Shown here: one piece after another, positions 1-64,000 of the stretch | Layout: every line of letters begins with the position of its first letter | Numbering within the stretch: position 1 is the stretch's first letter | DNA from: Capsulimonas corticalis | GTDB taxonomy: Bacteria; Armatimonadota; Armatimonadia; Armatimonadales; Capsulimonadaceae | Direction of reading: 5' to 3' | Assembly: GCF_003574315.2 (NCBI RefSeq) | Contig: NZ_AP025739.1 | Coordinates: 744,001-808,000 of the forward strand | DNA length: 64,000 nucleotides | Program-made: the position numbers and the translations under genes | The notes under the pieces: generated by a model | What the model was told of the DNA's origin: nothing | The model's input: the letters and a program-made list of their open reading frames with translations, nothing else | The model's database searches: none

Positions 1-1
1 G

Positions 2-802
2 AAGGTCGTCGCCGGAAATCTCAATGTCCTGTATGGCCGTATCGGGGACACCGCCATTACGCCCGAGGACGACAGCAAGACCGTACGCGTCCTGCACATC
101 TCCGATATCCACAATAACACGGCGGCCATCGACTTCGTGAAGGAGCTGGCGCAGAAGTTCCAGGTGAATTTCGTCGTCGACACCGGCGATCTCAGCGACT
201 ACGGCTCTCCCGTCGAAGCGCCGCTGGCGCGCGAGGTGGGCGCATTGCGCGCGCCGTATCTGTTCGTCGCCGGCAACCACGATTCGCAGACAACCATCGC
301 GGCGGTGCGCGCCAACCCGAACGCGATCATCCTGAACGGGCAGCCGGTGGTCGTCGACGGCCTGACCGTGCTAGGGCTTCCCGATCCAAGCTCGATGCGC
401 CCGGGGATCGGCAGCGTGGACACGCCGCTGGCCGCGCTGCGCGACGCTTCGGGAGCGCTCGCGGGCGATATCGCCCGCATGCCCGCGCCGCCCGATCTCG
501 TCTGCGTCCACAATCCGCTGGAAGAAGCCTCGCTGGAGGGGCGCGTTCCCGTCATCCTCTGCGGCCACCTGCACCGCGCGTACATCAATACAGTCGGAGA
601 GACGGTGATCTGCAACGCCGGCACCACCGGCGGCGCCGGCCTGCGCTATCTCGACCACCGCGAGGGCGTGCCGCTCACGGCCGCGATCCTCACGTTCTCA
701 CGCGCGCCCAAGCCCAGGCTGCTCTGGATCGACCAGGTGGCGCTCGACGGCGCCCTCAGCGAATACTCCATTACCCGGCGCACGTTCGCGGCGGCGAAAT
801 AA
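2..802 (+). CDS. Metallophosphoesterase, 3' part (gene starts before the window)
   Basis: The frame is open from the window edge, so the N-terminus is missing; GTG at 137 is an internal codon, because the first metal-binding motif lies upstream of it. Calcineurin-like phosphoesterase motifs appear in the usual order: SDIHNN (encoded about 95-115), GDLSD, GNHDS and, near the C-terminus, GHLHRAY. These Asp/His/Asn residues bind the two metal ions that hydrolyse phosphomonoesters or phosphodiesters. The region before the first motif (GNLNVLYGRIGD) suggests more N-terminal sequence, possibly a membrane or signal segment outside the window. The substrate cannot be told. The next gene begins after a strong promoter, so this is probably the last gene of its unit. 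Confidence 0.88.
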   Translation, partial: KVVAGNLNVLYGRIGDTAITPEDDSKTVRVLHISDIHNNTAAIDFVKELAQKFQVNFVVDTGDLSDYGSPVEAPLAREVGALRAPYLFVAGNHDSQTTIAAVRANPNAIILNGQPVVVDGLTVLGLPDPSSMRPGIGSVDTPLAALRDASGALAGDIARMPAPPDLVCVHNPLEEASLEGRVPVILCGHLHRAYINTVGETVICNAGTTGGAGLRYLDHREGVPLTAAILTFSRAPKPRLLWIDQVALDGALSEYSITRRTFAAAK

Positions 803-829
803 AACCCGAAATAATTGCCGCCAAACCGC

Positions 830-878
830 TTGACAGGCGCTCAATCGTCTGTTACAATCAGAAAATCAAACCGGTTGG
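830..878 (+). promoter_or_regulatory. Sigma-70 promoter with LacI-type operator for the prepilin-lipoprotein-glycosidase unit
   Basis: TTGACA at 830-835 and TACAAT at 853-858 are separated by 17 bp, close to consensus. Just downstream of the expected start point is CAAACCGGTTGG (867-878), whose AACCGGTT core (869-876) is a perfect palindrome with the central CG typical of LacI-family operators. A LacI-family regulator is encoded 2.7 kb downstream. That it binds here is inference. Confidence 0.75.
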
Positions 879-953
879 ATAATTGCAGGATCTCGGATGC
901 GAGCCAGCCGCCTGGGGCCAAAGCGCCCCGCATTTGTCAAAGGAGTGGTCACC

Positions 954-1775
954 ATGAAGCGTGGATTTACATTGATTGAACTACTAGTTGTCATAGCGAT
1001 CATCGCGATACTTGCCGCAATCCTTTTTCCCGTTTTCGCGCAGGCCCGAGAAAAGGCGCGCCAGATCTCCTGCGCGTCGAATGAAAAGCAATTGGCTCTG
1101 GGCATCCTTCAGTATGTCCAGGACTACGATGAGAATTACCCCTTTGGGAACGAGTCCGGCCACGTCTGGAGCACCACTCCCGCCTGCAAATGGGACCTCA
1201 ACATCGCACCGTATCTCAAGAGCCTCCAGGTCTTCTATTGCCCGGACGATTCGATGACCGGAAACGCCTACCCGGACTGGCAGGGGCTCGGAATGTCGTA
1301 CGGCGTCAATGGGCTGATCACGCCGCACTGGGGCTCGCCGACCACCGTCTCGGTGGCCGGACCGATGGGGTACGCCAATGAGAACTGGGGCGGAAACTCC
1401 CAGACACCGGGTGGGGGCGGTCTCAGCCTCGCCGCCGTCAGCCAGCCGGCGGCCTCCATCCTGCTCGCCGAGCAGTTCAGCGCCGATATCCATAAGGCCA
1501 GTCCGACGGATATCAACGCCACCGGCGCGGGCGATTGGGGCGTCTTCGGAACCGGCACGGACCGCGGCAGCGGGTACGGAAATATCCCGGACGGCGCCGC
1601 TGCGGCGGCGGCCTACCCGAACGGCCCGAACGGGGGCGTCTCCGCCCACCACGCCGGAGATACGCTCACGAACTTTGCCTTCTGCGACGGCCATGTGAAG
1701 GCGATGCGCCCGACGGCCACGAACCCGAACGGCGCCGCTCACCCGGAGCTGAATATGTGGGACGCGACGCGATAA
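954..1775 (+). CDS. DUF1559 prepilin-like protein (H-X9-DG type)
   Basis: A 273-residue pseudopilin-like protein. The N-terminus is [11 protein letters not shown] followed by a hydrophobic helix, the classic type IV/type II prepilin cleavage and methylation site (cut after Gly, mature start at Phe). [14 protein letters not shown] follows, as in Armatimonadota and Planctomycete DUF1559 proteins. The C-terminus has the [15 protein letters not shown] block, an H-X(n)-DG motif. The ATG at 954 is chosen because AAGGAG lies 8 nt upstream and it places the prepilin motif at the N-terminus; an in-frame ATG at 897 would add 19 basic residues without an SD. It heads a unit with a lipoprotein and a glycosidase, so a role in surface display or carbohydrate handling is plausible but unproven. 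Confidence 0.9.
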
Positions 1776-1795
1776 CCGCCTCGCGATCCCTTCAT

Positions 1796-1820
1796 GGCTC
1801 CGGCGAAATCCGCCGGAGCC
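1796..1820 (+). terminator. 10-bp perfect hairpin between prepilin and lipoprotein genes
   Basis: GGCTCCGGCG (1796-1805) pairs perfectly with CGCCGGAGCC (1811-1820) across a 5-nt loop. There is no U-tract after it and the next start codon is only 15 nt away. It is therefore more likely an RNA-stability or partial-termination hairpin that sets expression ratios than a full terminator. Confidence 0.5.
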
Positions 1821-1835
1821 GCAGCGAGGTTTCCA

Positions 1836-2051
1836 ATGACACACACGAAGAAAACCGCCTGGGCCATCCGCCTCGCCTTGCTCGCCGCGCTCGCCGCGTC
1901 GGGATGTTCGCATTCGCAGAACCCGGGAGGCAAGATCTCCAGCGAGCAGATCCAGGCGATGTCCGGCCGCCCGCCCACGGCCGATGAGCTGAGGCGTTCG
2001 CAGGAATCCGAAGCCAGAGCCGTCATCCCTCCCACGGGGACCGGCAAATGA
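1836..2051 (+). CDS. Small predicted lipoprotein
   Basis: A 71-residue protein with a short basic start (MTHTKKTAW), a hydrophobic stretch and a lipobox-like AASGC, so Cys at about residue 28 should be lipidated after signal peptidase II cleavage. The mature part is short, polar and without a recognised domain. The ATG at 1836 is preferred over an in-frame ATG at 1794, which lies beside the hairpin and would bury the signal sequence; a weak GAGG lies upstream. Its stop overlaps the next start (ATGA at 2048-2051), so it is translationally coupled to the glycosidase. No function is recognised. Confidence 0.7.
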   Translation: MTHTKKTAWAIRLALLAALAASGCSHSQNPGGKISSEQIQAMSGRPPTADELRRSQESEARAVIPPTGTGK

Positions 2052-3490
2052 GCGTTTTGTCGCCAGAAATTGTCCATCGACCGGCTGGGAGCCAGGCCGC
2101 GCCGCTGTCCATCGCGATCGACTGCGCGGCGAACGCGGGTCCGGTGAACCCGTTCGTCTGGGGCGTCGGCGCGCCGGATAAGTATCATTGGTGGCCCGAG
2201 AACAAACAACTGATCGCGCGCATCCGGCAGGCGAAGATCAAACTGGTGCGGGTCAACCCCATCCAGTTGATGCTCTCCACGGGACGCGATCCCTACCCCG
2301 CCCCCGGCGATTGGGTTCTCGGCGACATGGACCGCGCGCTGAAGACGATCTTCGACGCCGGCGCGCAGCCGCTGTTCGTGGTCGCGGGGCTCCCGAAGGG
2401 CGTGGCGCGCGGCGCCGACGCCGCCGGATATCTGGACCGCGTCGATTGGAACGAGTATGGGCGCTTCCTGCGGGGCGTCGTTGAGCGATACAATGTCCGG
2501 CATGTGCTGGGAGTGGGCCGCACCGTCAAATACTGGGAGATGTGGAATGAACCGTCGATCGAAGGCGACGGCAAATTCGCCACGATGGAATCGTACGGCG
2601 AGTTCGTCAAAACGGTCGGCGGCGCCATGAAATCGGCGGATCCCGCCATTTCCCTGGTCGGGCCAGCCGCGCCGTGGTCCGATCTCAGCCCCAGCGGATG
2701 GACGGCGTACGCGGCCAAAAACCTTGCGGATCAGCTCGACATTCTTAGCTGGCACGACTACGGCCCCGGCCCGGGCCACTCCGACGGCGACGTGCTGGAT
2801 TGGCCGAAGCCGCACTACGAAGACAACGTCAACACGGTGCGCTCCGGAGCAGGGCAAGCATTCGTCGGACCCGACGGGAAGCGCTACGGCGCGGCGATCA
2901 CCGAATACAACATCAGCTGGCAGGACGGCGGCGAAGGCTACAACCGAACCTACCATTCTCATCTCAATACGGTCTATGTCGCCAGCGCGATCGCGCACGC
3001 GATGCGCGCCAGGGCGGCGATGTTTTGCGTGTACAACCTGGCGGAGACGGGCAAGAACCATCTGGGCATGCTTGCCAATACCGATTATGCGCCGTATGAG
3101 CCCTTCCATGTCGTCGAGCTGCTTGGCCGCCACTTCGGCGACGAAATGCTGCCGTCGTCGAGCGGCGATCCCAGGATCGACTGCGCCGTGTCCCAGGAAA
3201 GGTCGAGCGGCCGGATCTTCGCGTTTCTTGTCAATCGCGATCCCGGCGCGGCGCGCGACCTCGCGCTGCGGCTCGACCATTCGCGCCTGCGCCATCCGGC
3301 CGCGCGGGCATGGTCCATCGCGCCGGAAGGCGTCCGATCGCAGCCATGCGCGCCCATTTCGGGCGCGGCGGTCCGATACCGTCTCCCACCCTACGGTATC
3401 GTGTGCATCGAGGTTTCGGGTAACCTCACCCCTGAGCCCTTCAAACGACAAACGGCGAAGGGTGCGACGAGGACGGCAAGGAGCCGCTAG
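2048..3490 (+). CDS. GH39-like glycoside hydrolase (no signal peptide seen)
   Basis: 480 residues. It reads as a clan-A TIM-barrel glycosidase resembling GH39 (beta-xylosidase/iduronidase type). KYWEMWNEP places the acid/base Glu at residue 168, and AITEYNISW places the nucleophile Glu at 286. The N-terminal segment (AGPVNPFVWGVGAPDKYHWW) closely matches the paralogue at 4684-6693. There is no clear signal peptide, so it may act in the cytoplasm, or the true start may differ. The ATG overlaps the lipoprotein stop by 4 bp. A LacI regulator follows, which fits sugar-inducible expression. Family assignment is by motif; GH5-like or other clan-A families remain possible, and the substrate is unknown. 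Confidence 0.8.
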   Translation: MSVLSPEIVHRPAGSQAAPLSIAIDCAANAGPVNPFVWGVGAPDKYHWWPENKQLIARIRQAKIKLVRVNPIQLMLSTGRDPYPAPGDWVLGDMDRALKTIFDAGAQPLFVVAGLPKGVARGADAAGYLDRVDWNEYGRFLRGVVERYNVRHVLGVGRTVKYWEMWNEPSIEGDGKFATMESYGEFVKTVGGAMKSADPAISLVGPAAPWSDLSPSGWTAYAAKNLADQLDILSWHDYGPGPGHSDGDVLDWPKPHYEDNVNTVRSGAGQAFVGPDGKRYGAAITEYNISWQDGGEGYNRTYHSHLNTVYVASAIAHAMRARAAMFCVYNLAETGKNHLGMLANTDYAPYEPFHVVELLGRHFGDEMLPSSSGDPRIDCAVSQERSSGRIFAFLVNRDPGAARDLALRLDHSRLRHPAARAWSIAPEGVRSQPCAPISGAAVRYRLPPYGIVCIEVSGNLTPEPFKRQTAKGATRTARSR

Positions 3491-3514
3491 CAACGCGGCG
3501 GCCATGTTTTTTTT
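3483..3514 (+). terminator. Weak hairpin plus T-run between glycosidase and lacI-like gene
   Basis: GCCGC (3483-3487) can pair with GCGGC (3495-3499), with the glycosidase stop codon in the loop. A run of eight T follows after 7 nt (3507-3514). The stem is short and not adjacent to the T-run, so at best this is a leaky terminator that lets some transcript reach the regulator gene. Confidence 0.3.
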
Positions 3515-3538
3515 TCAGATCGGAACAGGAACGTATCC

Positions 3539-4567
3539 ATGGCGACAATTCGCGACGTCGCCACCGCCTGTGGGGTCAGCCCGAGCGTAGTCTCGTACGT
3601 GATCAACAACAACCGGCCGGTGGCGCCCAAAACGAGAAAAAAGATCCTGCTGGCGATGGAGGAGATGGACTACTTTCCGAGCGCCATCGCCCGAGGGCTC
3701 TCGCGCAAGCGGATGAACCTGATCGGCGTGATCTTCTCGCGCATCTACTCGACGCCGCTGACGAATCCGTTCTTCGGGCCTATCCTGGACACGATCGTCG
3801 CCACCGCGATGGACCGCGAGCAGTGCACCGCGTTCCTGACGTGGCCGACCTGGGAAGAGATCGCCGCCAATCACGCCGTTTTCTGCGATGGACGCTTCGA
3901 CGGGCTGATCCTGCTGGCGCCCGATCTGAACAGCCAAATCGTTCCGATCCTTCAGCGGCGCCGCATGCGTTTTGTGGTGGCGGCGCAAACAGTCCCGGAG
4001 GAGGGCGTCGCCAGCATCGATATCGACAACACGGCCGCCGCCCATTCCGTCGTGCGGCATCTGCTTTCCCTGGGACATCGGCGAATCGCGATGCTCTCGG
4101 GCGACCTCTTCTCGGCCGGCATGGACGCCCGGGTGCGCGGCTATCGGGACGCCCTCCAAAACGCGGGAGTCGCGGCCAATGAAAACCTCATCGTCGCCGT
4201 CTCCTACCAGATGCAAAGCCTTCCCCAGGACGTATCGCGGATTCTGGCTTTGCCGGCGGCGGAGCGCCCTACCGCGATCTTCTTCGGCAACGATGAACTC
4301 GCTCTGGCCGGGATCGAGCAGATCAGAAGTTTGGGCCTGAGCGTCCCGGACGACATTTCCGTCGTCGGCTTCGACGACATCACCGCGGCGGCCACGGCCA
4401 ACCCGCCGCTCACCACGGTCCGCCAGCCGCTCGGCGCATTCGGAACCGCATCGATCGGAACCCTGCTTGACCATCTTGATTGCGCGGAGCGAGCGCCCGC
4501 GAATCTCGACATTTTGCCGGCCGAACTCATCGTCCGCCAATCGACGGGACCCTGCCGCTCCCGCTGA
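3539..4567 (+). CDS. LacI-family transcriptional regulator
   Basis: 342 residues with the standard LacI/GalR layout. An N-terminal helix-turn-helix (ATIRDVATACGVSPSVVSYV, residues 2-21) is followed by the hinge helix region (SAIARGLSRKRM) and a periplasmic-binding-protein-like effector domain beginning LIGVIF. FFGNDELALAGIEQIRSLG and DDISVVGFDDI are typical of the second subdomain. It lies directly after a prepilin-lipoprotein-glycosidase unit whose promoter carries a CG-centred palindrome, so autoregulated, sugar-responsive repression of that unit, and perhaps of the secreted glycosidase downstream, is likely. The effector is unknown. The start ATG has AGGAAC upstream. Confidence 0.92.
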   Translation: MATIRDVATACGVSPSVVSYVINNNRPVAPKTRKKILLAMEEMDYFPSAIARGLSRKRMNLIGVIFSRIYSTPLTNPFFGPILDTIVATAMDREQCTAFLTWPTWEEIAANHAVFCDGRFDGLILLAPDLNSQIVPILQRRRMRFVVAAQTVPEEGVASIDIDNTAAAHSVVRHLLSLGHRRIAMLSGDLFSAGMDARVRGYRDALQNAGVAANENLIVAVSYQMQSLPQDVSRILALPAAERPTAIFFGNDELALAGIEQIRSLGLSVPDDISVVGFDDITAAATANPPLTTVRQPLGAFGTASIGTLLDHLDCAERAPANLDILPAELIVRQSTGPCRSR

Positions 4568-4587
4568 TAACGCAATCGTCACGCAAG

Positions 4588-4621
4588 GAGTCCGGCGGGG
4601 AAAACCGCCGGACTCATTTTA
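4588..4621 (+). terminator. Rho-independent terminator after the LacI regulator
   Basis: GAGTCCGGCGG (4588-4598) and CCGCCGGACTC (4605-4615) form a perfect 11-bp stem with a 6-nt loop, followed by ATTTTA. It separates the regulator from the secreted glycosidase gene. Confidence 0.75.
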
Positions 4622-4683
4622 AAGTTTAATCACAACCATCGCAATACAAGACAACAATCGCGAGCAATTCCCGAGGAGCATCC

Positions 4684-6693
4684 ATGATGAGAAGACACAA
4701 ACTCAGCTTCGGCTGTCTGGCGGCGGTTTGCGCGGCGATCGGTGTGCTTGCGCCGGCCGCGCATGCGTTGACGGCCAGCATCACGGTCAATACGACCGAC
4801 GCCGGCGCGGTGAACCCTTATACCTGGGGGATCAACGCGCCCGACCAGTGGACCAATTACGCCGGCAGCGCGAGCTTCCAGAACGCAATTTCGGCGGCCG
4901 GCGTCAAGATCGTACGCATCAATCCGATCCCCAAGTGCAAGCAGGACGGGAACGATCCCTATCCGAGCGCCGGGACGTACAACTGGACCGAGCTCGACTC
5001 GCTCCTGAACACCGTCTTCAACGCCGGCGCCATACCGATTTTCCAGGTGGTGGGTTTTCCGGCCGGCGTCTCGCACACGCTCGACGCAAGCAGCCATATC
5101 ACGGCGGCCGACTGGAACGGCTACGCCACGTTTATGCAGAGCGTCGTGCAGCGATACAATGTCAGCAAACAGCTGGGCGCCACACGGACAATCAAATACT
5201 GGGAGATGTGGAACGAGCCCACGAACGAAGGCAACGGGGTGTTCACCAGCCAGTCGCAGTACGGAAGCTTCGTTCAAACAGTTGGCGCGGCCATGAAGAG
5301 CATCGATCCGACGATCAAGCTGCTGGGGCCGGCGGACGCCTGGGGGGACAATGCCGATGGCTCCCCCGGCAACTTCGGCTCCGGGAGCTGGCTGAACTAT
5401 ACGGCTAAGAACCTGTACGGCCAGATCGACATGCTCACCTGGCACAACTACGGGGCCGGAACGGGCAGCACGGATCAGTTCCGGCTGAACTGGACGCGCC
5501 AGGCGTACGATCTGGACCCGCTGACGATCGTGGAGGCCGGCAACGGCGGCCTTCTCACCTCGCCGAGCGGCGCAACGTTTCCCGCCGGCGTCACCGAATA
5601 CAACCTGTCCAGCAGCAGCTTTGGGACGGACGCCGAGTTCAGCAACGAATACGGCTCCACCTTCACCGGAAGCGCGATCATCAATGCGATGCTCGGCAAT
5701 GTCGGCGTCTTCACATACTTCTGCGCCGCGCAGGCGGGGACGAACCTCCTCGGCCTGCTCAATGACACCACATTCGCCGTGCAGGCCAAGTCCTACTACG
5801 CGATCCAGCTGTTCGGCGCTCAGTTCAGCAAGGCAGACCGCAAGCTGACGACGACCAGTCCGACGGAGCCTTTGGAGATCACCGCCGCATACTCCTCCGC
5901 AACCGCAAAGCGTTATATCGCGATCGCCAACAAGGATATCAGCAGCAGTGACGTCATTACCTTCACGGTCAACGGGATCGGGGCGAGCGGCGCGGTGACC
6001 GCATGGCTTGTCGACAGCACGCACAACGGCTCCAGCTCCTCGTCCACCTACACGGGCAACCAGTTCACCTACACGATCGGACCGCGCTCCGTCGCCGTGC
6101 TTGAGGTGGCGCAGTCCGGAACACTGTTTACGAGCGGAGTTGAAACCGGAGACACACAGCCGACCTGGCTGAACACCATCGACCACTCCAGCAACGTCGC
6201 CGGATACACGGTGGGCGTGAACCCGGAGTGCTCGCCGCGCGACGTCGCCGGCGACGGCTTTGGCCTGACCGCGCACACGGGGAGCAAAGCGGAGATGTAT
6301 TCCGGAACGGATAACAGCGCGTCGACCTCCTACTGCTACTACAAGGTGTTTTCGGTCAGTATCCCGATCACATCGGGCACGAAGATGAGCTACTGGATCC
6401 TGCCGCAGCAGGACAACGGCCGCTATGTCGGCGTCGACTATCACTGCACGGACGGATCGACTCTCCGCGATAGCGGCGCGGTCGATCAGAACGGTTACGC
6501 CATGCACCCCAACGCCGGCCATGGCGGCGCGATCCCGCTGGGCGCCTGGTCGCAGATCAAGTGCAATGTCGGCCAATGGCTCAGCGGCAAGACGATCGAC
6601 ACGATCTACATGGCCTACGACCGTCCCGCCGCCACCGGCCAGTATCGCGGTTATCTCGACGATCTCCTGATCACCAACGGAAGCCTGCCGTAG
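4684..6693 (+). CDS. Secreted GH39-like glycoside hydrolase with C-terminal beta-rich domain
   Basis: 669 residues. The basic start MMRRHK, a hydrophobic core and AHA make a Sec signal peptide ending near residue 28. The catalytic TIM barrel is paralogous to the protein at 2048-3490, with KYWEMWNEP (acid/base Glu) and GVTEYNLSS (nucleophile Glu). A beta-sandwich-like linker follows. The last ~180 residues (from GVETGDTQPTWLNT) resemble the accessory jelly-roll regions of secreted glycosidases and end in YLDDLLITNG, typical of carbohydrate-binding jelly rolls. GAGGAG lies 5 nt before the ATG. It probably attacks an extracellular plant or microbial polysaccharide; the exact specificity is not readable. 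Confidence 0.82.
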   Translation: MMRRHKLSFGCLAAVCAAIGVLAPAAHALTASITVNTTDAGAVNPYTWGINAPDQWTNYAGSASFQNAISAAGVKIVRINPIPKCKQDGNDPYPSAGTYNWTELDSLLNTVFNAGAIPIFQVVGFPAGVSHTLDASSHITAADWNGYATFMQSVVQRYNVSKQLGATRTIKYWEMWNEPTNEGNGVFTSQSQYGSFVQTVGAAMKSIDPTIKLLGPADAWGDNADGSPGNFGSGSWLNYTAKNLYGQIDMLTWHNYGAGTGSTDQFRLNWTRQAYDLDPLTIVEAGNGGLLTSPSGATFPAGVTEYNLSSSSFGTDAEFSNEYGSTFTGSAIINAMLGNVGVFTYFCAAQAGTNLLGLLNDTTFAVQAKSYYAIQLFGAQFSKADRKLTTTSPTEPLEITAAYSSATAKRYIAIANKDISSSDVITFTVNGIGASGAVTAWLVDSTHNGSSSSSTYTGNQFTYTIGPRSVAVLEVAQSGTLFTSGVETGDTQPTWLNTIDHSSNVAGYTVGVNPECSPRDVAGDGFGLTAHTGSKAEMYSGTDNSASTSYCYYKVFSVSIPITSGTKMSYWILPQQDNGRYVGVDYHCTDGSTLRDSGAVDQNGYAMHPNAGHGGAIPLGAWSQIKCNVGQWLSGKTIDTIYMAYDRPAATGQYRGYLDDLLITNGSLP

Positions 6694-6706
6694 GATCCGA
6701 TGGCCG

Positions 6707-6737
6707 CTCTCCTTCCATTCGGCGAATGGAAGGAGAG
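6707..6737 (+). terminator. 14-bp perfect hairpin after the secreted glycosidase
   Basis: CTCTCCTTCCATTC (6707-6720) pairs perfectly with GAATGGAAGGAGAG (6724-6737) around a GGC loop. The U-tract is poor (ACCTCATT). It lies 13 bp after the stop codon and is the likely transcript end. Confidence 0.6.
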
Positions 6738-6884
6738 ACCTCATTCGCCTGCCCGCCGATCATCGTCGATTCCCAGCCGCCAGGAGGGAACCATAACCCC
6801 ATGAAGCTGCGTACTCTTCATGAGCATTGACGATAAGTCACCAGCGTTGTGTGAACGCGAGGCGTCCCCGAAAGAGGCATCGAT

Positions 6885-8102
6885 ATGGCCATTACCGCAT
6901 CCCGTGAATTTCAGACCATCGGCGTGTTGACGACCCTTTGCGCCGCGCTCGCCGCGCCGCATGCGTCCGCCGCCGTCCCGGCGTCGGCCCTGGAGAGCGC
7001 CAAGACCATTCAGGTCCAGGAAACCCTGCTGATTCCCAATCAAGCGCAGAAACTGGTTCCCCTTTATCAGATTTCGGTACGCATCGCCAAGCCCGGCAAG
7101 ATCCGGATCGACCTGGCGCACGTGACCGCCGGCGCCGGCGCGCCCAAGCATTCGTCCTACTTCGTCACCGACGGCAAGACAGCGCACGAGTACAACGGTC
7201 CCTCCAACCAATTCGTCACCAGCGACGCGCCCGCGCCGGGAACGCCGGTCCAGTCCCAGGCGTACAACATCGCCGCTGTCGACAGCATCCTGAACCCGAA
7301 CGACAAGCCGGACGCGCGCGCCGGCGTCAAGCGCACGTCCACCCCGGACACGCTCGATGGGCATAAATTGACCTTGATCACCGACGCCTATCCTCCGCGC
7401 CCGGGACGCGGCGGCGCGCCCGTCACCTTCATCGAAAAGAAGTGGACCGACGCCAAAACGGGCCTGCCGTATCGGCTGGCCGCATACGCGAAACAGGGCG
7501 CCAAGCTGACTGTGATGCAGCAGCTCAATTTCACGAGCTGGACGCTGAACAAAGCGATCCCCGCCGCGCAGTTCGCCTGGGCTCCGCCCGCCGGCGCCAA
7601 GGAATACAGCGAGCCGAAGCTCCTGACCGCTGGCGCGGTCGCCCCCGACTTCACCGCGACCGCCCCCGACGGAACTCCCGTCAAGCTCTCGGATTACAAG
7701 GGCAAGATCGTCGTTTTAGACTTCTGGGCGACCTGGTGCGGTCCCTGCCAGGCGAGCATGCCGCACTTGCAGCATGTTTACGATCAGGTCAAGGATAAAA
7801 ACGTCGCCGTGCTGGGCGTCTGCGTCTGGGACGATAAAGACGCTTACACCAAGTGGCTGGCCGACAAAAAAGGCGTCTACTCCTTCCCCACCGCCTTCGA
7901 CCCGGCCGCCAAGGGACCGCAGAGCATCGCCGGCGCGCTCTATCATGTGAGCGGCATCCCGACCCAGTACATCATCGACAAGGACGGAAAAGTCTCCGCC
8001 ACGACGGTCGGCTACGACGACGGCGATCACCAGCTCGAAGACGCCCTCGGCAAACTCGGCGTGACCGTCCCCATCGCGCCGAAGACAGCGGACGCGAAGT
8101 AG
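6885..8102 (+). CDS. Exported TlpA-like thioredoxin with N-terminal LolA/DUF2092-like domain (paralogue 1)
   Basis: 405 residues: signal peptide (cut near SAA, about residue 30), a beta-rich domain of ~210 residues, then a TlpA/ResA-type thioredoxin domain. The middle domain has FVTDGKTAHEYNG and EKKWTDAKTGLPYRL, similar to LolA-fold/DUF2092 proteins. The thioredoxin domain starts at APDFTATAPDGTPVKLSDYKG and has the active site WATWCGPCQASMPHL, with both catalytic Cys present. ASGIPTQY-like chemistry (SGIPTQYIIDKDGK) gives the cis-Pro. It is one of three similar genes in 10 kb. The likely role is an envelope thiol-disulfide reductase whose N-domain may bind a lipid or a partner protein; that part is inference. 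Confidence 0.82.
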   Translation: MAITASREFQTIGVLTTLCAALAAPHASAAVPASALESAKTIQVQETLLIPNQAQKLVPLYQISVRIAKPGKIRIDLAHVTAGAGAPKHSSYFVTDGKTAHEYNGPSNQFVTSDAPAPGTPVQSQAYNIAAVDSILNPNDKPDARAGVKRTSTPDTLDGHKLTLITDAYPPRPGRGGAPVTFIEKKWTDAKTGLPYRLAAYAKQGAKLTVMQQLNFTSWTLNKAIPAAQFAWAPPAGAKEYSEPKLLTAGAVAPDFTATAPDGTPVKLSDYKGKIVVLDFWATWCGPCQASMPHLQHVYDQVKDKNVAVLGVCVWDDKDAYTKWLADKKGVYSFPTAFDPAAKGPQSIAGALYHVSGIPTQYIIDKDGKVSATTVGYDDGDHQLEDALGKLGVTVPIAPKTADAK

Positions 8103-8141
8103 AGGGGATTGGGCGCGCCCGAGTGACCTCCCGGCCTTCGG

Positions 8142-8319
8142 GCGTCCTCTCCGTGGCAAACCCACCCCGGCGCTTCGCGCCACCCCTCCCGCCGACGGGA
8201 AGGGTTTGTAGGATTGCCTCTTACGAGAGTCGTCTACGATAACACACTCTGAATAACCCTTCCCGTCGGCGGGAGGGGTGGCGCGAAGCGCCGGGGTGGG
8301 TTTGCCACGGAGAGGACGC
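8142..8319. repeat. Long hairpin repeat, family A, copy 1
   Basis: Perfect 65-bp inverted repeat: left arm 8142-8206, right arm 8255-8319, 48-nt loop. The same arm core and loop occur at 21510-21660 and 41427-41581. The loop keeps GATTGCCTCT and CGATAACAC in all three copies. The arms contain GGCGCTTCGCGCC. No transposase is linked; it resembles a REP/MITE-type element that folds into one very stable hairpin, and could also stop transcripts from both sides. Confidence 0.9.
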
Positions 8320-8430
8320 GCGAAGCGCCGGGGTGGGTTTGCCACGGAGAGGACGCGCGAAGCGCCGGGGTGGGTTTGCCACGGAGAGGGAGCCCGAAGC
8401 GCGGGGGTGGGTTTGCCCGGAGCGTTTGCC
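8283..8430. repeat. Four tandem 37-bp units derived from the family A right arm
   Basis: Units start at 8283, 8320, 8357 and 8394, exactly 37 bp apart. Each begins with GCGAAGCGCCGGGGTGGG (the fourth is degenerate) and continues with TTTGCCACGGAGAG. The first unit is the outer part of the hairpin's right arm, so the array looks like slippage or serial duplication at the element's edge. There are no spacers, so it is not a CRISPR. Together with copy 1 it fills the 393-bp gap between genes. Confidence 0.88.
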
Positions 8431-8495
8431 ACGGGTGAAAGCCGTCTTTCCCTGGCCCCGAAGCATCCATTCCGCGTCTATGGTAAAATAACCCC

Positions 8496-11400
8496 ATGGA
8501 CTCGCCCCAGGCGCATTGGAGATTTGAGCTGCTGGGCGCAATGCGCGGGCGGCTTGGCGATCACGTTCTGGAGCGTTTTCAAACACAGAAAACGGCCGCG
8601 CTGCTGGCGTATCTGGCGTATTACCCGGAGCGCCGCCACACGCGCGAATCGCTGGTGGATATCCTCTGGCCGAACGCGGATCTGGACGCCGGGCGGAACC
8701 GGCTGTCTCAGGCGGTCGGGTGGCTTCGCGCGCAGCTGGAGCCGCCGGGCTCTCCCCGGGGCGGGGTTCTTCTTGCCGACCGTCAAAGCGTCGGCCTCAA
8801 TCCTCCATCGTTTGTCACCGATGTCTCCCAGTTCGAAGCGGCGATCCACGCGGGAGCGGCGTCCGAGGATTCCGCTCCCATGGACGAGCGGCGGCGAGCG
8901 GCGCTTCAGCAGGCAGTCGCGCTTTACCACGGCGATCTGCTCCCCGGGCATTACGACGACTGGGCGCTCGCCGAACGCGCCCGGCTGCTCGGACTTTATC
9001 TTCCTGCCCTGCGCCGTCTGATCGAAGACTATGAACGGCGCCAGGAATGGGACCGCGCCCTGGACTACGCCCGGCGCGCCCTGGCCGCCGATCCCCTCGC
9101 CGAAGAATTGCATGGCGATCTCATGCGCCTGCTCGCCGCCTCCGGGCAGCCGGCCGCCGCGCTCCGGCAGTTCAAGGAAATGGAGCGGCTGCTCGCCAAA
9201 GAACTGGGCGACGAACCCTCCGCCGCGTCTCGCCAGCTGATCGCGGACCTTCGACGCATCGCCCCATCGCCCAGGACCGCGCCGGCGGCGAAACGCGGCG
9301 CCGCGCTTCCCTTGCAGATGACGCGCTTTTTCGGACGCGAAACGGAAATCGCGCAGGTGCGCGCCCTGATCGAAACCGGCGGCGCTCGATTGGTGACGCT
9401 CGCCGGGATGGGCGGCGCAGGCAAGACACGGATGGCGATCGAGACCGCCACGCGGCTCAGCGCGCACTTTCAGGACGCGGTGTTCTTCGCGCCGCTCGCG
9501 GACCTCAATGATGCGCGCCTGATCCCGAGCGTCCTCGCCGACCTCCTGACGCTGCCGGCGAGCGGCGATTCGATGCCGCTGGAGCGCGTGGCGTCCGCGC
9601 TGTCGGCGCGCCCCTCTCTGCTTGTGCTGGACAACCTGGAGCACTTGATCGACGAGGCGCCGCCGCTGATCCGGACTTTACTGGAACTCGCGCCGTCGCT
9701 GACGATCCTTGTCACCTCGCGCCAGCGGCTCAACCTGGACGGCGAACGGGAGATCGACGTGCCGCCGCTGGCCGCGCCGACCGAGGAGCTGTCCGCCGCT
9801 CCTCCGGACGCGGCGCTGGAGCGTCTGACGCGCATCGACAGCGTGCGCTTGTTCGTCGACCGCGCCCAGTCCGTCCGCCCCTCATTCGCGCTGACGCCGC
9901 AAAACGCCGAGGATATCGCCCGGCTTTGCGCGCGCCTCGACGGTCTACCCCTCGCCATTGAGCTGTGCGCGGCGTGGGCGCAGACATTGACGCCCGCCCA
10001 AATGCTGGCGCACCTGACACGCCGCTTCGATCTTCTGGTCAGCCGGCGCACGGACATCACGCCGCGTCACCGCACGCTTCGGGCGACGCTGGAGTACAGC
10101 TACCTGCTGCTTCCCCCCGATCTTCAGGATTTCTTTATCCGTCTCTCGGTGTTTCGCGGCGGCTGGACTCTGGACGCGGCGACGGCGATCTGCCGGGACG
10201 TCCCCGAGCAGGGAGCCCTCTCGACCCTTGAGGCGATCACGGAGATGCACGAGCGATCACTCGTCGCGGCGGAGGAAGTCAATGGGGAGATGCGCTACCG
10301 GATGCTGGAAACACTGCGCGAGTTTGCGGTGGAGCAGTGGACGATGGCCGTGGAAGGCCCGCTCCAGCAGCGACACGCCGAGTTCTTCCTGGCGCTGGCC
10401 GAACAGGCTGAGCCGCATTTGGCGTCTCCCGAGCAAGCCGCGTGGTTTGCGCGCCTGGAGGCTGAACACGACAACCTGCGCGCCGCGCTGGACTGGCTGA
10501 TCGCGCGTCAGGATGAGGACAAGGGCCTGCGCATGGCGGTCGCGCTTTCCAAGTTTTGGGAGATGCGCGGTTATCTTCGCGAAGCGCAGCAGTGGCTGGA
10601 GCGTCTGCGGAATCTGCCCTCCCACGTTCCGCAGGACAATCTGCGCCTGCGCGCCAGAGCCCTGAACGCCTACGCGGTTTCGCTTCAGGGTCTGACCGAT
10701 CTCACCCAGGCGGAGATTTACGCCCGCGAAGCCCTCGCGGCCTGGCGGACTCTGGACGACGCCTCGGGCATGGCGGGCTCTCTGGAGATACTGGGCGAGA
10801 TCGCGATGATGCATGAAGATTATGGGCCGGCGGTGCGTCTCCTGGAAGAAGCTCGATCGCTGGCGCATGGCGCCGGCGACCAGGTGATGACCGCCAGCGC
10901 CGTCCACAGCCTTGGGCGGATCGCGCTCGCGCGAGAGAACTGGACGGAGGCCTGGAGCAATCTGTCGGAAAGCCTGCGCCTGCACCGGACGTTGGGCGAC
11001 CAGAACAAGGCGGCCGCAGCGCTGAACAACCTGGGATTGGTGGCGCGCTATCGCGGCGAACTGATGGCGGCGCGCGATCTGCTAGGGCAGGCCCTCTCCG
11101 AACATCAAAAATTGGGGGACCGCCACCGGGTGGCGATCTCCCAGCTGAACCTCGGGACGGTAAACCGACTTGACGGTCAGTACGGCGACGCGCTGGCGGC
11201 GCTGACGCAGGCGACAACGCTGGCCCTTGAGATCGACGACCGGCGCGTTCAGGCCTGGTGTATCAAGGAGATCGGACACCTCGCATGCGCCGAGGGGCGG
11301 TTCGAGCAGGGGATGCGCCTGCTGTCGGCGTCGGAAAGCCTGCGGAAGGCGCTGGGGATCTCCTTCAGTCCCGCCGATCCGGACGAACTGGACCGGGATA

Positions 11401-11513
11401 CGGCGCTGGGCAAAGCCGCCCTCGGCGACGCCGGCTTCGCGGCGGCCTGGACGGCGGGGGGCGCGCTCTCAGCGACGGACGCCATTGAAGAAGGCCGCGC
11501 GAACCGCGTATAA
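8496..11513 (+). CDS. AfsR/SARP-like STAND transcriptional regulator (BTAD + NB-ARC + TPR)
   Basis: 1005 residues. Residues 1-100 look like an OmpR-type winged helix (QTQKTAALLAYLAYYP, RESLVDILWP), and 100-250 like a bacterial transcriptional activator domain of TPR helices (LDYARRALAADPLAEELHGDLMR-like). An NB-ARC ATPase follows: Walker A GMGGAGKT near residue 305, Walker B LLVLDNLEHL, an ILVTSRQRL sensor, and LPLAIELCAAWA. The C-terminal ~400 residues are helical TPR repeats. By analogy with AfsR and MalT-like STANDs it should switch from an ADP-bound closed form to an ATP-bound oligomer on a signal and activate genes. Its targets are unknown; it is transcribed alone, downstream of the family A hairpin. 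The ATG at 8496 lies 17 bp after a TAAAAT-like box. Confidence 0.85.
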   Translation: MDSPQAHWRFELLGAMRGRLGDHVLERFQTQKTAALLAYLAYYPERRHTRESLVDILWPNADLDAGRNRLSQAVGWLRAQLEPPGSPRGGVLLADRQSVGLNPPSFVTDVSQFEAAIHAGAASEDSAPMDERRRAALQQAVALYHGDLLPGHYDDWALAERARLLGLYLPALRRLIEDYERRQEWDRALDYARRALAADPLAEELHGDLMRLLAASGQPAAALRQFKEMERLLAKELGDEPSAASRQLIADLRRIAPSPRTAPAAKRGAALPLQMTRFFGRETEIAQVRALIETGGARLVTLAGMGGAGKTRMAIETATRLSAHFQDAVFFAPLADLNDARLIPSVLADLLTLPASGDSMPLERVASALSARPSLLVLDNLEHLIDEAPPLIRTLLELAPSLTILVTSRQRLNLDGEREIDVPPLAAPTEELSAAPPDAALERLTRIDSVRLFVDRAQSVRPSFALTPQNAEDIARLCARLDGLPLAIELCAAWAQTLTPAQMLAHLTRRFDLLVSRRTDITPRHRTLRATLEYSYLLLPPDLQDFFIRLSVFRGGWTLDAATAICRDVPEQGALSTLEAITEMHERSLVAAEEVNGEMRYRMLETLREFAVEQWTMAVEGPLQQRHAEFFLALAEQAEPHLASPEQAAWFARLEAEHDNLRAALDWLIARQDEDKGLRMAVALSKFWEMRGYLREAQQWLERLRNLPSHVPQDNLRLRARALNAYAVSLQGLTDLTQAEIYAREALAAWRTLDDASGMAGSLEILGEIAMMHEDYGPAVRLLEEARSLAHGAGDQVMTASAVHSLGRIALARENWTEAWSNLSESLRLHRTLGDQNKAAAALNNLGLVARYRGELMAARDLLGQALSEHQKLGDRHRVAISQLNLGTVNRLDGQYGDALAALTQATTLALEIDDRRVQAWCIKEIGHLACAEGRFEQGMRLLSASESLRKALGISFSPADPDELDRDTALGKAALGDAGFAAAWTAGGALSATDAIEEGRANRV

Positions 11514-11584
11514 TTGCGGGGTTCCGCAAAAAATCACTCAAAAATCCTCTTCCATCCGCAGATTTAAGAGTTATCGTCTGTCCA

Positions 11585-11626
11585 TTTGGGAGTCTTTTGG
11601 GAGCGCGCCCGTATAATACTCCCAAC
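11585..11626 (+). promoter_or_regulatory. Promoter with phased TTTGGGAG boxes upstream of prepilin 2
   Basis: TATAAT at 11612-11617 is preceded by two TTTGGGAG boxes (11585-11592 and 11596-11603), 11 bp apart. No good -35 is present, and an inverted CTCCCAA follows at 11619-11625. A very similar arrangement (TTTGGGAG, TTTGAG and TATACT with the same 20-bp offset) occurs at 14370-14402. This suggests activator-dependent promoters sharing a regulator. The rest of 11514-11839 is a long leader containing a small upstream ORF and an AT-rich hairpin (GTTTTACT/AGTAAAAC, about 11702-11730). Confidence 0.5.
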
Positions 11627-11765
11627 ACGCTCCAAGAGCGCTCGGCGAAGCGGCCGAGACAAAACCAAACCGCAAGGGTGCGGCAAACTCATAAAAAGCG
11701 AGTTTTACTACTAACTAATAAGTAAAACACCAACGCGGCTGACCGGACAACAGGAGGCCCAGACG

Positions 11766-11843
11766 ATGCGCGAACGTTCGCGCCGCGCTCGCCCCTTAAG
11801 TTCACGGCTCAGTTTATCTTTTACGCAAAGGAAACTTTTATGA
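11766..11843 (+). CDS. Possible 25-codon leader ORF coupled to prepilin 2
   Basis: AGGAGG (11752-11757) sits 8 nt before ATG 11766. The reading frame runs 25 codons with seven Arg (begins [11 protein letters not shown]) and its TGA at 11841 overlaps the prepilin ATG at 11840 (ATGA). The SD is the best in this leader. It could be a regulatory leader peptide that sets prepilin translation. No homology can be seen for so short a peptide. Confidence 0.4.
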
Positions 11844-12610
11844 CACGCACCAAATCGTCCAGCCTCCGATCTCGCCGATTGGGATTTACCCTGATTGAGC
11901 TCCTCGTCGTCATAGCCATCATCGCGATTCTCGCCGCCGTTCTCTTCCCGGTGTTCGCACAGGCTCGTGAAAAGGCTCGCCAGATCACCTGCTCCTCCAA
12001 CCTGAAACAAGTTGGGACAGCGACTCTGATGTATATGCAGGACAATGACGAAAATTTATTCCCGTTCGTCATTACCGACGGAGCGACAGGAATGCCGATT
12101 TTCTGGGACGGTGAGGCGGACTTCTCCCAGAACCCAATCGGCTTCAATCCCTCCAAGGGACTGCTTCAGCCTTATATCAAGACAGCGGGCGTCGCGAACT
12201 GCATGGATGCGGAAAGCATGCCGGTGGTCGCGGGAAACATTCCCAGCTTTGCTTATGGCGTCAATGAATTCCTGATGCCTGGCGACCTCTCCAATATCAA
12301 CGACCACGATGTGGACAAGCCCGCCGAGACGATCTATATCGCGGACTCCGCGACGGGATATCAGGATAAAATCTACCGCAACAATATCCTCTACCCGCAC
12401 GAGCCCATGGTCCACGCCCGGCACGGCGGCGACACCGCCAACATTCTCTGGTTTGATGGACATGTGAAGTCCTCTAAGATCACAACGAGCCCGACGGATC
12501 ATTACGAAACCGCCGCATGGTACGCGGCGAACCATCTCGGCAGCCTCAATCCCTCGTCGTCCGTCAGCACGGACCGGGATTACTACTACAAACTGCAAAA
12601 GGGCGGTTAG
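11840..12610 (+). CDS. DUF1559 prepilin-like protein 2
   Basis: 256 residues. After a 14-residue basic leader the cleavage motif [20 protein letters not shown] is followed by [20 protein letters not shown], as in the prepilin at 954. The C-terminal H-X(n)-DG block is [14 protein letters not shown]. The start ATG has AAAGGAAA 7-8 nt upstream and overlaps the stop of the small upstream ORF. These proteins are thought to be secreted pseudopilins, but their function in Armatimonadota is not established. It is followed by a hairpin and a TlpA-like gene, which appears to be transcribed separately. Confidence 0.9.
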
Positions 12611-12665
12611 CAAATCGGACAATAGCCTCCGATGCTCGGCGACGCGCATATCTTCTCACGGAGCC

Positions 12666-12694
12666 TGTCCGGGACAATGATCTTGTCCCGGACA
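12666..12694 (+). terminator. 11-bp perfect hairpin after prepilin 2
   Basis: TGTCCGGGACA (12666-12676) and TGTCCCGGACA (12684-12694) pair perfectly around a 7-nt loop. There is no U-tract, so it acts as a terminator only with help, or as a 3'-end stabiliser. Confidence 0.5.
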
Positions 12695-12757
12695 TGAGAA
12701 ACCCGCTTGAGCGCCGCCGGCGCCTTTCTTCCACGCCGCTTCAAAGGATCTGTACGT

Positions 12758-13966
12758 ATGAGTATCCCACCATCTCGCCGGACGCTGCGCGCCGCCGGCG
12801 TTCTCGCGACGTTCTCCGCGCTGTGCGCCGCGCTTCCCGCGCAGGCCGCTCCCGTTTCCCCGATCGCTCAGGCGAAGACGGTCCATATGACGGGAACGTT
12901 CTCGATGGGAGGGCAGGACGGCAAGCGGATTCCGGTCTACCAGATTAAGGCGGATATCGCCAGGCCGGCCTCATTTCATGTCGTGATGACGCCCGCGTCC
13001 CGAAAGGGAGAAAGTCCGTCGGCGCTGATTAGCGACGGCAAGGTCGCGCATGAGGTCAACGGCTTCCAGCACACGTATCAAACGATCGACGTTCCGAAAA
13101 TGGGCGCCGAGCCGCCGGCGTCGGAGATCAGTCATCTGTCCGGACTCGATGTGATCTGGACACTGGGAGCCGGCCCGGCGTCGCCCAATATCCACCGCGC
13201 CGTCCGCGCCGAAACGCTCGACGGGCGCGCGATGACGCTGCGGACCGACACCTACCCGGCGCGTTCGTTTGGAGGACATCCTCCGATCACGGAGATCCGC
13301 AAGCTCTGGAGCGACGCCAAGACCGGGCTCCCGTATCGCAGCGCCACCTATGTCGTTCAGGACGGCAAGACCCATCAGGAAGACCAGATGGACTTCCACG
13401 CGTGGACGGTCGGTAAACCCATCGCCGCCGCGCGGTTCGCCTGGGCGCCGCCTGCGGACGCCAAGGAATACATCGCGCCGAAACTGCTCGCCGTGGGAAC
13501 GCCCGCGCCGGACTTCGCCGCGACCGCGCCCGACGGGACATCCGTCAAGCTCTCGGATTACAAGGGCAAGATCGTCGTGGTCGATTTCTGGGCGACCTGG
13601 TGCGGACCGTGCCAGGCCAGTATGCCGCATCTGGAGCATGTCTATCAGCAGGTCAAGGATAAAGACGTGGCCGTACTCGCCGTCTGCGTCTGGGACACGA
13701 AGCCCGAATACGACAAATGGGTTGCCGCGAAGAAGAGCGTTTACAGCTTCCCGACGGCGTTTGATCCCGCCGGACGCGGCGACAAGAGCATCGCCGGCGG
13801 GCTTTACAAAGTCGCGGGCATTCCCACCCAGTACGTGATCGACAAAGACGGCAAGATCGCGGCGGCCTATACCGGCTTTACCGAAGGCGCGCATCCATTG
13901 GAGGACGCTCTCCACTCGCTGAACGTAGAGATCGCCGCGCCGGCCAAAAGCGCCTCCGCGCGATAA
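12758..13966 (+). CDS. Exported TlpA-like thioredoxin with N-terminal LolA/DUF2092-like domain (paralogue 2)
   Basis: 402 residues with the same architecture as the proteins at 6885 and 15359. The signal peptide starts MSIPPSRRTLRAAG and is cut near AQAA; a beta-rich domain contains LISDGKVAHEVNGF and RKLWSDAKTGLPYRS; the C-terminal TlpA domain has WATWCGPCQASMPHLEHV and AGIPTQYVIDKDGK. ATG 12758 is chosen because AAAGGA lies 9 nt upstream and it starts a proper signal peptide; upstream in-frame codons have no SD. A 128-bp stretch over the thioredoxin active site (13478-13605) is identical to paralogue 3. DUF2283 follows after 16 bp. Confidence 0.83.
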   Translation: MSIPPSRRTLRAAGVLATFSALCAALPAQAAPVSPIAQAKTVHMTGTFSMGGQDGKRIPVYQIKADIARPASFHVVMTPASRKGESPSALISDGKVAHEVNGFQHTYQTIDVPKMGAEPPASEISHLSGLDVIWTLGAGPASPNIHRAVRAETLDGRAMTLRTDTYPARSFGGHPPITEIRKLWSDAKTGLPYRSATYVVQDGKTHQEDQMDFHAWTVGKPIAAARFAWAPPADAKEYIAPKLLAVGTPAPDFAATAPDGTSVKLSDYKGKIVVVDFWATWCGPCQASMPHLEHVYQQVKDKDVAVLAVCVWDTKPEYDKWVAAKKSVYSFPTAFDPAGRGDKSIAGGLYKVAGIPTQYVIDKDGKIAAAYTGFTEGAHPLEDALHSLNVEIAAPAKSASAR

Positions 13967-13982
13967 GGGAAGTCGAACGCCA

Positions 13983-14207
13983 ATGAAAGTGACCTACAAT
14001 CCCGACGAAGACAAGCTTCGTATCTTGTTCTGCAACGCGCCCATTCAAGAAAGCGAGGCGCACCGCGCCGGGCTGATTCTGGATTACGACCAGAATGGAC
14101 GAATCGTCGGCCTGGAGCTAAGCGGCGCCTCCGCGCATATCTCGCGCCCCCACACCGTCGACTTCGCCGAACGCTCACCGGAAGGGGATCTCACGGCTTC
14201 CCGATAG
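13983..14207 (+). CDS. DUF2283 family small protein
   Basis: 74 residues. MKVTYNPDEDKLRILF and ILDYDQNGRIVGLELSGAS are the two hallmarks of DUF2283, a family of small proteins of unknown function often found near toxin-antitoxin genes. AAGGGAAG lies about 8 nt before the ATG. It starts 16 bp after the TlpA-like gene and could be co-transcribed. A broken copy of its 3' half lies at 14432-14530. Confidence 0.82.
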   Translation: MKVTYNPDEDKLRILFCNAPIQESEAHRAGLILDYDQNGRIVGLELSGASAHISRPHTVDFAERSPEGDLTASR

Positions 14208-14369
14208 CAATGACAATATCCGATAAGCGGGCGCCCGCTTATCGGAAATATGACAATCTTCCCATAGCGCTCTCATTCGGCGTTTGCCGAATAAGATCCG
14301 CCTCTTCGCAAATCCCCGCCGCTCATCCACGCGATATCCCTGTGCATTTTAAGAGTCACGTAAGAGTAA

Positions 14370-14402
14370 TTTGGGAGTTGTTTGAGTATCGCTTTGTATA
14401 CT
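14370..14402 (+). promoter_or_regulatory. Second TTTGGGAG-type promoter, upstream of the racemase
   Basis: TTTGGGAG (14370-14377) and TTTGAG (14381-14386) lie 11 bp apart, 20 bp ahead of TATACT (14397-14402). Box spacing and flanks (TTTAAGAGT upstream, GCTCCAA downstream) match the promoter of prepilin 2 at 11585-11626. It could drive the racemase 171 bp downstream. This copy directly precedes the DUF2283 remnant. Confidence 0.4.
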
Positions 14403-14431
14403 GTAACCTCGCGTGCTCCAAAAGACGGAAT

Positions 14432-14530
14432 TATGACCGAAATGGGAAGATCGTTGGGCTTGAGCTGAGCGACGCCTCCAAACGCCTGTCTTGCCCCTAG
14501 ACCGTGGACTTCGCCGCGCGGACCTTCGCG
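14432..14530 (+). pseudogene. 3' fragment of a duplicated DUF2283 gene
   Basis: The + frame reads YDRNGKIVGLELSDAS, then a stop where the intact gene has a His codon, then TVDFAAR. This parallels YDQNGRIVGLELSGAS and TVDFAER of the gene at 13983-14207. The 5' half is absent and replaced by promoter-like sequence. It is a decayed partial duplication. The rest of the 365-bp gap holds the promoter-like boxes at 14370-14402. Confidence 0.75.
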
Positions 14531-14572
14531 ATGGCGTCCAGCGCCCCACACGCCGAGAAAAGATAGAACGTC

Positions 14573-15322
14573 ATGAAAGCCATCGGATTGATCGGCGGAA
14601 TGAGCTGGGAAAGCACCGCCGTCTACTATCAGCAGATCAACCAGGCGGTGCGCGAGCAGATGGGCGGGCTCCACTCCGCCGAGATCGTGATGCACTCCTG
14701 CGATTTCGCCGAGATCGTCGCGCTCCAGCAGCAAGGCCACTGGGACGCCATGGCCGGCAAGCTGGCGGCGGCGGCGCAGGCTCTGGAGCGCGCCGGCGCG
14801 GGGTGCGTCGCCATCTGCACGAACACGATGCACAAGGTCGCCCCGGAAGTCCAGGCGGCGGTCAATATTCCATTGATCGATATCCGGGACGTCACCGGCG
14901 AAGCGATCGAGACCGACGGTCTGCATACGGTCGGCCTGCTCGGAACCCGCTATACGATGGAGCAAGAATTCTTTCGGGCCCATCTGGCCCGCGAGTGGGG
15001 CTTGAAGGTGCTGACGCCGCCCGAATCGATGCATGGCGTGGTCCATGAGATCATCTTCGGCGAGCTGTGCCAGGGAATCGTCAATCCTCCCAATCGCATT
15101 CGGATGACGGAGATCATCTCGGAGATGGCTGGACGCGGAGCGCAGGGAATTATTCTGGGCTGCACGGAGTTAATGCTGTTACTGGGCCAGGACGATTCGC
15201 CGCTGCCGCTCTATGACACCACGACCCTGCATGCCCGCGCCCTGGTGTCTCACGCCATGGGAGGGGAAGCGCCCGGAGCGCGCGTCCTTCCGGCGACGCA
15301 TCCCATGCTCGCCGCCGTTTAG
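14573..15322 (+). CDS. Aspartate/glutamate racemase family protein
   Basis: 249 residues, the usual length for the Asp/Glu racemase (RacX/YgeA-like) family. IGLIGGMSWEST is the family N-terminus. The two catalytic Cys sit in ICTNTMHK (C82) and ILGCTELMLLL (C197), one on each side of the substrate. The family interconverts D and L amino acids (aspartate or others) without cofactor in the cytosol, supplying D-amino acids for the wall or for signalling. The exact substrate cannot be assigned. Its gene lies between two TlpA-like genes but seems independent of them. Confidence 0.9.
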   Translation: MKAIGLIGGMSWESTAVYYQQINQAVREQMGGLHSAEIVMHSCDFAEIVALQQQGHWDAMAGKLAAAAQALERAGAGCVAICTNTMHKVAPEVQAAVNIPLIDIRDVTGEAIETDGLHTVGLLGTRYTMEQEFFRAHLAREWGLKVLTPPESMHGVVHEIIFGELCQGIVNPPNRIRMTEIISEMAGRGAQGIILGCTELMLLLGQDDSPLPLYDTTTLHARALVSHAMGGEAPGARVLPATHPMLAAV

Positions 15323-15358
15323 ACGATTTCGCCCGCGCTTACGAAAGGGTTCGAACTG

Positions 15359-16558
15359 ATGTCGCTCACCACATCCCAGAAGGCGCTGCGCGCCGCCGGC
15401 GCACTTGGCGCTTTGGCCGCTGTGACGGCCGCGCTTCCCGCGCTGGCCGCCCCCAAGACCGAGATGGAAACCGCCAAGACGCTGCACGCCACGGAGACGT
15501 TCTCCATTCAGAGCGGCGATAAGGTCACCACGATCTTCAACATGGAGACCTACTTCTCCAAGCCCTCGTCCGTTCGGGTGGAGCTCAATACCATCCCGCA
15601 GCCGGGGGATCCGCCCAAGAAGACATCCCTCTTTGTCACGGCCGGCAAGGAGGGTCATGAGTATAACGGCTTCACCGGCATGTACAAGGTCATCGATGCG
15701 CCGAAGCCCGGCCAGGCGCCGAAATCCGATTTGGGCGATATGGCGGGAATCCGTCTGATCCTCGACCCTCAGAGCCCCGCGCCGGCCGGCGCGAAACGAA
15801 CGCTGGGCACCGACACGATCGACGGCGCCGCGATGGTTCTGCACACGGATGTCAGCCCGGATCCCCACAATCCCGCATCGACCGTGACCGAGAAGCTCTG
15901 GACCGACGCCAAGACCGGCCTGCCCCGCCGCCGAGCGATTTACCTCGTGCGGGGCGCCGCGCCCTTCGTGCAGCAGCAAACGGATTTCGTCTCCTGGACC
16001 GTCGACAAGCCGATCGACGCGAAGCAGTTCGCCTGGGCCGCGCCCGAAGGCGCCAAGCTTTTCGAAGAACCGAAACTGCTCGCCGTGGGAACGCCCGCGC
16101 CGGACTTCGCCGCGACCGCGCCCGACGGGACATCCGTCAAGCTCTCGGATTACAAGGGCAAGATCGTCGTGGTCGATTTCTGGGCGACCTGGTGCGGCCC
16201 CTGCCAGGCCAGTATGCCCCATCTGGAATCCGTGTACAAGCAGGTAAAATATCAAGATGTCGTCGTCCTGGGGATCTGCGTTCTGGACAAGAAGCCGGCG
16301 TACGACAAATGGGTGGCCGATAAGAAGGACGTTTATTCCTTTATCACGGCCTACGATCCCGCCGGACGCGGCGACAACAGCATCTCCAGCAGTCTCTACA
16401 AGGTCACGGGCATCCCGACACAGTACATCATCGGCAAGGACGGCAATATCGCCGCCACCACCGAAGGATACGGCGACGGCGATCACCGGCTGGAAGAAGC
16501 TCTGGGTAAAATGGGCGTAAATGTGAAACCGGAAGCCAAGACCGCATCTTCCAAGTAG
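15359..16558 (+). CDS. Exported TlpA-like thioredoxin with N-terminal LolA/DUF2092-like domain (paralogue 3)
   Basis: 399 residues. Signal peptide MSLTTSQKALRAAG... cut near ALA, then a beta-rich domain (FVTAGKEGHEYNGF, EKLWTDAKTGLPRRR), then a TlpA domain with WATWCGPCQASMPHL and TGIPTQYIIGKDGN. Bases 16070-16197 are identical to 13478-13605 of paralogue 2, while flanking sequence has diverged, which points to gene conversion. GAAAGG precedes the ATG. It lies 94 bp upstream of the DsbD-alpha-like gene, so DsbD may be its electron donor. Confidence 0.83.
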   Translation: MSLTTSQKALRAAGALGALAAVTAALPALAAPKTEMETAKTLHATETFSIQSGDKVTTIFNMETYFSKPSSVRVELNTIPQPGDPPKKTSLFVTAGKEGHEYNGFTGMYKVIDAPKPGQAPKSDLGDMAGIRLILDPQSPAPAGAKRTLGTDTIDGAAMVLHTDVSPDPHNPASTVTEKLWTDAKTGLPRRRAIYLVRGAAPFVQQQTDFVSWTVDKPIDAKQFAWAAPEGAKLFEEPKLLAVGTPAPDFAATAPDGTSVKLSDYKGKIVVVDFWATWCGPCQASMPHLESVYKQVKYQDVVVLGICVLDKKPAYDKWVADKKDVYSFITAYDPAGRGDNSISSSLYKVTGIPTQYIIGKDGNIAATTEGYGDGDHRLEEALGKMGVNVKPEAKTASSK

Positions 16559-16651
16559 CGACGCCGGCGGGGTAACATAGGAACATTGGATTGCGTATTG
16601 ATGTCTGACGATGGACGCGGACGCGACGTCTACTGAGAGGGAATTTATTTT

Positions 16652-17131
16652 ATGATCCGACGATCTTTTGCCGCCGCCGCGCTGATCGCGACCGCCGCGG
16701 TCACGATGCCCGCTCAGGCGCAAATGCCGGGCGCGAATGTCGCCAAGGTGACGGCGGCCGCGAAGCCGTCCGCCGCATCGCATGGCCGCAAGGGCGTGCT
16801 GGCGATCACCATCGCCGTTTCTCCCGGCTTCCATGTGAACGCGAACAAGCCCAACGACCCGGACCTGATCCCGACCGTCTTCACGGCGCAGAGCACGCCC
16901 GGCGTCACCTTCGGCGCGCCGAAGTACCCGGCGGCGAAGTCCATCACCGTCACTTATGAGAAGAAGCCGATGCTGGTGTACCAGGGCAGCGCCGTAATCC
17001 TGGTTCCCTACACGGTTTCCAAGCCCGGCAAGGTCGTCCTGAAGGGCTCGCTCGGGTTCCAGGGCTGCAACGCATCCAGCTGCTTCCCGCCGGACAGCGC
17101 GCCCGTGACCGCAACGGTAACCGTAAAATGA
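16652..17131 (+). CDS. Free-standing DsbD alpha-domain-like exported protein
   Basis: 159 residues with a signal peptide (MIRRSFAAAALIATAAV..., cut near AQA). The body reads as an immunoglobulin-like DsbD N-terminal domain, with PGFHVNANKPNDPDLIPTVF and the paired cysteines GCNASSCFPPD, equivalent to the C-x4-C of DsbD-alpha. In DsbD this domain passes electrons from the membrane domain to periplasmic partners. Its stop overlaps the DsbD start (ATGA, 17128-17131), so the two are translationally coupled and probably work in one thiol relay. Confidence 0.8.
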   Translation: MIRRSFAAAALIATAAVTMPAQAQMPGANVAKVTAAAKPSAASHGRKGVLAITIAVSPGFHVNANKPNDPDLIPTVFTAQSTPGVTFGAPKYPAAKSITVTYEKKPMLVYQGSAVILVPYTVSKPGKVVLKGSLGFQGCNASSCFPPDSAPVTATVTVK

Positions 17132-19422
17132 GACGCACGATCCCAGCCTCGATCCTGGCTCTGCTGTCGCTCGCCGGCGTGACGCTCGCGCCCGGCGCGC
17201 GCGCCGCCACGCCGACGCCGATCCACTTCACCGCCACCGTCAGCCCCGCGCCGGTCCACGCCGGCGAAGTGGCGACGGTGACCGTCAAAGCCGCCGTGGA
17301 TCCAGGCTGGCACGTGTACTCCGTGGTCCCGGCCGCCGATGGCCCGGCGGTCACGGATATTCTTTCTCTGACCGGAACGGCAAGCGCCGGGCCGACCACC
17401 GAAGACGCCGTGATCCGCAAGTTCGACGCGAACTTCGGACGCGAGGTCGGATTCCATGAGAACACGGCGACTTTTCAGCGCCAATTTCGCGTCGGCGCCG
17501 CGCCCATCGCCGCGCCCTCCGTCACGCTGCATTACCAAACGTGCAATGATAAAGTGTGCCTCCCGCCCACCGATGTCACCCTGCCCGTCGCGCTGACGGT
17601 CGCCGCCGGCCCGGTGCGGCCGGAGTACGCGCAGGCGAAGGTCATCGCCGCGCCGCCCGCCGCCCCTGCGGCGATGGCGAGAGCCAAGACTGCGAACACG
17701 GGCCTGGGCCTGTTCCTGCTGGCCGCGCTTGGAGCAGGCCTGCTCGCGCTAATCACTCCCTGCGTCTTCCCGCTGATCCCCATCACCTTGACTAACTTCG
17801 TCAAGCAGGCGGATGGCGACAAGGGACGATTGGTCCGCCTGTCGGCCGGGTACGCCCTCGGAATCGTGGCGCTGTATGTCGCCCTGGGCGCGATCGTGAC
17901 AGCCACGGTCGGCGCGACGGGCATCAACAAGATTGCGGCAAATCCGTGGGTCAACCTCGGGATCTTCGTCGTCTTCGTCGTGTTCGCCCTATCGTTCTTC
18001 GAGACGATCCAGTTGACGCTGCCCGCGAACCTGGGCGCCTTGCAGACCACCGCGCGCAAACATGGCGGCATTACGGGTCTGGCTCTGCTGGGAATCACCT
18101 TCGTGCTGGCGTCGTTCACCTGCACCGCGCCGTTTTTGGGAACGCTCTTAGTCGCGGCGGCGGGCGGCGAACGCTTCCGCCCACTGCTCGGCATGCTGGT
18201 CTTCGCCCTCGCCTTTGTCTCGCCCTTCTTAGTCTTCGCCGCCTTCCCGCAGTGGATCGGCAAGATCCCTAAGAGCGGCGTGTGGCTGGCGCGCGTCAAG
18301 GCGACTCTGGGATTTGTGGAGCTGGCCGCCGCGCTTAAGTTTCTCTCGAACGCCGATCAGGTCTGGCAGTGGAAGCTGCTGACCGAACCCGTTCTGCTCG
18401 CCGCCTGGTCCTTGATCTTCGTCAGCGCCGCACTTTATCTCTGGGGGACGCTGCGCTTCGGCATCGTCGCGGAGACCGAGCCGCACGGCGCGAAGGTCCC
18501 GGTCGCGCGCGGCGCCTTCGCCCTGCTCTTTTTAGTGCTGGCCGGATATTGCTTCCGGGGTCTCGCGGGCAGGCCGGTCGCTCTCTTCAGCGCCTTCCTG
18601 CCGCCGTCGGGCTACGGCCTGGCGTCCGGCGGAGCTTCGGAAGACGGCCTGACCTGGCTCACGGACTATAACGTCGCGCTCGCCCAGGCGAAGGCCGAGG
18701 GCAAGCCGCTCTTTATCGACTTCACCGGCGTCACCTGCACCAACTGCCGCTGGAACGAAAAGAACGTCTTCCCGCGCGAGGATGTCCGCAGAGAGCTTGG
18801 CAACTATGTCCGCGTTCAGCTCTACACCGACCGTCCCGGCGACGCCGCCAATCAAAAGCTCCAATTGACCAAGTTCGGCGATGTCGCGCTGCCGCTCTAT
18901 GGAGTGGTCGATCCGCAGACCGGAAATGTCGTCGATAAGACCGCCGGCACGATTACCGACGCCGGCGCGTTCACGACGTTCCTGTCCCACTCCCGAACGG
19001 CGTCCTCCTCCACAGCCGCCGCTGCTCCGGCGACGGTCGCCGCGAACGCGCCGGCCTGGGCGCCCTACACGCCCGAAGCGGCGAGCGCCGCCGCGCAGGC
19101 GGGCAAGCCGACGATCGTGGACTTCACGGCTGCGTGGTGCGTCAACTGTAAGGAAATCGAGCACGATGTCTTCGAGCATCCGGAAGTCGCGCCTGTCCTT
19201 GGCCGCAGCTTCACCACCCTGCGCGCCGATCTGACAAAATGGAACGATCCCGCGAACGTCGCCCTGCAAAAGCAGTACGGCTTTGGGAGCCTCCCGACGA
19301 TCGTCTTTCTCGACTCCAGCGGCAAGGAGATCAAGAACCTGCGCATCACCGGCCGTCTCAGCGTCGCCGAGTTCCAAAAGCGCATGCAGGCCGCCGCCCC
19401 GGCGGCCGTCGCGCGAGGATAA
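17128..19422 (+). CDS. DsbD-type thiol:disulfide interchange protein with two C-terminal thioredoxin domains
   Basis: 764 residues. Signal peptide; DsbD-alpha domain (residues ~30-165, with TCNDKVCLPP); a membrane domain of about eight helices with the two redox Cys in ITPCVFPLIPITL and FTCTAPFLGTLL; then two thioredoxin-like domains. The first has FTGVTCTNCRWNEKNVF and the second FTAAWCVNCKEIEHDVF, separated by an Ala-rich linker. Standard DsbD (~570 aa) has only one gamma domain. It carries electrons from cytoplasmic thioredoxin across the membrane and likely feeds the nearby TlpA-like proteins; that partnership is inferred from gene order. Confidence 0.88.
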   Translation: MRRTIPASILALLSLAGVTLAPGARAATPTPIHFTATVSPAPVHAGEVATVTVKAAVDPGWHVYSVVPAADGPAVTDILSLTGTASAGPTTEDAVIRKFDANFGREVGFHENTATFQRQFRVGAAPIAAPSVTLHYQTCNDKVCLPPTDVTLPVALTVAAGPVRPEYAQAKVIAAPPAAPAAMARAKTANTGLGLFLLAALGAGLLALITPCVFPLIPITLTNFVKQADGDKGRLVRLSAGYALGIVALYVALGAIVTATVGATGINKIAANPWVNLGIFVVFVVFALSFFETIQLTLPANLGALQTTARKHGGITGLALLGITFVLASFTCTAPFLGTLLVAAAGGERFRPLLGMLVFALAFVSPFLVFAAFPQWIGKIPKSGVWLARVKATLGFVELAAALKFLSNADQVWQWKLLTEPVLLAAWSLIFVSAALYLWGTLRFGIVAETEPHGAKVPVARGAFALLFLVLAGYCFRGLAGRPVALFSAFLPPSGYGLASGGASEDGLTWLTDYNVALAQAKAEGKPLFIDFTGVTCTNCRWNEKNVFPREDVRRELGNYVRVQLYTDRPGDAANQKLQLTKFGDVALPLYGVVDPQTGNVVDKTAGTITDAGAFTTFLSHSRTASSSTAAAAPATVAANAPAWAPYTPEAASAAAQAGKPTIVDFTAAWCVNCKEIEHDVFEHPEVAPVLGRSFTTLRADLTKWNDPANVALQKQYGFGSLPTIVFLDSSGKEIKNLRITGRLSVAEFQKRMQAAAPAAVARG

Positions 19423-19529
19423 CGCGAACCGCTCCGTGTCCAATATTGGGTCAATGGCGTCCCAAACCGAAATGCTCCCATCCGCAAGATGGGAGCAAAC
19501 GCATTCCACACCCAAGAAAGCACACGCCC

Positions 19530-21467
19530 TTGAAGACCTCTTCCCACGCCCCCTGGATGACGGCGCTCGCGCTCGCGGCGAGCGTCAGCGTCTGTCCGGC
19601 GACGCTCGCGGCGGATAGCAATCCCCCAAAGCCCGACACGCCGCTCAGCGCGCTGATCGTCGGCGGCGGGCCGGATATCCCGCACAATCAAGTCGCCATC
19701 GAAAGCAATGTCGTGTACGTGCGCAGTCTCCTGCCGCCGAGCGCCGCCACGCGCATTCTGTTCGCCGACGGCAACACCAAAACCGAGGATGTGCTCTATG
19801 AAGGCAAAAAGCAGCGCGAGCTGACGCGCGCCACCGTGCTGCCCGCGATCGACGCCCCCTCCGTCTCGGCGAGCATCGACGGTGAGACAAAGCGATTGGC
19901 GCAGGCGACGAGCAAGCCGGCTTTGCTGTACTTCACCGGGCACGGCAGCCCGAACGAAACCGGAGACTTCGACAACAATCAATACGATCTCTGGGACAAG
20001 AACGAACTGACTGTTCGCGGCCTGGCGACCTCGCTGGATTCCGTGCCCAGCAGCACGCCCGTCACCCTCGTGATGGCGCAGTGCTTCTCCGGCAGCTTCG
20101 GCAATCTCATCTTCCAGAACGGCGATCCCAGCGCGCCGCTCGCGGACCGCAATCTCTGCGGCTTCTTCGCCAGCATTGCTCAGCGCCCTGCCGCCGGCTG
20201 CACCACGGAAATCAACGCCAAGTACTATCACGACTTCACCAGCTACTTCTTCGCGGCGCTCAGCGGCAAGGACCGACTGGGAAAGACCACGGACGGCGCG
20301 GACTATAACGGCGACGGCAAAGTGGGGATGGACGAAGCGTTCGCCTACACGCTGATCCACGACGATTCGATCGATACTCCCGTCTGCACCTCGGATATTT
20401 TCCTGCGCCGCTTCGCGAAGACGCCTGACGACGCGGTCTTCAAAACGCCTTACTCGCAAGTGCTGTCGTGGGCGACTCCCGCGCAGCGCGCCGCGATCGA
20501 TGCCCTATCCGACCAGCTCAAGCTCACCGGCGAAGGCCGTCTCGGCGACGCCTACAAGACCTTCGCCACCACATTGCTCGCTAGCTGGGAGACCAAGGAT
20601 GTTCGGATCATTCGATTCGTCCGTCTCGCCAAAACCATCGTGCTCTCGCACGAATTGGAAACGAGCGATAACGCCAGCCTCAAGGCGCGCTACGACGCGC
20701 TGAAAGCCGCCGAAGCCGGCAACCCGCTGACCGGCCCCGCCGCTCCAAGCCCTCTTCTCGCCGTAGTGGCGGCGGCCAAAACGCCCGACGCGCCGACACC
20801 CGAATATTTGGCGCATCAAACCTATACCCTCGGCAAGATGCTCCCGCCCCCGGTTGTGACGATCGATGTGAGCGACGCGCCCGAGACGAAAGCCTGGGCC
20901 GAGAACGCACAGAAGGTTGTGACGCAGTGGTTCCCGCTCATCACGCCGTTCCTCGCCACACAAGATTGGACGCCGCCCAAGACGCTTAAGCTGATCCTGA
21001 AGCACGAAAACGACGCGCCCGCCTACACGGACAGCGACGGAATCACGATCAGCGCCCAATGGATCACCGACCATCCCGACGACTTCGGCATGGTGATCCA
21101 TGAGCTAACCCACGTCGTCCAAAGCTATCCCGACAAGGGCGACAAGCCCGGCTGGCTTGTCGAAGGCATCGCCGACTACATCCGGTTCTGGCGCTACGAA
21201 CCCGACGTCCCGCGTCCGCGCATCGACCCGGCCAAGGCCAAATATACCGACGCCTACCGCACCACGGCCGCCTTCATCGCCTGGGCGCAGGGCAAATACG
21301 ACCGCAGCCTCATCCTCAGACTCGACGGCGCGCTGCGCACCGGAACTTACCACGATTCGCTGTTCGAGACCATCACGGGGAAACCCGTGGACACGCTCTG
21401 GACGGAGTTTTTGAAGACCGTTCCGCCGCCAATACACAAGCCATCGGTGACGATGACGATTTCTTAG
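19530..21467 (+). CDS. Exported fusion: C13-like caspase-fold protease + BSP-type metalloprotease
   Basis: 645 residues from TTG 19530 (AAGAAAG upstream; ATG 19557 is the alternative). Signal peptide cut near TLAA. Residues ~30-300 resemble peptidase C13 (legumain fold): LIVGGGPDIPHNQVAIESN, catalytic His in YFTGHGSP (H138) and catalytic Cys in MAQCFSGSF (C185). An acidic Ca-loop-like stretch DYNGDGKVGMDEA follows. Residues ~440-640 resemble the plant/bacterial basic-secretory-protein metalloprotease family, with HELTH (524-528), WLVEGIADYIR supplying the third ligand, and an RTTAAFIAW helix. Both active sites look intact. The role is unknown; two proteases in one exported chain is unusual. 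Confidence 0.78.
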   Translation: MKTSSHAPWMTALALAASVSVCPATLAADSNPPKPDTPLSALIVGGGPDIPHNQVAIESNVVYVRSLLPPSAATRILFADGNTKTEDVLYEGKKQRELTRATVLPAIDAPSVSASIDGETKRLAQATSKPALLYFTGHGSPNETGDFDNNQYDLWDKNELTVRGLATSLDSVPSSTPVTLVMAQCFSGSFGNLIFQNGDPSAPLADRNLCGFFASIAQRPAAGCTTEINAKYYHDFTSYFFAALSGKDRLGKTTDGADYNGDGKVGMDEAFAYTLIHDDSIDTPVCTSDIFLRRFAKTPDDAVFKTPYSQVLSWATPAQRAAIDALSDQLKLTGEGRLGDAYKTFATTLLASWETKDVRIIRFVRLAKTIVLSHELETSDNASLKARYDALKAAEAGNPLTGPAAPSPLLAVVAAAKTPDAPTPEYLAHQTYTLGKMLPPPVVTIDVSDAPETKAWAENAQKVVTQWFPLITPFLATQDWTPPKTLKLILKHENDAPAYTDSDGITISAQWITDHPDDFGMVIHELTHVVQSYPDKGDKPGWLVEGIADYIRFWRYEPDVPRPRIDPAKAKYTDAYRTTAAFIAWAQGKYDRSLILRLDGALRTGTYHDSLFETITGKPVDTLWTEFLKTVPPPIHKPSVTMTIS

Positions 21468-21509
21468 CGGGGTATAATTGCTTTATTGGGCGACGACCGC
21501 CCCGCCCTT

Positions 21510-21660
21510 GCAAACCCACCCCGGCGCTTCGCGCCACCCCTCCCGCCGACGGGAAGGGTTTGTAGGATTGCCTCTGACGAAAGCCGCCTGCGATAACACA
21601 CTCTGAAATAACCCTTCCCGTCGGCGGGAGGGGTGGCGCGAAGCGCCGGGGTGGGTTTGC
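21510..21660. repeat. Long hairpin repeat, family A, copy 2
   Basis: Perfect 51-bp inverted repeat: arms 21510-21560 and 21610-21660, 49-nt loop. Arms and loop match copy 1 (8142-8319), but the outer 14 bp of the copy 1 arms are absent. A partial repeat of the arm end (GGCCGGGGGTGGGTTTGC) follows at 21679-21697. It separates the protease gene from the FAD oxidoreductase gene. Confidence 0.9.
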
Positions 21661-21754
21661 CCGGGAGGGGTCGGCCGAAGGCCGGGGGTGGGTTTGCAAA
21701 GGGAGCACCCGAAGGGCCGGGCGAGGGCCACTCCGCGTCAAGAAAGACCCGCTT

Positions 21755-23116
21755 ATGATCACCAGCACAGACAATCTCCCCACCATCGCCGCTCCCGACG
21801 TTCTCGTCTGCGGCGGAGGCACCGCCGGCGTGGTGGCGGCGATTGCGGCGGCGCGGGCGGGGGCGTCAGTGCTGATCGTGGAGCAGTTGGGGCAGCTCGG
21901 CGGCACGCAGTCGGCGGGATGGGTGACGCCCATGATGCCGAACAAGATGCTGGAGGAGTCGCTGACCCATGGGATCAACGACGAGATTATCCAGCGCGCC
22001 GCCCGGATCGATCCGCCGCCGACGGAGCGTACGGGCGATCTGCTCTGGTTCAATCCCGTGACGCTGGCGCTGGTGCTGGACGACCTGATGGCGGAATCGG
22101 GCGTGCGCGTGCTGTTCCATACGTTCATCAGCGACGCGATTGTGGAAGACGGCGCGCTCCGGGGCGTCGTGGTGGAGAATAAAGATGGGCGCGGAGTGAT
22201 CCGGGCGCGTGTGACGATCGATTGCACCGGCGACGCCGATGTGGCGCTGCGCGCGGGCGCGCCGACGGTGTCGGGCGATCCCGAGGACGGGCATAACCAG
22301 CCGATGTCGCTGCGCTTCGCGATGGCGGGCGTGGATCAAAAGGGCGCGGCGGCCTTTCTCGTCGATGAGATCGGGATGACGTGCTGGTCCCGCGCCCCGC
22401 TGTTTGAGATCGGCGCGGGCGAAGCGAAGAACACGCCGCTCGGGCCGCTGATCGCGAAGGCGATTGCGGCGGGCGTGCTGGCCGAAGACGACCTCGGCTA
22501 TCTCCAATTCTTCTCCATGCTCGGCCGGCCCGGTGAGCTGGCGTTCAACTGCCCGCGTATCTCGGGTCTGTCGTCGACCTCGGCGTGGGATCTCTCGCAG
22601 GCGCAGATCGTCGGACGCCAGAAGATCCGGCGCATCGCGCGTTTCTTCAAGGAGTATATCGGCGGCTTCGACGGCGCCTATATCGGGACCATCGCGCCGA
22701 TGGTCGGCGTGCGCGAGTCACGGCGCATCGTCGGCGACTACACGCTGACGGAAGACGATTTCCTGTCCGAAGCGCGCTTCCCCGACTCCATCGCGCGCAA
22801 CTCCTACCCCATCGATATCCACACCGCCAAGTCCCAAAAGGGCCTGGTCATGAAGCATCTCCCACCGGGACATTACCACGAAATCCCCTACCGCTGCCTG
22901 CTTCCTCACGGCGTGGAGAACCTGCTTGTGGCCGGACGCTGCCTGTCCGCCACATTCGCCGCCCAGGCCGCCGTACGGATCCAGCAGAACTGCCGCGCGT
23001 TCGGCGAAGCCGCCGGACTGGCCGCCGCAATGAGCGTCTCGCGAAACATTACTCCCAGAGCCATCGATACCGACGAGCTGCGCCGGCGCCTCAACGCGCA
23101 GGGCGCGCGGATCTAA
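21755..23116 (+). CDS. FAD-dependent oxidoreductase (FAD_oxidored family)
   Basis: 453 residues. The N-terminal Rossmann motif VLVCGGGTAGVVAAIAAARAG and the acidic end of strand 2 (LIVEQ) bind FAD. LGGTQSAGWVTP follows as in the PF12831-type family, and the second FAD contact NLLVAGRCLSATFAAQAAVR lies near the C-terminus. These proteins are cytosolic, often next to sugar or polyol catabolism genes in Planctomycetes, Verrucomicrobia and Armatimonadota. Their substrates are mostly unknown. There is no clear SD; the ATG is preceded by AAGAAAGACC. It is transcribed alone, just downstream of the family A repeat. Confidence 0.85.
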   Translation: MITSTDNLPTIAAPDVLVCGGGTAGVVAAIAAARAGASVLIVEQLGQLGGTQSAGWVTPMMPNKMLEESLTHGINDEIIQRAARIDPPPTERTGDLLWFNPVTLALVLDDLMAESGVRVLFHTFISDAIVEDGALRGVVVENKDGRGVIRARVTIDCTGDADVALRAGAPTVSGDPEDGHNQPMSLRFAMAGVDQKGAAAFLVDEIGMTCWSRAPLFEIGAGEAKNTPLGPLIAKAIAAGVLAEDDLGYLQFFSMLGRPGELAFNCPRISGLSSTSAWDLSQAQIVGRQKIRRIARFFKEYIGGFDGAYIGTIAPMVGVRESRRIVGDYTLTEDDFLSEARFPDSIARNSYPIDIHTAKSQKGLVMKHLPPGHYHEIPYRCLLPHGVENLLVAGRCLSATFAAQAAVRIQQNCRAFGEAAGLAAAMSVSRNITPRAIDTDELRRRLNAQGARI

Positions 23117-23202
23117 CTTTATTCTGACCCTGTTTTCTGAAAAGCCTTACGGAAAGCACAAGTAAATCGACATGATATATGGCGATTCTGACAATGCCAA
23201 TA

Positions 23203-23231
23203 TTGTTTTTTCTTCTCGTTAGAATTATAAT
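23203..23231 (+). promoter_or_regulatory. Probable promoter of the HTH/AT-hook protein gene
   Basis: TTGTTT (23203-23208), a 17-bp spacer and TATAAT (23226-23231) in an AT-rich 229-bp gap. The leader would be about 108 nt. Confidence 0.5.
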
Positions 23232-23345
23232 GAGCATGTGTGGAGGAAATTACTGCTCCTGCAATTAACAGTACCGAATTCGCGCTGAACTAAAATAGAG
23301 AAAGATGCGTCAATACATAGTAAGTTTCAGGAAGGTAGTACCATT

Positions 23346-24209
23346 ATGGCCGGAAGGCTGAGCGTTTTGACGCCCAAAGAAGTAGCATCCGAGTTCCATG
23401 TTGCGGAGACAGTCATTCTTGCGGAGCTAGAATCAGGCCGATTGAAGGGCTTTCGCTTTGGGGGCGCCTGGCGCACCACGGAGGAAGCCGCGCTGGAGTT
23501 AATCGCCACGCTGATGGAGGAGCAGGGCGCCGGTTCGGCCGCCTCGGGAGAGACAGGGGACGAGACAACGGAAGGCGACGATTACGAGATCGCCCAGGAC
23601 GAAGCCGAGGCCGCGCTGCCGGCGCGCCGGCGGGGACGCCCCTCCAAGGCGTCCACTCTGGGAGATCCCGGGAGCGCGTCGAACGGCGCGGCTCCTCTGG
23701 CCCCCGCCATTCCGCTGCCGACTCTGGACGAGCTGCGGGAGCTGGAATGGGAAACGGCACAGCCGTTCTATCACCAGTGGCCCAACTCCAAGGAAAAAGA
23801 ACTTCAGGACGCCGCGTTCACGCAGATCATTGAGATCGACACCAAGCATATCTCCTTAGTCATCGGCTTCGCCACCCGCGACACCGCCAGCATGCCCGCG
23901 CGCCGCCACGCCACCGTTTTCTGGGGCGACATCGGCCGCACGCTCTACCCGCTGGTGCAGTTCGCGGGCGCCAACGACTTCGAAAACAGTGGTCTCCTGG
24001 CGAGCATCATCCGCGACAGCGGACGCGCGACCGTGGCGGCCGACGCCCCCCTGCCCTCCGGCTACGAAGACATGCCGGTCGGGTTTTACAATGACCTGAT
24101 TTCTGGCCCTTATACACGCAAAAGCCGCTGCGTCATCGCACACAAAGACGACTTTGCCGTCATGGCGAAGCACGCTTTGCTGCGCAGCCAGCAAAAAGGA
24201 CGCATCTAA
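23346..24209 (+). CDS. Unknown protein with excisionase-like HTH, AT-hook and novel C-terminal domain
   Basis: 287 residues. Residues 5-50 (LTPKEVASEFHVAETVILAE, then WRTTEEA) resemble a MerR/excisionase-type DNA-binding domain. A low-complexity acidic segment is followed by RRRGRPSKAS (about residues 97-106), a good AT-hook core. The C-terminal ~150 residues are compact and without a family I recognise: they start LPTLDELRELEWE and include WPNSKEKELQDAAF, ARRHATVFWGDIGRTLYPL and VIAHKDDFAVMAKHALLR. AGGAAGG precedes the ATG. A DNA-binding architectural or regulatory protein is likely; the target is unknown. Confidence 0.7.
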   Translation: MAGRLSVLTPKEVASEFHVAETVILAELESGRLKGFRFGGAWRTTEEAALELIATLMEEQGAGSAASGETGDETTEGDDYEIAQDEAEAALPARRRGRPSKASTLGDPGSASNGAAPLAPAIPLPTLDELRELEWETAQPFYHQWPNSKEKELQDAAFTQIIEIDTKHISLVIGFATRDTASMPARRHATVFWGDIGRTLYPLVQFAGANDFENSGLLASIIRDSGRATVAADAPLPSGYEDMPVGFYNDLISGPYTRKSRCVIAHKDDFAVMAKHALLRSQQKGRI

Positions 24210-24314
24210 ACGATCGGGCGTCATTCCGGCCGCGGCCAAGGGTAAAGATCTTCTTTTCGCGGGAACTTTTCCCTTGGCCACGTTTGCGCGTATGATTTCC
24301 GCGCGGGTTGCGTG

Positions 24315-24342
24315 TATAATAGAACCATTGAATTTCAGGAGG
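24315..24342 (+). promoter_or_regulatory. -10 box and Shine-Dalgarno of the ferredoxin gene
   Basis: TATAAT at 24315-24320 (no clear -35) is followed by AGGAGG at 24337-24342. The SD is only 2 nt from ATG 24345 but 8 nt from GTG 24351, which decides the start at GTG. Confidence 0.65.
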
Positions 24343-24350
24343 AGATGACT

Positions 24351-24587
24351 GTGCCCTACGTCATTACTGAGCCTTGCATCGGTGTCAAAGATAAGTCTTG
24401 CGTCGCCGTCTGTCCCGTCGACTGCATCAAAGAAGCGGACGACCAGCTTTATATCGACCCCAGCGAGTGCATCGACTGCGGCCTTTGCGAGCCGGAGTGT
24501 CCGGTGGACGCGATTTTTATGGAGGACGAAGTTCCCGAACAGTGGAAGAAGTTCATCCAGATCAATGCGGACTACGCGAAGAAATAA
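24351..24587 (+). CDS. fdxA: Seven-iron ferredoxin (3Fe-4S + 4Fe-4S)
   Basis: 78 residues from GTG 24351. The mature-like start MPYVITEPCIG is the family consensus, and the SD spacing (8 nt) supports it over ATG 24345. Cluster ligands: C9, C17 and C21-Pro make the C-x7-C-x3-CP pattern of a 3Fe-4S site, and CIDCGLCEPECP binds the 4Fe-4S cluster, as in Thermus/Azotobacter-type 7Fe ferredoxins. It is a cytosolic one-electron carrier. It is monocistronic, with its own promoter and a strong terminator. Confidence 0.93.
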   Translation: MPYVITEPCIGVKDKSCVAVCPVDCIKEADDQLYIDPSECIDCGLCEPECPVDAIFMEDEVPEQWKKFIQINADYAKK

Positions 24588-24607
24588 CGCCATCCTCCCA
24601 AAGATTG

Positions 24608-24639
24608 AAGCGCGCTCCCTGTGGAGCGCGCTTTTTTTT
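24608..24639 (+). terminator. Strong rho-independent terminator after the ferredoxin gene
   Basis: AAGCGCGCTCC (24608-24618) and GGAGCGCGCTT (24623-24633) form a perfect 11-bp stem with a CTGT loop, followed by a run of T to 24639. Confidence 0.95.
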
Positions 24640-24654
24640 GCCAAAAATATTCTT

Positions 24655-24678
24655 GTGAAATTATATATAAAATTTCAC
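24655..24678. promoter_or_regulatory. AT-rich operator-like inverted repeat upstream of the DUF1345 gene
   Basis: GTGAAATT (24655-24662) and AATTTCAC (24671-24678) form a perfect 8+8 palindrome with an 8-bp AT spacer that includes a TATATA box. It lies 90 bp upstream of the DUF1345 gene and looks like a repressor site over a promoter. Confidence 0.45.
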
Positions 24679-24767
24679 GAATTCAGGTAATCTATCCGTA
24701 AGGTGCAGGCGAAGAAGCCTGTAATGAGGACGATATTCAGTACTCTCGCGAACAATTTGAGACTCTG

Positions 24768-25442
24768 ATGGCCGAGATCTCACATCCGGAGATTGACCCG
24801 CACGTCGTCCCAGAGCCGCGCTGGCCGGCCTGGATCGCCGTTTTGGCCGTCGGCGGCCTCTACGCCGCGCTTCCCCAATCTCTCGTCGTCGGCCCGCGCT
24901 GGGGCCTGGCCGCGCTGATCGCATTCCTTCTCGCTCCGCTGATCCTCACCTACAAACGCGGCAACTGTCGCGTCAACCGCGTCCTCGGTCACCTGCTTTC
25001 CCTGGTCGTGACCGGCTTCATGATTGTTTCGCTGATCCTGTTGGTGAAAGCGCTGCCGACGCACGCCGAATCGCCGATGCAGCTGCTCCGCTCCGCTGTC
25101 GCCCTCTGGGCGACCAACGTGATCGTCTTCGCCGGCTGGTACTGGCGTCTCGACGGCGGCGGCCCCCACGGCCGCGATCTGGAGCCCGGCCACGAAACCG
25201 ACGCCTTTCTCTTCCCGCAAATGGCGCTCTCCGCCGAGCAGCGCAAGGCCATGAACATCGCCGACTGGTCCCCCACCTTCGTCGACTACTTATTCCTCGC
25301 CTTCAACACCAGCACCGCCCTCTCCCCTACCGACACCCCGGTCATCTCCCGCTGGGCCAAGATCCTCGTCATGGTGCAGGCCACCATTTCTCTGCTCGTC
25401 ATCGTCCTCCTCGCCGCCCGCGCGGTGAATATTATTCGGTGA
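24768..25442 (+). CDS. DUF1345-like membrane protein
   Basis: 224 residues with about five to six membrane helices: AWIAVLAVGGLYAAL, WGLAALIAFLLAPLIL, LLSLVVTGFMIVSLILLV, ALWATNVIVFAGWYWRL, and a C-terminal pair. FVDYLFLAFNTSTALSPTD and ILVMVQATISLLVIVLLAARAVNII are typical of DUF1345 and of the pore half of small two-helix cation channels, so ion conduction is possible. The function is not established. The start is ATG 24768; the SD is weak. Confidence 0.82.
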   Translation: MAEISHPEIDPHVVPEPRWPAWIAVLAVGGLYAALPQSLVVGPRWGLAALIAFLLAPLILTYKRGNCRVNRVLGHLLSLVVTGFMIVSLILLVKALPTHAESPMQLLRSAVALWATNVIVFAGWYWRLDGGGPHGRDLEPGHETDAFLFPQMALSAEQRKAMNIADWSPTFVDYLFLAFNTSTALSPTDTPVISRWAKILVMVQATISLLVIVLLAARAVNIIR

Positions 25443-25544
25443 TCAGGATCTGAAATTTCTATTACTACCAGACCATAATTGAAGTTGCCATAACGTATTA
25501 TGACAGAGTATGTTATGACAGAGTGTATTATGCGAACTCAATAC

Positions 25545-25964
25545 TCACAGCGCCTTCAGGCGCTCGTAGTTGCGCCGCAACAGCGCCGCCGCCGTCCGGG
25601 CGTCATCTTCGTTTTGCAAAAACAGGCTGACCCAGTTGGACTTGGGATAAAGATGGTGCTGCTCGGCAGCGCCTGCCGAAATCACCTCGTCCCGAATCGC
25701 CTTCGTGAATAAAATATCCACCAGTCCATTGCCGTGCATATGCCCGATCTCCCGCCGTCCCAGATCGAACCGCGTTCCGCCGTGTTCGTTTGCGCGCTGT
25801 GTGACGCCCGGCCAGGACAGCGCTTCTTGCCGCACCTGACGAATAGCGGCGAGGCGCGGACGATGCAAGAGCGTCGATTCCAGAATCAAAACGGCCTCGA
25901 AGACGTGGACCAGCCCGGGGACTTTGCCGAGAAATTGTAAGTGTGTGGTCACAAATCGGAACAT
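25545..25964 (-). CDS. DUF5519-like (luciferase-associated) protein
   Basis: 139 residues from ATG at 25964, chosen because AGGAAAGGAAA lies just upstream on the minus strand; longer in-frame starts lack this. The sequence GGTRFDLGRREIGHMHGNGLVDILF then HHLYPKSNWVSLFL matches the DUF5519/luciferase-domain family of small cytosolic proteins, whose role is unknown. The His-rich GHMHGNG and EQHHLYP blocks are conserved-looking and could bind a metal. It is divergent from the SGNH hydrolase, with only 67 bp between starts. Tandem TATGACAGAGT repeats (about 25494-25530) lie at its 3' side. Confidence 0.75.
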   Translation of the reverse strand: MFRFVTTHLQFLGKVPGLVHVFEAVLILESTLLHRPRLAAIRQVRQEALSWPGVTQRANEHGGTRFDLGRREIGHMHGNGLVDILFTKAIRDEVISAGAAEQHHLYPKSNWVSLFLQNEDDARTAAALLRRNYERLKAL

Positions 25965-26031
25965 CGATTTCCTTTCCTGCCATACTGTATACGGATTCCA
26001 GCACGGGGATGTCTTATCAAATGGAGTGACT

Positions 26032-26832
26032 ATGGGCGATCGACGATGGATGAAGGCGGCTCTCATGGCGGCCCTCGCGGGAGCGGCGCTGGCGGGCTTC
26101 GGCGGGGCGGCCTCGGCGGCAAAGAGCAAGGAGGGGGATCCGCAGTTCGCATCCGGAGCGCGGATTTTGTTTCAGGGAGACTCGATTACCGAGGGCGGCC
26201 GCTGGCGTAACGACGATTTGAACCATATTATGGGACAGGATTACGCGTATCTCATTGCCGCGCGCTGCGGGGCGCGGCATCCCGAGTCCAGCTGGACCTT
26301 CCTCAATCGTGGGGTCAGCGGCGAGAAGGTGACGGACCTCGCCAAACGCTGGACCGAGGACGCCGTCGCGCTCAAGCCGGACCTCTTGAGCGTTCTCGTC
26401 GGCGTCAACGACACGGCGAGCGTCGTCGAGAGCGGCGGCGCCGGCGGCGTGGGCGCGGAGGAGTACGAGCGGGTGTACGATCAGATCTTACAGCAGTCGC
26501 TCCGCGCCAATCCGAATCTGAAGATCGTCCTGGGCGAGCCGTTCATCGAGCCGGGAGCGCGCACGACGGATCATGCGGAGTTTTGGAGCGCGGAGCTCAA
26601 GAAGAAACAGGAAGCGGTAGAGCGGCTGGCGGCCAAATACCACGCGCCGGTCGTCCACTACCAGAAGATGTTCGACGACGCGATCCACAAGTCCAAGACG
26701 CCCGTCACGTATTGGATTTGGGACGGCGTTCACCCCACGTACGCGGGCCATCAGCTCATGGCCGACGAATGGCTGCGAACCGTCGACACGTTCTACTATC
26801 ACGGCCGGCAAAATAGGAGTTCCCCGTACTGA
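26032..26832 (+). CDS. Secreted SGNH/GDSL hydrolase
   Basis: 266 residues from ATG 26032 (GGAG 5 nt upstream). Signal peptide MGDRRWMKAALMAAL... cut near ASAA. All SGNH blocks are visible: block I FQGDSITEGG (nucleophile Ser), block II NRGVSGEKV (Gly), block III VGVNDTAS (Asn) and block V DGVHPTYAGH (Asp and His). The family cleaves esters; this subtype is often an acetyl-xylan or carbohydrate esterase or lysophospholipase, which would suit the glycosidases in the window. The stop codon runs into the family B hairpin. Confidence 0.88.
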   Translation: MGDRRWMKAALMAALAGAALAGFGGAASAAKSKEGDPQFASGARILFQGDSITEGGRWRNDDLNHIMGQDYAYLIAARCGARHPESSWTFLNRGVSGEKVTDLAKRWTEDAVALKPDLLSVLVGVNDTASVVESGGAGGVGAEEYERVYDQILQQSLRANPNLKIVLGEPFIEPGARTTDHAEFWSAELKKKQEAVERLAAKYHAPVVHYQKMFDDAIHKSKTPVTYWIWDGVHPTYAGHQLMADEWLRTVDTFYYHGRQNRSSPY

Positions 26833-26964
26833 AGCTCTGACCCCGCATTGAAATACGGGGCTGGGGGCGCTACGCGCCGACCGTCCGTGCCGGACGGAAG
26901 AATGTGATCGTTTGCGTTGGCAATCTTCCGTCCGGCGCGGACGGTCGGCGCGAAGCGCCCCCAG
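26822..26964. repeat. Long hairpin repeat, family B, copy 1
   Basis: Inverted arms of 42 bp at 26861-26902 and 26923-26964 with 1-2 mismatches and a 20-nt loop, preceded by a small hairpin (CCCCGTA 26822-26828 with TACGGGG 26854-26860). The arms contain GGGGGCGC.TACGCGCCGAC. A diverged second copy is at 43108-43254. It fills the gap between two convergent genes and can act as a bidirectional terminator. Sequence 26965-27040 beyond it (with another GCGAAGCGCTCCCAGCC piece) looks like repeat debris. Confidence 0.82.
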
Positions 26965-27040
26965 CCATGTAATTTATTGCGTGGTCCTTAATGCGAAGCG
27001 CTCCCAGCCGGGTAGTTCATTGCCCAGCCAGCCACCCTGC

Positions 27041-28588
27041 CTACTGCTCGTAAGCGCCCACGTCAATATTCGCGCCCCGGACGCGCGGGGCGCCGGCGAT
27101 ATCGAGAAGACCTTCCAGCGTCGTCCCCAGGTTCACGCCCGCGCCGACGGCGGGGGATGTTGCGGCGACTCGGAAATCCAGCGCGGCGGCGTTCACAAAT
27201 TGCGGGCTGGCGAACTTCGAGGCCGAGTCGTTTTTCGTCCCGATCTGAAACGCGGAGAAGCCGGTCCAGGTCACGCCGTTCCACAGCCACTCGCCGCTGG
27301 CGGCGCCGACGGCGCTGTAGTACAGGTTGTTGGCCAGTGTCGCCGGCGCGGCGGCGCTGCGTGTGAAGCTGTTGACGAACAGCCCCTGCGCGCCGGCGCT
27401 GACGATATTATTGTCGAAGATATTATTCGTCGCGTGGTACTGGATCTGAAACTCGCCGCTTCCGGTGGAGTTGATGTCGTTATTGCAGAGCGTGTTGTTC
27501 ACGATCGCGCACCGGTCGGTCCCGCCGACCGTCGCGGCGTATCCGCCGATGGTGACGCCGACCATGTAAGAATCATAAACGATGTTGCTTCGAGCGGTCA
27601 CTTCGCTGGTGACTTTGCCCTTATGCTCGCTGGCGAGTTCGATACCGATATCTGCATGGTGAATGACATTGCGCTCGACCGTGATGCGCGTTCCGCCATC
27701 GACATAAATCCCATCCGCGCCCAGCGAACCGCCATACGCGGGGTTCTTGGCAGACGTGATATTGTAAACCAGATTGCCGCTGATCACGCCGTCGCGCGCC
27801 TGATCCGTGCTCGCGACAGGCGATGTCCCTTCAAACCCAATGGCGTCAATCCCAATATTGTTGTTGTCGTGCACCTGGTTATTCGTCACCTGGAAGTTCT
27901 GGACGTTTCCATTGATCGTCACCGATTCACTCTGGCCGGTCTTCAGATGGTCCACTTCGTTGCCGCTGATCACGAGATTGCCGATCGGCGCCGCGCCATT
28001 CGTCCCATAAACCGCCACGCCCAGCGCGTTCCCTGACGCGCTGGTCACGGTGGTTGTGATATTGTGAACGTGGTTGCCAAGGATCTGAATATTCGTCCCC
28101 GCACCCGTGATAAAGATCCCCACAGGAACGTTACTGCTGCTCGCCGTCGTGAATCCGCCGATATCAAACCCCTGCACGATCACATAACTCTGGTTCGCAA
28201 TATCGATCAGCCCGGACTGCCCGCCCGGCGACAGCCCCTTGCCGCTCACCGACGCCACCTCCCCGGGATAGCTGCGAAACGTCAAATATCCCCCCGCCGC
28301 CGATCCCGAGCGACGGATCTTCACCTGCTCATTATAGACCCCGCCCCGCACATAAACCGTCCCGCCCGCCGTCACCGCGTCCGCCGCATATTGAATCGTC
28401 CGCCACGGCAACGCCAGCGTCCCCGGATTGGCATTGTTGCCGTTCGCGGCCACATAATACGTCTTGCCGACTCCCTGACTAGCCATCTCCGCCAAACTCT
28501 GCGCAGACGCTTGTGTACAGACCGACACTCCCATGATTGCAACGGCGCAGCCCCAACGCCACGCCCGCTCGATCGACGAATAGATCAC
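27041..28588 (-). CDS. Secreted right-handed beta-helix protein (pectate-lyase-like)
   Basis: 515 residues. A signal peptide (MIYSSIERAWRWG..., cut near ASAQ) precedes TYYVAANGNNANPGTLALPW, the DUF1565-type start of secreted parallel beta-helix proteins. Many short Asn/Gly/Val-rich rungs follow (IFITGAGTNIQILGNHVHNI, VINGN-type repeats). The C-terminus ends GANIDVGAYEQ, a common end motif of such helices. Family members bind or cleave acidic polysaccharides, but no lyase catalytic set can be assigned by eye. It is transcribed from a near-consensus promoter overlapping a LacI-type operator. Confidence 0.85.
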   Translation of the reverse strand: MIYSSIERAWRWGCAVAIMGVSVCTQASAQSLAEMASQGVGKTYYVAANGNNANPGTLALPWRTIQYAADAVTAGGTVYVRGGVYNEQVKIRRSGSAAGGYLTFRSYPGEVASVSGKGLSPGGQSGLIDIANQSYVIVQGFDIGGFTTASSSNVPVGIFITGAGTNIQILGNHVHNITTTVTSASGNALGVAVYGTNGAAPIGNLVISGNEVDHLKTGQSESVTINGNVQNFQVTNNQVHDNNNIGIDAIGFEGTSPVASTDQARDGVISGNLVYNITSAKNPAYGGSLGADGIYVDGGTRITVERNVIHHADIGIELASEHKGKVTSEVTARSNIVYDSYMVGVTIGGYAATVGGTDRCAIVNNTLCNNDINSTGSGEFQIQYHATNNIFDNNIVSAGAQGLFVNSFTRSAAAPATLANNLYYSAVGAASGEWLWNGVTWTGFSAFQIGTKNDSASKFASPQFVNAAALDFRVAATSPAVGAGVNLGTTLEGLLDIAGAPRVRGANIDVGAYEQ

Positions 28589-28625
28589 GGCAAATTACTC
28601 CTTCGGCGCCCATCACAACAAAAAC

Positions 28626-28679
28626 GCAAACGTTTACGTAAAGGCAACTCAGTATATCACCCTACCCGATTCGTGTCAA
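28626..28679 (-). promoter_or_regulatory. Promoter and LacI-type operator of the beta-helix gene
   Basis: On the minus strand TTGACA (28679-28674), a 17-bp spacer and TATACT (28656-28651) match consensus. Downstream, GCAAACGTTTAC (28626-28637 on +) holds a perfect AAACGTTT palindrome with central CG, the LacI/GalR operator form. A repressor bound here would block elongation or initiation. Which LacI protein acts is unknown. Confidence 0.75.
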
Positions 28680-28765
28680 CGAGAAATCTCAAGGCAGCTC
28701 GCGCGCGCCGATGCTGGCCCAAAGAAAAGCCAACATCGACGCGCATATGGAACTGTCTTCATTAG

Positions 28766-29038
28766 TCATACACTGTCCCCGCCATGCTTACCTTTCCGGC
28801 GCGTATCCACTCGCTCCCATAGCTGCTTCCAGAAATCCGGGGTTACGGGAATAGCGTCTCCACTTTCCAGTCCTTCCAGGAGAAGAGTTTCCAACCGCTC
28901 TTGCGCTTTGCGCTTTTTGTCTTCGCGAATAAGTTCACGCAAATACTCGCTCGTGGTTCCATATCCACCGTCCGCGACTTGCGCCTCAACATAATCTTTC
29001 AGATTCTCCGGCAGAGAGACATTCATATTCGTCATCAT
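28766..29038 (-). CDS. ParD-like ribbon-helix-helix antitoxin, no toxin partner
   Basis: 90 residues. MNVSLPENLKDYVEAQVADG then TTSEYLRELIREDK is the ParD/CC2985 antitoxin pattern: an RHH DNA-binding half and a C-terminal toxin-binding helix. ParD binds its own promoter and neutralises a ParE ribosome- or gyrase-directed toxin normally encoded just downstream. Here the 177 bp downstream hold only the promoter of the beta-helix gene and no ParE-like frame, so it is an orphan. GGAGG precedes the ATG. It is divergent from the STAND gene across 176 bp. Confidence 0.82.
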   Translation of the reverse strand: MMTNMNVSLPENLKDYVEAQVADGGYGTTSEYLRELIREDKKRKAQERLETLLLEGLESGDAIPVTPDFWKQLWERVDTRRKGKHGGDSV

Positions 29039-29214
29039 GTGCGGCCTCCTACTAACACCCTGGCATATGTAAGCAGATTATGCCATAAAATACCTATTCT
29101 TGTGCGGGCGCCTAAGATTTCGCCGCCAGGTTTCCCGCCGCCCTCACCATTATTGTATAATGAATCTAGCAAGAGAGCGAGTATTTGTGACAGGTCTCAT
29201 TTTCAGGACGAATT

Positions 29215-32200
29215 ATGCCTACCGACAACACCGCCTGCGATGTCTGGATTGTTTGCGCCCTTGCGGAAGAAGCAGAGGCGACGACCAAAGTCATCGCCGA
29301 GCAATGCGGCGTCCAGTTTACAGACGATTACGCTAAGCAAAACAATAAGCGCCAGTACAAATGGACGATCATCAAAAATGATGTCGGGGAATCGCTGAAC
29401 GTTCGTGTTTCCTGGGCTCCGGGCGCCGGGCCGCAGGAGATGGGCCTCCACCTTCAAGCCCTTCTGAATGAAATGCCGGCGCGGTTTGTGGGAATGACTG
29501 GCATCTGCGCCGGCGAGCGGGACAAAACGGCGCTCGGCGATCTCATTGTCGGGGAGCGAGCGTTTCTCTACGATCAGGGTAAAGTTGTTCTCAACGAGCA
29601 CGGCCAGCCGGTCCACAAGCACGATGTCGAAACCTGGGGGCCGAACCGCGACACGCTCCAATACGTGCGCAGTTTTGACGGATGGAAGCCCCTCGTCGCC
29701 AAGCTCCCCCGACGCCCCACCCGCCGGCAACAGCGCGACTGGCTGATCGATTGGCTCCTCCAAAATCCGACTCTCTCCCTCAACGACATTCCCGACCCAG
29801 AAATCGACGCCCACGCTCCCAATGTCGTGCAGATCGCTCAGAAATTGCCCAAGATCTTCACGAAGAAATACCAGCTCACGGCGACATATCGCAAAATCAA
29901 TCGCCGCTTCGATCCCGCCTATCACGACCCCAAAGCCAGCAAAGCGCACATCGTTCCCGTCGCCAGCGGAAACGCCGTCCGCGCCGACAATCCTTTTGCC
30001 CAGATCCAGACTCCCATCCGAAGCGCCATCGCCCTCGAAATGGAAGGCGCCACCTTCTACCGCATTGTCAGTAAAGACTTCCCCGGCGCCCACTCCCTCT
30101 TCGTCAAAGGAGTCTGCGATTACGCCGATCCTGAAAAAGACGATTCCTACCACCACTACGCCGCCGAAGCGTCCGCGCTCTACATGCTCAGCTTCATCCA
30201 GAAATACGTAACTGAAGAGCTGATGCCGCGCCCGACCGCATCTCACCAAGACGCCTCACAGGGAGAAACGCCGCCGCGTTTGCCCGCCGACTTGCCCAAA
30301 GATCTCCCATTCTTCACGGGCCGCGATCGATTCATCGAGCAGATACGGGAAGCGCTGGCGGACACCGCCGGAGCCGATCCTCCATTACCCATTGCCATCA
30401 CCGCCCTCGGCGGCGAAGGGAAAACCTCGTGCGCGGCGCGCTATTGCCACCAGTACGCACAAAATTACAACGCGATATTCTGGATCCAGGCGCAAAGCAA
30501 AACGACATTGGCCGAAGGCTACGCCGCCATCGCTTCCCGCATGGGCCTGAGCGCGGCGACTGAAGCAGATCAAACACTTGTGATTCGCGCCGTCAAGCAT
30601 TGGCTCGAAAGCAACCATGACTGGCTGATGGTACTCGACAACGCAGACGATCTTACCATCGTGCGCGATTTCATTCCCTCGCATTACGGAGGCCACATCC
30701 TCATCACCTCCCAGGAAAGCGCCGTCGGGGATATCGCACACGCCATGGAGTTGCCCAAACTCTCACTCGAAGACAGCGCGCTCCTTCTGCTTCGACGCGC
30801 AAAGCGAATCTCCCGAAACAGACCATTCGATCACGCAACCACAGAAGACAAGGAGGCCGCGCTGAGCATCGCCGCCGAAGTCGAATGCCTGCCGCTAGCG
30901 CTAGACCAAGCAGGCGCCTACATCGAAGAAGCGAAAATCTCTCCCGCGAAATATCTCACCGAGTTCAAATCGCGCGCGGCGGAGCTACTCAAGAAGAACG
31001 GAAAAATGTCCGACCAAGCCCGTAAGTCGGTCACCATCACATTCTCACTCGCCTTTGAAAAAGTAAACACCGCCCACCCCCTCGCCGGCGACCTCCTGCG
31101 ATGTTGCGCCTTCCTCGCCCCCTCCAATATTCCTGAGAGCATATTCACACAAAGCAAACCTGAATTCGGCGATCTCTGGCTTCACGCCGCCAATCCAAAC
31201 TTCTGGGACGAAATCGTTAGTGAAGCCCGCCGTTATTCGCTTTTGACTCGGGATAGCGAAAACGATACCCTGAGCATCCACCGTCTGGTGCAAATCGTAT
31301 TGAGAGATGCCATATCTGAGACAGACCGCAGAAATTGGGCGAATACAGCGATAAACGCCATATCTTATGCGTTCCCATCATTCGAGTACGAATTTTGGCA
31401 ATCATGCGATCAAATGTTGCCACATGCCCTTGCCTGCATTGATCGAGTCAATAGATATCAAATTGCGTCTTACGAAGCCGGTATTCTTCTCATGGAAACT
31501 GCCTCCTATCTAAACGAACGCGCCCAATACGTGCAGGCAGAACAACTATATGATTCTACTATTCGTATTCTGATCTCTTCCGTCGGGCCAGAACACCCCG
31601 ACACACTCAGCTCCATCGCTGGACTGGCGATCATCTATGTCAACCAAGGACGATACAATGATGCGGAGCCACTATATTTGCAAGTCAAGGAGATCCAGGA
31701 ACGAGTGCTGGGCAAGGAGCACCCCGACACGCTCGGCTCCGTTCATAACCTCGCGCTCCTCTATGACAACCAAGGCCGATACGAGGAGGCGGAGCCGATG
31801 TATTTGCAGGTCACGGAGATATGGGAACGAGTGCTTGGCAAGGAGCATCCCGACACGCTCAGCTCCATCAACAACCTGGCGAACCTCTATAAGAACCAAG
31901 GACGATACGAGGAGGCGGAGCCGATGTATTTGCAGGTCAAGGAGATCCGAGAGCGAGTGCTTGGCAAGGAGCATCCCAACACGCTCAGCTCCATCAACAA
32001 CCTGGCGAACCTCTATAGCGACCGAGGCCGATATGAGGAGGCGGAGCCGCTGTATTTGCTGGTCAAAGAGATCCAAGAACGAGTGCTTGGCAAGGAGCAT
32101 CCCGACACACTCAGTTCCACCAATAATCTGGCGGGCCTCTATGTCAACCAAGGTCGATATGAGGAGGCGGAGCCGCTGTATTTGCTAGCCAAGGAGATCC

Positions 32201-32451
32201 GAGAACGAGTGCTTGGCAAGGAGCATCCCGACACACTCAGCTCCATCAACAACCTAGCGCTCCTCTATAGCAACCAAGGCCGATATGAGGAAGCGGAGCC
32301 GCTGTATTTGCGGGTAGTTTCTGGATTTGAGAAGAAGCTGGGCAAAAATCACCCTTGGACAAAGATAGCTGTGCGCGGTTACGTTTTCGTGCTTCGCCAA
32401 TTGGGCCGCGCCGCCGAAGCGGACGCCTTGGAAGCGAGGTTTGCAGACTGA
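29215..32451 (+). CDS. Nucleoside-phosphorylase-fold + NB-ARC + TPR STAND protein (putative conflict/defence protein)
   Basis: 1078 residues. Residues ~8-340 read as a PNP/MTAN-like phosphorylase-fold domain: VWIVCALAEEAEA, GMTGICAGERDKTALGDLIVG, AIALEMEGATFYRIV and GVCDYADPEKDD. An NB-ARC ATPase follows, with Walker A GGEGKTS (399-405), Walker B WLMVLDNADD, HILITSQES, LPLALDQAGAYIEE and a winged-helix part with SIHRLVQIVLRD. From ~residue 789 lie about seven kinesin-light-chain-type TPRs of 42 residues (LGKEHPDTLSSINNLA). The layout (effector, switch, sensor) is that of NLR-like STANDs, many of which are antiphage in bacteria. The role is inference. A TATAAT box is at 29156-29161. Confidence 0.83.
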   Translation: MPTDNTACDVWIVCALAEEAEATTKVIAEQCGVQFTDDYAKQNNKRQYKWTIIKNDVGESLNVRVSWAPGAGPQEMGLHLQALLNEMPARFVGMTGICAGERDKTALGDLIVGERAFLYDQGKVVLNEHGQPVHKHDVETWGPNRDTLQYVRSFDGWKPLVAKLPRRPTRRQQRDWLIDWLLQNPTLSLNDIPDPEIDAHAPNVVQIAQKLPKIFTKKYQLTATYRKINRRFDPAYHDPKASKAHIVPVASGNAVRADNPFAQIQTPIRSAIALEMEGATFYRIVSKDFPGAHSLFVKGVCDYADPEKDDSYHHYAAEASALYMLSFIQKYVTEELMPRPTASHQDASQGETPPRLPADLPKDLPFFTGRDRFIEQIREALADTAGADPPLPIAITALGGEGKTSCAARYCHQYAQNYNAIFWIQAQSKTTLAEGYAAIASRMGLSAATEADQTLVIRAVKHWLESNHDWLMVLDNADDLTIVRDFIPSHYGGHILITSQESAVGDIAHAMELPKLSLEDSALLLLRRAKRISRNRPFDHATTEDKEAALSIAAEVECLPLALDQAGAYIEEAKISPAKYLTEFKSRAAELLKKNGKMSDQARKSVTITFSLAFEKVNTAHPLAGDLLRCCAFLAPSNIPESIFTQSKPEFGDLWLHAANPNFWDEIVSEARRYSLLTRDSENDTLSIHRLVQIVLRDAISETDRRNWANTAINAISYAFPSFEYEFWQSCDQMLPHALACIDRVNRYQIASYEAGILLMETASYLNERAQYVQAEQLYDSTIRILISSVGPEHPDTLSSIAGLAIIYVNQGRYNDAEPLYLQVKEIQERVLGKEHPDTLGSVHNLALLYDNQGRYEEAEPMYLQVTEIWERVLGKEHPDTLSSINNLANLYKNQGRYEEAEPMYLQVKEIRERVLGKEHPNTLSSINNLANLYSDRGRYEEAEPLYLLVKEIQERVLGKEHPDTLSSTNNLAGLYVNQGRYEEAEPLYLLAKEIRERVLGKEHPDTLSSINNLALLYSNQGRYEEAEPLYLRVVSGFEKKLGKNHPWTKIAVRGYVFVLRQLGRAAEADALEARFAD
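31580..32335 (+). repeat. In-gene 126-bp tandem repeats coding for TPRs
   Basis: About six copies of a 126-bp unit (42 codons). Bases such as CTTGGCAAGGAGCATCCCGA and the TATGAGGAGGCGGAGCCG segment are nearly unchanged between neighbouring copies. Identity at the DNA level, including third positions, points to recent expansion or ongoing recombination of the sensor repeats. Confidence 0.88.
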
Positions 32452-32473
32452 GGTAATCCGAAAAGTCTCCGCC

Positions 32474-33553
32474 CTAGCGCTGTTGCTGTTTCGCCTCCGC
32501 CAGCGTCTTAATATGCTCCATTACCCTCAAATGCACGTGGCGGATGACGTCCTGCGTCCACCAATCAAAATACGTCACAGGATAGACATTGAGTTTGTAC
32601 CAGCTTGTGCCGGTCAGGGTGGTGGTGCCGTTGGGGTTGCGTGTGAGGAGGAATTGGCCGCGTTCGAGTTTGAGGTGGCCGATGAGTTCGGGGTCGGGGG
32701 GCTGTCTCAGGATGTCGAAGGTGAGTTTTTGGTTGGGCTGGACTTCGACGATTTTTTCGTCGAAGATGGCGTTGTGGCTGAAGACGCAGGTGCGGCGGGA
32801 GCCGACGTAGGCGCCGTCGGAGGTGGCGGTCATGGGCATGGGAAGGCCGTGGTCGAAGAGCCAGTAGTGGGGCTTTTCGGTGAGGGCGGGGTAGTCGGCG
32901 ATGTAGCGCCAGACCTGTTCGGGCGGGGCGTTGATGGTGATGGTGTCGACGCAGGCGCCGTGGAAGTGGTGCGGCGTGAGGCTGTCAGCGATGACGAGGG
33001 CAAGGAGAACGGGAGCGATGCTGAGGTTGAGGCGGTTGTTGTCGCGGATGAAGATCGCTTTGCCGATCATGCAGCCGATCCAGATCACCAGCATCAGGAG
33101 CGGCGACGCCATCACCAGGCAGATAACGCCTTCGCCGAGGAAGTAGGACGCGGCGCAAAGGGAGAGAATGCAGATCGCCACGGAGTAGCCGAAGTACTCC
33201 GGCCCGGTCAGGTCCAGGCGTTTCCAGCAGAAGGCCGCGAGGATTCCCATCGCCAGCGGCAGCACCGTGAAGTCCGACGCCAGGTAAAGGCCGTTGTTCG
33301 CGCCGCCTTTGTTGAACAGCCAGCGGCTGAGCAGCATCATCAGGATGGCGAAGACGTTGGAGGCGAGCAGGCCGACGAAGACCGCCACGCCGCGCGGCTC
33401 GCGCTTTGGCGGGGGCTGGTACGGGTTGGTCCAGGAGCCGCGCAGCGGCGCGGGCGCGGCGACGCCACAGGCGGGGCAGAGGATGTCGCTGGGCCGCAGT
33501 TCATAACCGCACTCTTCGCAAATACGAACGTTATCGGCTGAAGGCGTGGTCAT
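32474..33553 (-). CDS. Membrane protein with zinc ribbon and SRPBCC/polyketide-cyclase-like domain
   Basis: 359 residues. The N-terminal zinc ribbon has C12-x2-C15 and C26-x2-C29 (CEECGYEL, LCPACG). About five or six hydrophobic helices follow between residues 58 and 200. The C-terminal half (from DTITINAPPEQVWRYIADYPAL) is a START/SRPBCC fold, with SRRTCVFSHNAIFDEKIVEVQPNQKL and GTTTLTGTSWYKLNVYPVTYFDWW. SRPBCC domains bind hydrophobic ligands; the combination with a ribbon and membrane helices gives no clear function. It runs convergent to the STAND gene. The ROK kinase gene lies immediately upstream on the same strand (10 bp), so the two are probably co-transcribed. Confidence 0.78.
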   Translation of the reverse strand: MTTPSADNVRICEECGYELRPSDILCPACGVAAPAPLRGSWTNPYQPPPKREPRGVAVFVGLLASNVFAILMMLLSRWLFNKGGANNGLYLASDFTVLPLAMGILAAFCWKRLDLTGPEYFGYSVAICILSLCAASYFLGEGVICLVMASPLLMLVIWIGCMIGKAIFIRDNNRLNLSIAPVLLALVIADSLTPHHFHGACVDTITINAPPEQVWRYIADYPALTEKPHYWLFDHGLPMPMTATSDGAYVGSRRTCVFSHNAIFDEKIVEVQPNQKLTFDILRQPPDPELIGHLKLERGQFLLTRNPNGTTTLTGTSWYKLNVYPVTYFDWWTQDVIRHVHLRVMEHIKTLAEAKQQQR

Positions 33554-33563
33554 GAGGCCATTC

Positions 33564-34421
33564 CTATTCTTGATTTCCCATCATCGCCAGCGCGATCGCG
33601 CCATACAAAGACGATTCGGCCCCAAGACGACTGAGGACGACCGGCGGGATCGGGACGATCTTGAGCTCCCGCTCCAGCACCGCGAGGGCGGGACCCAGAA
33701 GCGCGGAGCCGCCGCCGATCGCCACGCTGCCGCCGAGGACAATCACGTCGGGCAGGAGGATGGTCACGATATTGCGCAGGCCCTGTCCGAGGTTTTCGCC
33801 CACTTCACGCCATTCCTCGGGATCGAGCTGCTCGGCGGGTTTGCCGTAGATGCGCCGGATCCCGTTTCCGGAAACGTACGCCTCCAGACAGTCCGAAGCG
33901 CCGCACTCGCACACCACACGATCTGGATAAAGGCTGCGGCCGGGGATCGCCTGATGCGCCACTTCTGGGTGCGCGCCGTGGTAACCGCGATAGATGCGCC
34001 CGTCGAGCAGATACCCGCCGCCCATACCGGTGCTCAGCGTCAGGTAGAGCAGACGCCGTCCCTGGACTCCGCCGAAGCGGTACTCGGCCAGCGCGCCGGC
34101 GTTGGTGTCCACATCGACGGACAGCGGGCAGCCAAACTCCTTTTCGAAGATGCGCCGCAAGGGTACATCCCGCCATTCGGGCTGATGCAGCGGGGAAATC
34201 ACCCCGCTTTCCCAGTTCAGCGGTCCGCCCGCCGCCGCTCCGAACGCCGTGACCGGCTCGCCGGCCGCCGCTTCCCGCGCCATGGCGATCAGCAGCGCCA
34301 GCCCCTCGTCAAGGTCCAGCGGCGTCTCCGCGCGCACCCGCCGCAGGATATTTCCCTGCGCGTCCGCCGCCCCCACGAGCAGCTTGGTGCCCCCGATATC
34401 CAGCCCGAGATAAAGCGCCAT
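33564..34421 (-). CDS. ROK-family sugar kinase (glucokinase-like)
   Basis: 285 residues from ATG at 34421; the frame stays open upstream, but MALYLGLDIGGTK is the canonical ROK start. LGLDIGGTKLLVGA binds ATP phosphate, AAGGPLNWESGVI and DVDTNAGALAEY form the sugar site, STGMGGGYLLDGRIYRG is the second phosphate loop, and CECGASDCLEAYVSG is the zinc-binding ROK signature. It phosphorylates glucose, N-acetyl sugars or similar in the cytosol using ATP. There is no HTH, so it is an enzyme and not a NagC-type regulator. Confidence 0.9.
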   Translation of the reverse strand: MALYLGLDIGGTKLLVGAADAQGNILRRVRAETPLDLDEGLALLIAMAREAAAGEPVTAFGAAAGGPLNWESGVISPLHQPEWRDVPLRRIFEKEFGCPLSVDVDTNAGALAEYRFGGVQGRRLLYLTLSTGMGGGYLLDGRIYRGYHGAHPEVAHQAIPGRSLYPDRVVCECGASDCLEAYVSGNGIRRIYGKPAEQLDPEEWREVGENLGQGLRNIVTILLPDVIVLGGSVAIGGGSALLGPALAVLERELKIVPIPPVVLSRLGAESSLYGAIALAMMGNQE

Positions 34422-34616
34422 TCCGTCACCCCGCCGCCCGTAACGCCATGCTGACCTTATGATATCACAGATAACAGGAAGGTTACAATGGCTCGGCTTT
34501 CCACGGATGCCGTTTGCCGTCTTTTGATGTGCGGGTAAATCGTCCACACCATTTTATGACAACGATCCTCCACGATTCAAAACTGGAACTCCGCGCGAAT
34601 CGCCTGAAAGGCCTTT

Positions 34617-35654
34617 ATGAAAACTCGAAATTGGATCGCCCCCGCCCTCGTGCTGGCGGGGCTGTCGACATTGCCCTCGTTCGCGCAAATGCCCGCGAAG
34701 CCCGACCCGCAAATGAAGCAAGTCCTGGATTCGCTCGCATCGCTCCATCCCAAGCCCATTGAGACGCTGACGCCGGCGCAGGCGCGCAAGCAGCCGGGGC
34801 CGCCGGACGCAGTCAAGGCGCTGCTGAAGAAGCAGGGTAAGAGCACCGCCCCGGAACACGTCGCAAAAGTGGAAAACCGCACCGTTCCCGGCCCCGCCGG
34901 CCCGATCCCGGTGCGCGTCTATACGCCCGAAGGCAGCGGCCCCTTCCCCGTCCTGGTCTACTTCCATGGCGGCGGCTGGGTCATTGCCGGCGTTCAGGCG
35001 TATGATTCGACGCCCCGCGCCCTGGCGAACCTCGCCAAATGCGTCGTCGTCTCGGTCGGATACCGTATGGCGCCGGAGCACCGCTTCCCCGCCGCGCACA
35101 TGGACTCCTACGCGGCGACCCAGTATATCATGAACCACACGGCGGAGTTCGGCGGCGATCCCAAGCATGTCGCGGTGGGCGGCGAGAGCGCCGGCGGCAA
35201 CCTCGCGGCGTCCGTCTCCATCATGGCGCGCGACAAAAAGGGCAAGATGCCGGTCTACCAGATGCTGGTCTACCCGGTCTCGAACTACGGCTTCGATACG
35301 CCTTCTTATATCGAGAACGCCAAGGCCAAGCCGCTCAATAAGCCGATGATGAAGTGGTTCTTCAAATACACCGTGAGCAGCCCCAAGGACGCGTCAAACC
35401 CGTACCTCTCCATCAACCGCGAGAAAAATCTGCATGGCCTGCCGCCCGCGACGGTCATCACCGACCAGATCGACCCGCTGCGCAGTGAAGGCAAAACCTA
35501 CGCCGACCACCTGAAAGCCGCCGGCGTTCCGGTGCAGTACCGCAACTACGACGGCGTCACGCACGAATTCTTCGGCATGGGCGCCGTTCTGGACAAGGCG
35601 AAAGCCGCGAACGCCTTCGCCGCCGACGGACTGAAATCGGCGTTCTCGAAATAA
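34617..35654 (+). CDS. Secreted alpha/beta-hydrolase, HSL (GDXG) esterase family
   Basis: 345 residues. Signal peptide MKTRNWIAPALVLAGL... cut near SFAQ. VYFHGGGWVIAG gives the HGGG oxyanion hole of family IV esterases, and VGGESAGGNLAAS holds the nucleophile Ser in GESAG. A DQIDPLRSEG stretch supplies the Asp and THEFFGM the His. It hydrolyses short-chain esters in the envelope, and may deacetylate polysaccharides alongside the SGNH enzyme, though that is inference. GAAAGG lies upstream of the ATG. It ends at a bidirectional terminator shared with cydB. Confidence 0.9.
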   Translation: MKTRNWIAPALVLAGLSTLPSFAQMPAKPDPQMKQVLDSLASLHPKPIETLTPAQARKQPGPPDAVKALLKKQGKSTAPEHVAKVENRTVPGPAGPIPVRVYTPEGSGPFPVLVYFHGGGWVIAGVQAYDSTPRALANLAKCVVVSVGYRMAPEHRFPAAHMDSYAATQYIMNHTAEFGGDPKHVAVGGESAGGNLAASVSIMARDKKGKMPVYQMLVYPVSNYGFDTPSYIENAKAKPLNKPMMKWFFKYTVSSPKDASNPYLSINREKNLHGLPPATVITDQIDPLRSEGKTYADHLKAAGVPVQYRNYDGVTHEFFGMGAVLDKAKAANAFAADGLKSAFSK

Positions 35655-35674
35655 TAATCGCCGGCGCACCACAA

Positions 35675-35713
35675 AAAACGCCGCATCGATTCCTAGAATC
35701 GATGCGGCGTTTT
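35675..35713. terminator. Bidirectional rho-independent terminator between esterase and cydB
   Basis: AAAACGCCGCATCGATTC (35675-35692) and GAATCGATGCGGCGTTTT (35696-35713) form a perfect 18-bp stem with a CTA loop. It has T-runs on the + side and A-runs on the other, so it serves both convergent genes. Confidence 0.95.
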
Positions 35714-35765
35714 CATTTTTTGCCCCCCCTCTGCGATCTAGAGACAGGCGCTTTGCGGGGAACGC

Positions 35766-36812
35766 TTAATGTCCGTGGGGGTCGGTCTCCACATCTACCT
35801 TCCCTCGAAACGAGTGGAAGAGATACACGAAATATCCGATGGCGAGCACGATCGCGATGCTCCAGATGGTGACGCCGAGGCGAAGGCCGAGCGCGCCGGA
35901 GGAGCCGTTGAAGACGGTGACGGTGTAAGCCGGGGCGAGGGTCGAGATCAGGATGTTGGGGAACGCGCCGGCGGCCGTGGAGGCGAGCAGCATGGCGATG
36001 AAGACGACGGACGCCAGGAACGCGGGCAGTTCGCGCTTTTGTTTGAGCAGGAATAGGATCGCGGCCAGGGAGGCGGGCACGAGCAGGGCCAGCGGCCAGA
36101 TCCAGGGGCGCGCGGCGAGGTTGTGGAAGATCAGGGGCTGGACATGTTGGGTCATGACGGTGACCGCGATCCCCACAGCAAGCACGGCGGGCCAGAGGAC
36201 ATTCGCGGCGACACGGCTGCGGCGATTGACTTCCCCCGGCGTTTTCCAGATCAAGTAAAGCGCGCCATGGAGGGTGAGGACCAGCAGCGCAAGCACGCCG
36301 ACGCTCACGGTGTACCAATCCAGCACACCGGGATGCGGGCCGAGCTGGAAGTTTGTGAAGAGCGGGCCGCTGAAGTAGCCGGTCTGGTCGAGCGGCACTC
36401 CCCGGATGAGGTTGCCCAGCGCCGCGCCGAGCACGATCGCCATCAGCGTGGAGGAGACGAAGAAGAGGCCATCCCAGAGGCTGCGCCAGAGCGGACTTTC
36501 CTCCTTCGAGCGGAACTCGATCGAAAGGCCGCGCAGGATCAGCAGCCAGAGCACCATCATTAAGGGGAGATAGAAGCCACTGAAGCCGGCGGCGTAGGCG
36601 CGCGGGAACGCGAACACGATCACGCCGCCGCTGGAGATCAGCCACACTTCATTGCCGTCCCACACCGGGCCGATGGCGCCGAGCACCGTGCGCCGCTCGG
36701 CGTCGGTCCGCGCGACAAACAGGTGCAGGATCCCCGCGCCGAAGTCGAAACCGTCCAGCACGACATACGCCGCCAGCATCAGGGAGATGACGATAAACCA
36801 GAGGGTTTCCAT
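35766..36812 (-). CDS. cydB: Cytochrome bd ubiquinol oxidase subunit II
   Basis: 348 residues, with the CydB start LWFIVISLMLAAYVVLDGFDFGAG and about eight to nine membrane helices. GPVWDGNEVWLI and AFPRAYAAGFSGFYLPLM are family hallmarks. It forms the bd oxidase with CydA, reducing O2 to water with quinol electrons under low oxygen. Start and cydA stop overlap by one base (TAATG), so they are translationally coupled. No CydX could be picked out in the 50 bp downstream. Confidence 0.95.
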   Translation of the reverse strand: METLWFIVISLMLAAYVVLDGFDFGAGILHLFVARTDAERRTVLGAIGPVWDGNEVWLISSGGVIVFAFPRAYAAGFSGFYLPLMMVLWLLILRGLSIEFRSKEESPLWRSLWDGLFFVSSTLMAIVLGAALGNLIRGVPLDQTGYFSGPLFTNFQLGPHPGVLDWYTVSVGVLALLVLTLHGALYLIWKTPGEVNRRSRVAANVLWPAVLAVGIAVTVMTQHVQPLIFHNLAARPWIWPLALLVPASLAAILFLLKQKRELPAFLASVVFIAMLLASTAAGAFPNILISTLAPAYTVTVFNGSSGALGLRLGVTIWSIAIVLAIGYFVYLFHSFRGKVDVETDPHGH

Positions 36813-38182
36813 TATTTGACCTCCACGGGAACGCGCCCGCCGGCGCCCGTCAGGTCAGCGCCTTGCTGAGGCTGCGGCCCCTTCGCGAGCTCTTTTCCGA
36901 TCAAATAAAGAAACAAGATCCCCATCCCCAGATACAGGCCCATAAAGCCCAGCGTGGTGAAGGCGACGTTGCCGGCGACAACCGTCGGCGATGTCCCATG
37001 CATCGTGCGCTGAAGGCCGTAGATCAGCCAGGGCTGGCGCCCCAGCTCCGCCACCATCCAGCCGGCGGTGGTCGCGATGTAGGGGAATGGAAAGGCGAGC
37101 ATCAGGATCCACATCATCGCGCGTGTCTTTTCCAATCGCCCGCGCCAGAGCAGCAGCGCCGACAGGCCCATGATCGCGATAAAGATCGTGCCCAGGCCCA
37201 CCATGATATGATAGGCGTAGTACAGCAGCTCGATATTGTCCGGCTGCTGGTCCTTGGGGATATCGTTGAGGCCCGTGACGTTCGCGCCGAAGCTTCCGTA
37301 CGCCAGATAGCTCAGGATACCGGGGACGACGATCGGATTGATCAGCTTGCGCGCGTTGACATCCGGCTGACCGATAATCGCCAACTCCGCCTTGTCGCCG
37401 CTGTCAAACTTTCCCTCCATCGCCGCCAGCGCCGGCTTTTGATATTGGGCCATCATCTTCCCGTGCATATCGCCGGTCGGGAATACCTGAACCAGGGAGG
37501 CGATCAGCCCGGCGATCACCCCGACCTTCAGACAGATCCGCGCGGTCTCCGGAAATTTACCCTGAAGCGTCCAGAACGCGCCGACGGCGGCGACCACGAA
37601 CGCTCCCGTCACCACGGCCGCGCTCATGTTATGCAGATACTGCCAGATCGCCCAGGGATTGAGCAGGTAGACCCAGAATTCGGCAAGCTGGAGCCGCCCG
37701 CTGGGCGTCACCGAGTAGCCGACAGGGTGCTGCATGAAGGCGTTGGTGACGATGATGAAATAGCCGGACAGCCAGGAGCCGAAAAAGACCATAAAGGCCG
37801 CCAAGAGATGCATTCGGGGACTGAGCTTCTTCTCGCCAAAGAGAAAAAGACCCAGAAACGCCGATTCGGCGAAGAAGGCGAACATGCCCTCCATGGCGAG
37901 CGTGATGCCGATGACGCCGCCCGAGAAGTCCGAGAAACGCGACCAGTTGGTCCCGAACTGGAACTCCATCGGGATCCCCGTCACGACGCCGACCACGAAG
38001 TTAATGCCGAAGATCCGCGCCCAAAAGCGCGCCACATCTTGATATTGGCTATCGTTTCGCTTCATCGCGATGATTTTGAAGACCAAAATCAGCAGCGCCA
38101 GCCCCATCGTCAGCTGCGGAAACAGATAGTGATAAGTGATGGTGAAGCCGAATTGAAATCGGTGCCAAGCCAGTGCGTCCAT
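36812..38182 (-). CDS. cydA: Cytochrome bd ubiquinol oxidase subunit I
   Basis: 456 residues from ATG at 38182 (GGGAGG upstream). WHRFQFGFTITYHYLFPQLTMG contains the His ligand of haem b595; FQFGTNWSRFSDFSG, a central YLHNMSAA His ligand of b558 and GRQPWLIYGLQRT are diagnostic. The Q-loop is the short form (total length under 470), as in Bacillus/cyanide-insensitive-type oxidases and unlike the long E. coli loop. It is an integral membrane quinol oxidase with haems b558, b595 and d. It is co-transcribed with cydB. Confidence 0.95.
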   Translation of the reverse strand: MDALAWHRFQFGFTITYHYLFPQLTMGLALLILVFKIIAMKRNDSQYQDVARFWARIFGINFVVGVVTGIPMEFQFGTNWSRFSDFSGGVIGITLAMEGMFAFFAESAFLGLFLFGEKKLSPRMHLLAAFMVFFGSWLSGYFIIVTNAFMQHPVGYSVTPSGRLQLAEFWVYLLNPWAIWQYLHNMSAAVVTGAFVVAAVGAFWTLQGKFPETARICLKVGVIAGLIASLVQVFPTGDMHGKMMAQYQKPALAAMEGKFDSGDKAELAIIGQPDVNARKLINPIVVPGILSYLAYGSFGANVTGLNDIPKDQQPDNIELLYYAYHIMVGLGTIFIAIMGLSALLLWRGRLEKTRAMMWILMLAFPFPYIATTAGWMVAELGRQPWLIYGLQRTMHGTSPTVVAGNVAFTTLGFMGLYLGMGILFLYLIGKELAKGPQPQQGADLTGAGGRVPVEVK

Positions 38183-38267
38183 AAGCCTCCCGTAACCGGC
38201 CGCTGGGCCGGAGACGCCCATATCTGGTGTAGTATGCCCAACAAATCGAAGGACGCCACACATGACT

Positions 38268-38492
38268 TCACGAATGGATGCGATCGGATTCCGCCAGAGA
38301 CGCGAGATACCAGCGCTCGCAAGCGGGGCAGTAATGCATCCACCGCTCCTCCCGAACCACATGCAGCCAGCCGGAAACCGATGACGGCGCGACTCCGTTC
38401 AAAAGAGAGCGGAGCGCGACGAGAACATTCGCCGTCGCCATGCAGCCCGGCCCATCGCATGTCAGGCGCTGACCGTTGTGAGTGACGCTCAT
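38268..38492 (-). CDS. Small putative zinc-binding protein downstream of the PP2C gene
   Basis: 74 residues. Two cysteine pairs, CDGPGC (C12, C17) and HYCPACERWY (C55, C58), could make one zinc site. Between them is an amphipathic stretch with WLHVVREERW. No family is recognised. It starts 13 bp after the phosphatase stop with GAGG at a good distance, so it is probably co-transcribed and may act with it. It is the only plausible frame in this stretch; competing minus-strand frames lack an SD. Confidence 0.55.
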   Translation of the reverse strand: MSVTHNGQRLTCDGPGCMATANVLVALRSLLNGVAPSSVSGWLHVVREERWMHYCPACERWYLASLAESDRIHS

Positions 38493-38505
38493 GGCAAATC
38501 GCCTC

Positions 38506-39405
38506 TTAACCCTCAGCGATGGGATCGCCCGTGCGGATAACCGTCATCAGACAAGCGTCGTCGCGAAAGAGACTCGGAGGCGCCGCGCCGCGCGTCCCCG
38601 CGAACACGCATTCCGCCAGCTGCGCGGCGCTGTTTGAGTCGTTGCAGCAGACGCGGCGCATCAGCAGCGCGACGCCCAGCGAGGGATTGCAGCGCGGAGC
38701 ATGCTCAATCAAGCCGTCGGTGTAGATCGCCAGCGTATCGGACACGCCCAGGATCGTCGCGCGCTCCGCGAAATCATCCACAGGTCCTTCGCCAATCCGG
38801 GGGCCGGTGCGCGCGAGCAGCTCGACGCGATCCGTGCGCCCGCGGCGGCGCAGCGCCGGCTCGTGTCCTGCGTTGACATAAATCAGCGTTCCCGTCCGCG
38901 TGTTGTAAACCGCGGCGAATAAGCTTGCGGAACTGGCGAGAGCGCCGTTTCGGACGCAAAGACGGTTGACCTGCGCCGCCGCCTCGCCCGGCGATTGGGT
39001 GGAGCACAGCGCGAAACGGACCAACAAGCGCAAAACGACCGCCTGCTCCGCCGCTTCCAGCCCCTCGCCGCCGGCTTCCCCGACGACGAACGCATAACAG
39101 TGGCCGCCGATTGGAAAGACATCGTAGAAATCGCCGCCAAACGTCAAGCCCGGCGTGACCGCTTCATATTTGACGCCGATATCCAAACCCGGCGCATGCT
39201 CGATTTCGACCGGCGCGACCATGTTGCGCAGATGGTCCTGAAGTCGGCTTTCTCGCCCTTTCAGATCCCGGAATTGGGACGAAACCTTATCCGTCCACCG
39301 ATCGACCTGTGTTTGGCAGGCGCCGCAATCTCCGGCCGTCACCGCCAGTTCCAGTCGTCCCCTACTTTTCGGCTTCACAACAGGCGAAGTATTCATTTGC
39401 GTCAT
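38506..39405 (-). CDS. PP2C/SpoIIE-type serine phosphatase, atypical metal motif
   Basis: 299 residues from ATG at 39405; the GTG at 39417 overlaps the SD (GGAGG, 5 nt before this ATG) and is rejected. A short N-terminal coiled region (residues 30-65) precedes the phosphatase fold: TFGGDFYDVFPIG, YVNAGHEPALRRRG, DTLAIYTDGLIEH, DDACLMTVI. The usual D-V-x-G-H-G metal motif reads VGEAGGEGLEAA, so a metal-binding Asp is replaced by Glu. RsbU/SpoIIE proteins dephosphorylate anti-sigma-factor antagonists. No such partner is nearby except the small Cys protein downstream. Confidence 0.82.
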   Translation of the reverse strand: MTQMNTSPVVKPKSRGRLELAVTAGDCGACQTQVDRWTDKVSSQFRDLKGRESRLQDHLRNMVAPVEIEHAPGLDIGVKYEAVTPGLTFGGDFYDVFPIGGHCYAFVVGEAGGEGLEAAEQAVVLRLLVRFALCSTQSPGEAAAQVNRLCVRNGALASSASLFAAVYNTRTGTLIYVNAGHEPALRRRGRTDRVELLARTGPRIGEGPVDDFAERATILGVSDTLAIYTDGLIEHAPRCNPSLGVALLMRRVCCNDSNSAAQLAECVFAGTRGAAPPSLFRDDACLMTVIRTGDPIAEG

Positions 39406-39622
39406 CCCAGCCTCCACGGAAACGATCTTCGGCAGGGCTCCCTCAAAAGCAGCAACCCTGCCTTGAACACCATTCTAGCAAATCGCGAGCGCCGCGCCAT
39501 CCCCCATTGGACGGATTCTGTTTCCGTCGCCATCACAAAATCCGCCGTTTCGCCGATGGCGCGCACCGCGCCGAAATGATACAATTCCCCCACAGCATAT
39601 TGAAGACGAAGGAGTAAAAGCC

Positions 39623-39850
39623 ATGGACGCCCCACTCAGCGCTCTCCCTGAGATACCGAAGGAGATTGGACTGGCGACGCGGTATATAGACCTTGGCGCA
39701 TGTGTCGCAATCGCGGGCATGCCGGCGCAGGCGGCCGCGCTTTATCAGCGGGCATTGCTCGTGGATCCGGACAACGCCCTCGCTCGCCGAGCCCTGCGAG
39801 CTTTGGATCGACGCTGCGCCGAAAAGTTATGTCAGACGCACACCCCTTAA
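39623..39850 (+). CDS. Short TPR-like protein ahead of the sensor kinase
   Basis: 75 residues. ATRYIDLGACVAIAGMPAQAAALYQRALLVDPDNALARRAL is a single TPR unit with flanking helix. AAGGAG lies about 8 nt before the ATG, and a TACAAT box at 39580-39585 could be its -10. The last 22 bp overlap the start of the histidine kinase gene (39829), suggesting coupled translation and a role tied to that two-component system. No further function can be read. Confidence 0.6.
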   Translation: MDAPLSALPEIPKEIGLATRYIDLGACVAIAGMPAQAAALYQRALLVDPDNALARRALRALDRRCAEKLCQTHTP

Positions 39851-41421
39851 CCTCTACCAGCCAAACTCTGGCGTCGGTGCTCGAGATCTCCAGTGAGGGG
39901 ATCGTCGCGCTGGATCGCGCCCGGCGGATCGTCTGCTGGAACGCCGCCGCGGAGCGCATCTATGGTTATCAGGCTGGAGAGGCGATTGGGTTAACTCTGG
40001 ACACTCTCTTAGACGGCGGCGATCTTCCCACGCGCCGCATCTTCGAGCGCGCTGAGAACGGCGCGAAGAGCGAAGGCGTGGAAGGCGTGCATCGACGGGC
40101 GAATGGGGCGCGTATCGATGTGATCATGAATGTCGGCCCGATCCATCGTGAAGACGGATCGGTGACGGGAAGCGTCCTGTTTGTCCGGGACGCCACGGAA
40201 GCGCGCGTGTCCGCGCAGCGGCTGGCGGCCTTGGAGGCGTTCGAGGAAGATAAAGGCGTCGTTCTGGAAACCGCAAGCCGCGTGGCGCTCGATATCCTGG
40301 CGAGCCGGACCGGGGTCGAAGCGCTCAGACATATCGCCGACGCCGCACGGACTCTGGCGCGGGCGCAGTACGCAGCGCTGGGAGTGGCGCGTCCGGACGG
40401 CCAGGGCCTGCTGGAGTTCGTGACCGTCGGCCTGACCACCGAGGAAGAGGCGGCGATCGGCCCGCGTCCGCACGGCGCGGGGATCCTCGGCCTGCTGCTG
40501 CGGCGCTCCGAGCCGCTGCGCATGGACGTGCTCTCCAACCACGCCAACGCGCACGGCTTCCCGCCAAACCATCCGCCGATGGACAGCTTTCTGGGCGTGC
40601 CGATCCGTCAGGGCGACACCATTCTCGGCAGCCTGTATTTGACCAACAAGCAGGGCGCCGATCACTTCTCGGAAGCGGACGAAATCTCCGTGCAGGCGCT
40701 CGGCGCGCACGCCGCCGTGGCGATCCACAACCTGCAAATGCTGTCACGCCAGCGGGCGCTCGTAAGCGGCCTGATCAACGCCCAGGAAGAAGAGCGCCGC
40801 GCCGTCGCATACGATCTGCACGACGGTCTTACCCAGTTCGTCATGGCCTCGCACATGCATATGGAGGCGTTCAAAATCGCCTACCACAAGGGCAGCAGCG
40901 AGCGCGCCATGCGCGAGCTGGACAAAGGGCTTCGCTATCTCAGCGACGCCGTGATTGAATCGCGCAGGCTCGTCAACGGCCTGCGCTCGCTGGCGCTCGA
41001 CGACCTCGGCCTCGCGGGCGCTCTGGAGCAGCTATTCGCCGAAGAAAAGACGCGAGCGGGCTGGGCGGAAGCCGAGTTCCTGCACAACATCGCCGGCGAG
41101 CGGTTCGACAAAACCCTGGAGACCGCCGTCTACCGAGTCGCGCAGGAAGCGCTGACCAATATCCGCAAGCACGCCCGCGCCGACCGCGTCCGCCTGATGC
41201 TGCTGCGCGAACCGCGCATGCAGGAAAACTCCACACAGCTTGCCCTGGACATCCGCGACTGGGGCGGCGGCTTCCAGCGGGACGAAAGCGCCGGCGACCA
41301 CGCCCACGTCGGCCTGCAAGGCATGGAAGAACGCACACGCCTCATGGGCGGCTCATTCACGGTGCGCAGCTCGCCCAGCGAAGGAACACAGATCCATGCG
41401 ATCTTTCCGGTGATTCGGTGA
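39829..41421 (+). CDS. NarL-type sensor histidine kinase (PAS-GAF-HisKA_3-HATPase)
   Basis: 530 residues from ATG 39829 inside the TPR gene's end. PAS domain (ISSEGIVALDRARRIVCWNAAAERIYGY, ~residues 20-130), then GAF (VLETASRVALDILASR to DAHAAVAIHNL, ~140-305), then HisKA_3 with the phosphorylated His in EEERRAVAYDLHDGLTQFV. The HATPase has an N-box (TNIRKHARADRVRL) and G-boxes (IRDWGGGFQ, GLQGMEERTRLMGG). There are no membrane helices, so it is a cytosolic sensor. Its partner is the LuxR-type regulator at 41640, separated only by a family A hairpin. Confidence 0.92.
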   Translation: MSDAHPLTSTSQTLASVLEISSEGIVALDRARRIVCWNAAAERIYGYQAGEAIGLTLDTLLDGGDLPTRRIFERAENGAKSEGVEGVHRRANGARIDVIMNVGPIHREDGSVTGSVLFVRDATEARVSAQRLAALEAFEEDKGVVLETASRVALDILASRTGVEALRHIADAARTLARAQYAALGVARPDGQGLLEFVTVGLTTEEEAAIGPRPHGAGILGLLLRRSEPLRMDVLSNHANAHGFPPNHPPMDSFLGVPIRQGDTILGSLYLTNKQGADHFSEADEISVQALGAHAAVAIHNLQMLSRQRALVSGLINAQEEERRAVAYDLHDGLTQFVMASHMHMEAFKIAYHKGSSERAMRELDKGLRYLSDAVIESRRLVNGLRSLALDDLGLAGALEQLFAEEKTRAGWAEAEFLHNIAGERFDKTLETAVYRVAQEALTNIRKHARADRVRLMLLREPRMQENSTQLALDIRDWGGGFQRDESAGDHAHVGLQGMEERTRLMGGSFTVRSSPSEGTQIHAIFPVIR

Positions 41422-41426
41422 GGAGA

Positions 41427-41581
41427 TGGCAAACCCACCCCGGCGCTTCGCGCCACCCCTCCCGCCGACGGGAAGGGTTTGTAGGATTGCCTCTTACAGA
41501 AGCTGCTTGCGATAACACGCTCTGAAATCACCCTTCCCGTCGGCGGGAGGGGTGGCGCGAAGCGCCGGGGTGGGTTTGCCA
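41427..41581. repeat. Long hairpin repeat, family A, copy 3 (between kinase and regulator genes)
   Basis: Perfect 52-bp arms (41427-41478, 41530-41581) with a 51-nt loop. Arms match copies 1 and 2. The loop differs at several positions but keeps GATTGCCTCT and CGATAACAC. It begins 5 bp after the kinase stop and ends 58 bp before the response regulator start, so it splits a two-component operon and may lower downstream expression. A partial arm repeat (GCGAAGCGCCGGGGTAAG) follows. Confidence 0.9.
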
Positions 41582-41639
41582 GGACGGGAGCACGCGAAGC
41601 GCCGGGGTAAGTAGAAGCTGGAATGCAAATGAGAACGAT

Positions 41640-42311
41640 ATGACACAAGAACAAACGTTAACAACCGTCGAAATCGTCCTGGTGGATGACCACGGAATCT
41701 GGCGCGACGGCGTGAAAAGCCTGCTCGAAGACACGGAGTTTCAGGTGATCGGCGAGGCCGCCTCGGGTAAGGAGGCAATGGCGCTTCTTCAGACCGTGCG
41801 GCCGCGTCTGCTGTTGCTCGATATCCGCATGGCCGGCGGCGACGGCCTCGACACGCTGCAAGCGATCAAAGCCCAGCATCCCGAAATCAGCGTCGTCATG
41901 CTGACCACCTACGACAACCCCACCTACATGGCGCGCGCGGTCGCCGGCGGCGCATCCGGATATCTGCTCAAAGGCGTTGGCGCGGAAGAATTGTTAACTT
42001 CACTGCGCGTTGTGGCGAGCGGCGACGCGCTTATCTCCCCGAAAGACCTCAGCCGCTCGCTGCGCAGCGTCAATCCCGAAGGCGCGGGCGACGCCGATCT
42101 GATCAAGCCTCTCAGCACACGAGAATTGGAAGTCCTGCGGCTGCTCGCCACCGGACTGAACAATCGCGATATCGCCGGCCTGCTCTTCGTTTCCGAAGGC
42201 ACGGTCAAAACTCACGTCGAACACATCATCGGCAAACTTGGCGTCTCTGATCGTGTCCAGGCCGTCGTCTGGGCGGCGCGGCACGGGGTCATTTCCCTGG
42301 AGACGGGTTAA
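41640..42311 (+). CDS. NarL/LuxR-family response regulator
   Basis: 223 residues. Receiver domain with acidic pair VDDH (D16, D17), phospho-acceptor D61 in LLLLDIRMAGGDG, LTTYD and K110 region (YLLKG). The C-terminal LuxR HTH is LSTRELEVLRLLATGLNNRD then SEGTVKTHVEHIIGKLGVSDR. It is phosphorylated by the kinase encoded just upstream and binds DNA as a dimer. Target genes are unknown; the Tat-exported DUF4142 gene 124 bp downstream is a candidate by position only. Confidence 0.95.
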   Translation: MTQEQTLTTVEIVLVDDHGIWRDGVKSLLEDTEFQVIGEAASGKEAMALLQTVRPRLLLLDIRMAGGDGLDTLQAIKAQHPEISVVMLTTYDNPTYMARAVAGGASGYLLKGVGAEELLTSLRVVASGDALISPKDLSRSLRSVNPEGAGDADLIKPLSTRELEVLRLLATGLNNRDIAGLLFVSEGTVKTHVEHIIGKLGVSDRVQAVVWAARHGVISLETG

Positions 42312-42435
42312 CACCTCATTACAAACGACTGATCTTTCTCCACAACCGGTTATTTCCAGACTCGCTGGGGTAAAGCTTGACACACCGTCGGTCCCAGCAG
42401 TCAGCTTCACGGAATCACCACTCAGGAGAAATTTG

Positions 42436-43068
42436 ATGTCGAACATAGAAACAACCCACGAATCGGAAGAGATCGCGCAAGACAGCCCGGGCCGCCGAGC
42501 GTTCTTGACGCGCATGGCCGCCGCCGGCCTGGGAGTCGCCGCGATGGGCTTGGCCCAGAAGGCGCAGGCGGCCATGGCGCCGCACCAGCCGGAGGCCGAC
42601 ACCGGCCATAACTACCTCATGCCGTCGCCGCACGCGACAACGGAAAAGCAGTTCCGCATGGGCGTCATCGGACCAGCCACGCTGTCCCTGCTCACCAGTC
42701 AGATCGCGGTGGATAAGGCGACCGATCCCGCCGCGAAGGAGTTCGCGAACTTCGAGTTGCGCGAAGCCATCGGTGTCACCACGGTCCTGAAAAGCCTGAA
42801 CACGCCGACTCCGCCCATGGACGCCAAGGCGCGCGCCACACTGCAAAAGATCAAGACACTGCCCGCCGGCGCGGACTTTGACAAGACATACATCTCCGCC
42901 CAGCTTGCGAACCACGAGTTCCTGCGCGATCTCGCCGAAACGTACCTAGCGAACTCCACCGGCCACACCAGTATGCCCGAAATGCACGGACGGCACCTGG
43001 CGATGCTGGCGCTCGCGACCTTCAAAGAACACGTCGTTCACACCAAAAACATTCTGAAGACGTTATAG
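42436..43068 (+). CDS. Tat-exported DUF4142 protein
   Basis: 210 residues from ATG 42436 (AGGAGAA 7 nt upstream). GRRAFLTRMAAAGLGVAAMG is a twin-arginine signal; the cut is near AQA. The mature domain is helical and matches DUF4142 (ferritin-like, formerly 'predicted outer membrane protein'): FANFELREAIGVTTVLKSL, LANHEFLRDLAETYL, HLAMLALATFKEHVVHTKNIL. The family has no proven function. Tat export suggests folding or cofactor loading before transport. Confidence 0.85.
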   Translation: MSNIETTHESEEIAQDSPGRRAFLTRMAAAGLGVAAMGLAQKAQAAMAPHQPEADTGHNYLMPSPHATTEKQFRMGVIGPATLSLLTSQIAVDKATDPAAKEFANFELREAIGVTTVLKSLNTPTPPMDAKARATLQKIKTLPAGADFDKTYISAQLANHEFLRDLAETYLANSTGHTSMPEMHGRHLAMLALATFKEHVVHTKNILKTL

Positions 43069-43107
43069 CCCGGCCTCACTGGGGTAGTCTTGCACGATAG
43101 CATCGAA

Positions 43108-43254
43108 CCCGAGTATAAAACTCGGGCCTTGGGAGTCGCTTCGCGACTAACCGTCCGTTCCGGACGGAAGAAATTGTGTGCGATTGCTGGCATTTGCGTC
43201 CGGCACGGACGCTTAGCGACTCTTGCCGCTCCCAAGACCCGGGTTTCATAACCG
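43108..43254. repeat. Long hairpin repeat, family B, copy 2 (diverged)
   Basis: Imperfect inverted arms, roughly 43128-43166 and 43197-43236, flanked by outer pieces CCCGAG/CTCGGG and CCCGGG. Shared with copy 1 (26822-26964): CCGTCCG-x-TCCGGACGGAAGAA and a loop containing TGGCA. With the BlaI-site region (43337-43398) it fills the 349-bp gap. Confidence 0.7.
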
Positions 43255-43336
43255 GGGACCGCATGCGCTGACGGTTGTGGGAAACCTACCCCAGTAAACT
43301 CCCATCACTCTATTCGGCGCTCATTCAAAAACAATA

Positions 43337-43398
43337 TGCCAATCTTTTGCCACATCTCTTGACGCGGCGCGCGATATGTGCTAATCTTCTGGCACATC
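43337..43398 (+). promoter_or_regulatory. Promoter of the BlaI-like gene with paired 20-bp operator repeats
   Basis: TTGACG (43359-43364), 17 bp, TAATCT (43382-43387). Two 20-bp direct repeats, TGCCAATCTTTTGCCACATC (43337-43356) and TGCTAATCTTCTGGCACATC (43379-43398), agree at 17 of 20 positions. They lie 42 bp apart, four helical turns, bracketing the -35 and covering the -10. An ATGTGC/GCACAT palindrome overlaps the second. Autorepression by the BlaI-like protein is the simplest reading. Confidence 0.7.
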
Positions 43399-43417
43399 CG
43401 AACGTTGGAGTCGCCCC

Positions 43418-43822
43418 ATGCCAAAGATGATCGGCCAGGGTCTCAGCCGCCGCGAGCGGGAGATTTTGGATGCGCTGTACGAACGCAATCCCATGTCCGT
43501 GTCCGAAGTGCGCGAGGCGATGCCGGAGCCGCCGACCTATTCGGCCGTCCGGTCGCTGCTGCGCATTCTCGAAGACAAAGGCCACGTGCGCCACAAAGAA
43601 GACGGCAAGCGCTATTTATATCTCCCCACCCTCGCGCCGCAGACGGCCGCTCGGACGGCGCTGCGTCAGGTGGTGCAGACGTTCTTCTCAGGAAGTCTGG
43701 AAAGCGCCGTCAAGACGTTTCTCTCCGACCGCGACACGGAGATTTCCGACGCTGAATTGGATCGGCTTTCGCAATTGATTGCGGAGGCTCGCGCCGAGGA
43801 AGGAGAACCACCCCATGGGTAA
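43418..43822 (+). CDS. BlaI/MecI/CopY-family repressor
   Basis: 134 residues. The winged helix starts LSRREREILDALYERNPMSVSEVREAMP, followed by TYSAVRSLLRILEDKGHVRHKEDGKRYLYLP, the BlaI DNA-binding wing. The C-terminal part is a helical dimer domain whose cleavage by a BlaR1-type protease would release the DNA. The gene overlaps the M56 peptidase gene by 8 bp, the standard BlaI-BlaR1 pairing. No beta-lactamase gene is nearby, so the system probably controls other envelope genes, as in most soil bacteria. Confidence 0.93.
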   Translation: MPKMIGQGLSRREREILDALYERNPMSVSEVREAMPEPPTYSAVRSLLRILEDKGHVRHKEDGKRYLYLPTLAPQTAARTALRQVVQTFFSGSLESAVKTFLSDRDTEISDAELDRLSQLIAEARAEEGEPPHG

Positions 43823-45044
43823 CAGTGATTGGGGAAATTACAAGCTATTTATCCAGGTCCTGTGCTTTCTCGCGAAGTTCGATCTGTGGAGGCTGATCAC
43901 GCATGACTTCTGGACTTTACAGGCAAAAATCTGCCTCATTGCCGGGGTTGCGCTGCTGCTGGTCCGCGCCATGCGCGTTCAAGCCTCCGCCGCGACTCGA
44001 TATATGGTTCTTGCAGGCGCAATGATCGCTGCCTTCAGTCTTCCCATACTCGCCTTGCTGCCGTCATGGACGCTCGCGACGATTAACCGAACTCTTCCCG
44101 CGCAGGAGTTTCGGATTCCCATCGGGCCGACCATCAAGGTCATCACAGTCTTCGACAAAAACGGATCGCATACCATCACTCAAGCATTTTTTCAGCCCAT
44201 GGAAGAAGTGATGAAGCATCATCCGAATACCAGCACTACTGTGTCTCCGAACAGACTTCCTCAATTCACCACATACACAGGCAGCGGCTACATTACTCCG
44301 CTCGGAGTCGTGGAACTCCTCGCGCAAATTATTGGAATGGGGTTGATCACCCGACTGGTCGCGATGATGATTGGACTCAAGCTCCTGGCGAATCGTTCTC
44401 AGTCGGCCGCGACCAGTATACGCGAATATCTGCCACCAAAAATGGAGCGAGTTCAGATTCGTCTGGGAGGCGACGCGCCGATGACATGGGGATGGCTGCG
44501 GCCAATCCTGCTGCTGCCAGGTGACGCCGCGCAGTGGCCGGCGGAGCGTTTGCGCGCCGTCATTCTGCATGAATGCGCCCATATTGCCCGCCGCGACTGG
44601 CTGACGCAGACGCTCGCGCAGTTTCTATGCGCGTTCTTCTGTTTCAATCCGCTGTTATGGATTTTGGCGAAGCAGATGCGGAAGGAAGCGGAGATCGCGT
44701 GCGACGACGCCGTGCTGCTGGCCGGCATATCCGCGCCGGACTATGCGTCCCATTTGCTCGATGTGGCGCGGTTATTGAAGAACGCAAAACGAAAGGCGGC
44801 AGGAGCAGTCGCCATGGCCTCGCATTCGGAAGTCGGCGACCGTCTCGCCTCTATTCTGGACAAGAATCGGCTGCGAACGCTTACGGACGCAGCGACGCGT
44901 CTGGATAATCTCTGCGTTGTCGCAATTGTCATGCTGATCTTGGGAACGAGCAGCATACGCTATCTTCCCAATGCAAAATCGCCGTCGCCAGTCCGAAATC
45001 CTAATGCAAATGGAGACATCAGCCCACGGCGATCCGTGAGCTGA
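43815..45044 (+). CDS. BlaR1-like M56-family membrane metallopeptidase
   Basis: 409 residues from ATG 43815, inside the end of the repressor gene. Membrane helices near the N-terminus (ICLIAGVALLLVRAM, YMVLAGAMIAAFSLPILALL) and one around GVVELLAQIIGMGLITRLVAMMIGL; the zincin site is VILHECAHIARRDW with downstream EAEIACDD. It lacks the large penicillin-binding sensor domain of true BlaR1 (~600 aa), so the signal it senses is different. It should cleave the BlaI-like repressor. Its 3' end overlaps the convergent GGDEF gene by 26 bp. Confidence 0.88.
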   Translation: MGNSDWGNYKLFIQVLCFLAKFDLWRLITHDFWTLQAKICLIAGVALLLVRAMRVQASAATRYMVLAGAMIAAFSLPILALLPSWTLATINRTLPAQEFRIPIGPTIKVITVFDKNGSHTITQAFFQPMEEVMKHHPNTSTTVSPNRLPQFTTYTGSGYITPLGVVELLAQIIGMGLITRLVAMMIGLKLLANRSQSAATSIREYLPPKMERVQIRLGGDAPMTWGWLRPILLLPGDAAQWPAERLRAVILHECAHIARRDWLTQTLAQFLCAFFCFNPLLWILAKQMRKEAEIACDDAVLLAGISAPDYASHLLDVARLLKNAKRKAAGAVAMASHSEVGDRLASILDKNRLRTLTDAATRLDNLCVVAIVMLILGTSSIRYLPNAKSPSPVRNPNANGDISPRRSVS

Positions 45045-46428
45045 TGTCTTCGTGGCCTCGGACGGTGTTGCGGCCGGCGTTTTTGGCGGCGTAGAGGGCG
45101 AGGTCGGCGCGCTTGACGATGTCGATCGAGGACCGGGCGTCTTGCGGAAAGGTCGCGAAGCCGAGGCTGACGGTGACGTGGACGGTGGGCTGGGCGTCCG
45201 GCGCGGCGCCGCCTTTTGTTTCGTGATCCTGGACCAGCGTGAAGCGAGTTTCGGAGACGCTTTTGCGGATGCGTTCGGCGATCAGGCGCGCTTCTTCTTT
45301 CCCCGTTTCCGGGCAAAGCACCACGAACTCCTCGCCGCCATAGCGTGCGGGGCGGTCCGCGCCGCGCAGGCAGTTCTGAAGCACTACAGCGAGCTGGGCC
45401 AGCAGGGCGTCGCCCGCCGGATGGCCGTAGGTGTCGTTGAAGTTCTTGAAGTGATCGATATCGAGCAGGATCACCGAGAGACGATGGTTGTACCGTTCGG
45501 CGCGGTTCATCTCACTGACCAGGTTCTGCTCAAACTGGCGGTAGTTGTCCAGGCCCGTTTTGGCGTCCCGGAAGGCCAGGAACTGGAATCCCTGCTGGAG
45601 CAGGGCGCGCTGCAAGGGGAACGAAGCGCGGGCGACGAGCTGCTCTAGGCGGCGCAGGCCCTCTTCATCCAATCCCTGCGGCAGATCGTATCCGACATAT
45701 AGCATCCCTAGCAATCCCTCAATACAGGTCAGAGGAACGCAGGCGAAGGAGCGGACACGCTGATCGAGCGTATACAGCGGCGGAGCCGGCTCATCGGAAA
45801 CCCGGCTGGCCTGGGGCGCGTAGAACGCCGGCGCGGTGGCGCCGGGCGCCGCGTTGTCGTCGAGCGCCCACTGATCGGCGCGGGCGTCGGCGAGGCGGAT
45901 CGATGAGATGAGGGGCAGGCGATCGCTCGGGCTGCTCGCGGCGCGCAGCTCCAGAATATCGCCGCCGTCGCCCTTCAGATACACGGCGCAGACCTGGCAG
46001 CGCGTGATCTCCTGGACGTTAAGCAGGATCAGATTCAGCGTCATATCCAGGTCGAACGCCGAATCCATCATCTGAGACATGTCGAGCAGAGTCTTCATCT
46101 CACGCGTGCGGCTGCTGAGGCTCAGATAACGATCCTCAAACTTCCGGTGCAGCAGAGCCACGAACGCGGCCACGGCGGGAAAGCTCAGCGCGATCCCGGC
46201 CGACATGGGGCCGAAGCCGCGCGGCAATTGGAAATAAGCCGCCGTGAGATAGAGAGCGGCGATCAGAAGACCGACGAAAAAACCGAAGCGCGCGCGGCTG
46301 CGCATCGTCACGATCAAGATCGGCAGAAAAAGCAAAAAGACGAGCGGAGAGCGCACGCCCCCGGTCACCGAGACCAGGGCGATCGACGCCAGCGAAGTCC
46401 ACAATTTATTGATGCGCATTGGTTTCAT
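45019..46428 (-). CDS. GAF-GGDEF diguanylate cyclase, membrane-anchored
   Basis: 469 residues from ATG at 46428 (weak SD; ATG 46419 is the alternative). Three or four N-terminal membrane helices (SPLVFLLFLPILIVTM, FGFFVGLLIAALYLTAAYF, IALSFPAVAAFVALL) are followed by a GAF domain (~residues 110-280) and a GGDEF domain with DIDHFKNFNDTYGHPAGDALL and RYGGEEF, the active GG(D/E)EF loop. It makes cyclic-di-GMP from two GTP. Its gene starts 43 bp after argH and may be read through from the arginine operon. Confidence 0.9.
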   Translation of the reverse strand: MKPMRINKLWTSLASIALVSVTGGVRSPLVFLLFLPILIVTMRSRARFGFFVGLLIAALYLTAAYFQLPRGFGPMSAGIALSFPAVAAFVALLHRKFEDRYLSLSSRTREMKTLLDMSQMMDSAFDLDMTLNLILLNVQEITRCQVCAVYLKGDGGDILELRAASSPSDRLPLISSIRLADARADQWALDDNAAPGATAPAFYAPQASRVSDEPAPPLYTLDQRVRSFACVPLTCIEGLLGMLYVGYDLPQGLDEEGLRRLEQLVARASFPLQRALLQQGFQFLAFRDAKTGLDNYRQFEQNLVSEMNRAERYNHRLSVILLDIDHFKNFNDTYGHPAGDALLAQLAVVLQNCLRGADRPARYGGEEFVVLCPETGKEEARLIAERIRKSVSETRFTLVQDHETKGGAAPDAQPTVHVTVSLGFATFPQDARSSIDIVKRADLALYAAKNAGRNTVRGHEDISSRIAVG

Positions 46429-46471
46429 TCCGGATCGGCGCCAGCGAGCGTCGATCCGAAATGATTTCGGA

Positions 46472-47890
46472 TCACGCCGCCGGCCTGCGGGCCTCCAGCC
46501 AAGATTGGGCGCGCTCGAGCTGCGCCTCCACGGCCGCCTTCCCCGTGCCGCCATAGGCGGCGCGGGCGTCGGCGCTTCCGCGTGGACTGATCAAAGCGGG
46601 CGCATCCACCCCCGTAAACAGAGGCGACGCTTCCGCGAGATCATCGGCGCTCAAATCTTCCAGCGCGCGGCCTTCGGCCACGCAGCGTCCGACGATCTTT
46701 CCTACAACTTCGTGCGCCTGCCGGAACGGCAGTCCCTGACGCACCAGATAATCCGCTAAATCCGTGGCTGTGGAAAAATCGCCGTGGAGCGCACGGGCCA
46801 TGCGCTCGATCTTGAACGCGATATTTTCCAGCAGCGTATGGAGCACCGATAACGAGATCGACGCAGTGTCCAGGGCGTCGAACAGCGGCTCCTTGTCCTC
46901 CTGCATGTCCTTGTTGTAGGCCAGCGGGAGTGACTTCATGATCGTAAGCAGGGCGGTCAAATCGCCATAAACGCGTCCCGTCTTACCGCGAAGAAGCTCC
47001 GCGACATCGGGGTTCTTCTTCTGCGGCATGATGCTGCTGCCCGTGGTGACGTTGTCTCCCATCTCCACGAAGCCGAACTCCGGCGAGCTCCACAGGATCA
47101 GCTCTTCACTGAGCCGCGACAGGTGCATCATCAGGATCGCGACGGCGCTGACGGTCTCAATGGCGAAGTCCCGATCCGAAACGGCGTCCAGGCTGTTCTC
47201 GACGACACCCGCGAAGCCCAGTTCCTGGGCGACGAAGTGGCGATCGATCGGGAAGGTCGTTCCCGCGAGGGCTCCCGCGCCCAGGGGCAGCATGTCGGTC
47301 CGCTTCCATGCGTCGACCAGCCGCTCCCGATCCCGCGACAGCATCCAGAAGTACGCTAAGAGATGGTGCGCCAATCGCACCGGCTGCGCATGCTGCATGT
47401 GGGTGACGCCCGGCAGCAGCGTGTCCAAATTTTGAGACGCCAGTTCGATCAGACGGCTCTGCACGCGCTCTGCTTTCCCCCCCAGGTCCGCGAGCGCGTC
47501 TTTGACGTAGAGCCGAATGTCCGTGGCGACCTGATCGTTGCGCGACCGCGCGGTGTGGAGTTTCCCCGCCACAGGCCCGAGCCGCTGCGTGAGCAGCGAC
47601 TCAACCGCCATGTGGACATCCTCCGCTCCGGGGTCCAGCGCAGCGGTTCCTGTTTCCAGATCCGCCGCCAGCGTCTCCAGACCCGCGACGATTGTTTGCG
47701 AGTCCTCTGCGGGGATTATTCCGCACTTTCCCAGCATTTTCACATGCGCCAAACTGCCCTGAATATCGTAGGGCCAAAGGCGGCGGTCGAAGGACAGGCT
47801 GGCGTTAAATTGATGCACCAGCGCATCGGTCTCCTGGCTGAAACGCCCGGCCCAGAGCTTGGGGGCGTTATTGACGGCTTTATCTGACAT
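46472..47890 (-). CDS. argH: Argininosuccinate lyase
   Basis: 472 residues from ATG at 47890. KLWAGRFSQETDALVHQFNASLSFD is the family N-terminus, HTARSRNDQVATD binds the substrate, and GSSIMPQKKNPDVAELLRGKTGRV is the fumarase/ASL signature loop with the catalytic Ser. It splits argininosuccinate to arginine and fumarate, the last step of arginine synthesis, as a cytosolic tetramer. Its start overlaps the upstream hydrolase by 11 bp, so it belongs to the operon. argG, which supplies its substrate, is not in the window. Confidence 0.97.
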   Translation of the reverse strand: MSDKAVNNAPKLWAGRFSQETDALVHQFNASLSFDRRLWPYDIQGSLAHVKMLGKCGIIPAEDSQTIVAGLETLAADLETGTAALDPGAEDVHMAVESLLTQRLGPVAGKLHTARSRNDQVATDIRLYVKDALADLGGKAERVQSRLIELASQNLDTLLPGVTHMQHAQPVRLAHHLLAYFWMLSRDRERLVDAWKRTDMLPLGAGALAGTTFPIDRHFVAQELGFAGVVENSLDAVSDRDFAIETVSAVAILMMHLSRLSEELILWSSPEFGFVEMGDNVTTGSSIMPQKKNPDVAELLRGKTGRVYGDLTALLTIMKSLPLAYNKDMQEDKEPLFDALDTASISLSVLHTLLENIAFKIERMARALHGDFSTATDLADYLVRQGLPFRQAHEVVGKIVGRCVAEGRALEDLSADDLAEASPLFTGVDAPALISPRGSADARAAYGGTGKAAVEAQLERAQSWLEARRPAA

Positions 47891-48692
47891 GACTGACTTT
47901 GTCCTTTGGGGAGTGTTCAAATATTTCGCGCGCGAACTCGCGCACCTTAGCGGTGAACGCCTCGGGGGCGTCCAGGTTCGCGATATGCCCGCCGGGAACG
48001 GTCGCCGCGCGCGCGTTTTGGGCGGCTCGGACGAATACGCCTTCGGCGCTGCGATGGACCCAGTCGCGGTCGCCGTTCAGGATCAGCGCGGGACCATCGT
48101 AGCGGCCCAAAGCGGCAACGAAGTCGCGCCCTGTCAGGGAAATTACGGCGCGGGCGGCCGATTCCCAGTGGCAGCCGGCCGCGACAATGGACTCCGCGAA
48201 TTCCGACGGCAGCCGGCCGCGCACCCAGCGTTGAAAGCGCCGGGTCAATTGCGCTTCGCGATGGCGAAAGGTCCAGGCTTCGCCGCGCAGCACCAGATAG
48301 CAAACGTGGCCGCGCGCGTCGAACGTACTGCCCGAAACGATCAGGCCGGCCAGAAGATCGGAATCACCGCCGGCAATCGTCACGCCAAGGCAGCCGCCCA
48401 GCGAGACGCCGACGAGCAGCGCGGGACGGCCCGCAATATCGCGAAGAAAGCGCTGGACGTACTCAAGCGAGTCGTCCCAATCGTATTCGGTATGGGAGCA
48501 GCTTCCATGTCCCGGCAGGTCCAGGGCATAGACGCGAAATTCGTCGGCGAGAGCCTGAAGCTGCATGCCCCAGGCTTTGCGCGTATAGCTGGCGCCGTGC
48601 AGAAAGACGATCGGGGGCGCGTCCGCTGGCCCGGCGGCGTCCACGCCGAGCCAATGCGCGATGTTCGGCGGTCCCGCCGCGTCCATCGTCAT
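47880..48692 (-). CDS. Alpha/beta-hydrolase in the arginine operon
   Basis: 270 residues. PIVFLHGASYTRKAWG gives the HG oxyanion region, VYALDLPGHGSC, then VGVSLGGCLGV with the nucleophile Ser, LNGDRDWVH with the Asp and VPGGHIANLDAPEAF with the His. It is a typical soluble esterase/peroxidase-like hydrolase; the substrate is unknown. The start (ATG 48692, or ATG 48686) lies 3 bp after the ArgF-fusion stop and the end overlaps argH by 11 bp, so it is tightly coupled. Hydrolases of this kind are not part of the standard arginine pathway. Confidence 0.85.
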   Translation of the reverse strand: MTMDAAGPPNIAHWLGVDAAGPADAPPIVFLHGASYTRKAWGMQLQALADEFRVYALDLPGHGSCSHTEYDWDDSLEYVQRFLRDIAGRPALLVGVSLGGCLGVTIAGGDSDLLAGLIVSGSTFDARGHVCYLVLRGEAWTFRHREAQLTRRFQRWVRGRLPSEFAESIVAAGCHWESAARAVISLTGRDFVAALGRYDGPALILNGDRDWVHRSAEGVFVRAAQNARAATVPGGHIANLDAPEAFTAKVREFAREIFEHSPKDKVSHVR

Positions 48693-48695
48693 CGC

Positions 48696-50546
48696 TTAGA
48701 GCACCAGCGACATGACGGCTTTTTGCGCGTGCAGGCGGTTCTCGGCCTGATCGAACACGACCGACTGCGGGCCTTCCAGCACATCCGCCGTGATCTCCTC
48801 GCCCCGGTGCGCGGGCAGGCAGTGCATCACCAGCGCGTCCGGCTTCGCAAGCGCGACCAGCTCCGCATTCACCTGAAACGGCGCGAAGATCTTCAGGCGC
48901 TCCGCCGTTTCTTCTTCCTGGCCCATCGATGTCCAGACATCGGTGTAAACGGCGTCGGCGTCCCTGACGCCCTCGGTCACATTGTCGGTGATGGTCAGCG
49001 TCGCGCCGGTTTCGGCGGCGCATCCCAGCGCGACCTGCCAGAGCGCCTCATCGGGCTCGTAGCCCTTGGGGCAGGCGATGGTGAAGTCCACGCCAACCTT
49101 CGCGGCCAGCAGCATCAGCGAGTGCGCCACGTTGTTGCCGTCGCCAACGTACGTCATCTTGAGGCCCGCCAGCCGTCCCTTGCGCTCCCCCAGCGTCTGG
49201 AAATCGGCGAGCGCCTGACACGGATGCTCCCGATCGCTCAGGCCGTTGATCACGGGGATACTGGCGTACTCGGCCAGATCCAGCACCGTCTGGTGCGCGA
49301 ACGTCCGCGCCATGATCCCATCGATCCAGCGATCCAGGTTGCGCGCGACATCCGGAACGGTCTCCCGGACTCCCAGACGCCCTTCCAGATAGATCGCATG
49401 GCCGCCCAGCTGGGTCATGCCCGCCTCGAAGGTAACGCGCGTGCGCAGCGACGGCTTTTCAAAGAGCAGCGCCAGGGTCTGCCCCTGCGCGAATTGCGTC
49501 TGGGTGACATCGTACTTGTTCGCCTTGAGCCGGGCCGCAACATCCAGGATCAGCATGATCTCGGCGCGCGTCAATTGTTCGATGCCGATAATGTCGCGGC
49601 CGCGCAGGGCGTGCTGGCTGAGGACATCGGCGATCGGGGAGACTCCGACGGGAGCCGCCATGCGCTGCGAAGTGACGGGAGAGAAGTTCTGCTGCGCGCC
49701 ATCCCCATCCGGACACGTCTCCGGCAGCGGCCGAGGCAGCACGCGCATCACGAGCGCTTCGCCATACGGCGTCGAGCGCTCCGACAGGAGAAGCTCGTAA
49801 CCGCGGCCGCCGTAGGCGACCGTGATCGCGCCGGTCGTCCCCGGCGCGGCGGGGGAGTTGATCATGCTCCGATAGCGCGCCACCAGCGGGAGCAGAAAAT
49901 GCTTGGGAACGGTCGTCGCCTCGCTGAACGAGCCCCACGCCAGATGCGCCACGCGCACATCGCCTTCTCGCGGCTCGATATGCACTTCCACAACCTGCTC
50001 CTTCAGCGCCTCCTGAAGGATCTGAGTCGCCATGCGGATGATCGGCGAATCGCCGCCGCCATGCGTTTCCAGGTCCGTCGGATCCTGCGCATTTTGCAGC
50101 AATGAGATTTCGGCGAGCAGCGCCGCCTCGCCCGCGCCGGCCTTGGTCAGCGCGGCGGAGATCGGGCTGTCCTCGAGACGCGTCAGCGCCACCAGCAGAT
50201 GCTCGGTGCCGATATACGATTCGTAGAGCGATTTCGCCGCCGCGTCCGCCAGATCCAGAACGCCCGAGGCTTCGGTTGTCAGCGGCCGCTCGCGGCTCGC
50301 CGACAGCGACAGCGGCAGATCGTGCTCCACGCTCTCCCCTTCGCCCGCCATCTGGTCCGCCGCCTTGGTCAGCGCCTCGACATTGACGCCCAGACGCGCC
50401 AGCACATAATCGGCCACGCCTTCCGTCTCGCCCAGCAGCGCAATATAAATATGCTCCGGCGTAATCTCCGCATGCGACCGCCGCGCCGCTTCCTGCTGCG
50501 CCGAGAATAGCACCATCCGCGCGTTAAGGGTCAATTGTTTAGACAT
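48696..50546 (-). CDS. argF: Fusion protein: Clp_N repeats - GspE-like domain - ornithine carbamoyltransferase
   Basis: 616 residues in one frame. Residues 1-150 hold two Clp R repeats (ITPEHIYIALLGETEGVADYVL; IGTEHLLVALTRLEDSPISAAL). Residues ~166-270 resemble the N-terminal part of the GspE/PilB ATPase domain (SPIIRMATQILQEAL, VEVHIEPREGDVRV, YGEALVMRVLP), stopping before any Walker A. Residues ~303-616 are a full ornithine carbamoyltransferase: FEKPSLRTRVTFE, HPCQALADF, VGDGNNVAHSL, HCLPAHRGEE. It should make citrulline from ornithine and carbamoyl phosphate. GGAG precedes the start; internal Met296 has no SD, so a real fusion is favoured. Confidence 0.88.
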   Translation of the reverse strand: MSKQLTLNARMVLFSAQQEAARRSHAEITPEHIYIALLGETEGVADYVLARLGVNVEALTKAADQMAGEGESVEHDLPLSLSASRERPLTTEASGVLDLADAAAKSLYESYIGTEHLLVALTRLEDSPISAALTKAGAGEAALLAEISLLQNAQDPTDLETHGGGDSPIIRMATQILQEALKEQVVEVHIEPREGDVRVAHLAWGSFSEATTVPKHFLLPLVARYRSMINSPAAPGTTGAITVAYGGRGYELLLSERSTPYGEALVMRVLPRPLPETCPDGDGAQQNFSPVTSQRMAAPVGVSPIADVLSQHALRGRDIIGIEQLTRAEIMLILDVAARLKANKYDVTQTQFAQGQTLALLFEKPSLRTRVTFEAGMTQLGGHAIYLEGRLGVRETVPDVARNLDRWIDGIMARTFAHQTVLDLAEYASIPVINGLSDREHPCQALADFQTLGERKGRLAGLKMTYVGDGNNVAHSLMLLAAKVGVDFTIACPKGYEPDEALWQVALGCAAETGATLTITDNVTEGVRDADAVYTDVWTSMGQEEETAERLKIFAPFQVNAELVALAKPDALVMHCLPAHRGEEITADVLEGPQSVVFDQAENRLHAQKAVMSLVL

Positions 50547-50587
50547 CGTTGTTTTCTCCGGGGTGGGACCTATTTATCCGCGTTAGT

Positions 50588-50841
50588 CCCTATTCCCCCG
50601 GCGCTTTAGCGCGCTTTTCCCCTTTTTCCCAACAAGCCGCTTCGCGGGGGAAAAGGGGTGCTGATCACTGCCGTCCATTCACTCGTTACATGACCGTGAG
50701 GAGATTGCTTGCGTATGCCGAATGCTCCTCATACATACTTGTCGAGCGAGAATGGCTTCAATGAATAGCTCCCCTTTTCCCCTGCGAAGCAGCTTGTTGG
50801 GAAAAAGGGGGAAAGCGCGCTAAAGCGCCGGGGGAATAGGG
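50588..50841. repeat. Giant inverted repeat, family C (71-bp arms) in the arginine operon
   Basis: Arms 50588-50658 and 50771-50841 are 71 nt each and pair with about five mismatches; the spacer is 112 bp. Arms contain CCCCCGGCGCTTTAGCGCGC, sharing the GGCGC-TT-GCGC core with family A. The spacer holds GAGGAG...CTCCTC and no gene. The repeat fills most of the 319-bp gap between the Clp_N gene and the ArgF fusion gene and would form a very stable RNA hairpin in the operon transcript. Nothing else was found in the gap. Confidence 0.9.
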
Positions 50842-50865
50842 ATGAGCGCAAGGCCCATACACAGC

Positions 50866-51300
50866 CTACTTCCCGATCTCGCCCCGCACCTTCTCCGTCG
50901 TCACGCCGTGCTCCGCGAGCAAACGGCCCGCCGCGCCTTCTTCCTCGCGGACCAGGCCCAGCAAAATATGCTCCGTGCCGATTTCGCCGGCGTTGTTTTC
51001 GCCCGCTTCCTGTTCGGCCAGGGCCAGCGCCATTTGCGCGGCTTCGGTGAACTCCAGTTTCCAGACCGGCAGCAGCGCTTCGCCGGACTCCGCGCCGGTC
51101 TCGATGTCGCCTTGCAGCACATCGAGGTCGACGCCCAGGCGGGTGATGATCGCGCACGCGACGTTTGTGCGCAGCGCCAGCAGGCCGAGCAGCAGGTGCT
51201 CGGTGTCCACTTCGTTCTGCCCGAAGCGACGCGCTTCTTCTTTCGAACGATAAATCACGCCGGCGGCGCTCAGTGTCAGGTTATCCCCCATGGCAGGCAT
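50866..51300 (-). CDS. Stand-alone Clp N-terminal (Clp R) domain protein
   Basis: 144 residues from ATG at 51300 (AGGGA about 9 nt upstream). Two Clp R repeats fill the protein: DTEHLLLGLLALRTNVACAII and GTEHILLGLVREEEGAAGRLL, as in ClpC or the plant ClpT/ClpS1 type. There is no AAA+ module. In Clp machines this domain binds adaptors and substrates; alone it might dock to ClpC or regulate it. It lies between argD and the ArgF fusion, which starts with the same domain type, so the two may interact. Confidence 0.85.
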   Translation of the reverse strand: MPAMGDNLTLSAAGVIYRSKEEARRFGQNEVDTEHLLLGLLALRTNVACAIITRLGVDLDVLQGDIETGAESGEALLPVWKLEFTEAAQMALALAEQEAGENNAGEIGTEHILLGLVREEEGAAGRLLAEHGVTTEKVRGEIGK

Positions 51301-51346
51301 TGTTTCGTTCCCTTCTCGGTTCCCAGCGAACATTGGACAGAATGAA

Positions 51347-52582
<1,236 letters not shown>

Positions 52583-52588
52583 AAATCT

Positions 52589-53455
52589 TTACCGTCGAAT
52601 CATCGTCCCGATCCCTTGATCGGTGAATACTTCAATCAAAAGAGCGTGCGGCAGCCGGCCATCGATAATATGCGCACGCTCGACGCCGCCGGCGATAGCC
52701 GCGACGCATGATTCAATCTTGGGGATCATCCCCTTGTCCACCACGCCGTCCGTAATCAGCTGGCGCGCGTCCTTCACGGTCATCTGTGAGATCAAACTGT
52801 CTTTGTCCGCGAAGTCTTGATAGATCCCCTCGACATCGGTCATCACGATCAATTTGCTCGCCGACAGCGCCGCCGCCAGCTCACCCGCAACGGTGTCCGC
52901 ATTGACATTATAGCTCTCGCCCTCGGCGCCGATTGCGACGCTGGAGATCACGGGGATATACCCCGCCGCCGACAGCGTGTGCAGCAATTCAGGATTGATC
53001 TTGACCACGCGTCCCACAAACCCGATATCGCCCTTGGTCGTCTCACGTTCGGCGACGATCAAGTTTCCATCCTTGCCGCTCAACCCCACCGCCTGCCCGC
53101 CCTGCTTGTTCAGGTGCGCGACGATGTTCTTATTCGTCTTCCCCGTCAGCACCATCTCGACGATCTCCATCGTCTCAGCGTCCGTGACGCGCAGTCCGCC
53201 GACAAACGCCGGCTCTTTGCCCATCCGCTGCATGGCGTCGCTGATCTCCGGCCCGCCGCCATGAACCAGGATCGCATTGATCCCGACATAACGCATCAGA
53301 ATAATATCCTGCATTACAGCGGCCTTCAATGTCTCATCAATCATGGCGTTCCCGCCATACTTAATGACAATCGTCTTGCCGGAATATTGCTTGATATACG
53401 GCAACGCCTGGATCAGGACTTCGGCCGCCTGGTTCGGTTGTTTTTGGTTTGGCAT
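52589..53455 (-). CDS. argB: Acetylglutamate kinase
   Basis: 288 residues. TIVIKYGGNAM (phosphate-binding Lys and Gly), LVHGGGPEIS, GLRVTDAETMEIVEMVLTGK and NVNADTVAGELAAAL are all ArgB signatures. It phosphorylates N-acetylglutamate, normally the feedback-controlled step; the N-terminal extension that carries the arginine-sensing helix in hexameric enzymes (QAAEVLIQALPYIKQYSGK) is present, so arginine inhibition is likely. The start lies 3 bp after the stop of the DUF559 gene. Confidence 0.97.
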   Translation of the reverse strand: MPNQKQPNQAAEVLIQALPYIKQYSGKTIVIKYGGNAMIDETLKAAVMQDIILMRYVGINAILVHGGGPEISDAMQRMGKEPAFVGGLRVTDAETMEIVEMVLTGKTNKNIVAHLNKQGGQAVGLSGKDGNLIVAERETTKGDIGFVGRVVKINPELLHTLSAAGYIPVISSVAIGAEGESYNVNADTVAGELAAALSASKLIVMTDVEGIYQDFADKDSLISQMTVKDARQLITDGVVDKGMIPKIESCVAAIAGGVERAHIIDGRLPHALLIEVFTDQGIGTMIRR

Positions 53456-53458
53456 TTG

Positions 53459-53932
53459 TTATGATTCCGAAGATGCTCCCGGCCCCACGGGAATTAAGAT
53501 GCCCCCCGGCCCCCACAGGGGTGCAGACCATAGGGGCGAATACGTGATAATCTGTTCTTCAGAGGCTTCGATGATTTTTGTCAGCACACCTGACAAATCG
53601 TTCAAAATTTCGTTATTACGAAAACGAATAACTCGACAACCATAGGATTGTAAAAACAGTGTTCGCTCCGCGTCATATTCTTCACGCCCCTCATGCACAC
53701 TCCCATCCACTTCGACCGCAAGTTTACATGACGGACAATAAAAGTCGATCACAAATCGACCGAAAGGATGCTGAGAACGAAAGCGCAAGCCGTTCAACTT
53801 CTTTCCACTAATCGCATTCCATAAGCGCTGTTCCATCGGCGTCATCTCGCGACGCATTTGTTGCGCCGCCGCAAGAACCACCGGATCGGTCACAGGCAAT
53901 CGCTCCAAGTAGCCTTTGCCATCAAAACCCAT
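53459..53932 (-). CDS. DUF559 endonuclease-like protein inside an inverted-repeat element
   Basis: 157 residues. REMTPMEQRLWNAISGKKLNGLRFRSQHPFG, then VIDFYCPSCKLAVEVDGSVH and GCRVIRFRNNEILNDLSGVL, match DUF559, a PD-(D/E)xK nuclease-like family related to very-short-patch-repair (Vsr) endonucleases; D, E and D of the core are present. The usual fold ends near GVLTKII; the last ~25 residues are encoded by the left inverted repeat and flanking DNA up to argB. GAGGA lies 6 nt before the ATG. The gene interrupts the arginine operon and is bracketed by 36/37-bp inverted repeats. Confidence 0.85.
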   Translation of the reverse strand: MGFDGKGYLERLPVTDPVVLAAAQQMRREMTPMEQRLWNAISGKKLNGLRFRSQHPFGRFVIDFYCPSCKLAVEVDGSVHEGREEYDAERTLFLQSYGCRVIRFRNNEILNDLSGVLTKIIEASEEQIITYSPLWSAPLWGPGGILIPVGPGASSES

Positions 53933-54001
53933 CTCAATTCCTCAAATCCATCACGCCAGCATTGCTATGGTCTGCACCCCCTGTGGGGGCCGGGGGGCAT
54001 C
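53498..54001. mobile_element. Inverted-repeat-bounded DUF559 element (family D)
   Basis: Arms 53498-53533 (36 nt) and 53965-54001 (37 nt) are complementary except for one extra G: GATGCCCCCCGGCCCCCACA...GTGCAGACCATAG. They enclose the body and RBS of the DUF559 gene. The left arm is read as the nuclease's C-terminal codons, and the right arm begins 1 bp from the DUF104 stop. No target-site duplication or transposase is evident. The mobile character is inferred. Confidence 0.6.
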
Positions 54002-54002
54002 T

Positions 54003-54245
54003 TCACGCATACAATATGCGATCATGATCTGCGCCAGAAAAACCATCATCAGGCGTTTCCATCGGCATCGCGGCGATGCTTAAGAGGATCTCTAATGACG
54101 TTTTTGCTCGATCTTCAGGCGAAATATAATTATTCTCTTCAGGATCCGTCCACGTTACCTTTAAATGCGTCCCTTCGGCCAGCGTCACTGGAGCTAGCGG
54201 GCGCAACACTCCTGCCTCATATACTACTTCCACCGTCGTTGTCAT
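54003..54245 (-). CDS. DUF104 (AF2212-like) antitoxin, partner toxin missing
   Basis: 80 residues. TTTVEVVYEAGVLRPLAPVTLAEGTHLKVTW is the DUF104/AF2212 antitoxin signature, and the C-terminal DHDRILYA is the usual end before a VapC-type PIN toxin. GGGAG lies 7 nt before the ATG. The toxin gene expected directly downstream is absent; the right arm of the DUF559 element begins there. It sits in the arginine operon, 24 bp after argJ. Confidence 0.8.
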   Translation of the reverse strand: MTTTVEVVYEAGVLRPLAPVTLAEGTHLKVTWTDPEENNYISPEDRAKTSLEILLSIAAMPMETPDDGFSGADHDRILYA

Positions 54246-54269
54246 GGCTTTTCTCCCATCACAGTTCGT

Positions 54270-55535
54270 TTAGGTATGATACTCCGCGTTGATCTTCACG
54301 TAATCATAGCTGAAATCGCAGGTCCAGACGGTGGCGGTTTCGCCGCCCGCTTGGTGAAAGTCTACCAGAATTTGGACTTCCTTGGCTTTCATGGCTTCGG
54401 AAACGACGTAGCCGTTGAAATCCGTCGGCATGCCGTCGCGGTAGACGGTAGTGCCGGCGAGGGCGATTTCGACTTTTTCGGGCTCGAAGTTGACGCCGGC
54501 GCGGCCGGCGGCGGCGAGGATGCGGCCCCAGTTGGGGTCGTTGCCAAAGAGCGCCGTTTTGACGAGCGGCGAATTGGCGATGGTCTTCGCGACGGAGCGC
54601 GGGAAGCCGGCGCGGTGCTCGGGACTGATCTCGCGGCCGTTGGCGGCGAAGGCGCTGGCGATGTGCTCAGGGACGGCGACATTCTGCACGGTCACTTCCA
54701 CCAGCTTCGTGGCGCCCTCGCCGTCGCGGGCGATCTCTTTGGCGAGGTGCAGGCAGACGCTGAAAAGCGCCTTCTCGAACTCGCGGGCGTCGGCGCTTTC
54801 CAGGCTATCGATAATCTTGTTGCCGGCGAGGCCGTTCGCCAACACAAGCGTCATATCGTTGGTGCTGGTGTCGCCGTCCACGGTAATGGAGTTGAAGGTG
54901 TACCAGGCCACCCGCCGCAGCATCTCCTGAAGAACGGGCTGCTCGATCGCGGCGTCGGTGGTGATGAACCCGAGCATCGTCGCCATGTTCGGCGCGATCA
55001 TGCCCGAGCCCTTGGCGATGGCGCCGAGGCGTACGGTCTTACCGTCCAGGGTGAACTCGACCGCGACTTGCTTCGGGAAAGTGTCGGTGGTCATGATCGC
55101 CTGCGCGGTGTCGTCGCACTCTTCGCCGTGCAGCTTGCCGGCGGCGTCGACGATCCCCGCGATGATCTTCTCCATCGGCAGCTTATGGCCGATCACGCCG
55201 GTGCTGGCGCTGAGCACGCGCCGCATCGGAACGCCGAGCGCCTCGGCGGCGTGCTGCACCATCGCAACGGCGTCGGTGAAGCCCTGATCGCCGTTGCAGG
55301 CGTTAGCGTTGCCGCTATTGACGACGATGGCGCGGGCCAATCCCTCTTCCAAATACGCCTGATTGCTCACGACGCACGGCGCCTTGACGACATTCGTGGT
55401 GAAGACGCCCGCCGCCGCCGCCTCGACATCCGAGACGATCAGCGCCAGATCGTTGCGCTTCCGCTTGATGCCGCAGTAAACGCCGGCGGTCTTAAAACCT
55501 TGAGGGGCGACGATGCCGCCCGGAATAATGTCCAT
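54270..55535 (-). CDS. argJ: Bifunctional ornithine acetyltransferase / N-acetylglutamate synthase
   Basis: 421 residues. VVNSGNANACNGDQG, STGVIGHKLPMEKI and the autocleavage site KGSGMIAPNMATMLGF are ArgJ hallmarks; the chain cuts itself before Thr of ATMLGF, and that Thr becomes the nucleophile. It moves the acetyl group from N-acetylornithine to glutamate, recycling it. Whether it can also use acetyl-CoA (true bifunctional) cannot be read; no separate NAGS is seen in the operon apart from the GNAT upstream. Confidence 0.97.
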   Translation of the reverse strand: MDIIPGGIVAPQGFKTAGVYCGIKRKRNDLALIVSDVEAAAAGVFTTNVVKAPCVVSNQAYLEEGLARAIVVNSGNANACNGDQGFTDAVAMVQHAAEALGVPMRRVLSASTGVIGHKLPMEKIIAGIVDAAGKLHGEECDDTAQAIMTTDTFPKQVAVEFTLDGKTVRLGAIAKGSGMIAPNMATMLGFITTDAAIEQPVLQEMLRRVAWYTFNSITVDGDTSTNDMTLVLANGLAGNKIIDSLESADAREFEKALFSVCLHLAKEIARDGEGATKLVEVTVQNVAVPEHIASAFAANGREISPEHRAGFPRSVAKTIANSPLVKTALFGNDPNWGRILAAAGRAGVNFEPEKVEIALAGTTVYRDGMPTDFNGYVVSEAMKAKEVQILVDFHQAGGETATVWTCDFSYDYVKINAEYHT

Positions 55536-55617
55536 GTACGATCACTCCAAAATCCGGCCAGAGCCGAAGAAATTCTTTGCGCCATTTTGACCTGCGCCGG
55601 GCGCTTCTCCTAATGAT

Positions 55618-56229
55618 CTATCCCCGGGCTTCGGCCACCCCTGCCCATCCGGCGGGCGGGTGGGCCAAAATGGCTTCGAACTCGGGGGTTCCGGCGAGTT
55701 CGTATAGCGGCGTCGGCGGGGCCGGGCTGCTGCTGGGCGAGCGGAGGGTAAGCCCCCACCAACTGACATTGCGCCACTCGCCGAGCTTGAAGCCGACATT
55801 GGCGTAAACGCCGATCTCTTTGAACCCCAGGCTTTCATGCAGGCCGATGCTGGCCTCATTGGGCTGCGTGATGCCCGCGTAAGCCGTGTAGTACCCTTGC
55901 AATTCCAGCAGCGCGAAGAGCGCGGCGTAAAGCCTGCGCCCGATCCCCTGACGGTGATACTGCGGATCCAAATAAATCGACGTCGTTACGGCCCATTGAT
56001 AAGCGGCGCGGTCCCGATGGCGGCTGGCGTAAACATACCCCGCGACGACTCCGTCGCGCTCATACATCAGCCACGGAAACTCACGCGTCAGGCCGGCGAT
56101 CTCTTCGCGCAAAACGTCCACCGGCGGCGGCGTGACATCGAAAGTGATCGCCGATTCCGCGCAGATCGGCCCGTAGATTCGCAGGACGGCTTCCGCGTCG
56201 TCCGTCGTCGCCAGTCGAATTCGATCCAT
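55618..56229 (-). CDS. GNAT acetyltransferase (phosphinothricin-acetyltransferase-like) between argC and argJ
   Basis: 203 residues from ATG at 56229 (TTG at 56250 is an alternative, overlapping argC). DDAEAVLRIYGPICAESAITFD, SIYLDPQYHRQGIGRRLYAAL (acetyl-CoA pyrophosphate loop Q-x-x-G-x-G/A) and LGFKEIGVYANVGFKLGEWRNVSWW are typical of the PAT/Bar subgroup of GNATs. These acetylate the amino group of amino-acid-like compounds. A Pro-rich tail follows the domain. Its place in the arginine operon suggests an acetylation step on an arginine-pathway or glutamate-like substrate, but the motifs point to PAT, not ArgA. Confidence 0.85.
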   Translation of the reverse strand: MDRIRLATTDDAEAVLRIYGPICAESAITFDVTPPPVDVLREEIAGLTREFPWLMYERDGVVAGYVYASRHRDRAAYQWAVTTSIYLDPQYHRQGIGRRLYAALFALLELQGYYTAYAGITQPNEASIGLHESLGFKEIGVYANVGFKLGEWRNVSWWGLTLRSPSSSPAPPTPLYELAGTPEFEAILAHPPAGWAGVAEARG

Positions 56230-56240
56230 GGCAGTGCTTT

Positions 56241-57290
56241 CTATGGCCAAACAGCGGCCATCGTCAGGCCCGCCGTTTCGTCGAACCCGCAGGACAGGTT
56301 CATATTCTGGATCGCCTGTCCCGCCGCGCCCTTGACGAGATTGTCGATGGCGGAGATGACGATCACGCGGTTCGTCCGCGTGTCCACGGCCATCCCGATA
56401 TGGCAGTAATTCGTTCCCTCGGTATGCTTTGTCGCCGGGAACTGCCCGGCGTCCAATATCACGACAAACGGCGCGTCGGCGTAATAGGTATTGAACAGCG
56501 CCTGCAAATCGCCGGCGTCGGCCTTGAGATTGGCGTACGCCGTCGTGAGAATTCCCCGGGTGATCGGCGACAGATGCGGCGTGAATGTGATCAGCACGGG
56601 TTCGCCCGCGACTTGCGAAAGCGACTGCTCGATTTCCGGCACGTGCCGGTGAACGCCCGCGACGCCGTAGGGCTTGATGCTTTCATTGACTTCGCTGAAG
56701 TGGAAGTCCAGGCCGAACTTCGACCGGCCCGCGCCCGACACGCCGCTATGGCTGTCGATGATGATCGACTTGCGGTCGATGAGGTCCGCCGCGAGCAGCG
56801 GCGCCAGCGCCAGCGCCGCCGACGTTGGATAGCAGCCGGGATTGGCGATTAGCTTGGAAGCCTTGATGGCTTCTTTGTTCAGCTCCGGCAGGCCGTACGT
56901 CGCCTTGTCGATCCAGTCCTGCGCTTTGTGCTCGGACTTGTACCACTGCGCGTAGTGCGCCGGGTTCTTCAATCGGAAGTCCGCGCTCAGATCGATCACC
57001 GGCTTGCCCGCCGCGATCAGCGCCGGCGCGTGCTCCATCGCCAGCCCCGCCTCGCCGGCGAGAAAGACCAGATCGCAGCGCTCGATCGCCGTCTGCACAT
57101 CGAACTTCTCACACGTCAGATTGATGCGCTTCGCCACGCCCGGCAGCGCCGCCGAAAGCGGCTTGCCCGCATACGTCCCCGACGTCACATACGTCAGCTC
57201 CACATTCGGATGCCCCGCCAGCAGCCTCGCCAGCTCGCCTCCGCCATATCCCGATACTCCGACGATCCCCACTCGCAACCGATCCGTCAT
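56241..57290 (-). CDS. argC: N-acetyl-gamma-glutamyl-phosphate reductase
   Basis: 349 residues. RVGIVGVSGYGGGELARLL binds NADPH, and ANPGCYPTSAALAL holds the catalytic Cys that forms the thioester. HRHVPEIEQSL carries the proton-transfer His. It reduces N-acetylglutamyl phosphate to the semialdehyde. It is the first structural gene after the attenuator-like leader and overlaps the GNAT frame only if the TTG start is used. Confidence 0.97.
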   Translation of the reverse strand: MTDRLRVGIVGVSGYGGGELARLLAGHPNVELTYVTSGTYAGKPLSAALPGVAKRINLTCEKFDVQTAIERCDLVFLAGEAGLAMEHAPALIAAGKPVIDLSADFRLKNPAHYAQWYKSEHKAQDWIDKATYGLPELNKEAIKASKLIANPGCYPTSAALALAPLLAADLIDRKSIIIDSHSGVSGAGRSKFGLDFHFSEVNESIKPYGVAGVHRHVPEIEQSLSQVAGEPVLITFTPHLSPITRGILTTAYANLKADAGDLQALFNTYYADAPFVVILDAGQFPATKHTEGTNYCHIGMAVDTRTNRVIVISAIDNLVKGAAGQAIQNMNLSCGFDETAGLTMAAVWP

Positions 57291-57304
57291 TGGTTTTGCC
57301 TCAC

Positions 57305-57362
57305 AAAATAAAAAAGAACGCCGCCCGCCGTCTTAACTCATTAAGACTGGCGCGCGGCGTTC
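57305..57362 (-). terminator. Terminator 2 of the arginine-operon leader
   Basis: On the minus strand GAACGCCGC (57362-57354) pairs with GCGGCGTTC (57324-57316). An inner stem GTCTTAA/TTAAGAC (57347-57341 with 57336-57330) has a TGAG loop, and a run of T (57315-57310) follows. It lies 15 bp upstream of argC, so it must be read through for expression. Confidence 0.88.
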
Positions 57363-57365
57363 CCC

Positions 57366-57433
57366 AAAAGCAAAAAGCCGCGCGCCATCGAATTCCCGTG
57401 CCTCAGTAAGAGGAAGGGAAATGGCCCGCGGCT
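57366..57433 (-). terminator. Terminator 1 of the arginine-operon leader
   Basis: On the minus strand AGCCGCGGGCCAT (57433-57421) pairs with ATGGCGCGCGGCT (57388-57376), 12 of 13 positions, around a 32-nt loop, followed by TTTTGCTTTT. Its first four bases are also the 3' end of the hairpin at 57430-57448, so the two structures exclude each other. Confidence 0.7.
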
Positions 57434-57448
57434 CGATCAAATCGAGCC
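57430..57448 (-). promoter_or_regulatory. Anti-terminator-like hairpin in the arg leader
   Basis: GGCTCGAT (57448-57441 on the minus strand) and ATCGAGCC (57437-57430) form a perfect 8-bp stem with a 3-nt loop, competing with terminator 1. Immediately upstream a CACGC/GCGTG hairpin (about 57464-57454) carries the leader peptide's UAA stop in its loop. Confidence 0.65.
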
Positions 57449-57458
57449 TTCTCCACGC

Positions 57459-57536
57459 TTAGCGTGTCGCGGACGCATTTCCCAAAACACGAACGCGACG
57501 ACGCAGCGGCAGGTTGTTTGCTGCTAGAAAAGACAT
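57459..57536 (-). CDS. Arginine-rich leader peptide of the arg operon
   Basis: A 25-codon frame from ATG at 57536 to TAA at 57459. It begins MSFLAANN and contains LRRRVRVLG, so four of five successive codons code for Arg, and ends in another Arg codon directly before the stop. The frame lies right after the promoter and before two terminators and a competing hairpin: the classic design of amino-acid attenuation. The ATG is only a few bases from the predicted start site, so translation may be leaderless; no SD is possible. Confidence 0.65.
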   Translation of the reverse strand: MSFLAANNLPLRRRVRVLGNASATR

Positions 57537-57545
57537 TGTACGGAA

Positions 57546-57575
57546 AGTCTACCCGGCGCAAAGGCGATTTGTCAA
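57546..57575 (-). promoter_or_regulatory. Promoter of the arginine operon
   Basis: On the minus strand TTGACA (57575-57570), an 18-bp spacer and TAGACT (57551-57546). A second TTGACA lies 10 bp further upstream (57585-57580). A TACAAT (57540-57535) could be an alternative -10, but it would put the start inside the leader peptide. Confidence 0.65.
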
Positions 57576-57679
57576 GCAATGTCAAGAGGATCTTGTACAT
57601 TCCCTAAGCATAAGCTTTGATGGCGACGATAGGAAATACAGAAAGAGATTTTCACGAGGCGATGATTACGAGGATGAAA

Positions 57680-58057
57680 ATGAGAAACGATCACCATCTT
57701 ACATCTGAACAGCTTCTCGCGGATTTACAATCTCCGGACGAAACCATCCGGGCCAAAGCCATTCACGCAGCTTGCCCGTGTGAGGCGGGGATGGAGCTGT
57801 TTGAGAAGCATATCGATCTCCTTGCAGGGATGAAAAAAGACCCTAGCCCCCTTGTACGCACAGTCGCTCTGCACGTCTTTCAAGACGCTTTTGAAGGTAT
57901 ATGCGATAGCTTTCCGACCAGTCGCGCCGAGACGACAAACGAAATATTACGCACGCGAAGACAATCACGCTTCAAACGTGAGGAGGTTGAAACAACTGAG
58001 AACAAGCCCCTCCTCGAAAACAAGCGTCGCGTCCGTCGATTGCGAAATCAGCGTTAA
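57680..58057 (+). CDS. HEAT-like repeat protein
   Basis: 125 residues from ATG 57680 (AGGA 5 nt upstream; ATG 57662 is the alternative). TSEQLLADLQSPDETIRAKAIHAACPCEAGM and LLAGMKKDPSPLVRTVALHVFQDAFEG look like two HEAT-type helical repeats, which mediate protein binding. The C-terminus is strongly basic (NKRRVRRLRNQR) and could bind nucleic acid. No function can be named. It is divergent from the arginine operon, and base composition is lower in GC than its neighbours. Confidence 0.6.
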   Translation: MRNDHHLTSEQLLADLQSPDETIRAKAIHAACPCEAGMELFEKHIDLLAGMKKDPSPLVRTVALHVFQDAFEGICDSFPTSRAETTNEILRTRRQSRFKREEVETTENKPLLENKRRVRRLRNQR

Positions 58058-58150
58058 GGATCCGTCACACGCCGCCTGGGAACAAGCAAGCAGGATTTCG
58101 CGTCATGATAGCGAACGTCATACCATCAAAGCAAGAGAAACGGATCCCTA

Positions 58151-59218
58151 TTGAAAACTGCTGCTATCACTCTCGCCGGCGCATTGATGACCGGCATGAT
58201 GCTTTCCCCAACGCACGCCGTTCCCGCCAAGAAGAAGCCCGCCCCGAAGCCGACCGTCGGCACGCGGGGGACGCATCAGATGGCTGGGGGCGAGGGCGTC
58301 TTCGGGCAGACTTACACGCTCAAGGACGGACCGAACTTTACGCTCACGAGCGCGGAGTACAGCGTGGCGCGCGTCAATCTGAGCGCGGGCGGCGCGCTGG
58401 TTCCGAAGGCGGACGAAAAGCTGCTGGTGCTGCACTTCCGCGCCAAGAACCCACGTAAGGACGATCTGTATCTCGGCGGAACGTTTATTGGCTTCCAGAC
58501 AGTCGCGGCGGACGGCAAGACCCGCGACGACAGCCAGTATATCATCCATACGGGGGACAAGGATAGTCTCGCGGTCACGCTCAAGCCGGGCCAGGGGGTC
58601 GACGATCTCATGACCGCCTATGTCGTACCCGCCGCCGGCCCCGTTCCGAAGCTAATCTTGAACAAAGGACGAGAAGGCACGAGCGAAGAAGTCACGCGCT
58701 ACTCTCTGGGAACCGCGCAGAACCCGATCAAGCCGCTTGCCGCCCCCTTCGCCGATCCGGCCGATCCCAAAGGCGCGACGGCGCTCGCGAACGTTCCCGC
58801 CGTCATCGGGCAGACCTATCCCGCCGGCTACTTCGACATCACGCTGGACTCCCTCGCATTCTCCAGCGACAAGATCGGGGACAATGATCCGCCGGACGGC
58901 AAGCGCTGGCTCGTAGGCGTGATGACGGTAAAGAACCAGTCGCATGAGCACGTCTACATCTCGGCCGCGAACGCCTTCAAGATCTTTCTCAAGGATTCCG
59001 ACGGCGATAAGACCGTGTTTGATGGTTACCTGCGGCATGTCAAAAACGACGACAACACCGACGACAGCCCGGAGTTCGGCGAAACCGTCCGCACGCGCTT
59101 CTACCTGCCTGTTCCCAAGGACGGCGCACCCGGCGCGACCCTCAGCATCGCCGAAAACGTGGACAACAGCGGCGGCGTCTCCCGCGCCTATGTTTACGAT
59201 ATTTCGGGCCTGAAGTAA
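58151..59218 (+). CDS. Exported DUF4352-like protein, two beta-sandwich repeats
   Basis: 355 residues from TTG 58151 (MKTAAITLAGALMTG signal peptide, cut near THA). Two Ig-like halves, each starting with G-Q-T-Y (VFGQTYTLKDGPNFTLTSAEYSV and VIGQTYPAGYFDITLDSLAFS) and containing LLVLHFRAKNPRKDD or LVGVMTVKNQSHEHVY, look like DUF4352/telokin-type immunoglobulin folds. Such domains are found on exported and lipoproteins with unknown roles. An acidic DSDGDKTVFDG loop could bind calcium. It ends at a good terminator. Confidence 0.72.
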   Translation: MKTAAITLAGALMTGMMLSPTHAVPAKKKPAPKPTVGTRGTHQMAGGEGVFGQTYTLKDGPNFTLTSAEYSVARVNLSAGGALVPKADEKLLVLHFRAKNPRKDDLYLGGTFIGFQTVAADGKTRDDSQYIIHTGDKDSLAVTLKPGQGVDDLMTAYVVPAAGPVPKLILNKGREGTSEEVTRYSLGTAQNPIKPLAAPFADPADPKGATALANVPAVIGQTYPAGYFDITLDSLAFSSDKIGDNDPPDGKRWLVGVMTVKNQSHEHVYISAANAFKIFLKDSDGDKTVFDGYLRHVKNDDNTDDSPEFGETVRTRFYLPVPKDGAPGATLSIAENVDNSGGVSRAYVYDISGLK

Positions 59219-59248
59219 GTACGCAATCGCTCTCCCGCCTCCCCCAGT

Positions 59249-59284
59249 AACGCCCGGCGCGCTCGCGCCGGGCGTTTATTTTAT
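59249..59284 (+). terminator. Rho-independent terminator after the DUF4352-like gene
   Basis: AACGCCCGGCG (59249-59259) and CGCCGGGCGTT (59266-59276) form a perfect 11-bp stem with a 6-nt loop, followed by TATTTTA. Confidence 0.9.
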
Positions 59285-59351
59285 CCCCGACCACAAAATC
59301 GCCAACGATCTCTGAACTCCGTGCTACTCTACTATTGAGGACGAATCCAGA

Positions 59352-59930
59352 ATGAGCTTGCGCGAAGCCAATCGCATCAGAAAATACCGGAACGGAGATC
59401 AAGCGGCCTTCCGTGAGATCTACGATCAGTATGCGCCGCGCGTGATGGGCTATCTGATTCGCCTGACCGGGGACCGGGCGGACGCGGAAGATATGGTTCA
59501 GGAGGTATTTGTCGCCGCCTATCAAGGACGCGCGGGTTTTGGGGAGCGCGCCTCGATGCTGACATGGCTGCTGGGGATCGCCACCCGGCGCTGGCGGGAC
59601 AAAAACCGCAAACAAACGCTCCGCTTCTCCGATCCGGCGGACACGGACGAAAGCCTAGATTCCCTCCCCCAGACCGGTTCGCCGCTGGAGAGCCGCGTCA
59701 TCGCCGCCATCGCTTTGGACGACGCGTTAGAGCAATTGGCGCCGGAATATCGCGAGGCGCTGCTGCTGGTCGCCGGCCAGGGACTCACTTACGCGGAGGC
59801 GGCGGCGATTACGGGAGAGCCGGTCGGCACGGTCAAATGGCGCGTCTCCGTCGCCACTCGCAAGCTCCAGCAGCTCTTAAGCGCTGAAGATCAGGAGGAA
59901 CCCCATGGCGTCCCCACACATCGACCATGA
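59352..59930 (+). CDS. ECF-type RNA polymerase sigma factor
   Basis: 192 residues. Sigma region 2 (FREIYDQYAPRVMGYLIRLTGDRADAEDMVQEVFVAAYQ) contacts the core enzyme and -10; region 4 (LEQLAPEYREALLLVAGQGLTYAEAAAITGEPVGTVKWRV) reads the -35. There is no region 1 or 3, as usual for ECFs. GAGGA lies 8-9 nt upstream of the ATG. It is overlapped by 26 bp by its anti-sigma factor gene, so both are made together and the sigma factor is held inactive until a signal. Confidence 0.94.
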   Translation: MSLREANRIRKYRNGDQAAFREIYDQYAPRVMGYLIRLTGDRADAEDMVQEVFVAAYQGRAGFGERASMLTWLLGIATRRWRDKNRKQTLRFSDPADTDESLDSLPQTGSPLESRVIAAIALDDALEQLAPEYREALLLVAGQGLTYAEAAAITGEPVGTVKWRVSVATRKLQQLLSAEDQEEPHGVPTHRP

Positions 59931-60957
59931 GCGTCTGCGCGCATTCGCCGCGAAGACGCTGCCGCCGATGGGCGCGTGGCCAATTCGCCGCCATCTGCGG
60001 CGCTGCGCCGAGTGCCGAAACGAGCTGGCGCTTCTCTCCGGGCTCTGGGGCGCTCTGGCGCAAACTCGCAGCGAGCGTCCGCCGGAAACCGCATGGACCG
60101 CAATCGCCCAGCAGATCGGCGCGGCGCCCGGCGGGGACCAGCGCGCGCCGAAACAGCCGAGCACGATCACCATTGGAGGATACACCATGTCGAAAGCCAG
60201 CGCAGTCATCGCCGCCATGGCGGCGTTTACGATCGTTACGGGCGCGGTCGCCGCGCGTTTGACCGATGGATTTGATTTCCGGGCGCGCATGGCGTTCAGC
60301 GACCGAGGGCAACATCTCTGGACTCTCAAAACATCATCCAACGTGAAGATCGAGCTGGACGATCCTCAGGGCAAACTGTTCGCGACCGGGGGCAACGAAG
60401 GCGCCGCTTCGGATACTCGCCCGCCGGCCGTCGAGGTCCGCGTCGCTGGGATCGATCGAACGCTTCACGGCTTTGGGCGTCATGAGATACGCAATGGAAA
60501 GGGAGAGTTGCTCGGCTCCATTCTCCTATCCGGCTGGAGCGACAAAGAACGGACCCAGCTCGACGCCGACGCGGCCCGCGCAATCCCGCCGCACGACTAC
60601 GATGCGTTCGCAGCCTGGGCGATCCAAAGCGAAAAAGACAGCGGCGGTATCCGAGGAACGGCGAATATGGGGCCGATGGCGTGGGGAAACGACACGGAAT
60701 CGGGAATGTTCTGGTGCGCGCGCGGCCTCGGCTCCATCGAGATCGCCGGCATCGGCTCCTCCAGCCTCCTGACGCCCATGGATCCGCGAGCCGTGGCGGC
60801 CTATCCGGCGCTGAGCTTCACGCCCGCGGAGCTCGCCGCGCCCCGGCTTACCGTCACCGTCCAGGGCAAGCGCGCGGACTATCGGGGATACGGCGTATTC
60901 ACCGTCCCAGTCAGCGGCGGCAAAACGCTGGAGTTCACGATTCAAAGACCGAAGTGA
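59905..60957 (+). CDS. Zinc-finger (ZAS) anti-sigma factor with large extracytoplasmic domain
   Basis: 350 residues. The N-terminal HLRRCAECRNEL is the H-x3-C-x2-C zinc anti-sigma core (residues ~29-36) that grips the ECF factor. One membrane helix (SAVIAAMAAFTIVTGAVAA, residues ~98-116) is followed by ~230 residues outside the membrane without a recognised fold. That part contains WTLKTSSNVKIELDDPQGK and a C-terminal VTVQGKRADYRGYGVF. Signal-dependent proteolysis normally frees the sigma factor. Its gene overlaps the ECF gene by 26 bp. Confidence 0.85.
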   Translation: MASPHIDHERLRAFAAKTLPPMGAWPIRRHLRRCAECRNELALLSGLWGALAQTRSERPPETAWTAIAQQIGAAPGGDQRAPKQPSTITIGGYTMSKASAVIAAMAAFTIVTGAVAARLTDGFDFRARMAFSDRGQHLWTLKTSSNVKIELDDPQGKLFATGGNEGAASDTRPPAVEVRVAGIDRTLHGFGRHEIRNGKGELLGSILLSGWSDKERTQLDADAARAIPPHDYDAFAAWAIQSEKDSGGIRGTANMGPMAWGNDTESGMFWCARGLGSIEIAGIGSSSLLTPMDPRAVAAYPALSFTPAELAAPRLTVTVQGKRADYRGYGVFTVPVSGGKTLEFTIQRPK

Positions 60958-60967
60958 GAAAGCCGGA

Positions 60968-60994
60968 GGCGGCGGGTCGTGAAGGCCCGCCGCC
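60968..60994. terminator. Hairpin between convergent genes
   Basis: GGCGGCGGG (60968-60976) pairs with CCCGCCGCC (60986-60994), followed by GGATTTCAT. It probably ends the anti-sigma transcript and that of the convergent gene. Confidence 0.55.
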
Positions 60995-61005
60995 GGATTT
61001 CATCG

Positions 61006-62304
61006 TCACTTGTCCAGGTTAAACGTCTCCGTCCCCACCCAGATGTAGTCTCTCTTGGCGTCCCAGAAAAAGAACGGCAGGCGCGTCACCTCCCCGTTGT
61101 CGTAGCGCAGGGTCAGGGTGTAGCCGCTCAGCTGATAGACTCCCTCATTCGCGCCGTTGGGATTGCGCTTTTTGATGTTCGACACGGCAGCGGAGCCGGG
61201 CATAATCGCGCCGGCGGCGGGAGCGGCCCCAACCACCGACCCGTTGTCGTCGGAGTAGGCTGAGATGCTGGTTCCCGTGGCCAGATTGGAGGTGACGCCG
61301 CTTGTGAACAAGCTGCTGCGGCTTGTGTGGAAACGCCCGCCGGGCAGAAACTCGATCCCTCGGTGGAAGGTCGAGATATTGCCGGCGATATTGATCGCGG
61401 ACCCCGTGGTGAAGTTGCCCAAAAGCCGTTCTCCGGCGCGGGCCGGCACGACAAACTCGCCGACGAGCGGCGACCAGACGTTTCCCTTCCAGCGCGCCTG
61501 CAATGATTTACCCTGACGCCGCCAGCGCCCCCATGCGCCCGGCTCGTGGAGGCGGGACGCCGCGACATCCAGGTCGGCGGGAGCGCACTGCATGCCGGAG
61601 TAGCACGTCCCGTCCTTGAGCAGCAGCGTCGCGCTCTCGACAAACGCGTAGCCTCCAATTTGCGTCTCCCCATGCCCCTCATGCACGATCCCCTCGATCT
61701 TCGCCGGCGTGAGTCCCTTGCCGGGCGCCGCGACCCAGCGGAAGCGCTGATCCTCGGGCGGGCGCTGCTGTTTGGCCAGCTTGCGCGCCGCCGGCGGCGT
61801 TGCTGCTGAAGAGTCATCCCGACGCCAGTAGGCGTCCAGGATCTCTCCGGTCGCCGGCTTATACCGATCGGTCAGCGTCTCGTCGGGTGAGGTCACGACG
61901 CGAGAGAGATACGCCCGCCCCTTGGCAAGCGCCGTGTAGAGCGTGACGACGGGGCCAATCGGCGTCGAGTAGACGTGGCTGTACGAACAGACATTGTCGC
62001 TCGGATGCTTGATCTCGCCGGGCGGGAACGGCGAAGCAAGAGCGGGGTCATCGCGGCGAATGATCTTCTCCATCCAGCTTTCCAGCTTTTGCCCCGCGAG
62101 GTCGGCGGAAGGGAAAATCGCGACCGCGTAAAGCTGCTTCGGCGCCAGGTCGCCGGGAGTAAAAACGGTGGCGCCGTCCTCCACCTTTTGCGTCCAGCCC
62201 TCAGGCGCGGGAATCGATTGAGCGAAGGCGGGAAGCGACAGGAGGGAACAGACCAGCGCGGCGGCCGGAGCGACGAGAAACGATGACGAGATTCGTGTGG
62301 CCAT
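61006..62304 (-). CDS. Exported protein of unknown function
   Basis: 432 residues. A clear signal peptide (MATRISSSFLVAPAAAL..., cut near AFAQ). The first half starts APEGWTQKVEDGATVFTPGDL, a pattern seen in secreted proteins of Armatimonadota and Acidobacteria that lack a named family. The second half (from GRWRRQGKSLQARWKGN) looks like a small beta-barrel ending YQLSGYTLTLRYDNGEVTRLPFFFW, reminiscent of lipocalin-like or avidin-like sheets. Two Cys (CYSGMQC) could form a disulfide. No catalytic motif can be seen. Confidence 0.7.
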   Translation of the reverse strand: MATRISSSFLVAPAAALVCSLLSLPAFAQSIPAPEGWTQKVEDGATVFTPGDLAPKQLYAVAIFPSADLAGQKLESWMEKIIRRDDPALASPFPPGEIKHPSDNVCSYSHVYSTPIGPVVTLYTALAKGRAYLSRVVTSPDETLTDRYKPATGEILDAYWRRDDSSAATPPAARKLAKQQRPPEDQRFRWVAAPGKGLTPAKIEGIVHEGHGETQIGGYAFVESATLLLKDGTCYSGMQCAPADLDVAASRLHEPGAWGRWRRQGKSLQARWKGNVWSPLVGEFVVPARAGERLLGNFTTGSAINIAGNISTFHRGIEFLPGGRFHTSRSSLFTSGVTSNLATGTSISAYSDDNGSVVGAAPAAGAIMPGSAAVSNIKKRNPNGANEGVYQLSGYTLTLRYDNGEVTRLPFFFWDAKRDYIWVGTETFNLDK

Positions 62305-62510
62305 AAGGTGTTTTCAGAGGTATCCTTGCGCGACGATGCGACGTTGGCGTCAGTTTACCGAACGGAAAACACGATTCTCAACAGGCAGGCGGGAAAATCG
62401 CAAAAGTATAAAAGAAGGCATTGTGAGATAACGACAACGAATTGCCCGTTTCACTCATCACGAACGCGGGTACACCATCTACTGTTTCGCAAATTGAAAG
62501 GAGTATCACA

Positions 62511-62741
62511 ATGGCGAATATCGAAACAGAGAAGCGTTTGAATGACGAGGCGTTCCGCAAGTCGCAGGAAACTCGCCGCCGGGAGATCGACCAGGCGCGG
62601 AAACCGGCGGAAAAACAAGAGCCGGACAGCCGCGAAACGAAGGCGCTGCGCCGGAACAGCGAGATCGACCCCGACAGCGATCCCGACGGAGTTGACGCCC
62701 TGGACGAAGACACCATCCGCGTGACCTCGGGGCGCGGCTAA
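62511..62741 (+). CDS. Small highly charged protein of unknown function
   Basis: 76 residues from ATG 62511 with AAGGAG 7 nt upstream. It is dominated by Arg, Lys, Glu and Asp (FRKSQETRRREIDQARKPAEK; EIDPDSDPDGVDALDEDT) and is probably disordered or helical. No family is recognised. It is transcribed alone; 15 bp downstream lies the end of the convergent HD-GYP gene. Confidence 0.65.
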   Translation: MANIETEKRLNDEAFRKSQETRRREIDQARKPAEKQEPDSRETKALRRNSEIDPDSDPDGVDALDEDTIRVTSGRG

Positions 62742-62756
62742 CGCGCCGCCGCAGTG

Positions 62757-64000
62757 TCAGGCCGCCAGCGGCAGATCCGTCTGTTCCTCGCCGACCACGT
62801 CCAGGAAGATTTCCGTGAGCGCGGGATCGAAGTGGGATCCGGCAAGCCCCCGGATATGCTCGCAGACGCGGTCGTGGGACCAGGCGCGCCGGTAGGGGCG
62901 GTCGGAGCGCAGGGCGTCCCACACATCGACCAGGGCGAAGAGGCGGGCGGCGCGCGGGATCTCTTCGCCGCTGAGGCCGCAGGGATAGCCCGTGCCATCC
63001 CACTTTTCGTGATGGTAACGAGGAATGTCGAGCGCGGGCTCCAGAAACTCGATCGGCTGGAGCATCTGGACGGCGTATTCGGGATGCAGGCGCATGATCG
63101 CCCATTCGGATTCCGTCAGAGCTCCGGGCTTGAGCAGAATCTCATCCGGAATCCCCATCTTGCCGATATCGTGCAGCAGCGCGCCCTGACGCAGGGTATT
63201 CAGCTCGTCATCGTTCATGCCCAGCGCCTCCCCCATGCGCAGGGCCAGGTCGGTGACGCGGCGGCAATGGCCCTCCGTCTCGTGGTCGCGCATCTCCAGC
63301 GCGCGGCTCCAACCTTCAATGGTCGCGTTATAAGCGACCAGCAGCTCCGCCGTCCGCAGGTGGACGCGCTCCTCCAAATCGTTGTTGGTTTGCCGCAGCT
63401 CTTCATGGGCGCGGCGCAGGGCTTCAGCGGATGCGAGGCGCTCGGCGGACGCGGCCTGGGCGTTGCGCTGATAGCTGTAGACACAGATCGCGGCGCCCAG
63501 AGACATCAAGAGCGCCATGACGAAGCCGACCCAGAGCGCCCTCTGCAAATGCTCCAGATGCTTGAGATATTGAGTGGCGTTCATATCGACACCCACAATC
63601 CCCACCAGGCTCCCTTGCGAATCCCGCAACGGCGCATAGCCGCTCATGAAACTCCCCCACCGGTCAGGATAGACTTTCGAGTCGGAGCCGCCGATCCCGG
63701 TGCGCAGTGTTTCGATCATCGACTGCGGCGCTTCGGGGTACGCATCCATGATATGTGACTTGTCGTCCACCCCATCGCCGTTGGAGTCGCCGGCGGGAGT
63801 AGGATCGAGAATAAAGTACACTTTGTCCTGGCGCAGCACGCAGGTGTAGACGAACTTCATGTCGCCGCTCGCGGTGAGGATACGCGCCAGCGGGGCGATC
63901 GCGCGGCGATACTCCGGCGACGCCTCTTGCTCGGGCGAGACAAATTGTTTGTGCGCGTCCGCATCGACCACGGTCGCCGCCATGGCGGCCGTGCGGCTAA
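62757..64000 (-). CDS. HD-GYP cyclic-di-GMP phosphodiesterase with Cache-type sensor (N-terminus beyond the window)
   Basis: The minus-strand frame stays open to the window edge; a Met at 63983 is internal, since residues before it (SRTAA then MAATVVDADAH) continue a Cache-type sensor. In order: extracytoplasmic sensor (DKVYFILDPTPAGDSNGDGVDD, GIVGVDMNATQYL), a membrane helix (WVGFVMALLMSLGAAICVY), a coiled coil, then HD-GYP: GHCRRVTDLALRMG, LLHDIGKMGIPDEILLKPG, HHEKWDGTGYPCGLSGEEIP. The HHE-x2-DG-x-GYP motif is intact, so it should hydrolyse c-di-GMP, opposing the GGDEF protein at 45019. Confidence 0.92.
   Translation of the reverse strand, partial: SRTAAMAATVVDADAHKQFVSPEQEASPEYRRAIAPLARILTASGDMKFVYTCVLRQDKVYFILDPTPAGDSNGDGVDDKSHIMDAYPEAPQSMIETLRTGIGGSDSKVYPDRWGSFMSGYAPLRDSQGSLVGIVGVDMNATQYLKHLEHLQRALWVGFVMALLMSLGAAICVYSYQRNAQAASAERLASAEALRRAHEELRQTNNDLEERVHLRTAELLVAYNATIEGWSRALEMRDHETEGHCRRVTDLALRMGEALGMNDDELNTLRQGALLHDIGKMGIPDEILLKPGALTESEWAIMRLHPEYAVQMLQPIEFLEPALDIPRYHHEKWDGTGYPCGLSGEEIPRAARLFALVDVWDALRSDRPYRRAWSHDRVCEHIRGLAGSHFDPALTEIFLDVVGEEQTDLPLAA

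Follow-up and report, generated by a model that had tools for sequence, protein, structure and literature searches.

Ornithine carbamoyltransferase with a ClpC-type N-terminal domain in Capsulimonas corticalis and its recurrence in Armatimonadota

The window analyzed here is a stretch of 64,000 nucleotides from the genome of Capsulimonas corticalis. It contains a one-strand arginine cluster with the order argJ, argB, argD, a gene for a separate 155-residue Clp_N protein, a fused argF, an alpha/beta hydrolase gene and argH. The features of this locus are as follows.

46472..47920, minus strand: argH, with relatives in arginine clusters of other genomes
47880..48692, minus strand: alpha/beta hydrolase, directly 3' of the fused gene and also present in the related genome G129
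48696..50546, minus strand: fused argF (Clp_N tandem, GspE-N2D-like domain and ornithine carbamoyltransferase, ArgF), 616 aa, ATG start
48699..49610, minus strand: complete ArgF (ornithine carbamoyltransferase, OTC) domain, residues 313-616
49734..50054, minus strand: GspE/PilB N2D-like domain, residues 165-271, without Walker A/B
50097..50537, minus strand: ClpC-type Clp_N tandem, residues 4-150, with pocket-equivalent residues T6, E31, T90 and E115
50556..50559, minus strand: Shine-Dalgarno sequence GGAG, 9 nt upstream of the fused-argF ATG
50866..51333, minus strand: separate Clp_N tandem protein, 155 aa, between argD and the fused argF, pocket residues kept too
51347..52582, minus strand: argD (class-III aminotransferase), by Pfam
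52589..53455, minus strand: argB (acetylglutamate kinase family), by Pfam
54270..55535, minus strand: argJ, by Pfam

The architecture of the fused gene had been described correctly in the initial annotation, but the separate Clp_N gene directly upstream (50866-51333) was missing from that description. Between this gene and the fused argF lies a MITE-like element (50580-50849), whose 91-nt inverted arms are 89% complementary, with 88 nt between them. The genome contains 32 matches to its core motif, and some pairs of matches, about 1.5 kb apart, may be full insertion sequences. Because of this element, the fusion may be transcribed separately from argD.

The fused gene is a single intact frame of 616 codons in which a tandem Clp_N is followed by the N2D domain of GspE/PilB without the motor and by a complete ArgF. 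Searches of Pfam, NCBIfam and solved structures agree with this order as it was first read from the sequence, and the Shine-Dalgarno sequence reported at the far N-terminus is also in place. The Clp_N part matches Pfam in two repeats with E=6.8e-20, and its top matches among solved structures are all ClpC N-domains. No AAA+ modules or Walker A/B motifs were found by domain searches of the fused ArgF beyond the N-domain stretch, and the protein is not a Clp AAA+ unfoldase. The ArgF part matches OTCace_N with E=2.7e-44 and OTCace with E=1.3e-61. The fused protein scores 402.7 bits against TIGR00658, the OTC equivalog, passing the curated cut-off of 280.85, and the motifs SLRTR (SxRT), HPCQ and HCLP are all present; from this score and these motifs it is predicted to be a working ornithine carbamoyltransferase. 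The closest solved relatives of the ArgF part, 1PVV and 1A1S, are ornithine carbamoyltransferases with which it shares the whole fold; the difference is about 310 extra N-terminal residues in the window protein, forming two unrelated domains. The fused argF is the sole strong OTC match in the single-contig 7.65-Mb genome, and a second OTCace_N match, at C1:5817588, is probably pyrB. A single-sequence AlphaFold model of residues 1-300 has a pLDDT of 37.8, which is too low for confidence, and its order of helices and strands fits Clp_N followed by N2D.

A sequencing or assembly error joining two genes, which the initial annotation named as a way for its reading to fail, is ruled out as the source of the fusion, because dozens of genomes assembled independently of one another show the same architecture (37 fused genomes in all), the genome is a single contig, and a full-length relative with 59% identity is encoded in G129. 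The exclusive start at Met296 considered at the same time is largely argued against by the sequence: no Shine-Dalgarno sequence was found ahead of this internal methionine, and the Clp_N part is under purifying selection. It is likewise highly improbable that the locus gives two proteins in practice, with internal initiation at Met296 or proteolysis freeing a plain ArgF and a Clp_N-N2D protein. Such a division would fit the separate Clp_N protein encoded next door and the SQRMA-P motif (residues 293-297), which family f1 and the unfused ArgF of G027 have in common, but the SQR before Met296 is also conserved and so presumably translated, and the same-frame fusion is kept across families.

Regarding the middle domain, its T2SSE Pfam match covers positions 4-113 of 370 with E=8.6e-5, just short of the Pfam cut-off. 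The NCBIfam GspE model matches residues 148-272 of the fused protein with E=1.7e-11, a GspE/PilB paralog from the same genome (L147) matches the insert with E=2e-17, and structures of GspE, PilF and PilB match its entire N2D domain with E of about 1e-6. The homology therefore extends over the whole N2D domain, and the arrangement that defines the secretion ATPases (PF00437: N2D and then Walker A/B) is absent. In GspE, PilB and PilF (1P9R, 5OIU), the same complete domain of about 105 residues is followed by the Walker A/B ATPase domain, whereas in the window protein it is followed by ArgF. Since Walker A/B are lacking, the insert alone is not a nucleotide-motor lobe, and the earlier reading of the GspE part as such a lobe has to be dropped. 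Among the argF genes surveyed in the phylum, the insert is limited to the window and G129, which belongs to the same family but to another genus; the closest GspE/PilB protein of the window genome to both inserts is a 655-aa protein at C1:5930662. The GspE-like piece was probably added in the Capsulimonas-like lineage, and its restriction to this lineage makes a central role in function unlikely. The N2D domain inserted in this family f1 fusion is presumably PAS-like in fold.

A survey of Armatimonadota argF genes for the same N-terminus, as proposed in the initial annotation, was carried out by searching the argF surroundings of the phylum's genomes with profiles made from proteins of the window, and 126 ArgFs could be classified. 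An N-terminal ClpC-type Clp_N tandem is present on 37 of them, in 12 families (f1, f2, f4, f5, f7, f8, f9, f18, f19, f24, f35 and f36). A separate Clp_N gene lies close upstream of argF in five cases (f3, f9), ArgF is fused to ArgD instead in 15, and 69 ArgFs are plain. Family f7 has a separate Clp_N gene in addition to the fused domain, and family f19 has three Clp_N tandems within one protein. In nearly all loci whose flank is covered, the fused gene directly follows argD or an intervening Clp_N gene, and the fused and adjacent-gene forms together make a Rosetta-stone pattern. None of the 80 ArgF loci returned by a scan of 84,980 species genomes, mostly of other phyla, carries a Clp_N-fused ArgF. 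Bacillaceae matches spanning residues 4-616 were rejected as fusions, as clpB sits downstream of argF there. Recoding was also rejected for G016, G001 and G107, where Clp_N and ArgF are parted by an in-frame stop; the stop is an ordinary TAA or TGA separating distinct ORFs. The ArgD-ArgF fusion is found as a single frame in family f14 and genus g8, for example at L246:1398-3512 (+) and L129:1288-3501 (+).

Clp_N is also attached to other proteins in the phylum. In G129, a Clp_N tandem is fused to a cytochrome P450 (L333:2106-3953, minus strand), and an ECF sigma factor carries a C-terminal Clp_N (L332:2604-4217, plus strand). A GGDEF protein with a ribbon-helix-helix in G030 has a C-terminal Clp_N as well (L340:3553-4785, minus strand), and the domain occurs on membrane proteins. 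The pairing of GspE with Clp_N recurs without ArgF in G106 (L331:2237-4437, plus strand) and in G125 (L341:3277-4956, minus strand), where a GspE-like ATPase, judged by eye in G125, bears a C-terminal Clp_N. The window genome itself encodes a 300-aa Clp_N protein at C1:2730638 (L143:3639-4541, plus strand) with a weakly N2D-like C-terminus (hhalign E 2.7e-4, 20% identity), which is a possible Clp_N-N2D paralog without ArgF.

The Clp_N part of the fused ArgFs derives from ClpC. Identities between the fused domains and Armatimonadota ClpC N-domains range from about 30% to 93%; the window copy is the most diverged, with 31% identity to the N-domain of its own ClpC, and that of G129 is 91% identical to its own. 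The synonymous difference between the G129 fused Clp_N and its own clpC is 23%, compared with 62-63% to the ClpC of relatives, and the corresponding values for G021 are 49% and 86%. Because the difference to its own clpC is far below that to the ClpC of relatives, the G129 domain must have been renewed from clpC, and this re-copying is clear at the nucleotide level whatever the number of original fusions. The window and G129 share ArgF and the GspE-like insert; thus, either clpC sequence replaced the G129 Clp_N through gene conversion or recapture, or the Clp_N of the window was exchanged. In the Clp_N tree, the G129 and f3 domains nest inside ClpC clades and the G021 domain joins its own ClpC. 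Judging from these sequences, clpC has apparently donated its N-domain more than once. On the ArgF tree, fusion state must have changed at least 12 times; for a single clade of fused Clp_N, as expected from one ancient fusion, the AU test gives no formal rejection (p 0.135). General within-genome homogenization with clpC was rejected, since the nearest relative of the fused domain is usually not the ClpC of the same genome. As Clp_N has been re-copied from the resident clpC, selection seems to keep the domain matched to the partners of ClpC.

In close pairs, the Clp_N of fused ArgF is under purifying selection. Within-genus pairs whose synonymous sites are unsaturated give it a dN/dS of 0.02-0.33, in several pairs close to that of ArgF, and this constraint suggests that the fused Clp_N is translated. 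Between the window and G129, pN is about equal to pS and no constraint is visible, because the Clp_N parts are not orthologous there, one of them having been replaced. These values bear on the view that Clp_N is a sticky domain, easily copied in this phylum, which aids folding or oligomerization or does nothing, its gain and loss being near-neutral. The frequent changes of fusion state, the high divergence of the window copy and the many other protein types with Clp_N all agree with such a passenger role, and the accessory use of the domain on many proteins gives the ArgF case less weight as a purposeful invention. However, the purifying selection in close pairs is strong, the fusion recurs at one gene in one operon, and the pocket residues are among the most conserved, so we consider this view unlikely. 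ArgF is the only Clp_N partner found recurring across families.

In ClpC, the N-domain binds phospho-arginine in two pockets dependent on E32 and E106, and this binding recruits substrates and allosterically activates the unfoldase (PMC12583610). Free phospho-arginine also binds the N-domain and activates ClpC at 0.1-1 mM, while plain arginine does not activate it (PMC12583610). The fused tandem resembles the ClpC N-domains of B. subtilis (PDB 5HBN) and S. aureus (PMC12583610) in its two repeats and in keeping the pocket residues T7, E32, T81 and E106, but it sits on ArgF, with no AAA+ unfoldase. The window equivalents are T6, E31, T90 and E115, respectively, and the separate Clp_N protein likewise keeps all four. 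Across the fused ArgFs, the E106, E32 and T7 equivalents have a conservation of 0.95, 0.92 and 0.84, respectively, and the two glutamates are among the most conserved Clp_N columns. Their conservation need not mean phospho-arginine binding, since these residues lie in helices that are conserved in Clp_N generally.

An McsB-like arginine kinase is encoded directly before clpC in the window genome; its NCBIfam match has an E value of 1.6e-85 but falls under the curated equivalog cut-offs. This kinase (L145:2430-3617, plus strand) carries TSSLANCGTG at the site where Bacillus McsB has TSCPTNVGTG. McsB is present in 31 of the 37 fused genomes compared with 42 of 84 genomes with plain or ArgD-fused ArgF (Fisher p 5e-4 on raw counts), and the six fused genomes without a detected McsB are all MAGs of 73-92% completeness. 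With phylogeny accounted for, which leaves too few independent contrasts (5 pairs), the association is not significant, and the fusion follows McsB in raw counts only. McsB was detected in none of the five adjacent-gene forms, and many McsB-bearing Armatimonadota have plain ArgF.

We tentatively favor, at somewhat less than even confidence, a reading in which Clp_N is a ClpC-type recognition or docking arm that couples ArgF to McsB-ClpC via phospho-arginine or Clp adaptors, because the fusion recurs in one operon, its N-domain is of ClpC type, under purifying selection and renewed from clpC, the pocket residues are kept, and McsB adjoins clpC. Against this reading stand the strong divergence of the window copy, the lack of visible constraint between the window and G129, the association with McsB in raw counts only, the adjacent-gene forms in which McsB was not detected, and the many McsB-bearing genomes with plain ArgF. 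The arm would bind ligands of the ClpC N-domain, either phospho-arginine (protein-bound or free) or adaptors such as McsA, McsB or MecA-like proteins, and would tie the amount, activity or location of ArgF to the McsB-ClpC system of protein-arginine phosphorylation and proteolysis. For example, ArgF might be slowed or relocated when phospho-arginine clients pile up, and a trimeric ArgF would display the arm three times, which could provide avidity. The idea of ClpC recruitment or phospho-arginine sensing in the initial annotation is thus partly and indirectly supported by the ClpC-type domain, the conserved pocket and McsB beside clpC, but not by the correlation with McsB, which is phylogenetically non-significant. 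A more specific proposal, that fused ArgF reads McsB-made phospho-arginine, free or protein-bound, through the captured ClpC N-domain and so directly controls arginine synthesis, is doubtful.

The resting state of ClpC is stabilized by contacts of the N-domain with the M-domain and AAA1 (PMC12583610). On this basis, a degron-like or anti-degron N-domain could dock ArgF in trans on the M-domains/AAA1 of ClpC, so that ArgF levels follow ClpCP activity and phospho-arginine is not the signal. Most fused genomes encode ClpC, and the fused N-domain is of the ClpC type, but where ClpC has K85, a resting-state contact, the window protein has S94, and we give this turnover route a low probability. Alternatively, Clp_N might bind arginine, phospho-arginine or a related metabolite and control ArgF allosterically without ClpC. 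The kept pocket residues, the location of the fusion in an arginine operon and the presumed PAS-like N2D insert are compatible with such a sensor, as is the response of ClpC to free phospho-arginine. The failure of plain arginine to activate ClpC speaks against it, and renewal from clpC suggests matching to the partners of ClpC and not metabolite specialization, which makes a sensor of this kind quite unlikely.

Protein-mediated control of ornithine carbamoyltransferase has a precedent in yeast, where the enzyme is inhibited by arginase (epiarginasic control); there, a separate enzyme is the inhibitor and not an attached Clp domain. Mycobacterial ClpC2 is likewise a copy of the ClpC N-domain outside the unfoldase, and it competes with ClpC1 for the ligand cyclomarin (PMC10030653). 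ClpC2 is a non-enzyme with its own N-terminal dimerization domain and represses its own transcription (PMC10030653), and the separate 155-aa Clp_N neighbor resembles it more than the fused ArgF does. Among the full texts searched, no paper mentions ornithine carbamoyltransferase together with Clp_N, or arginine phosphorylation and McsB together with arginine biosynthesis, and none reports a central amino-acid enzyme with an (apparently repeatedly) acquired recognition domain of a regulatory protease. The fused ArgF is a real, conserved combination of known domains that is unreported in these texts.

Clp_N serves as an accessory domain in Armatimonadota, and its apparently repeated capture by ArgF suggests that arginine synthesis is connected, in a way not known before, to a system that recognizes phosphorylated arginine and disposes of proteins. 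Should phospho-arginine prove to be the ligand, the fusion would tie arginine biosynthesis to the phospho-arginine degradation tag in a readily testable way, and would be a precedent from nature for ClpC N-domains as enzyme control modules. Reading of phospho-arginine by ArgF, if true, would close a loop between the supply of arginine and the degradation of arginine-marked proteins.

Follow-up and report, generated by a model that had tools for sequence, protein, structure and literature searches.

The closest known arrangement in which one small enzyme gene is bracketed by palindromic repeats is that of REP and REPIN sequences with their RAYT (TnpA-REP) genes, REPtrons and TIRYTs (PMC3116915, PMC3733652), and the element considered here shares it. 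No candidate mover has been available for REP-like repeats that lack a RAYT, among them the CGTC repeats without RAYT (PMC3733652), a class which differs from the arms described below. On the enzyme side, a family of EDxHD homing endonucleases has been described (PMC3943268), and the fold of DUF559 proteins is related to that of Vsr (PMC1189080). For DUF559/YcjD, a structure has been solved and the fold is known, but no role, and reading these genes as elements offers a role that can be tested. In an open-access collection, which does not cover subscription papers, 14 papers name DUF559; none of them also names inverted repeats, and no publication tying the two together came to light there. 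We consider it fairly probable that the locus studied here is a minimal mobile element, in which two inverted, palindromic, REP-like arms enclose a DUF559 nuclease gene, the role of the nuclease being inferred.

The locus lies in a stretch of 64,000 nucleotides of the Capsulimonas corticalis genome (NZ_AP025739.1, positions 744,001 to 808,000), hereafter the window, which belongs to a single 7.65-Mb contig that was searched for arm copies. The gene (53459-53932, minus strand, 157 aa) matches PF04480 with E=1.3e-35, which confirms the DUF559 identity proposed in an earlier note on this DNA. That note had placed arms at 53498-53533 and 53965-54001, differing by a single G; their existence and the extra G stood, while the ends were 2 nt short. 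The repeat search places the left arm at 53496-53533 (38 nt) and the right arm at 53965-54003 (39 nt, with one G more than the left), both belonging to a family designated F1, the core of which is repeated genome-wide. Their perfect match covers 26 nt (53496-53521 and 53978-54003), and one 1-nt gap extends the pair to 38/39 nt. The arms bracket most of the intact gene; as had been described, its reading frame crosses the left arm and terminates 3 bp from the host gene argB (52589-53455, minus strand, PF00696), so that the left arm and host DNA supply the codons for the last ~25 residues of the protein. To the right, the outer end of the right arm is where the stop codon of a small AF2212-like ORF (54003-54245, minus strand; PF01954 and the ORF list) starts, and this ORF is followed by the host gene argJ (54270-55535, minus strand, PF01960). 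The argJ-argB junction is thus indeed split, as claimed, by the element and this previously missed ORF jointly. A degenerate second half-arm (AAGATGCTCCCGGCCCCACGGGAA, 53470-53493), read directly from the sequence, lies directly outside the left arm, and the subterminal sequence at 53534-53560 (GGGGCGAATACGTGA) resembles, by eye, the internal sequence of F1 twins that lack the gene (TTGTCGAAAACGTGA). A target-site duplication, for which the earlier note had suggested looking, was not found at 53496/54003 when the flanks were compared by eye.

These arms are not a chance pairing, since the inverted-repeat score at the DUF559 gene (71) exceeds that of all 402 same-spacing positions elsewhere in the window (maximum 35), and since the arm core has 49 matches at ≤3 mismatches in the 7.65-Mb genome, against 4 for a reversed control. 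A single window arm folds only weakly alone (z=-0.45), the strong hairpin being that of the arm pair, and one gene-less F1 element that was folded as a pair proved very stable (z=-13.6). Arms found only at this locus would have refuted the idea of a mobile element; the matches were instead found genome-wide, both with and without DUF559. Many of them form gene-less inverted pairs, with a spacing of 88 to 136 bp and a typical length of ~107 bp. Besides the window gene, this genome has two full DUF559 genes, which lie inside long inverted repeats of unrelated sequence, F2 and F3, with 42 and 37 arm copies in their own genome and none in the controls, so that three of three full DUF559 genes are each bracketed by their own repeat family (49, 42 and 37 arm copies). 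Inner, subterminal sequence is common to the gene-less twins and the gene-bearing copy, most clearly in F3. One gene-less F3 twin lies in the window itself (50624-50805; genome 794624/794805, L074), the DUF559 gene bracketed by F3 being at G000:C1:2525819; this twin is directly upstream of a long minus-strand ORF (48696-50546).

Several features of individual copies deserve mention. The flanks of F2 copies are self-complementary past the conserved end, more so than those of permuted pairs (P≤0.0005), which suggests that the copies inserted into hairpins or arose by hairpin-templated repair; the F2 flank list was not wholly free of redundancy, a single locus contributing a few sub-copies, and the F1 value was not used, F1 copies being mostly counted twice. 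An F3 arm pair (L091, G000:C1:3595800-3597700) encloses an unrelated 168-aa ORF (MPVTKQLSTADEW...), a possible cargo. Long F3 pairs (~1.5 kb) were rejected as carriers of native genes, their contents being an IS3-like element; two F3 copies (L088, L089) are interrupted by one and the same IS3-like element. Two F1 twins (L024, L022) lie ~2.8 kb apart in what appears, by eye, to be a urease operon. Apart from the twin between ureA and ureB discussed below, two F1 twins are apparently common to this genome and that of a relative of the same genus (G001), on comparison of their flanks by eye.

Five DUF559 genes, from two genomes, have been shown to have amplified arms, and the arm copies are largely genome-specific. 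In the second genome (G007), one arm has 31 copies, with 4 weak ones in a same-genus genome, 1 in a third and 0 in the other six searched; another arm has 10 copies, with 5 in the same-genus genome and 0 in any other searched. In Lysobacterales, arm similarity tracks the similarity of the DUF559 proteins (Mantel r=0.45, P=0.0005), and it does so after same-locus orthologues are cut to one (r=0.39, P=0.002), these tests being made without correction for host phylogeny. Such co-variation bears on the possibility that a different enzyme, for instance a RAYT/TIRYT HUH transposase, mobilises the hairpin repeats, with DUF559 as a passenger which prefers their inside. The Capsulimonas genome does contain full-length RAYT-type genes, four in all, and inverted repeats surround two of these (which served as a positive control for the inverted-repeat method), and the motif GGGGWSAS, found in the TIRs of some RAYT relatives (PMC3733652), is fitted by GGGGTGAG of proteobacterial DUF559 arms. 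We nevertheless hold this explanation to be unlikely: the RAYT arms are unrelated to F1-F3, with a best arm score of 33 at RAYT loci against 72-121 at cognate DUF559 loci, and every DUF559 comes with an arm family of its own, the arm type following the DUF559 protein.

The association with inverted repeats put forward from this single locus holds across phyla. In the host phylum, an inverted-repeat score ≥50 was found around 31 of 57 DUF559 genes, against 0.07% of 4030 positions. In a second set of 78 loci, fetched by protein pattern only and drawn mostly from Pseudomonadota with a few other phyla, the same score was reached at 50 loci and at 1 of 3206 positions; one of the 50 (L258) owed its score to a run of N and was left out of later statistics. 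Neighbouring genes, used as a control, carried strong inverted repeats in 2 of 410 cases in the host phylum, against 27 of 47 DUF559 genes (P=1e-28), and in 2 of 348 cases in mostly proteobacterial genomes, against 49 of 76 (P=6e-42). That DUF559 genes reside inside palindromic repeats is thus very well supported, with roughly 35-45% of them, E. coli ycjD included (score 20), showing no strong inverted repeat. The arms differ in sequence and have a common style, a CCCYYCCC..GGGRRGGG-type hairpin followed by a C/G-run tail, and a C-terminal tail of arm type was recognised, with a loose residue pattern, in 41 of 77 DUF559 proteins. CGTC-type REPs were rejected as the arm type, no CGTC-type hairpin start being present within 300 bp at any of 77 loci, and no GTAG tag was noticed on the arms, which were read for it by eye only. 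The reversed-pattern control for CCCTCACCCCAACCCCTCTCCC was not valid because this motif is nearly symmetric. In Deinococcus sp. NW-56 (L224), the DUF559 gene lies on the opposite strand inside the hpa catabolic operon.

Motifs of four G runs occur at most 300 bp away at 58 of 77 DUF559 loci, against 4.7% of background. This would fit a host nuclease for repair or maintenance, acting on hairpins or G-quadruplexes, with the repeats as binding sites or terminators rather than ends; the Vsr-like fold of the family (PMC1189080) and the terminator-like look of the Xanthomonas hairpin at its gene junction would fit it as well. Such a role appears quite unlikely to us, since DUF559 is patchy, with several different copies per genome, each having its own arms, since its tree conflicts with those of neighbouring genes, and since a housekeeping gene has no need to be flanked, left and right, by an amplified repeat of its own.

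Site occupancy was compared at the hppD-hmgA junction of Xanthomonas. The 35 genomes mostly carry the order hairpin-tail-DUF559-tail-hairpin, several species without DUF559 retain one lone hairpin, and related genera also have DUF559 at this junction. Trees of DUF559 and of the flanks reject each other (AU 1.7e-4 and 1e-86), and in one pair of genomes (G062/G079) the tract of high identity begins at the left arm and ends beyond the right arm. As judged from these trees and tracts, the comparison shows an exchange of DUF559 independently of its flanks, as homing would give, ordinary recombination being also possible; slippage between the two hairpins, with loss of the gene, would account for the gene-less sites equally well. 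In one Xanthomonas copy (L249, 4830-4960), a second GC-rich palindrome is inserted in the left arm hairpin, giving nested hairpins. The occupation of hppD-hmgA in several genera and the exchange of the gene among Xanthomonas species could also mean pure homing at fixed sites, DUF559 moving between strains into the same hairpin, with the dispersed gene-less repeats being independent of it. This seems very improbable, given that the dispersed twins contain subterminal sequence of the DUF559 element and that the arms searched are amplified mainly in the genome which has the cognate gene.

A clean empty site was found at none of three candidate junctions, argB-argJ and ureA-ureB of G001 and sapF-fabI of E. 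coli. The argB-argJ junction of G001, the nearest relative (ArgB 96% identical), does lack DUF559 and any such arm, so that the check for an empty site proposed in the earlier note succeeded in this respect only, another gene, Uma2-like by eye, being present there. Between ureA and ureB, the F1 twin is missing from G001 and a different, short hairpin of F3 type stands in its place. The E. coli junction was rejected because it alternates with the eef operon (PMC12817139).

The enzyme itself was examined by profile and alignment. The DUF559 profile matches PDB 3hrl, a DUF559 protein (E=2.6e-39), and PDB 3r3p, deposited as 'Mobile intron protein' (E=8.8e-5). The latter we take to be I-Bth0305I, of the EDxHD homing family. 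Columns of E, D, ExD, H and D, putative catalytic residues, are invariant in an alignment of the window protein with 13 relatives. A part in a defence system was rejected, PADLOC giving only marginal matches.

From a mechanistic point of view, each arm would consist of a REP-like hairpin and a C/G-run tail, and gene-less arm pairs and single hairpins would be non-autonomous relatives of the element, as REPs and REPINs are to RAYTs. DUF559 is inferred to recognise its cognate hairpin as a cruciform, single strand or duplex, and may cut at or near the hairpin tip, for which there is no biochemical evidence. Repair from an occupied copy, with the hairpin halves as homology, would then insert or restore the element in a homing-like manner, and the same cut-and-copy could occasionally seed gene-less hairpins elsewhere. 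At the level of sequence, our comparisons establish the architecture, the multi-copy and largely genome-specific arms, the co-variation of arm and protein, a variable occupancy and a gene exchange that does not involve the flanks. The driving role of the nuclease is inferred, as the most economical reading. The earlier suggestion of a minimal mobile element is supported in the same terms, its spread by the nuclease itself being inferred only. The data point to a widespread, apparently undescribed kind of minimal mobile element. It is a tentative proposal, to which we give slightly less than even weight, that DUF559 marks a new class of palindromic mobile elements, autonomous and present across bacterial phyla, in which hairpin repeats spread when the Vsr/EDxHD nuclease cuts hairpin tips and copying follows, and that this class explains much REP-like DNA not tied to a RAYT, the CCCTCTCCC..GGGAGAGGG-TTGGGGTGAGGG repeats for example. 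If true, one small nuclease family would stand behind abundant hairpin repeats in many phyla, partly with the logic of homing endonucleases in bacterial chromosomes.

Compared with known systems, the window protein belongs with PF04480 and the PD-(D/E)XK Vsr-like nucleases, by its profile match and its conserved acidic and His residues. With the Vsr mismatch endonuclease it shares a related nuclease fold (PMC1189080) and a weak TIGR00632 match; it differs in falling below the Vsr family cut-off and in having repeats of its own, and among the loci viewed no partner methyltransferase was noticed. The YcjD protein of E. coli (DUF559; PRK09767) is of the same protein family, and its gene is followed immediately by G-rich hairpin repeats; sequence akin to the ycjD 3' region recurs within E. 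coli genomes, with a median of 13 sites in each, but paired inverted arms are lacking around ycjD. With the EDxHD homing endonucleases (I-Bth0305I, PDB 3r3p; PMC3943268), DUF559 shares a homologous nuclease domain, the logic of a free-standing selfish nuclease, and occupied and unoccupied sites at one locus; by contrast, it is not found in an intron or intein, is bracketed by amplified inverted repeats, is multi-copy per genome and has no long DNA-binding extension. REP/RAYT systems have an HUH tyrosine transposase (Y1_Tnp, PF01797), whereas DUF559 (PF04480) is a nuclease of the PD-(D/E)XK/Vsr type; its arms carry C/G-run tails, and no CGTC-type tag was found near the 77 loci tested. Without evidence of arm cleavage or transposition, the locus is probably best seen as a REP/RAYT-like element with a Vsr/EDxHD-type nuclease, spreading by a homing-like cut-and-copy. 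As in REP/RAYT systems, several families occur per genome, each with its own enzyme, and the further criterion that the repeats also exist as gene-less singles and inverted pairs is met by the DUF559 families.

Follow-up and report, generated by a model that had tools for sequence, protein, structure and literature searches.

A predicted arginine-sensing transcription attenuator in front of argC in Capsulimonas corticalis and other Armatimonadota

The arginine biosynthetic operon of Capsulimonas corticalis appears to be preceded by a ribosome-mediated transcription attenuator that would sense charged tRNA-Arg and control the argC-J-B-D-F genes; we give this reading a probability of about 0.86. 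It builds on features that can be read directly from the DNA, namely, a promoter, a short open reading frame (ORF) with a run of Arg codons, terminators, compensatory changes in a long-range helix (A:B), mutually exclusive use of strand B of this helix, and restriction of the arrangement to argC. The logic of the switch is known; its specificity for arginine and the phylum in which it is found appear to be new.

The leader and its operon

The window, a 64,000-nucleotide stretch of the C. corticalis genome (7.65 Mb, a single contig), carries on its minus strand an operon with the gene order argC - GNAT - argJ - (DUF559) - argB - argD - Clp_N - argF. Its argC gene is 95% identical to argC of a Capsulimonas sp. 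MAG. The DUF559 (endonuclease-like) gene at 53459-53932 lies between argJ and argB, inside the arginine operon, and argF encodes a fusion of ornithine carbamoyltransferase with a Clp_N domain at the N terminus and with a weak T2SSE-like stretch, a separate Clp_N gene adjoining it (48696-50546 and 50866-51333). The following elements, given in the order of transcription, lead up to the first gene of the operon.

57546..57575, minus strand: sigma-70-type promoter (TTGACA at 57575-57570, 18-nt spacer, TAGACT at 57551-57546)
57459..57536, minus strand: leader peptide ORF of 25 codons, MSFLAANNLPLRRRVRVLGNASATR followed by a stop codon; conserved in the same genus and family
57489..57503, minus strand: putative sensor codons CGT CGT CGC GTT CGT (R R R V R); Arg runs stand at the matching place in relatives
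57468..57483, minus strand: segment A, GGGAAATGCGTCCGCG, 5' strand of the predicted antiterminator; within the ORF, directly past the Arg codons
57454..57466, minus strand: small hairpin CACGC-TAA-GCGTG, its loop holding the leader stop codon; inside the antiterminator
57430..57448, minus strand: 8-bp hairpin GGCTCGAT-TTG-ATCGAGCC (z -4.9); stacks inside the antiterminator
57416..57430, minus strand: segment B, CGCGGGCCATTTCCC, 5' arm of terminator 1; pairs with A or with C
57372..57433, minus strand: terminator 1 (B:C), z -5.9, U-tract at 57376-57372
57377..57386, minus strand: segment C, GGCGCGCGGC, 3' arm of terminator 1; perfect complement of D
57349..57358, minus strand: segment D, GCCGCGCGCC, 5' arm of terminator 2; C..D z -4.4
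57311..57363, minus strand: terminator 2 (D:E), with a U-tract, z -8.4
56241..57290, minus strand: argC (Pfam Semialdhyde_dh), first gene of the operon

As can be seen, the promoter, the 25-codon frame with the motif LRRRVR, both hairpins, the two terminators and argC all lie where a preliminary description of this sequence had placed them. The promoter is the sole consensus match in a 600-base stretch (1 found, 0.3 expected), and its layout is alike in relatives. The leader ATG is located 9 nt past the -10 box, and the same distance is 9-10 nt in all five family relatives checked; judged by this promoter spacing, the ORF is probably near-leaderless, as remarked earlier. The Arg residues are encoded by leader codons 12, 13, 14 and 16 (57503-57489). 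For each of the two terminators, none of 200 shuffled sequences was as stable. A simple scan for consensus terminators found none and thus listed neither terminator 1 nor terminator 2, probably because both stems are interrupted.

We infer that the frame is translated and that the leader operates as follows. When arginine is short, the ribosome would stall on CGT CGT CGC GTT CGT and leave segment A free; A:B would then pair, terminator 1 (B:C) would be blocked and RNA polymerase would pass. The freed segment C could pair with D, which would prevent terminator 2 (D:E). With ample arginine, the ribosome would reach the stop codon and cover A, B:C and D:E would pair, and transcription would end at terminator 1, terminator 2 providing a further block.

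Predicted antiterminator pairing, ribosome position and the second terminator

The preliminary description had pointed to competing hairpins. Mutually exclusive structures are indeed predicted, but the predicted antiterminator is the long-range helix A:B. The 8-bp hairpin was considered for this part and set aside: its overlap with terminator 1, AGCC, amounts to only four bases, and more distant relatives do not have it in their pattern. Little stability was calculated for the stop-codon hairpin (folded stretch 57465-57453, z -1.9), and both small hairpins fall outside the conserved pattern beyond the closest relatives. The A:B helix, which is 14 bp long, encloses both of them, and the 68 bases from A to B fold as one structure with -40.4 kcal/mol (z -6.5).

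Conservation of the Arg run and the stems in related leaders had been named as a check of the attenuator reading; in these leaders Arg codons recur, and both A:B and B:C pairing are kept. The core of B, GCCGTGG, is near-constant in relatives and its partner is found past the Arg codons, in the region of the leader stop codon. Pairs flanking the core co-vary (AT, GC, CG and TA at column 11 of B; CG, TG, GC, TA and AT at column 9). In a sequence-only alignment of 12 leaders, A:B was paired in 86.8% of cells, as opposed to 24-45% when the strands were slid, with six cells having both sides changed, and B:C was paired in 89.6% of cells. The A:B pairing exceeded that of dinucleotide shuffles of the A regions in most of 20 relatives, with a Fisher p of about 6e-14, which treats related species as independent and is thus overstated and not a strict probability. 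One relative (G027) has unrelated sequence at the A:B site, yet a 12-bp A:B helix is kept there; A:B is weak in three others (G139, G106 and G041).

The effect of the ribosome was calculated with a folding model that places its leading edge 12 nt past the A-site codon and ignores tertiary contacts and real transcription speed. For C. corticalis, the calculated probability of A:B before C is made was 0.89-0.92 with the ribosome at codons 7-15, decreased to 0.76 at codon 16 and 0.55 at codon 17, and was 0 from codon 19 on. With no ribosome the calculated value was 0.43, and the only candidate for the hairpin 1:2 that pauses polymerase in attenuators of this kind, and gives termination when the leader is not translated, is the weak one at the stop codon. 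In 18 of 20 relatives, B was calculated to pair upstream before C is made with a probability of 0.6-1.0 for a ribosome on the Arg codons; in most relatives this probability was lower with the ribosome at the stop codon. By this model, the Arg run at codons 12-14 and 16 has the placement that an attenuator needs, and, as expected of an attenuator, antiterminator and terminator exclude each other, the 5' strand of the antiterminator being covered by a ribosome that has reached the stop codon and accessible while one is stalled at the run.

The calculated equilibrium energies of A:B and terminator 1 in C. corticalis are nearly the same (-49.2 vs. -49.7 kcal/mol), and of terminator 2 and C:D the former is the more stable (-88.9 vs. 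-84.7 kcal/mol). It follows that the switch must be kinetic, with A:B presumably being trapped.

Since the second, serial terminator must also open for argC to be transcribed, and C:D is the sole candidate pairing that we saw, we propose that C:D serves as a second antiterminator, so that a relay opens both terminators. Over ten bases, segments C (57386-57377) and D (57358-57349) are perfectly complementary. In the stalled-state fold of one relative (G071, locus L079), A:B and C:D are present together and the terminator is open, and in its stop-codon-state fold B:C and the terminator are formed. Over 18 species, C:D jointly exceeded shuffled sequences (Fisher p about 8e-7), though not singly in many of them; this statistic takes related species as independent, and terminator arms of like sequence could give part of the signal. 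The C:D relay is the least certain step of the scheme, and we put it at just short of an even chance.

Occurrence in Armatimonadota

A run of Arg codons alone is weak evidence, since such runs arise easily by chance in GC-rich DNA: one was present in 29 of 127 argC upstream regions, compared to 15.8 in shuffled sequences. The frequency of such chance runs is what would speak for regarding the whole leader as ordinary terminators of an upstream unit accompanied by a fortuitous Arg-rich frame. We consider this explanation hardly credible. The gene upstream of the leader (57617-58057) lies on the opposite strand, and an Arg run followed by a downstream terminator was present in 24 of the 127 regions, as opposed to 3.0 among shuffled sequences and 4 when the reverse strand was examined, with the positive regions clustering in related families. 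Moreover, A:B covaries, and two covariance models applied to 201 Armatimonadota genomes gave 30 strong matches, one per genome, each adjoining argC.

Model R1 matched 16 genomes, once each, and 15 of these matches are beside argC; they include two (in G118 and G170) that were not used in building the model. In G118 (contig C261, locus L157), a GNAT acetyltransferase gene is located between the leader and argC, and the leader would control it too. Model R2, which describes a second class of leaders, matched 15 genomes, once each and always beside argC. Three of its matches (G009, G098 and G127) come from outside the model and each has a start codon, a promoter-like site and an Arg run; as both models start in the Arg run, the Arg codons in new matches are partly non-independent. 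Weak model matches (L161 and L177-L184, E 2.7e-4 to 9e-3) have no argC nearby and were taken as chance. Stems conserved in the absence of Arg codons, which would have spoken against the preliminary description, were looked for in relatives and not found, a result partly biased by the Arg-codon columns that the covariance models include.

The leader was present in all seven sampled genomes of family f1, to which C. corticalis belongs; of the eight argC regions from the sister family f2 with sufficient upstream length, seven had an Arg run. In family f9, leaders with longer 5' ends (L158/L034 and L036) are found in only part of the family, and some argC regions have no such leader. In one genome (G154), an Arg-rich frame is located about 480 nt before argC. 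Leaders were also sought before argG, carA and argS of the window genome, as well as before hisG, and were not found.

The second class occurs in families f11, f21, f26 and f38 (loci L098, L102, L104, L112, L114, L115, L117, L118, L120, L123, L070, L067, L172, L173 and L175). Its peptides end in RARR, RARRG or RARRA and its terminator region differs from that of the first class. The leaders of this class contain near-invariant CGCGCCAGGCG and AGGCA...TGCCGCCCG, and candidate alternative pairings, GGCAT:ATGCC vs. ATGCCGCCC:GGGGGGCAT, were noted by eye.

The peptides themselves bear on another explanation, according to which the leader encodes an arginine-dependent arrest peptide and free arginine stalls the ribosome at the leader end, favouring the terminator. 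A ribosome held at the stop codon would hide A and give the right sign, and within families the residues near the run show partial similarity (LRRRVR, RRRxRR). However, the length and sequence of the leader peptide differ widely, and what the leaders share is Arg codons just before A; in family f1, the conserved tail NASATR falls on segment A, and RNA pairing accounts for its conservation. An arrest peptide is therefore improbable for the leaders as a whole, though it is less easily excluded for class 2, where the tail RARR stands just before the stop codon.

The Arg run is mostly broken once, as RRRxR(R), where x is V, E, I or L. Its codons in 21 leaders are 63% CGT and 28% CGC, compared to 10% CGT and 58% CGC in genes of the window. 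CGT and CGC are normally read by one tRNA (ACG anticodon). The predominance of CGT, along with the recurrence of Arg codons while A:B and its flanks vary, argues against an arginine riboswitch, a T-box or a protein-bound RNA to which the Arg-rich frame is incidental. Segment A also lies within the ORF or next to it, a place in which nothing but a ribosome would cover it. No Rfam family matches the leader at the gathering score, with chance-level scores only below it, and a T-box covariance model (specifier loop, T-box sequence) gave no match there. The strong conservation of the GCCGTGG core would fit such an RNA, and a survey of Actinobacteria, which lists no RNA element for arginine in that group, names T-boxes for arginine elsewhere (PMC1262725). 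On balance, we consider an RNA of this kind very improbable, and attenuation by the trp/his logic, as suggested in the preliminary description, is the reading best supported by the Arg run with its terminator, the A:B covariation and the restriction to argC.

ArgR (PF01316) is present in 12 of the 201 genomes, all from families f14 and f40 and none with a leader found here. The leader-bearing families among these genomes have no ArgR, none being encoded by the window genome either. A broader picture would have a single stalled ribosome drive a two-stage relay, in which A:B and then C:D replace B:C and D:E, as the phylum's substitute for ArgR, with the RARR leaders of class 2 as a second solution. 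We offer this picture tentatively, as one that has rather less than even odds.

Comparison with known regulatory systems

In other bacteria, arginine control is usually exerted by the ArgR repressor or by T-boxes. ArgR/ARG-box repression and arginine T-boxes serve the same physiological task as that proposed for the leader described here, which does not qualify as a member of an ArgR regulon. Regulation in Armatimonadota is almost unstudied, and a leader standing where ArgR is missing would illustrate how, in a phylum, an RNA switch can take the place of a repressor. Its two classes, the serial terminators and the CGT-biased sensor codons allow direct and simple tests. We found no leader-peptide attenuator of an arginine biosynthetic operon in the literature within our reach, which leaves out many older papers, and priority is not claimed.

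Arginine-dependent arrest peptides are represented by the fungal arginine attenuator peptide and SpeFL. In the Salmonella speF leader, arginine is sensed through ribosome pausing at consecutive Arg codons of orf34, which changes the RNA structure (PMC6386406). In contrast to the argC leader, orf34 has two Arg codons, and ornithine decarboxylase is controlled via Rho, access to the ribosome binding site (RBS) and RNase G (PMC6386406). The argC leader does not belong to the speF family, as it has no Rfam match and no ornithine decarboxylase gene downstream. Arg codons of a leader ORF also sense arginine shortage in S. aureus rbfL (PMC13009471), which, unlike the argC leader, uses rare AGA/AGG codons and RBS occlusion and represses a biofilm regulator (PMC13009471).

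By its logic, the argC leader would belong with the attenuators that have product-codon-rich leader peptides. Those of trp, his, leu, thr, phe and ilv operons are found in Proteobacteria and in some Actinobacteria and Firmicutes. They have in common with the argC leader a short ORF in which codons for the product amino acid abound, exclusive antiterminator and terminator structures, and a location before a biosynthetic operon. The argC leader differs from them in its amino acid, arginine, in its phylum, in the near-leaderless ORF, in the location of strand A within or at the end of the ORF, and in the two serial terminators with complementary neighbouring arms.

A leader of apparently the same design, which we read as a tryptophan attenuator in Armatimonadota, precedes trpE of C. 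corticalis (contig C1, 2802996-2802834, locus L186). It encodes MMASGQQRSANWWWRSQTSGKRPTPSHAA, followed by a stop codon, with a WWW run, and its ATG is close past the -10 box, making it near-leaderless. Past the WWW run, GGAAACGTCC pairs with GGGACGTTTCC, the 5' arm of the terminator, and in a folding calculation this helix, which resembles A:B, forms before the terminator is complete. The equilibrium imbalance is like that of the arginine leader, and commitment would likewise be kinetic. The two leaders thus share the near-leaderless ORF and a segment past the codon run that pairs with the 5' arm of the terminator; they differ in that tryptophan would be sensed in front of trpE and that a single terminator is present there. 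Since the host appears to use the same type of switch for tryptophan, the arginine reading of the argC leader becomes more likely.
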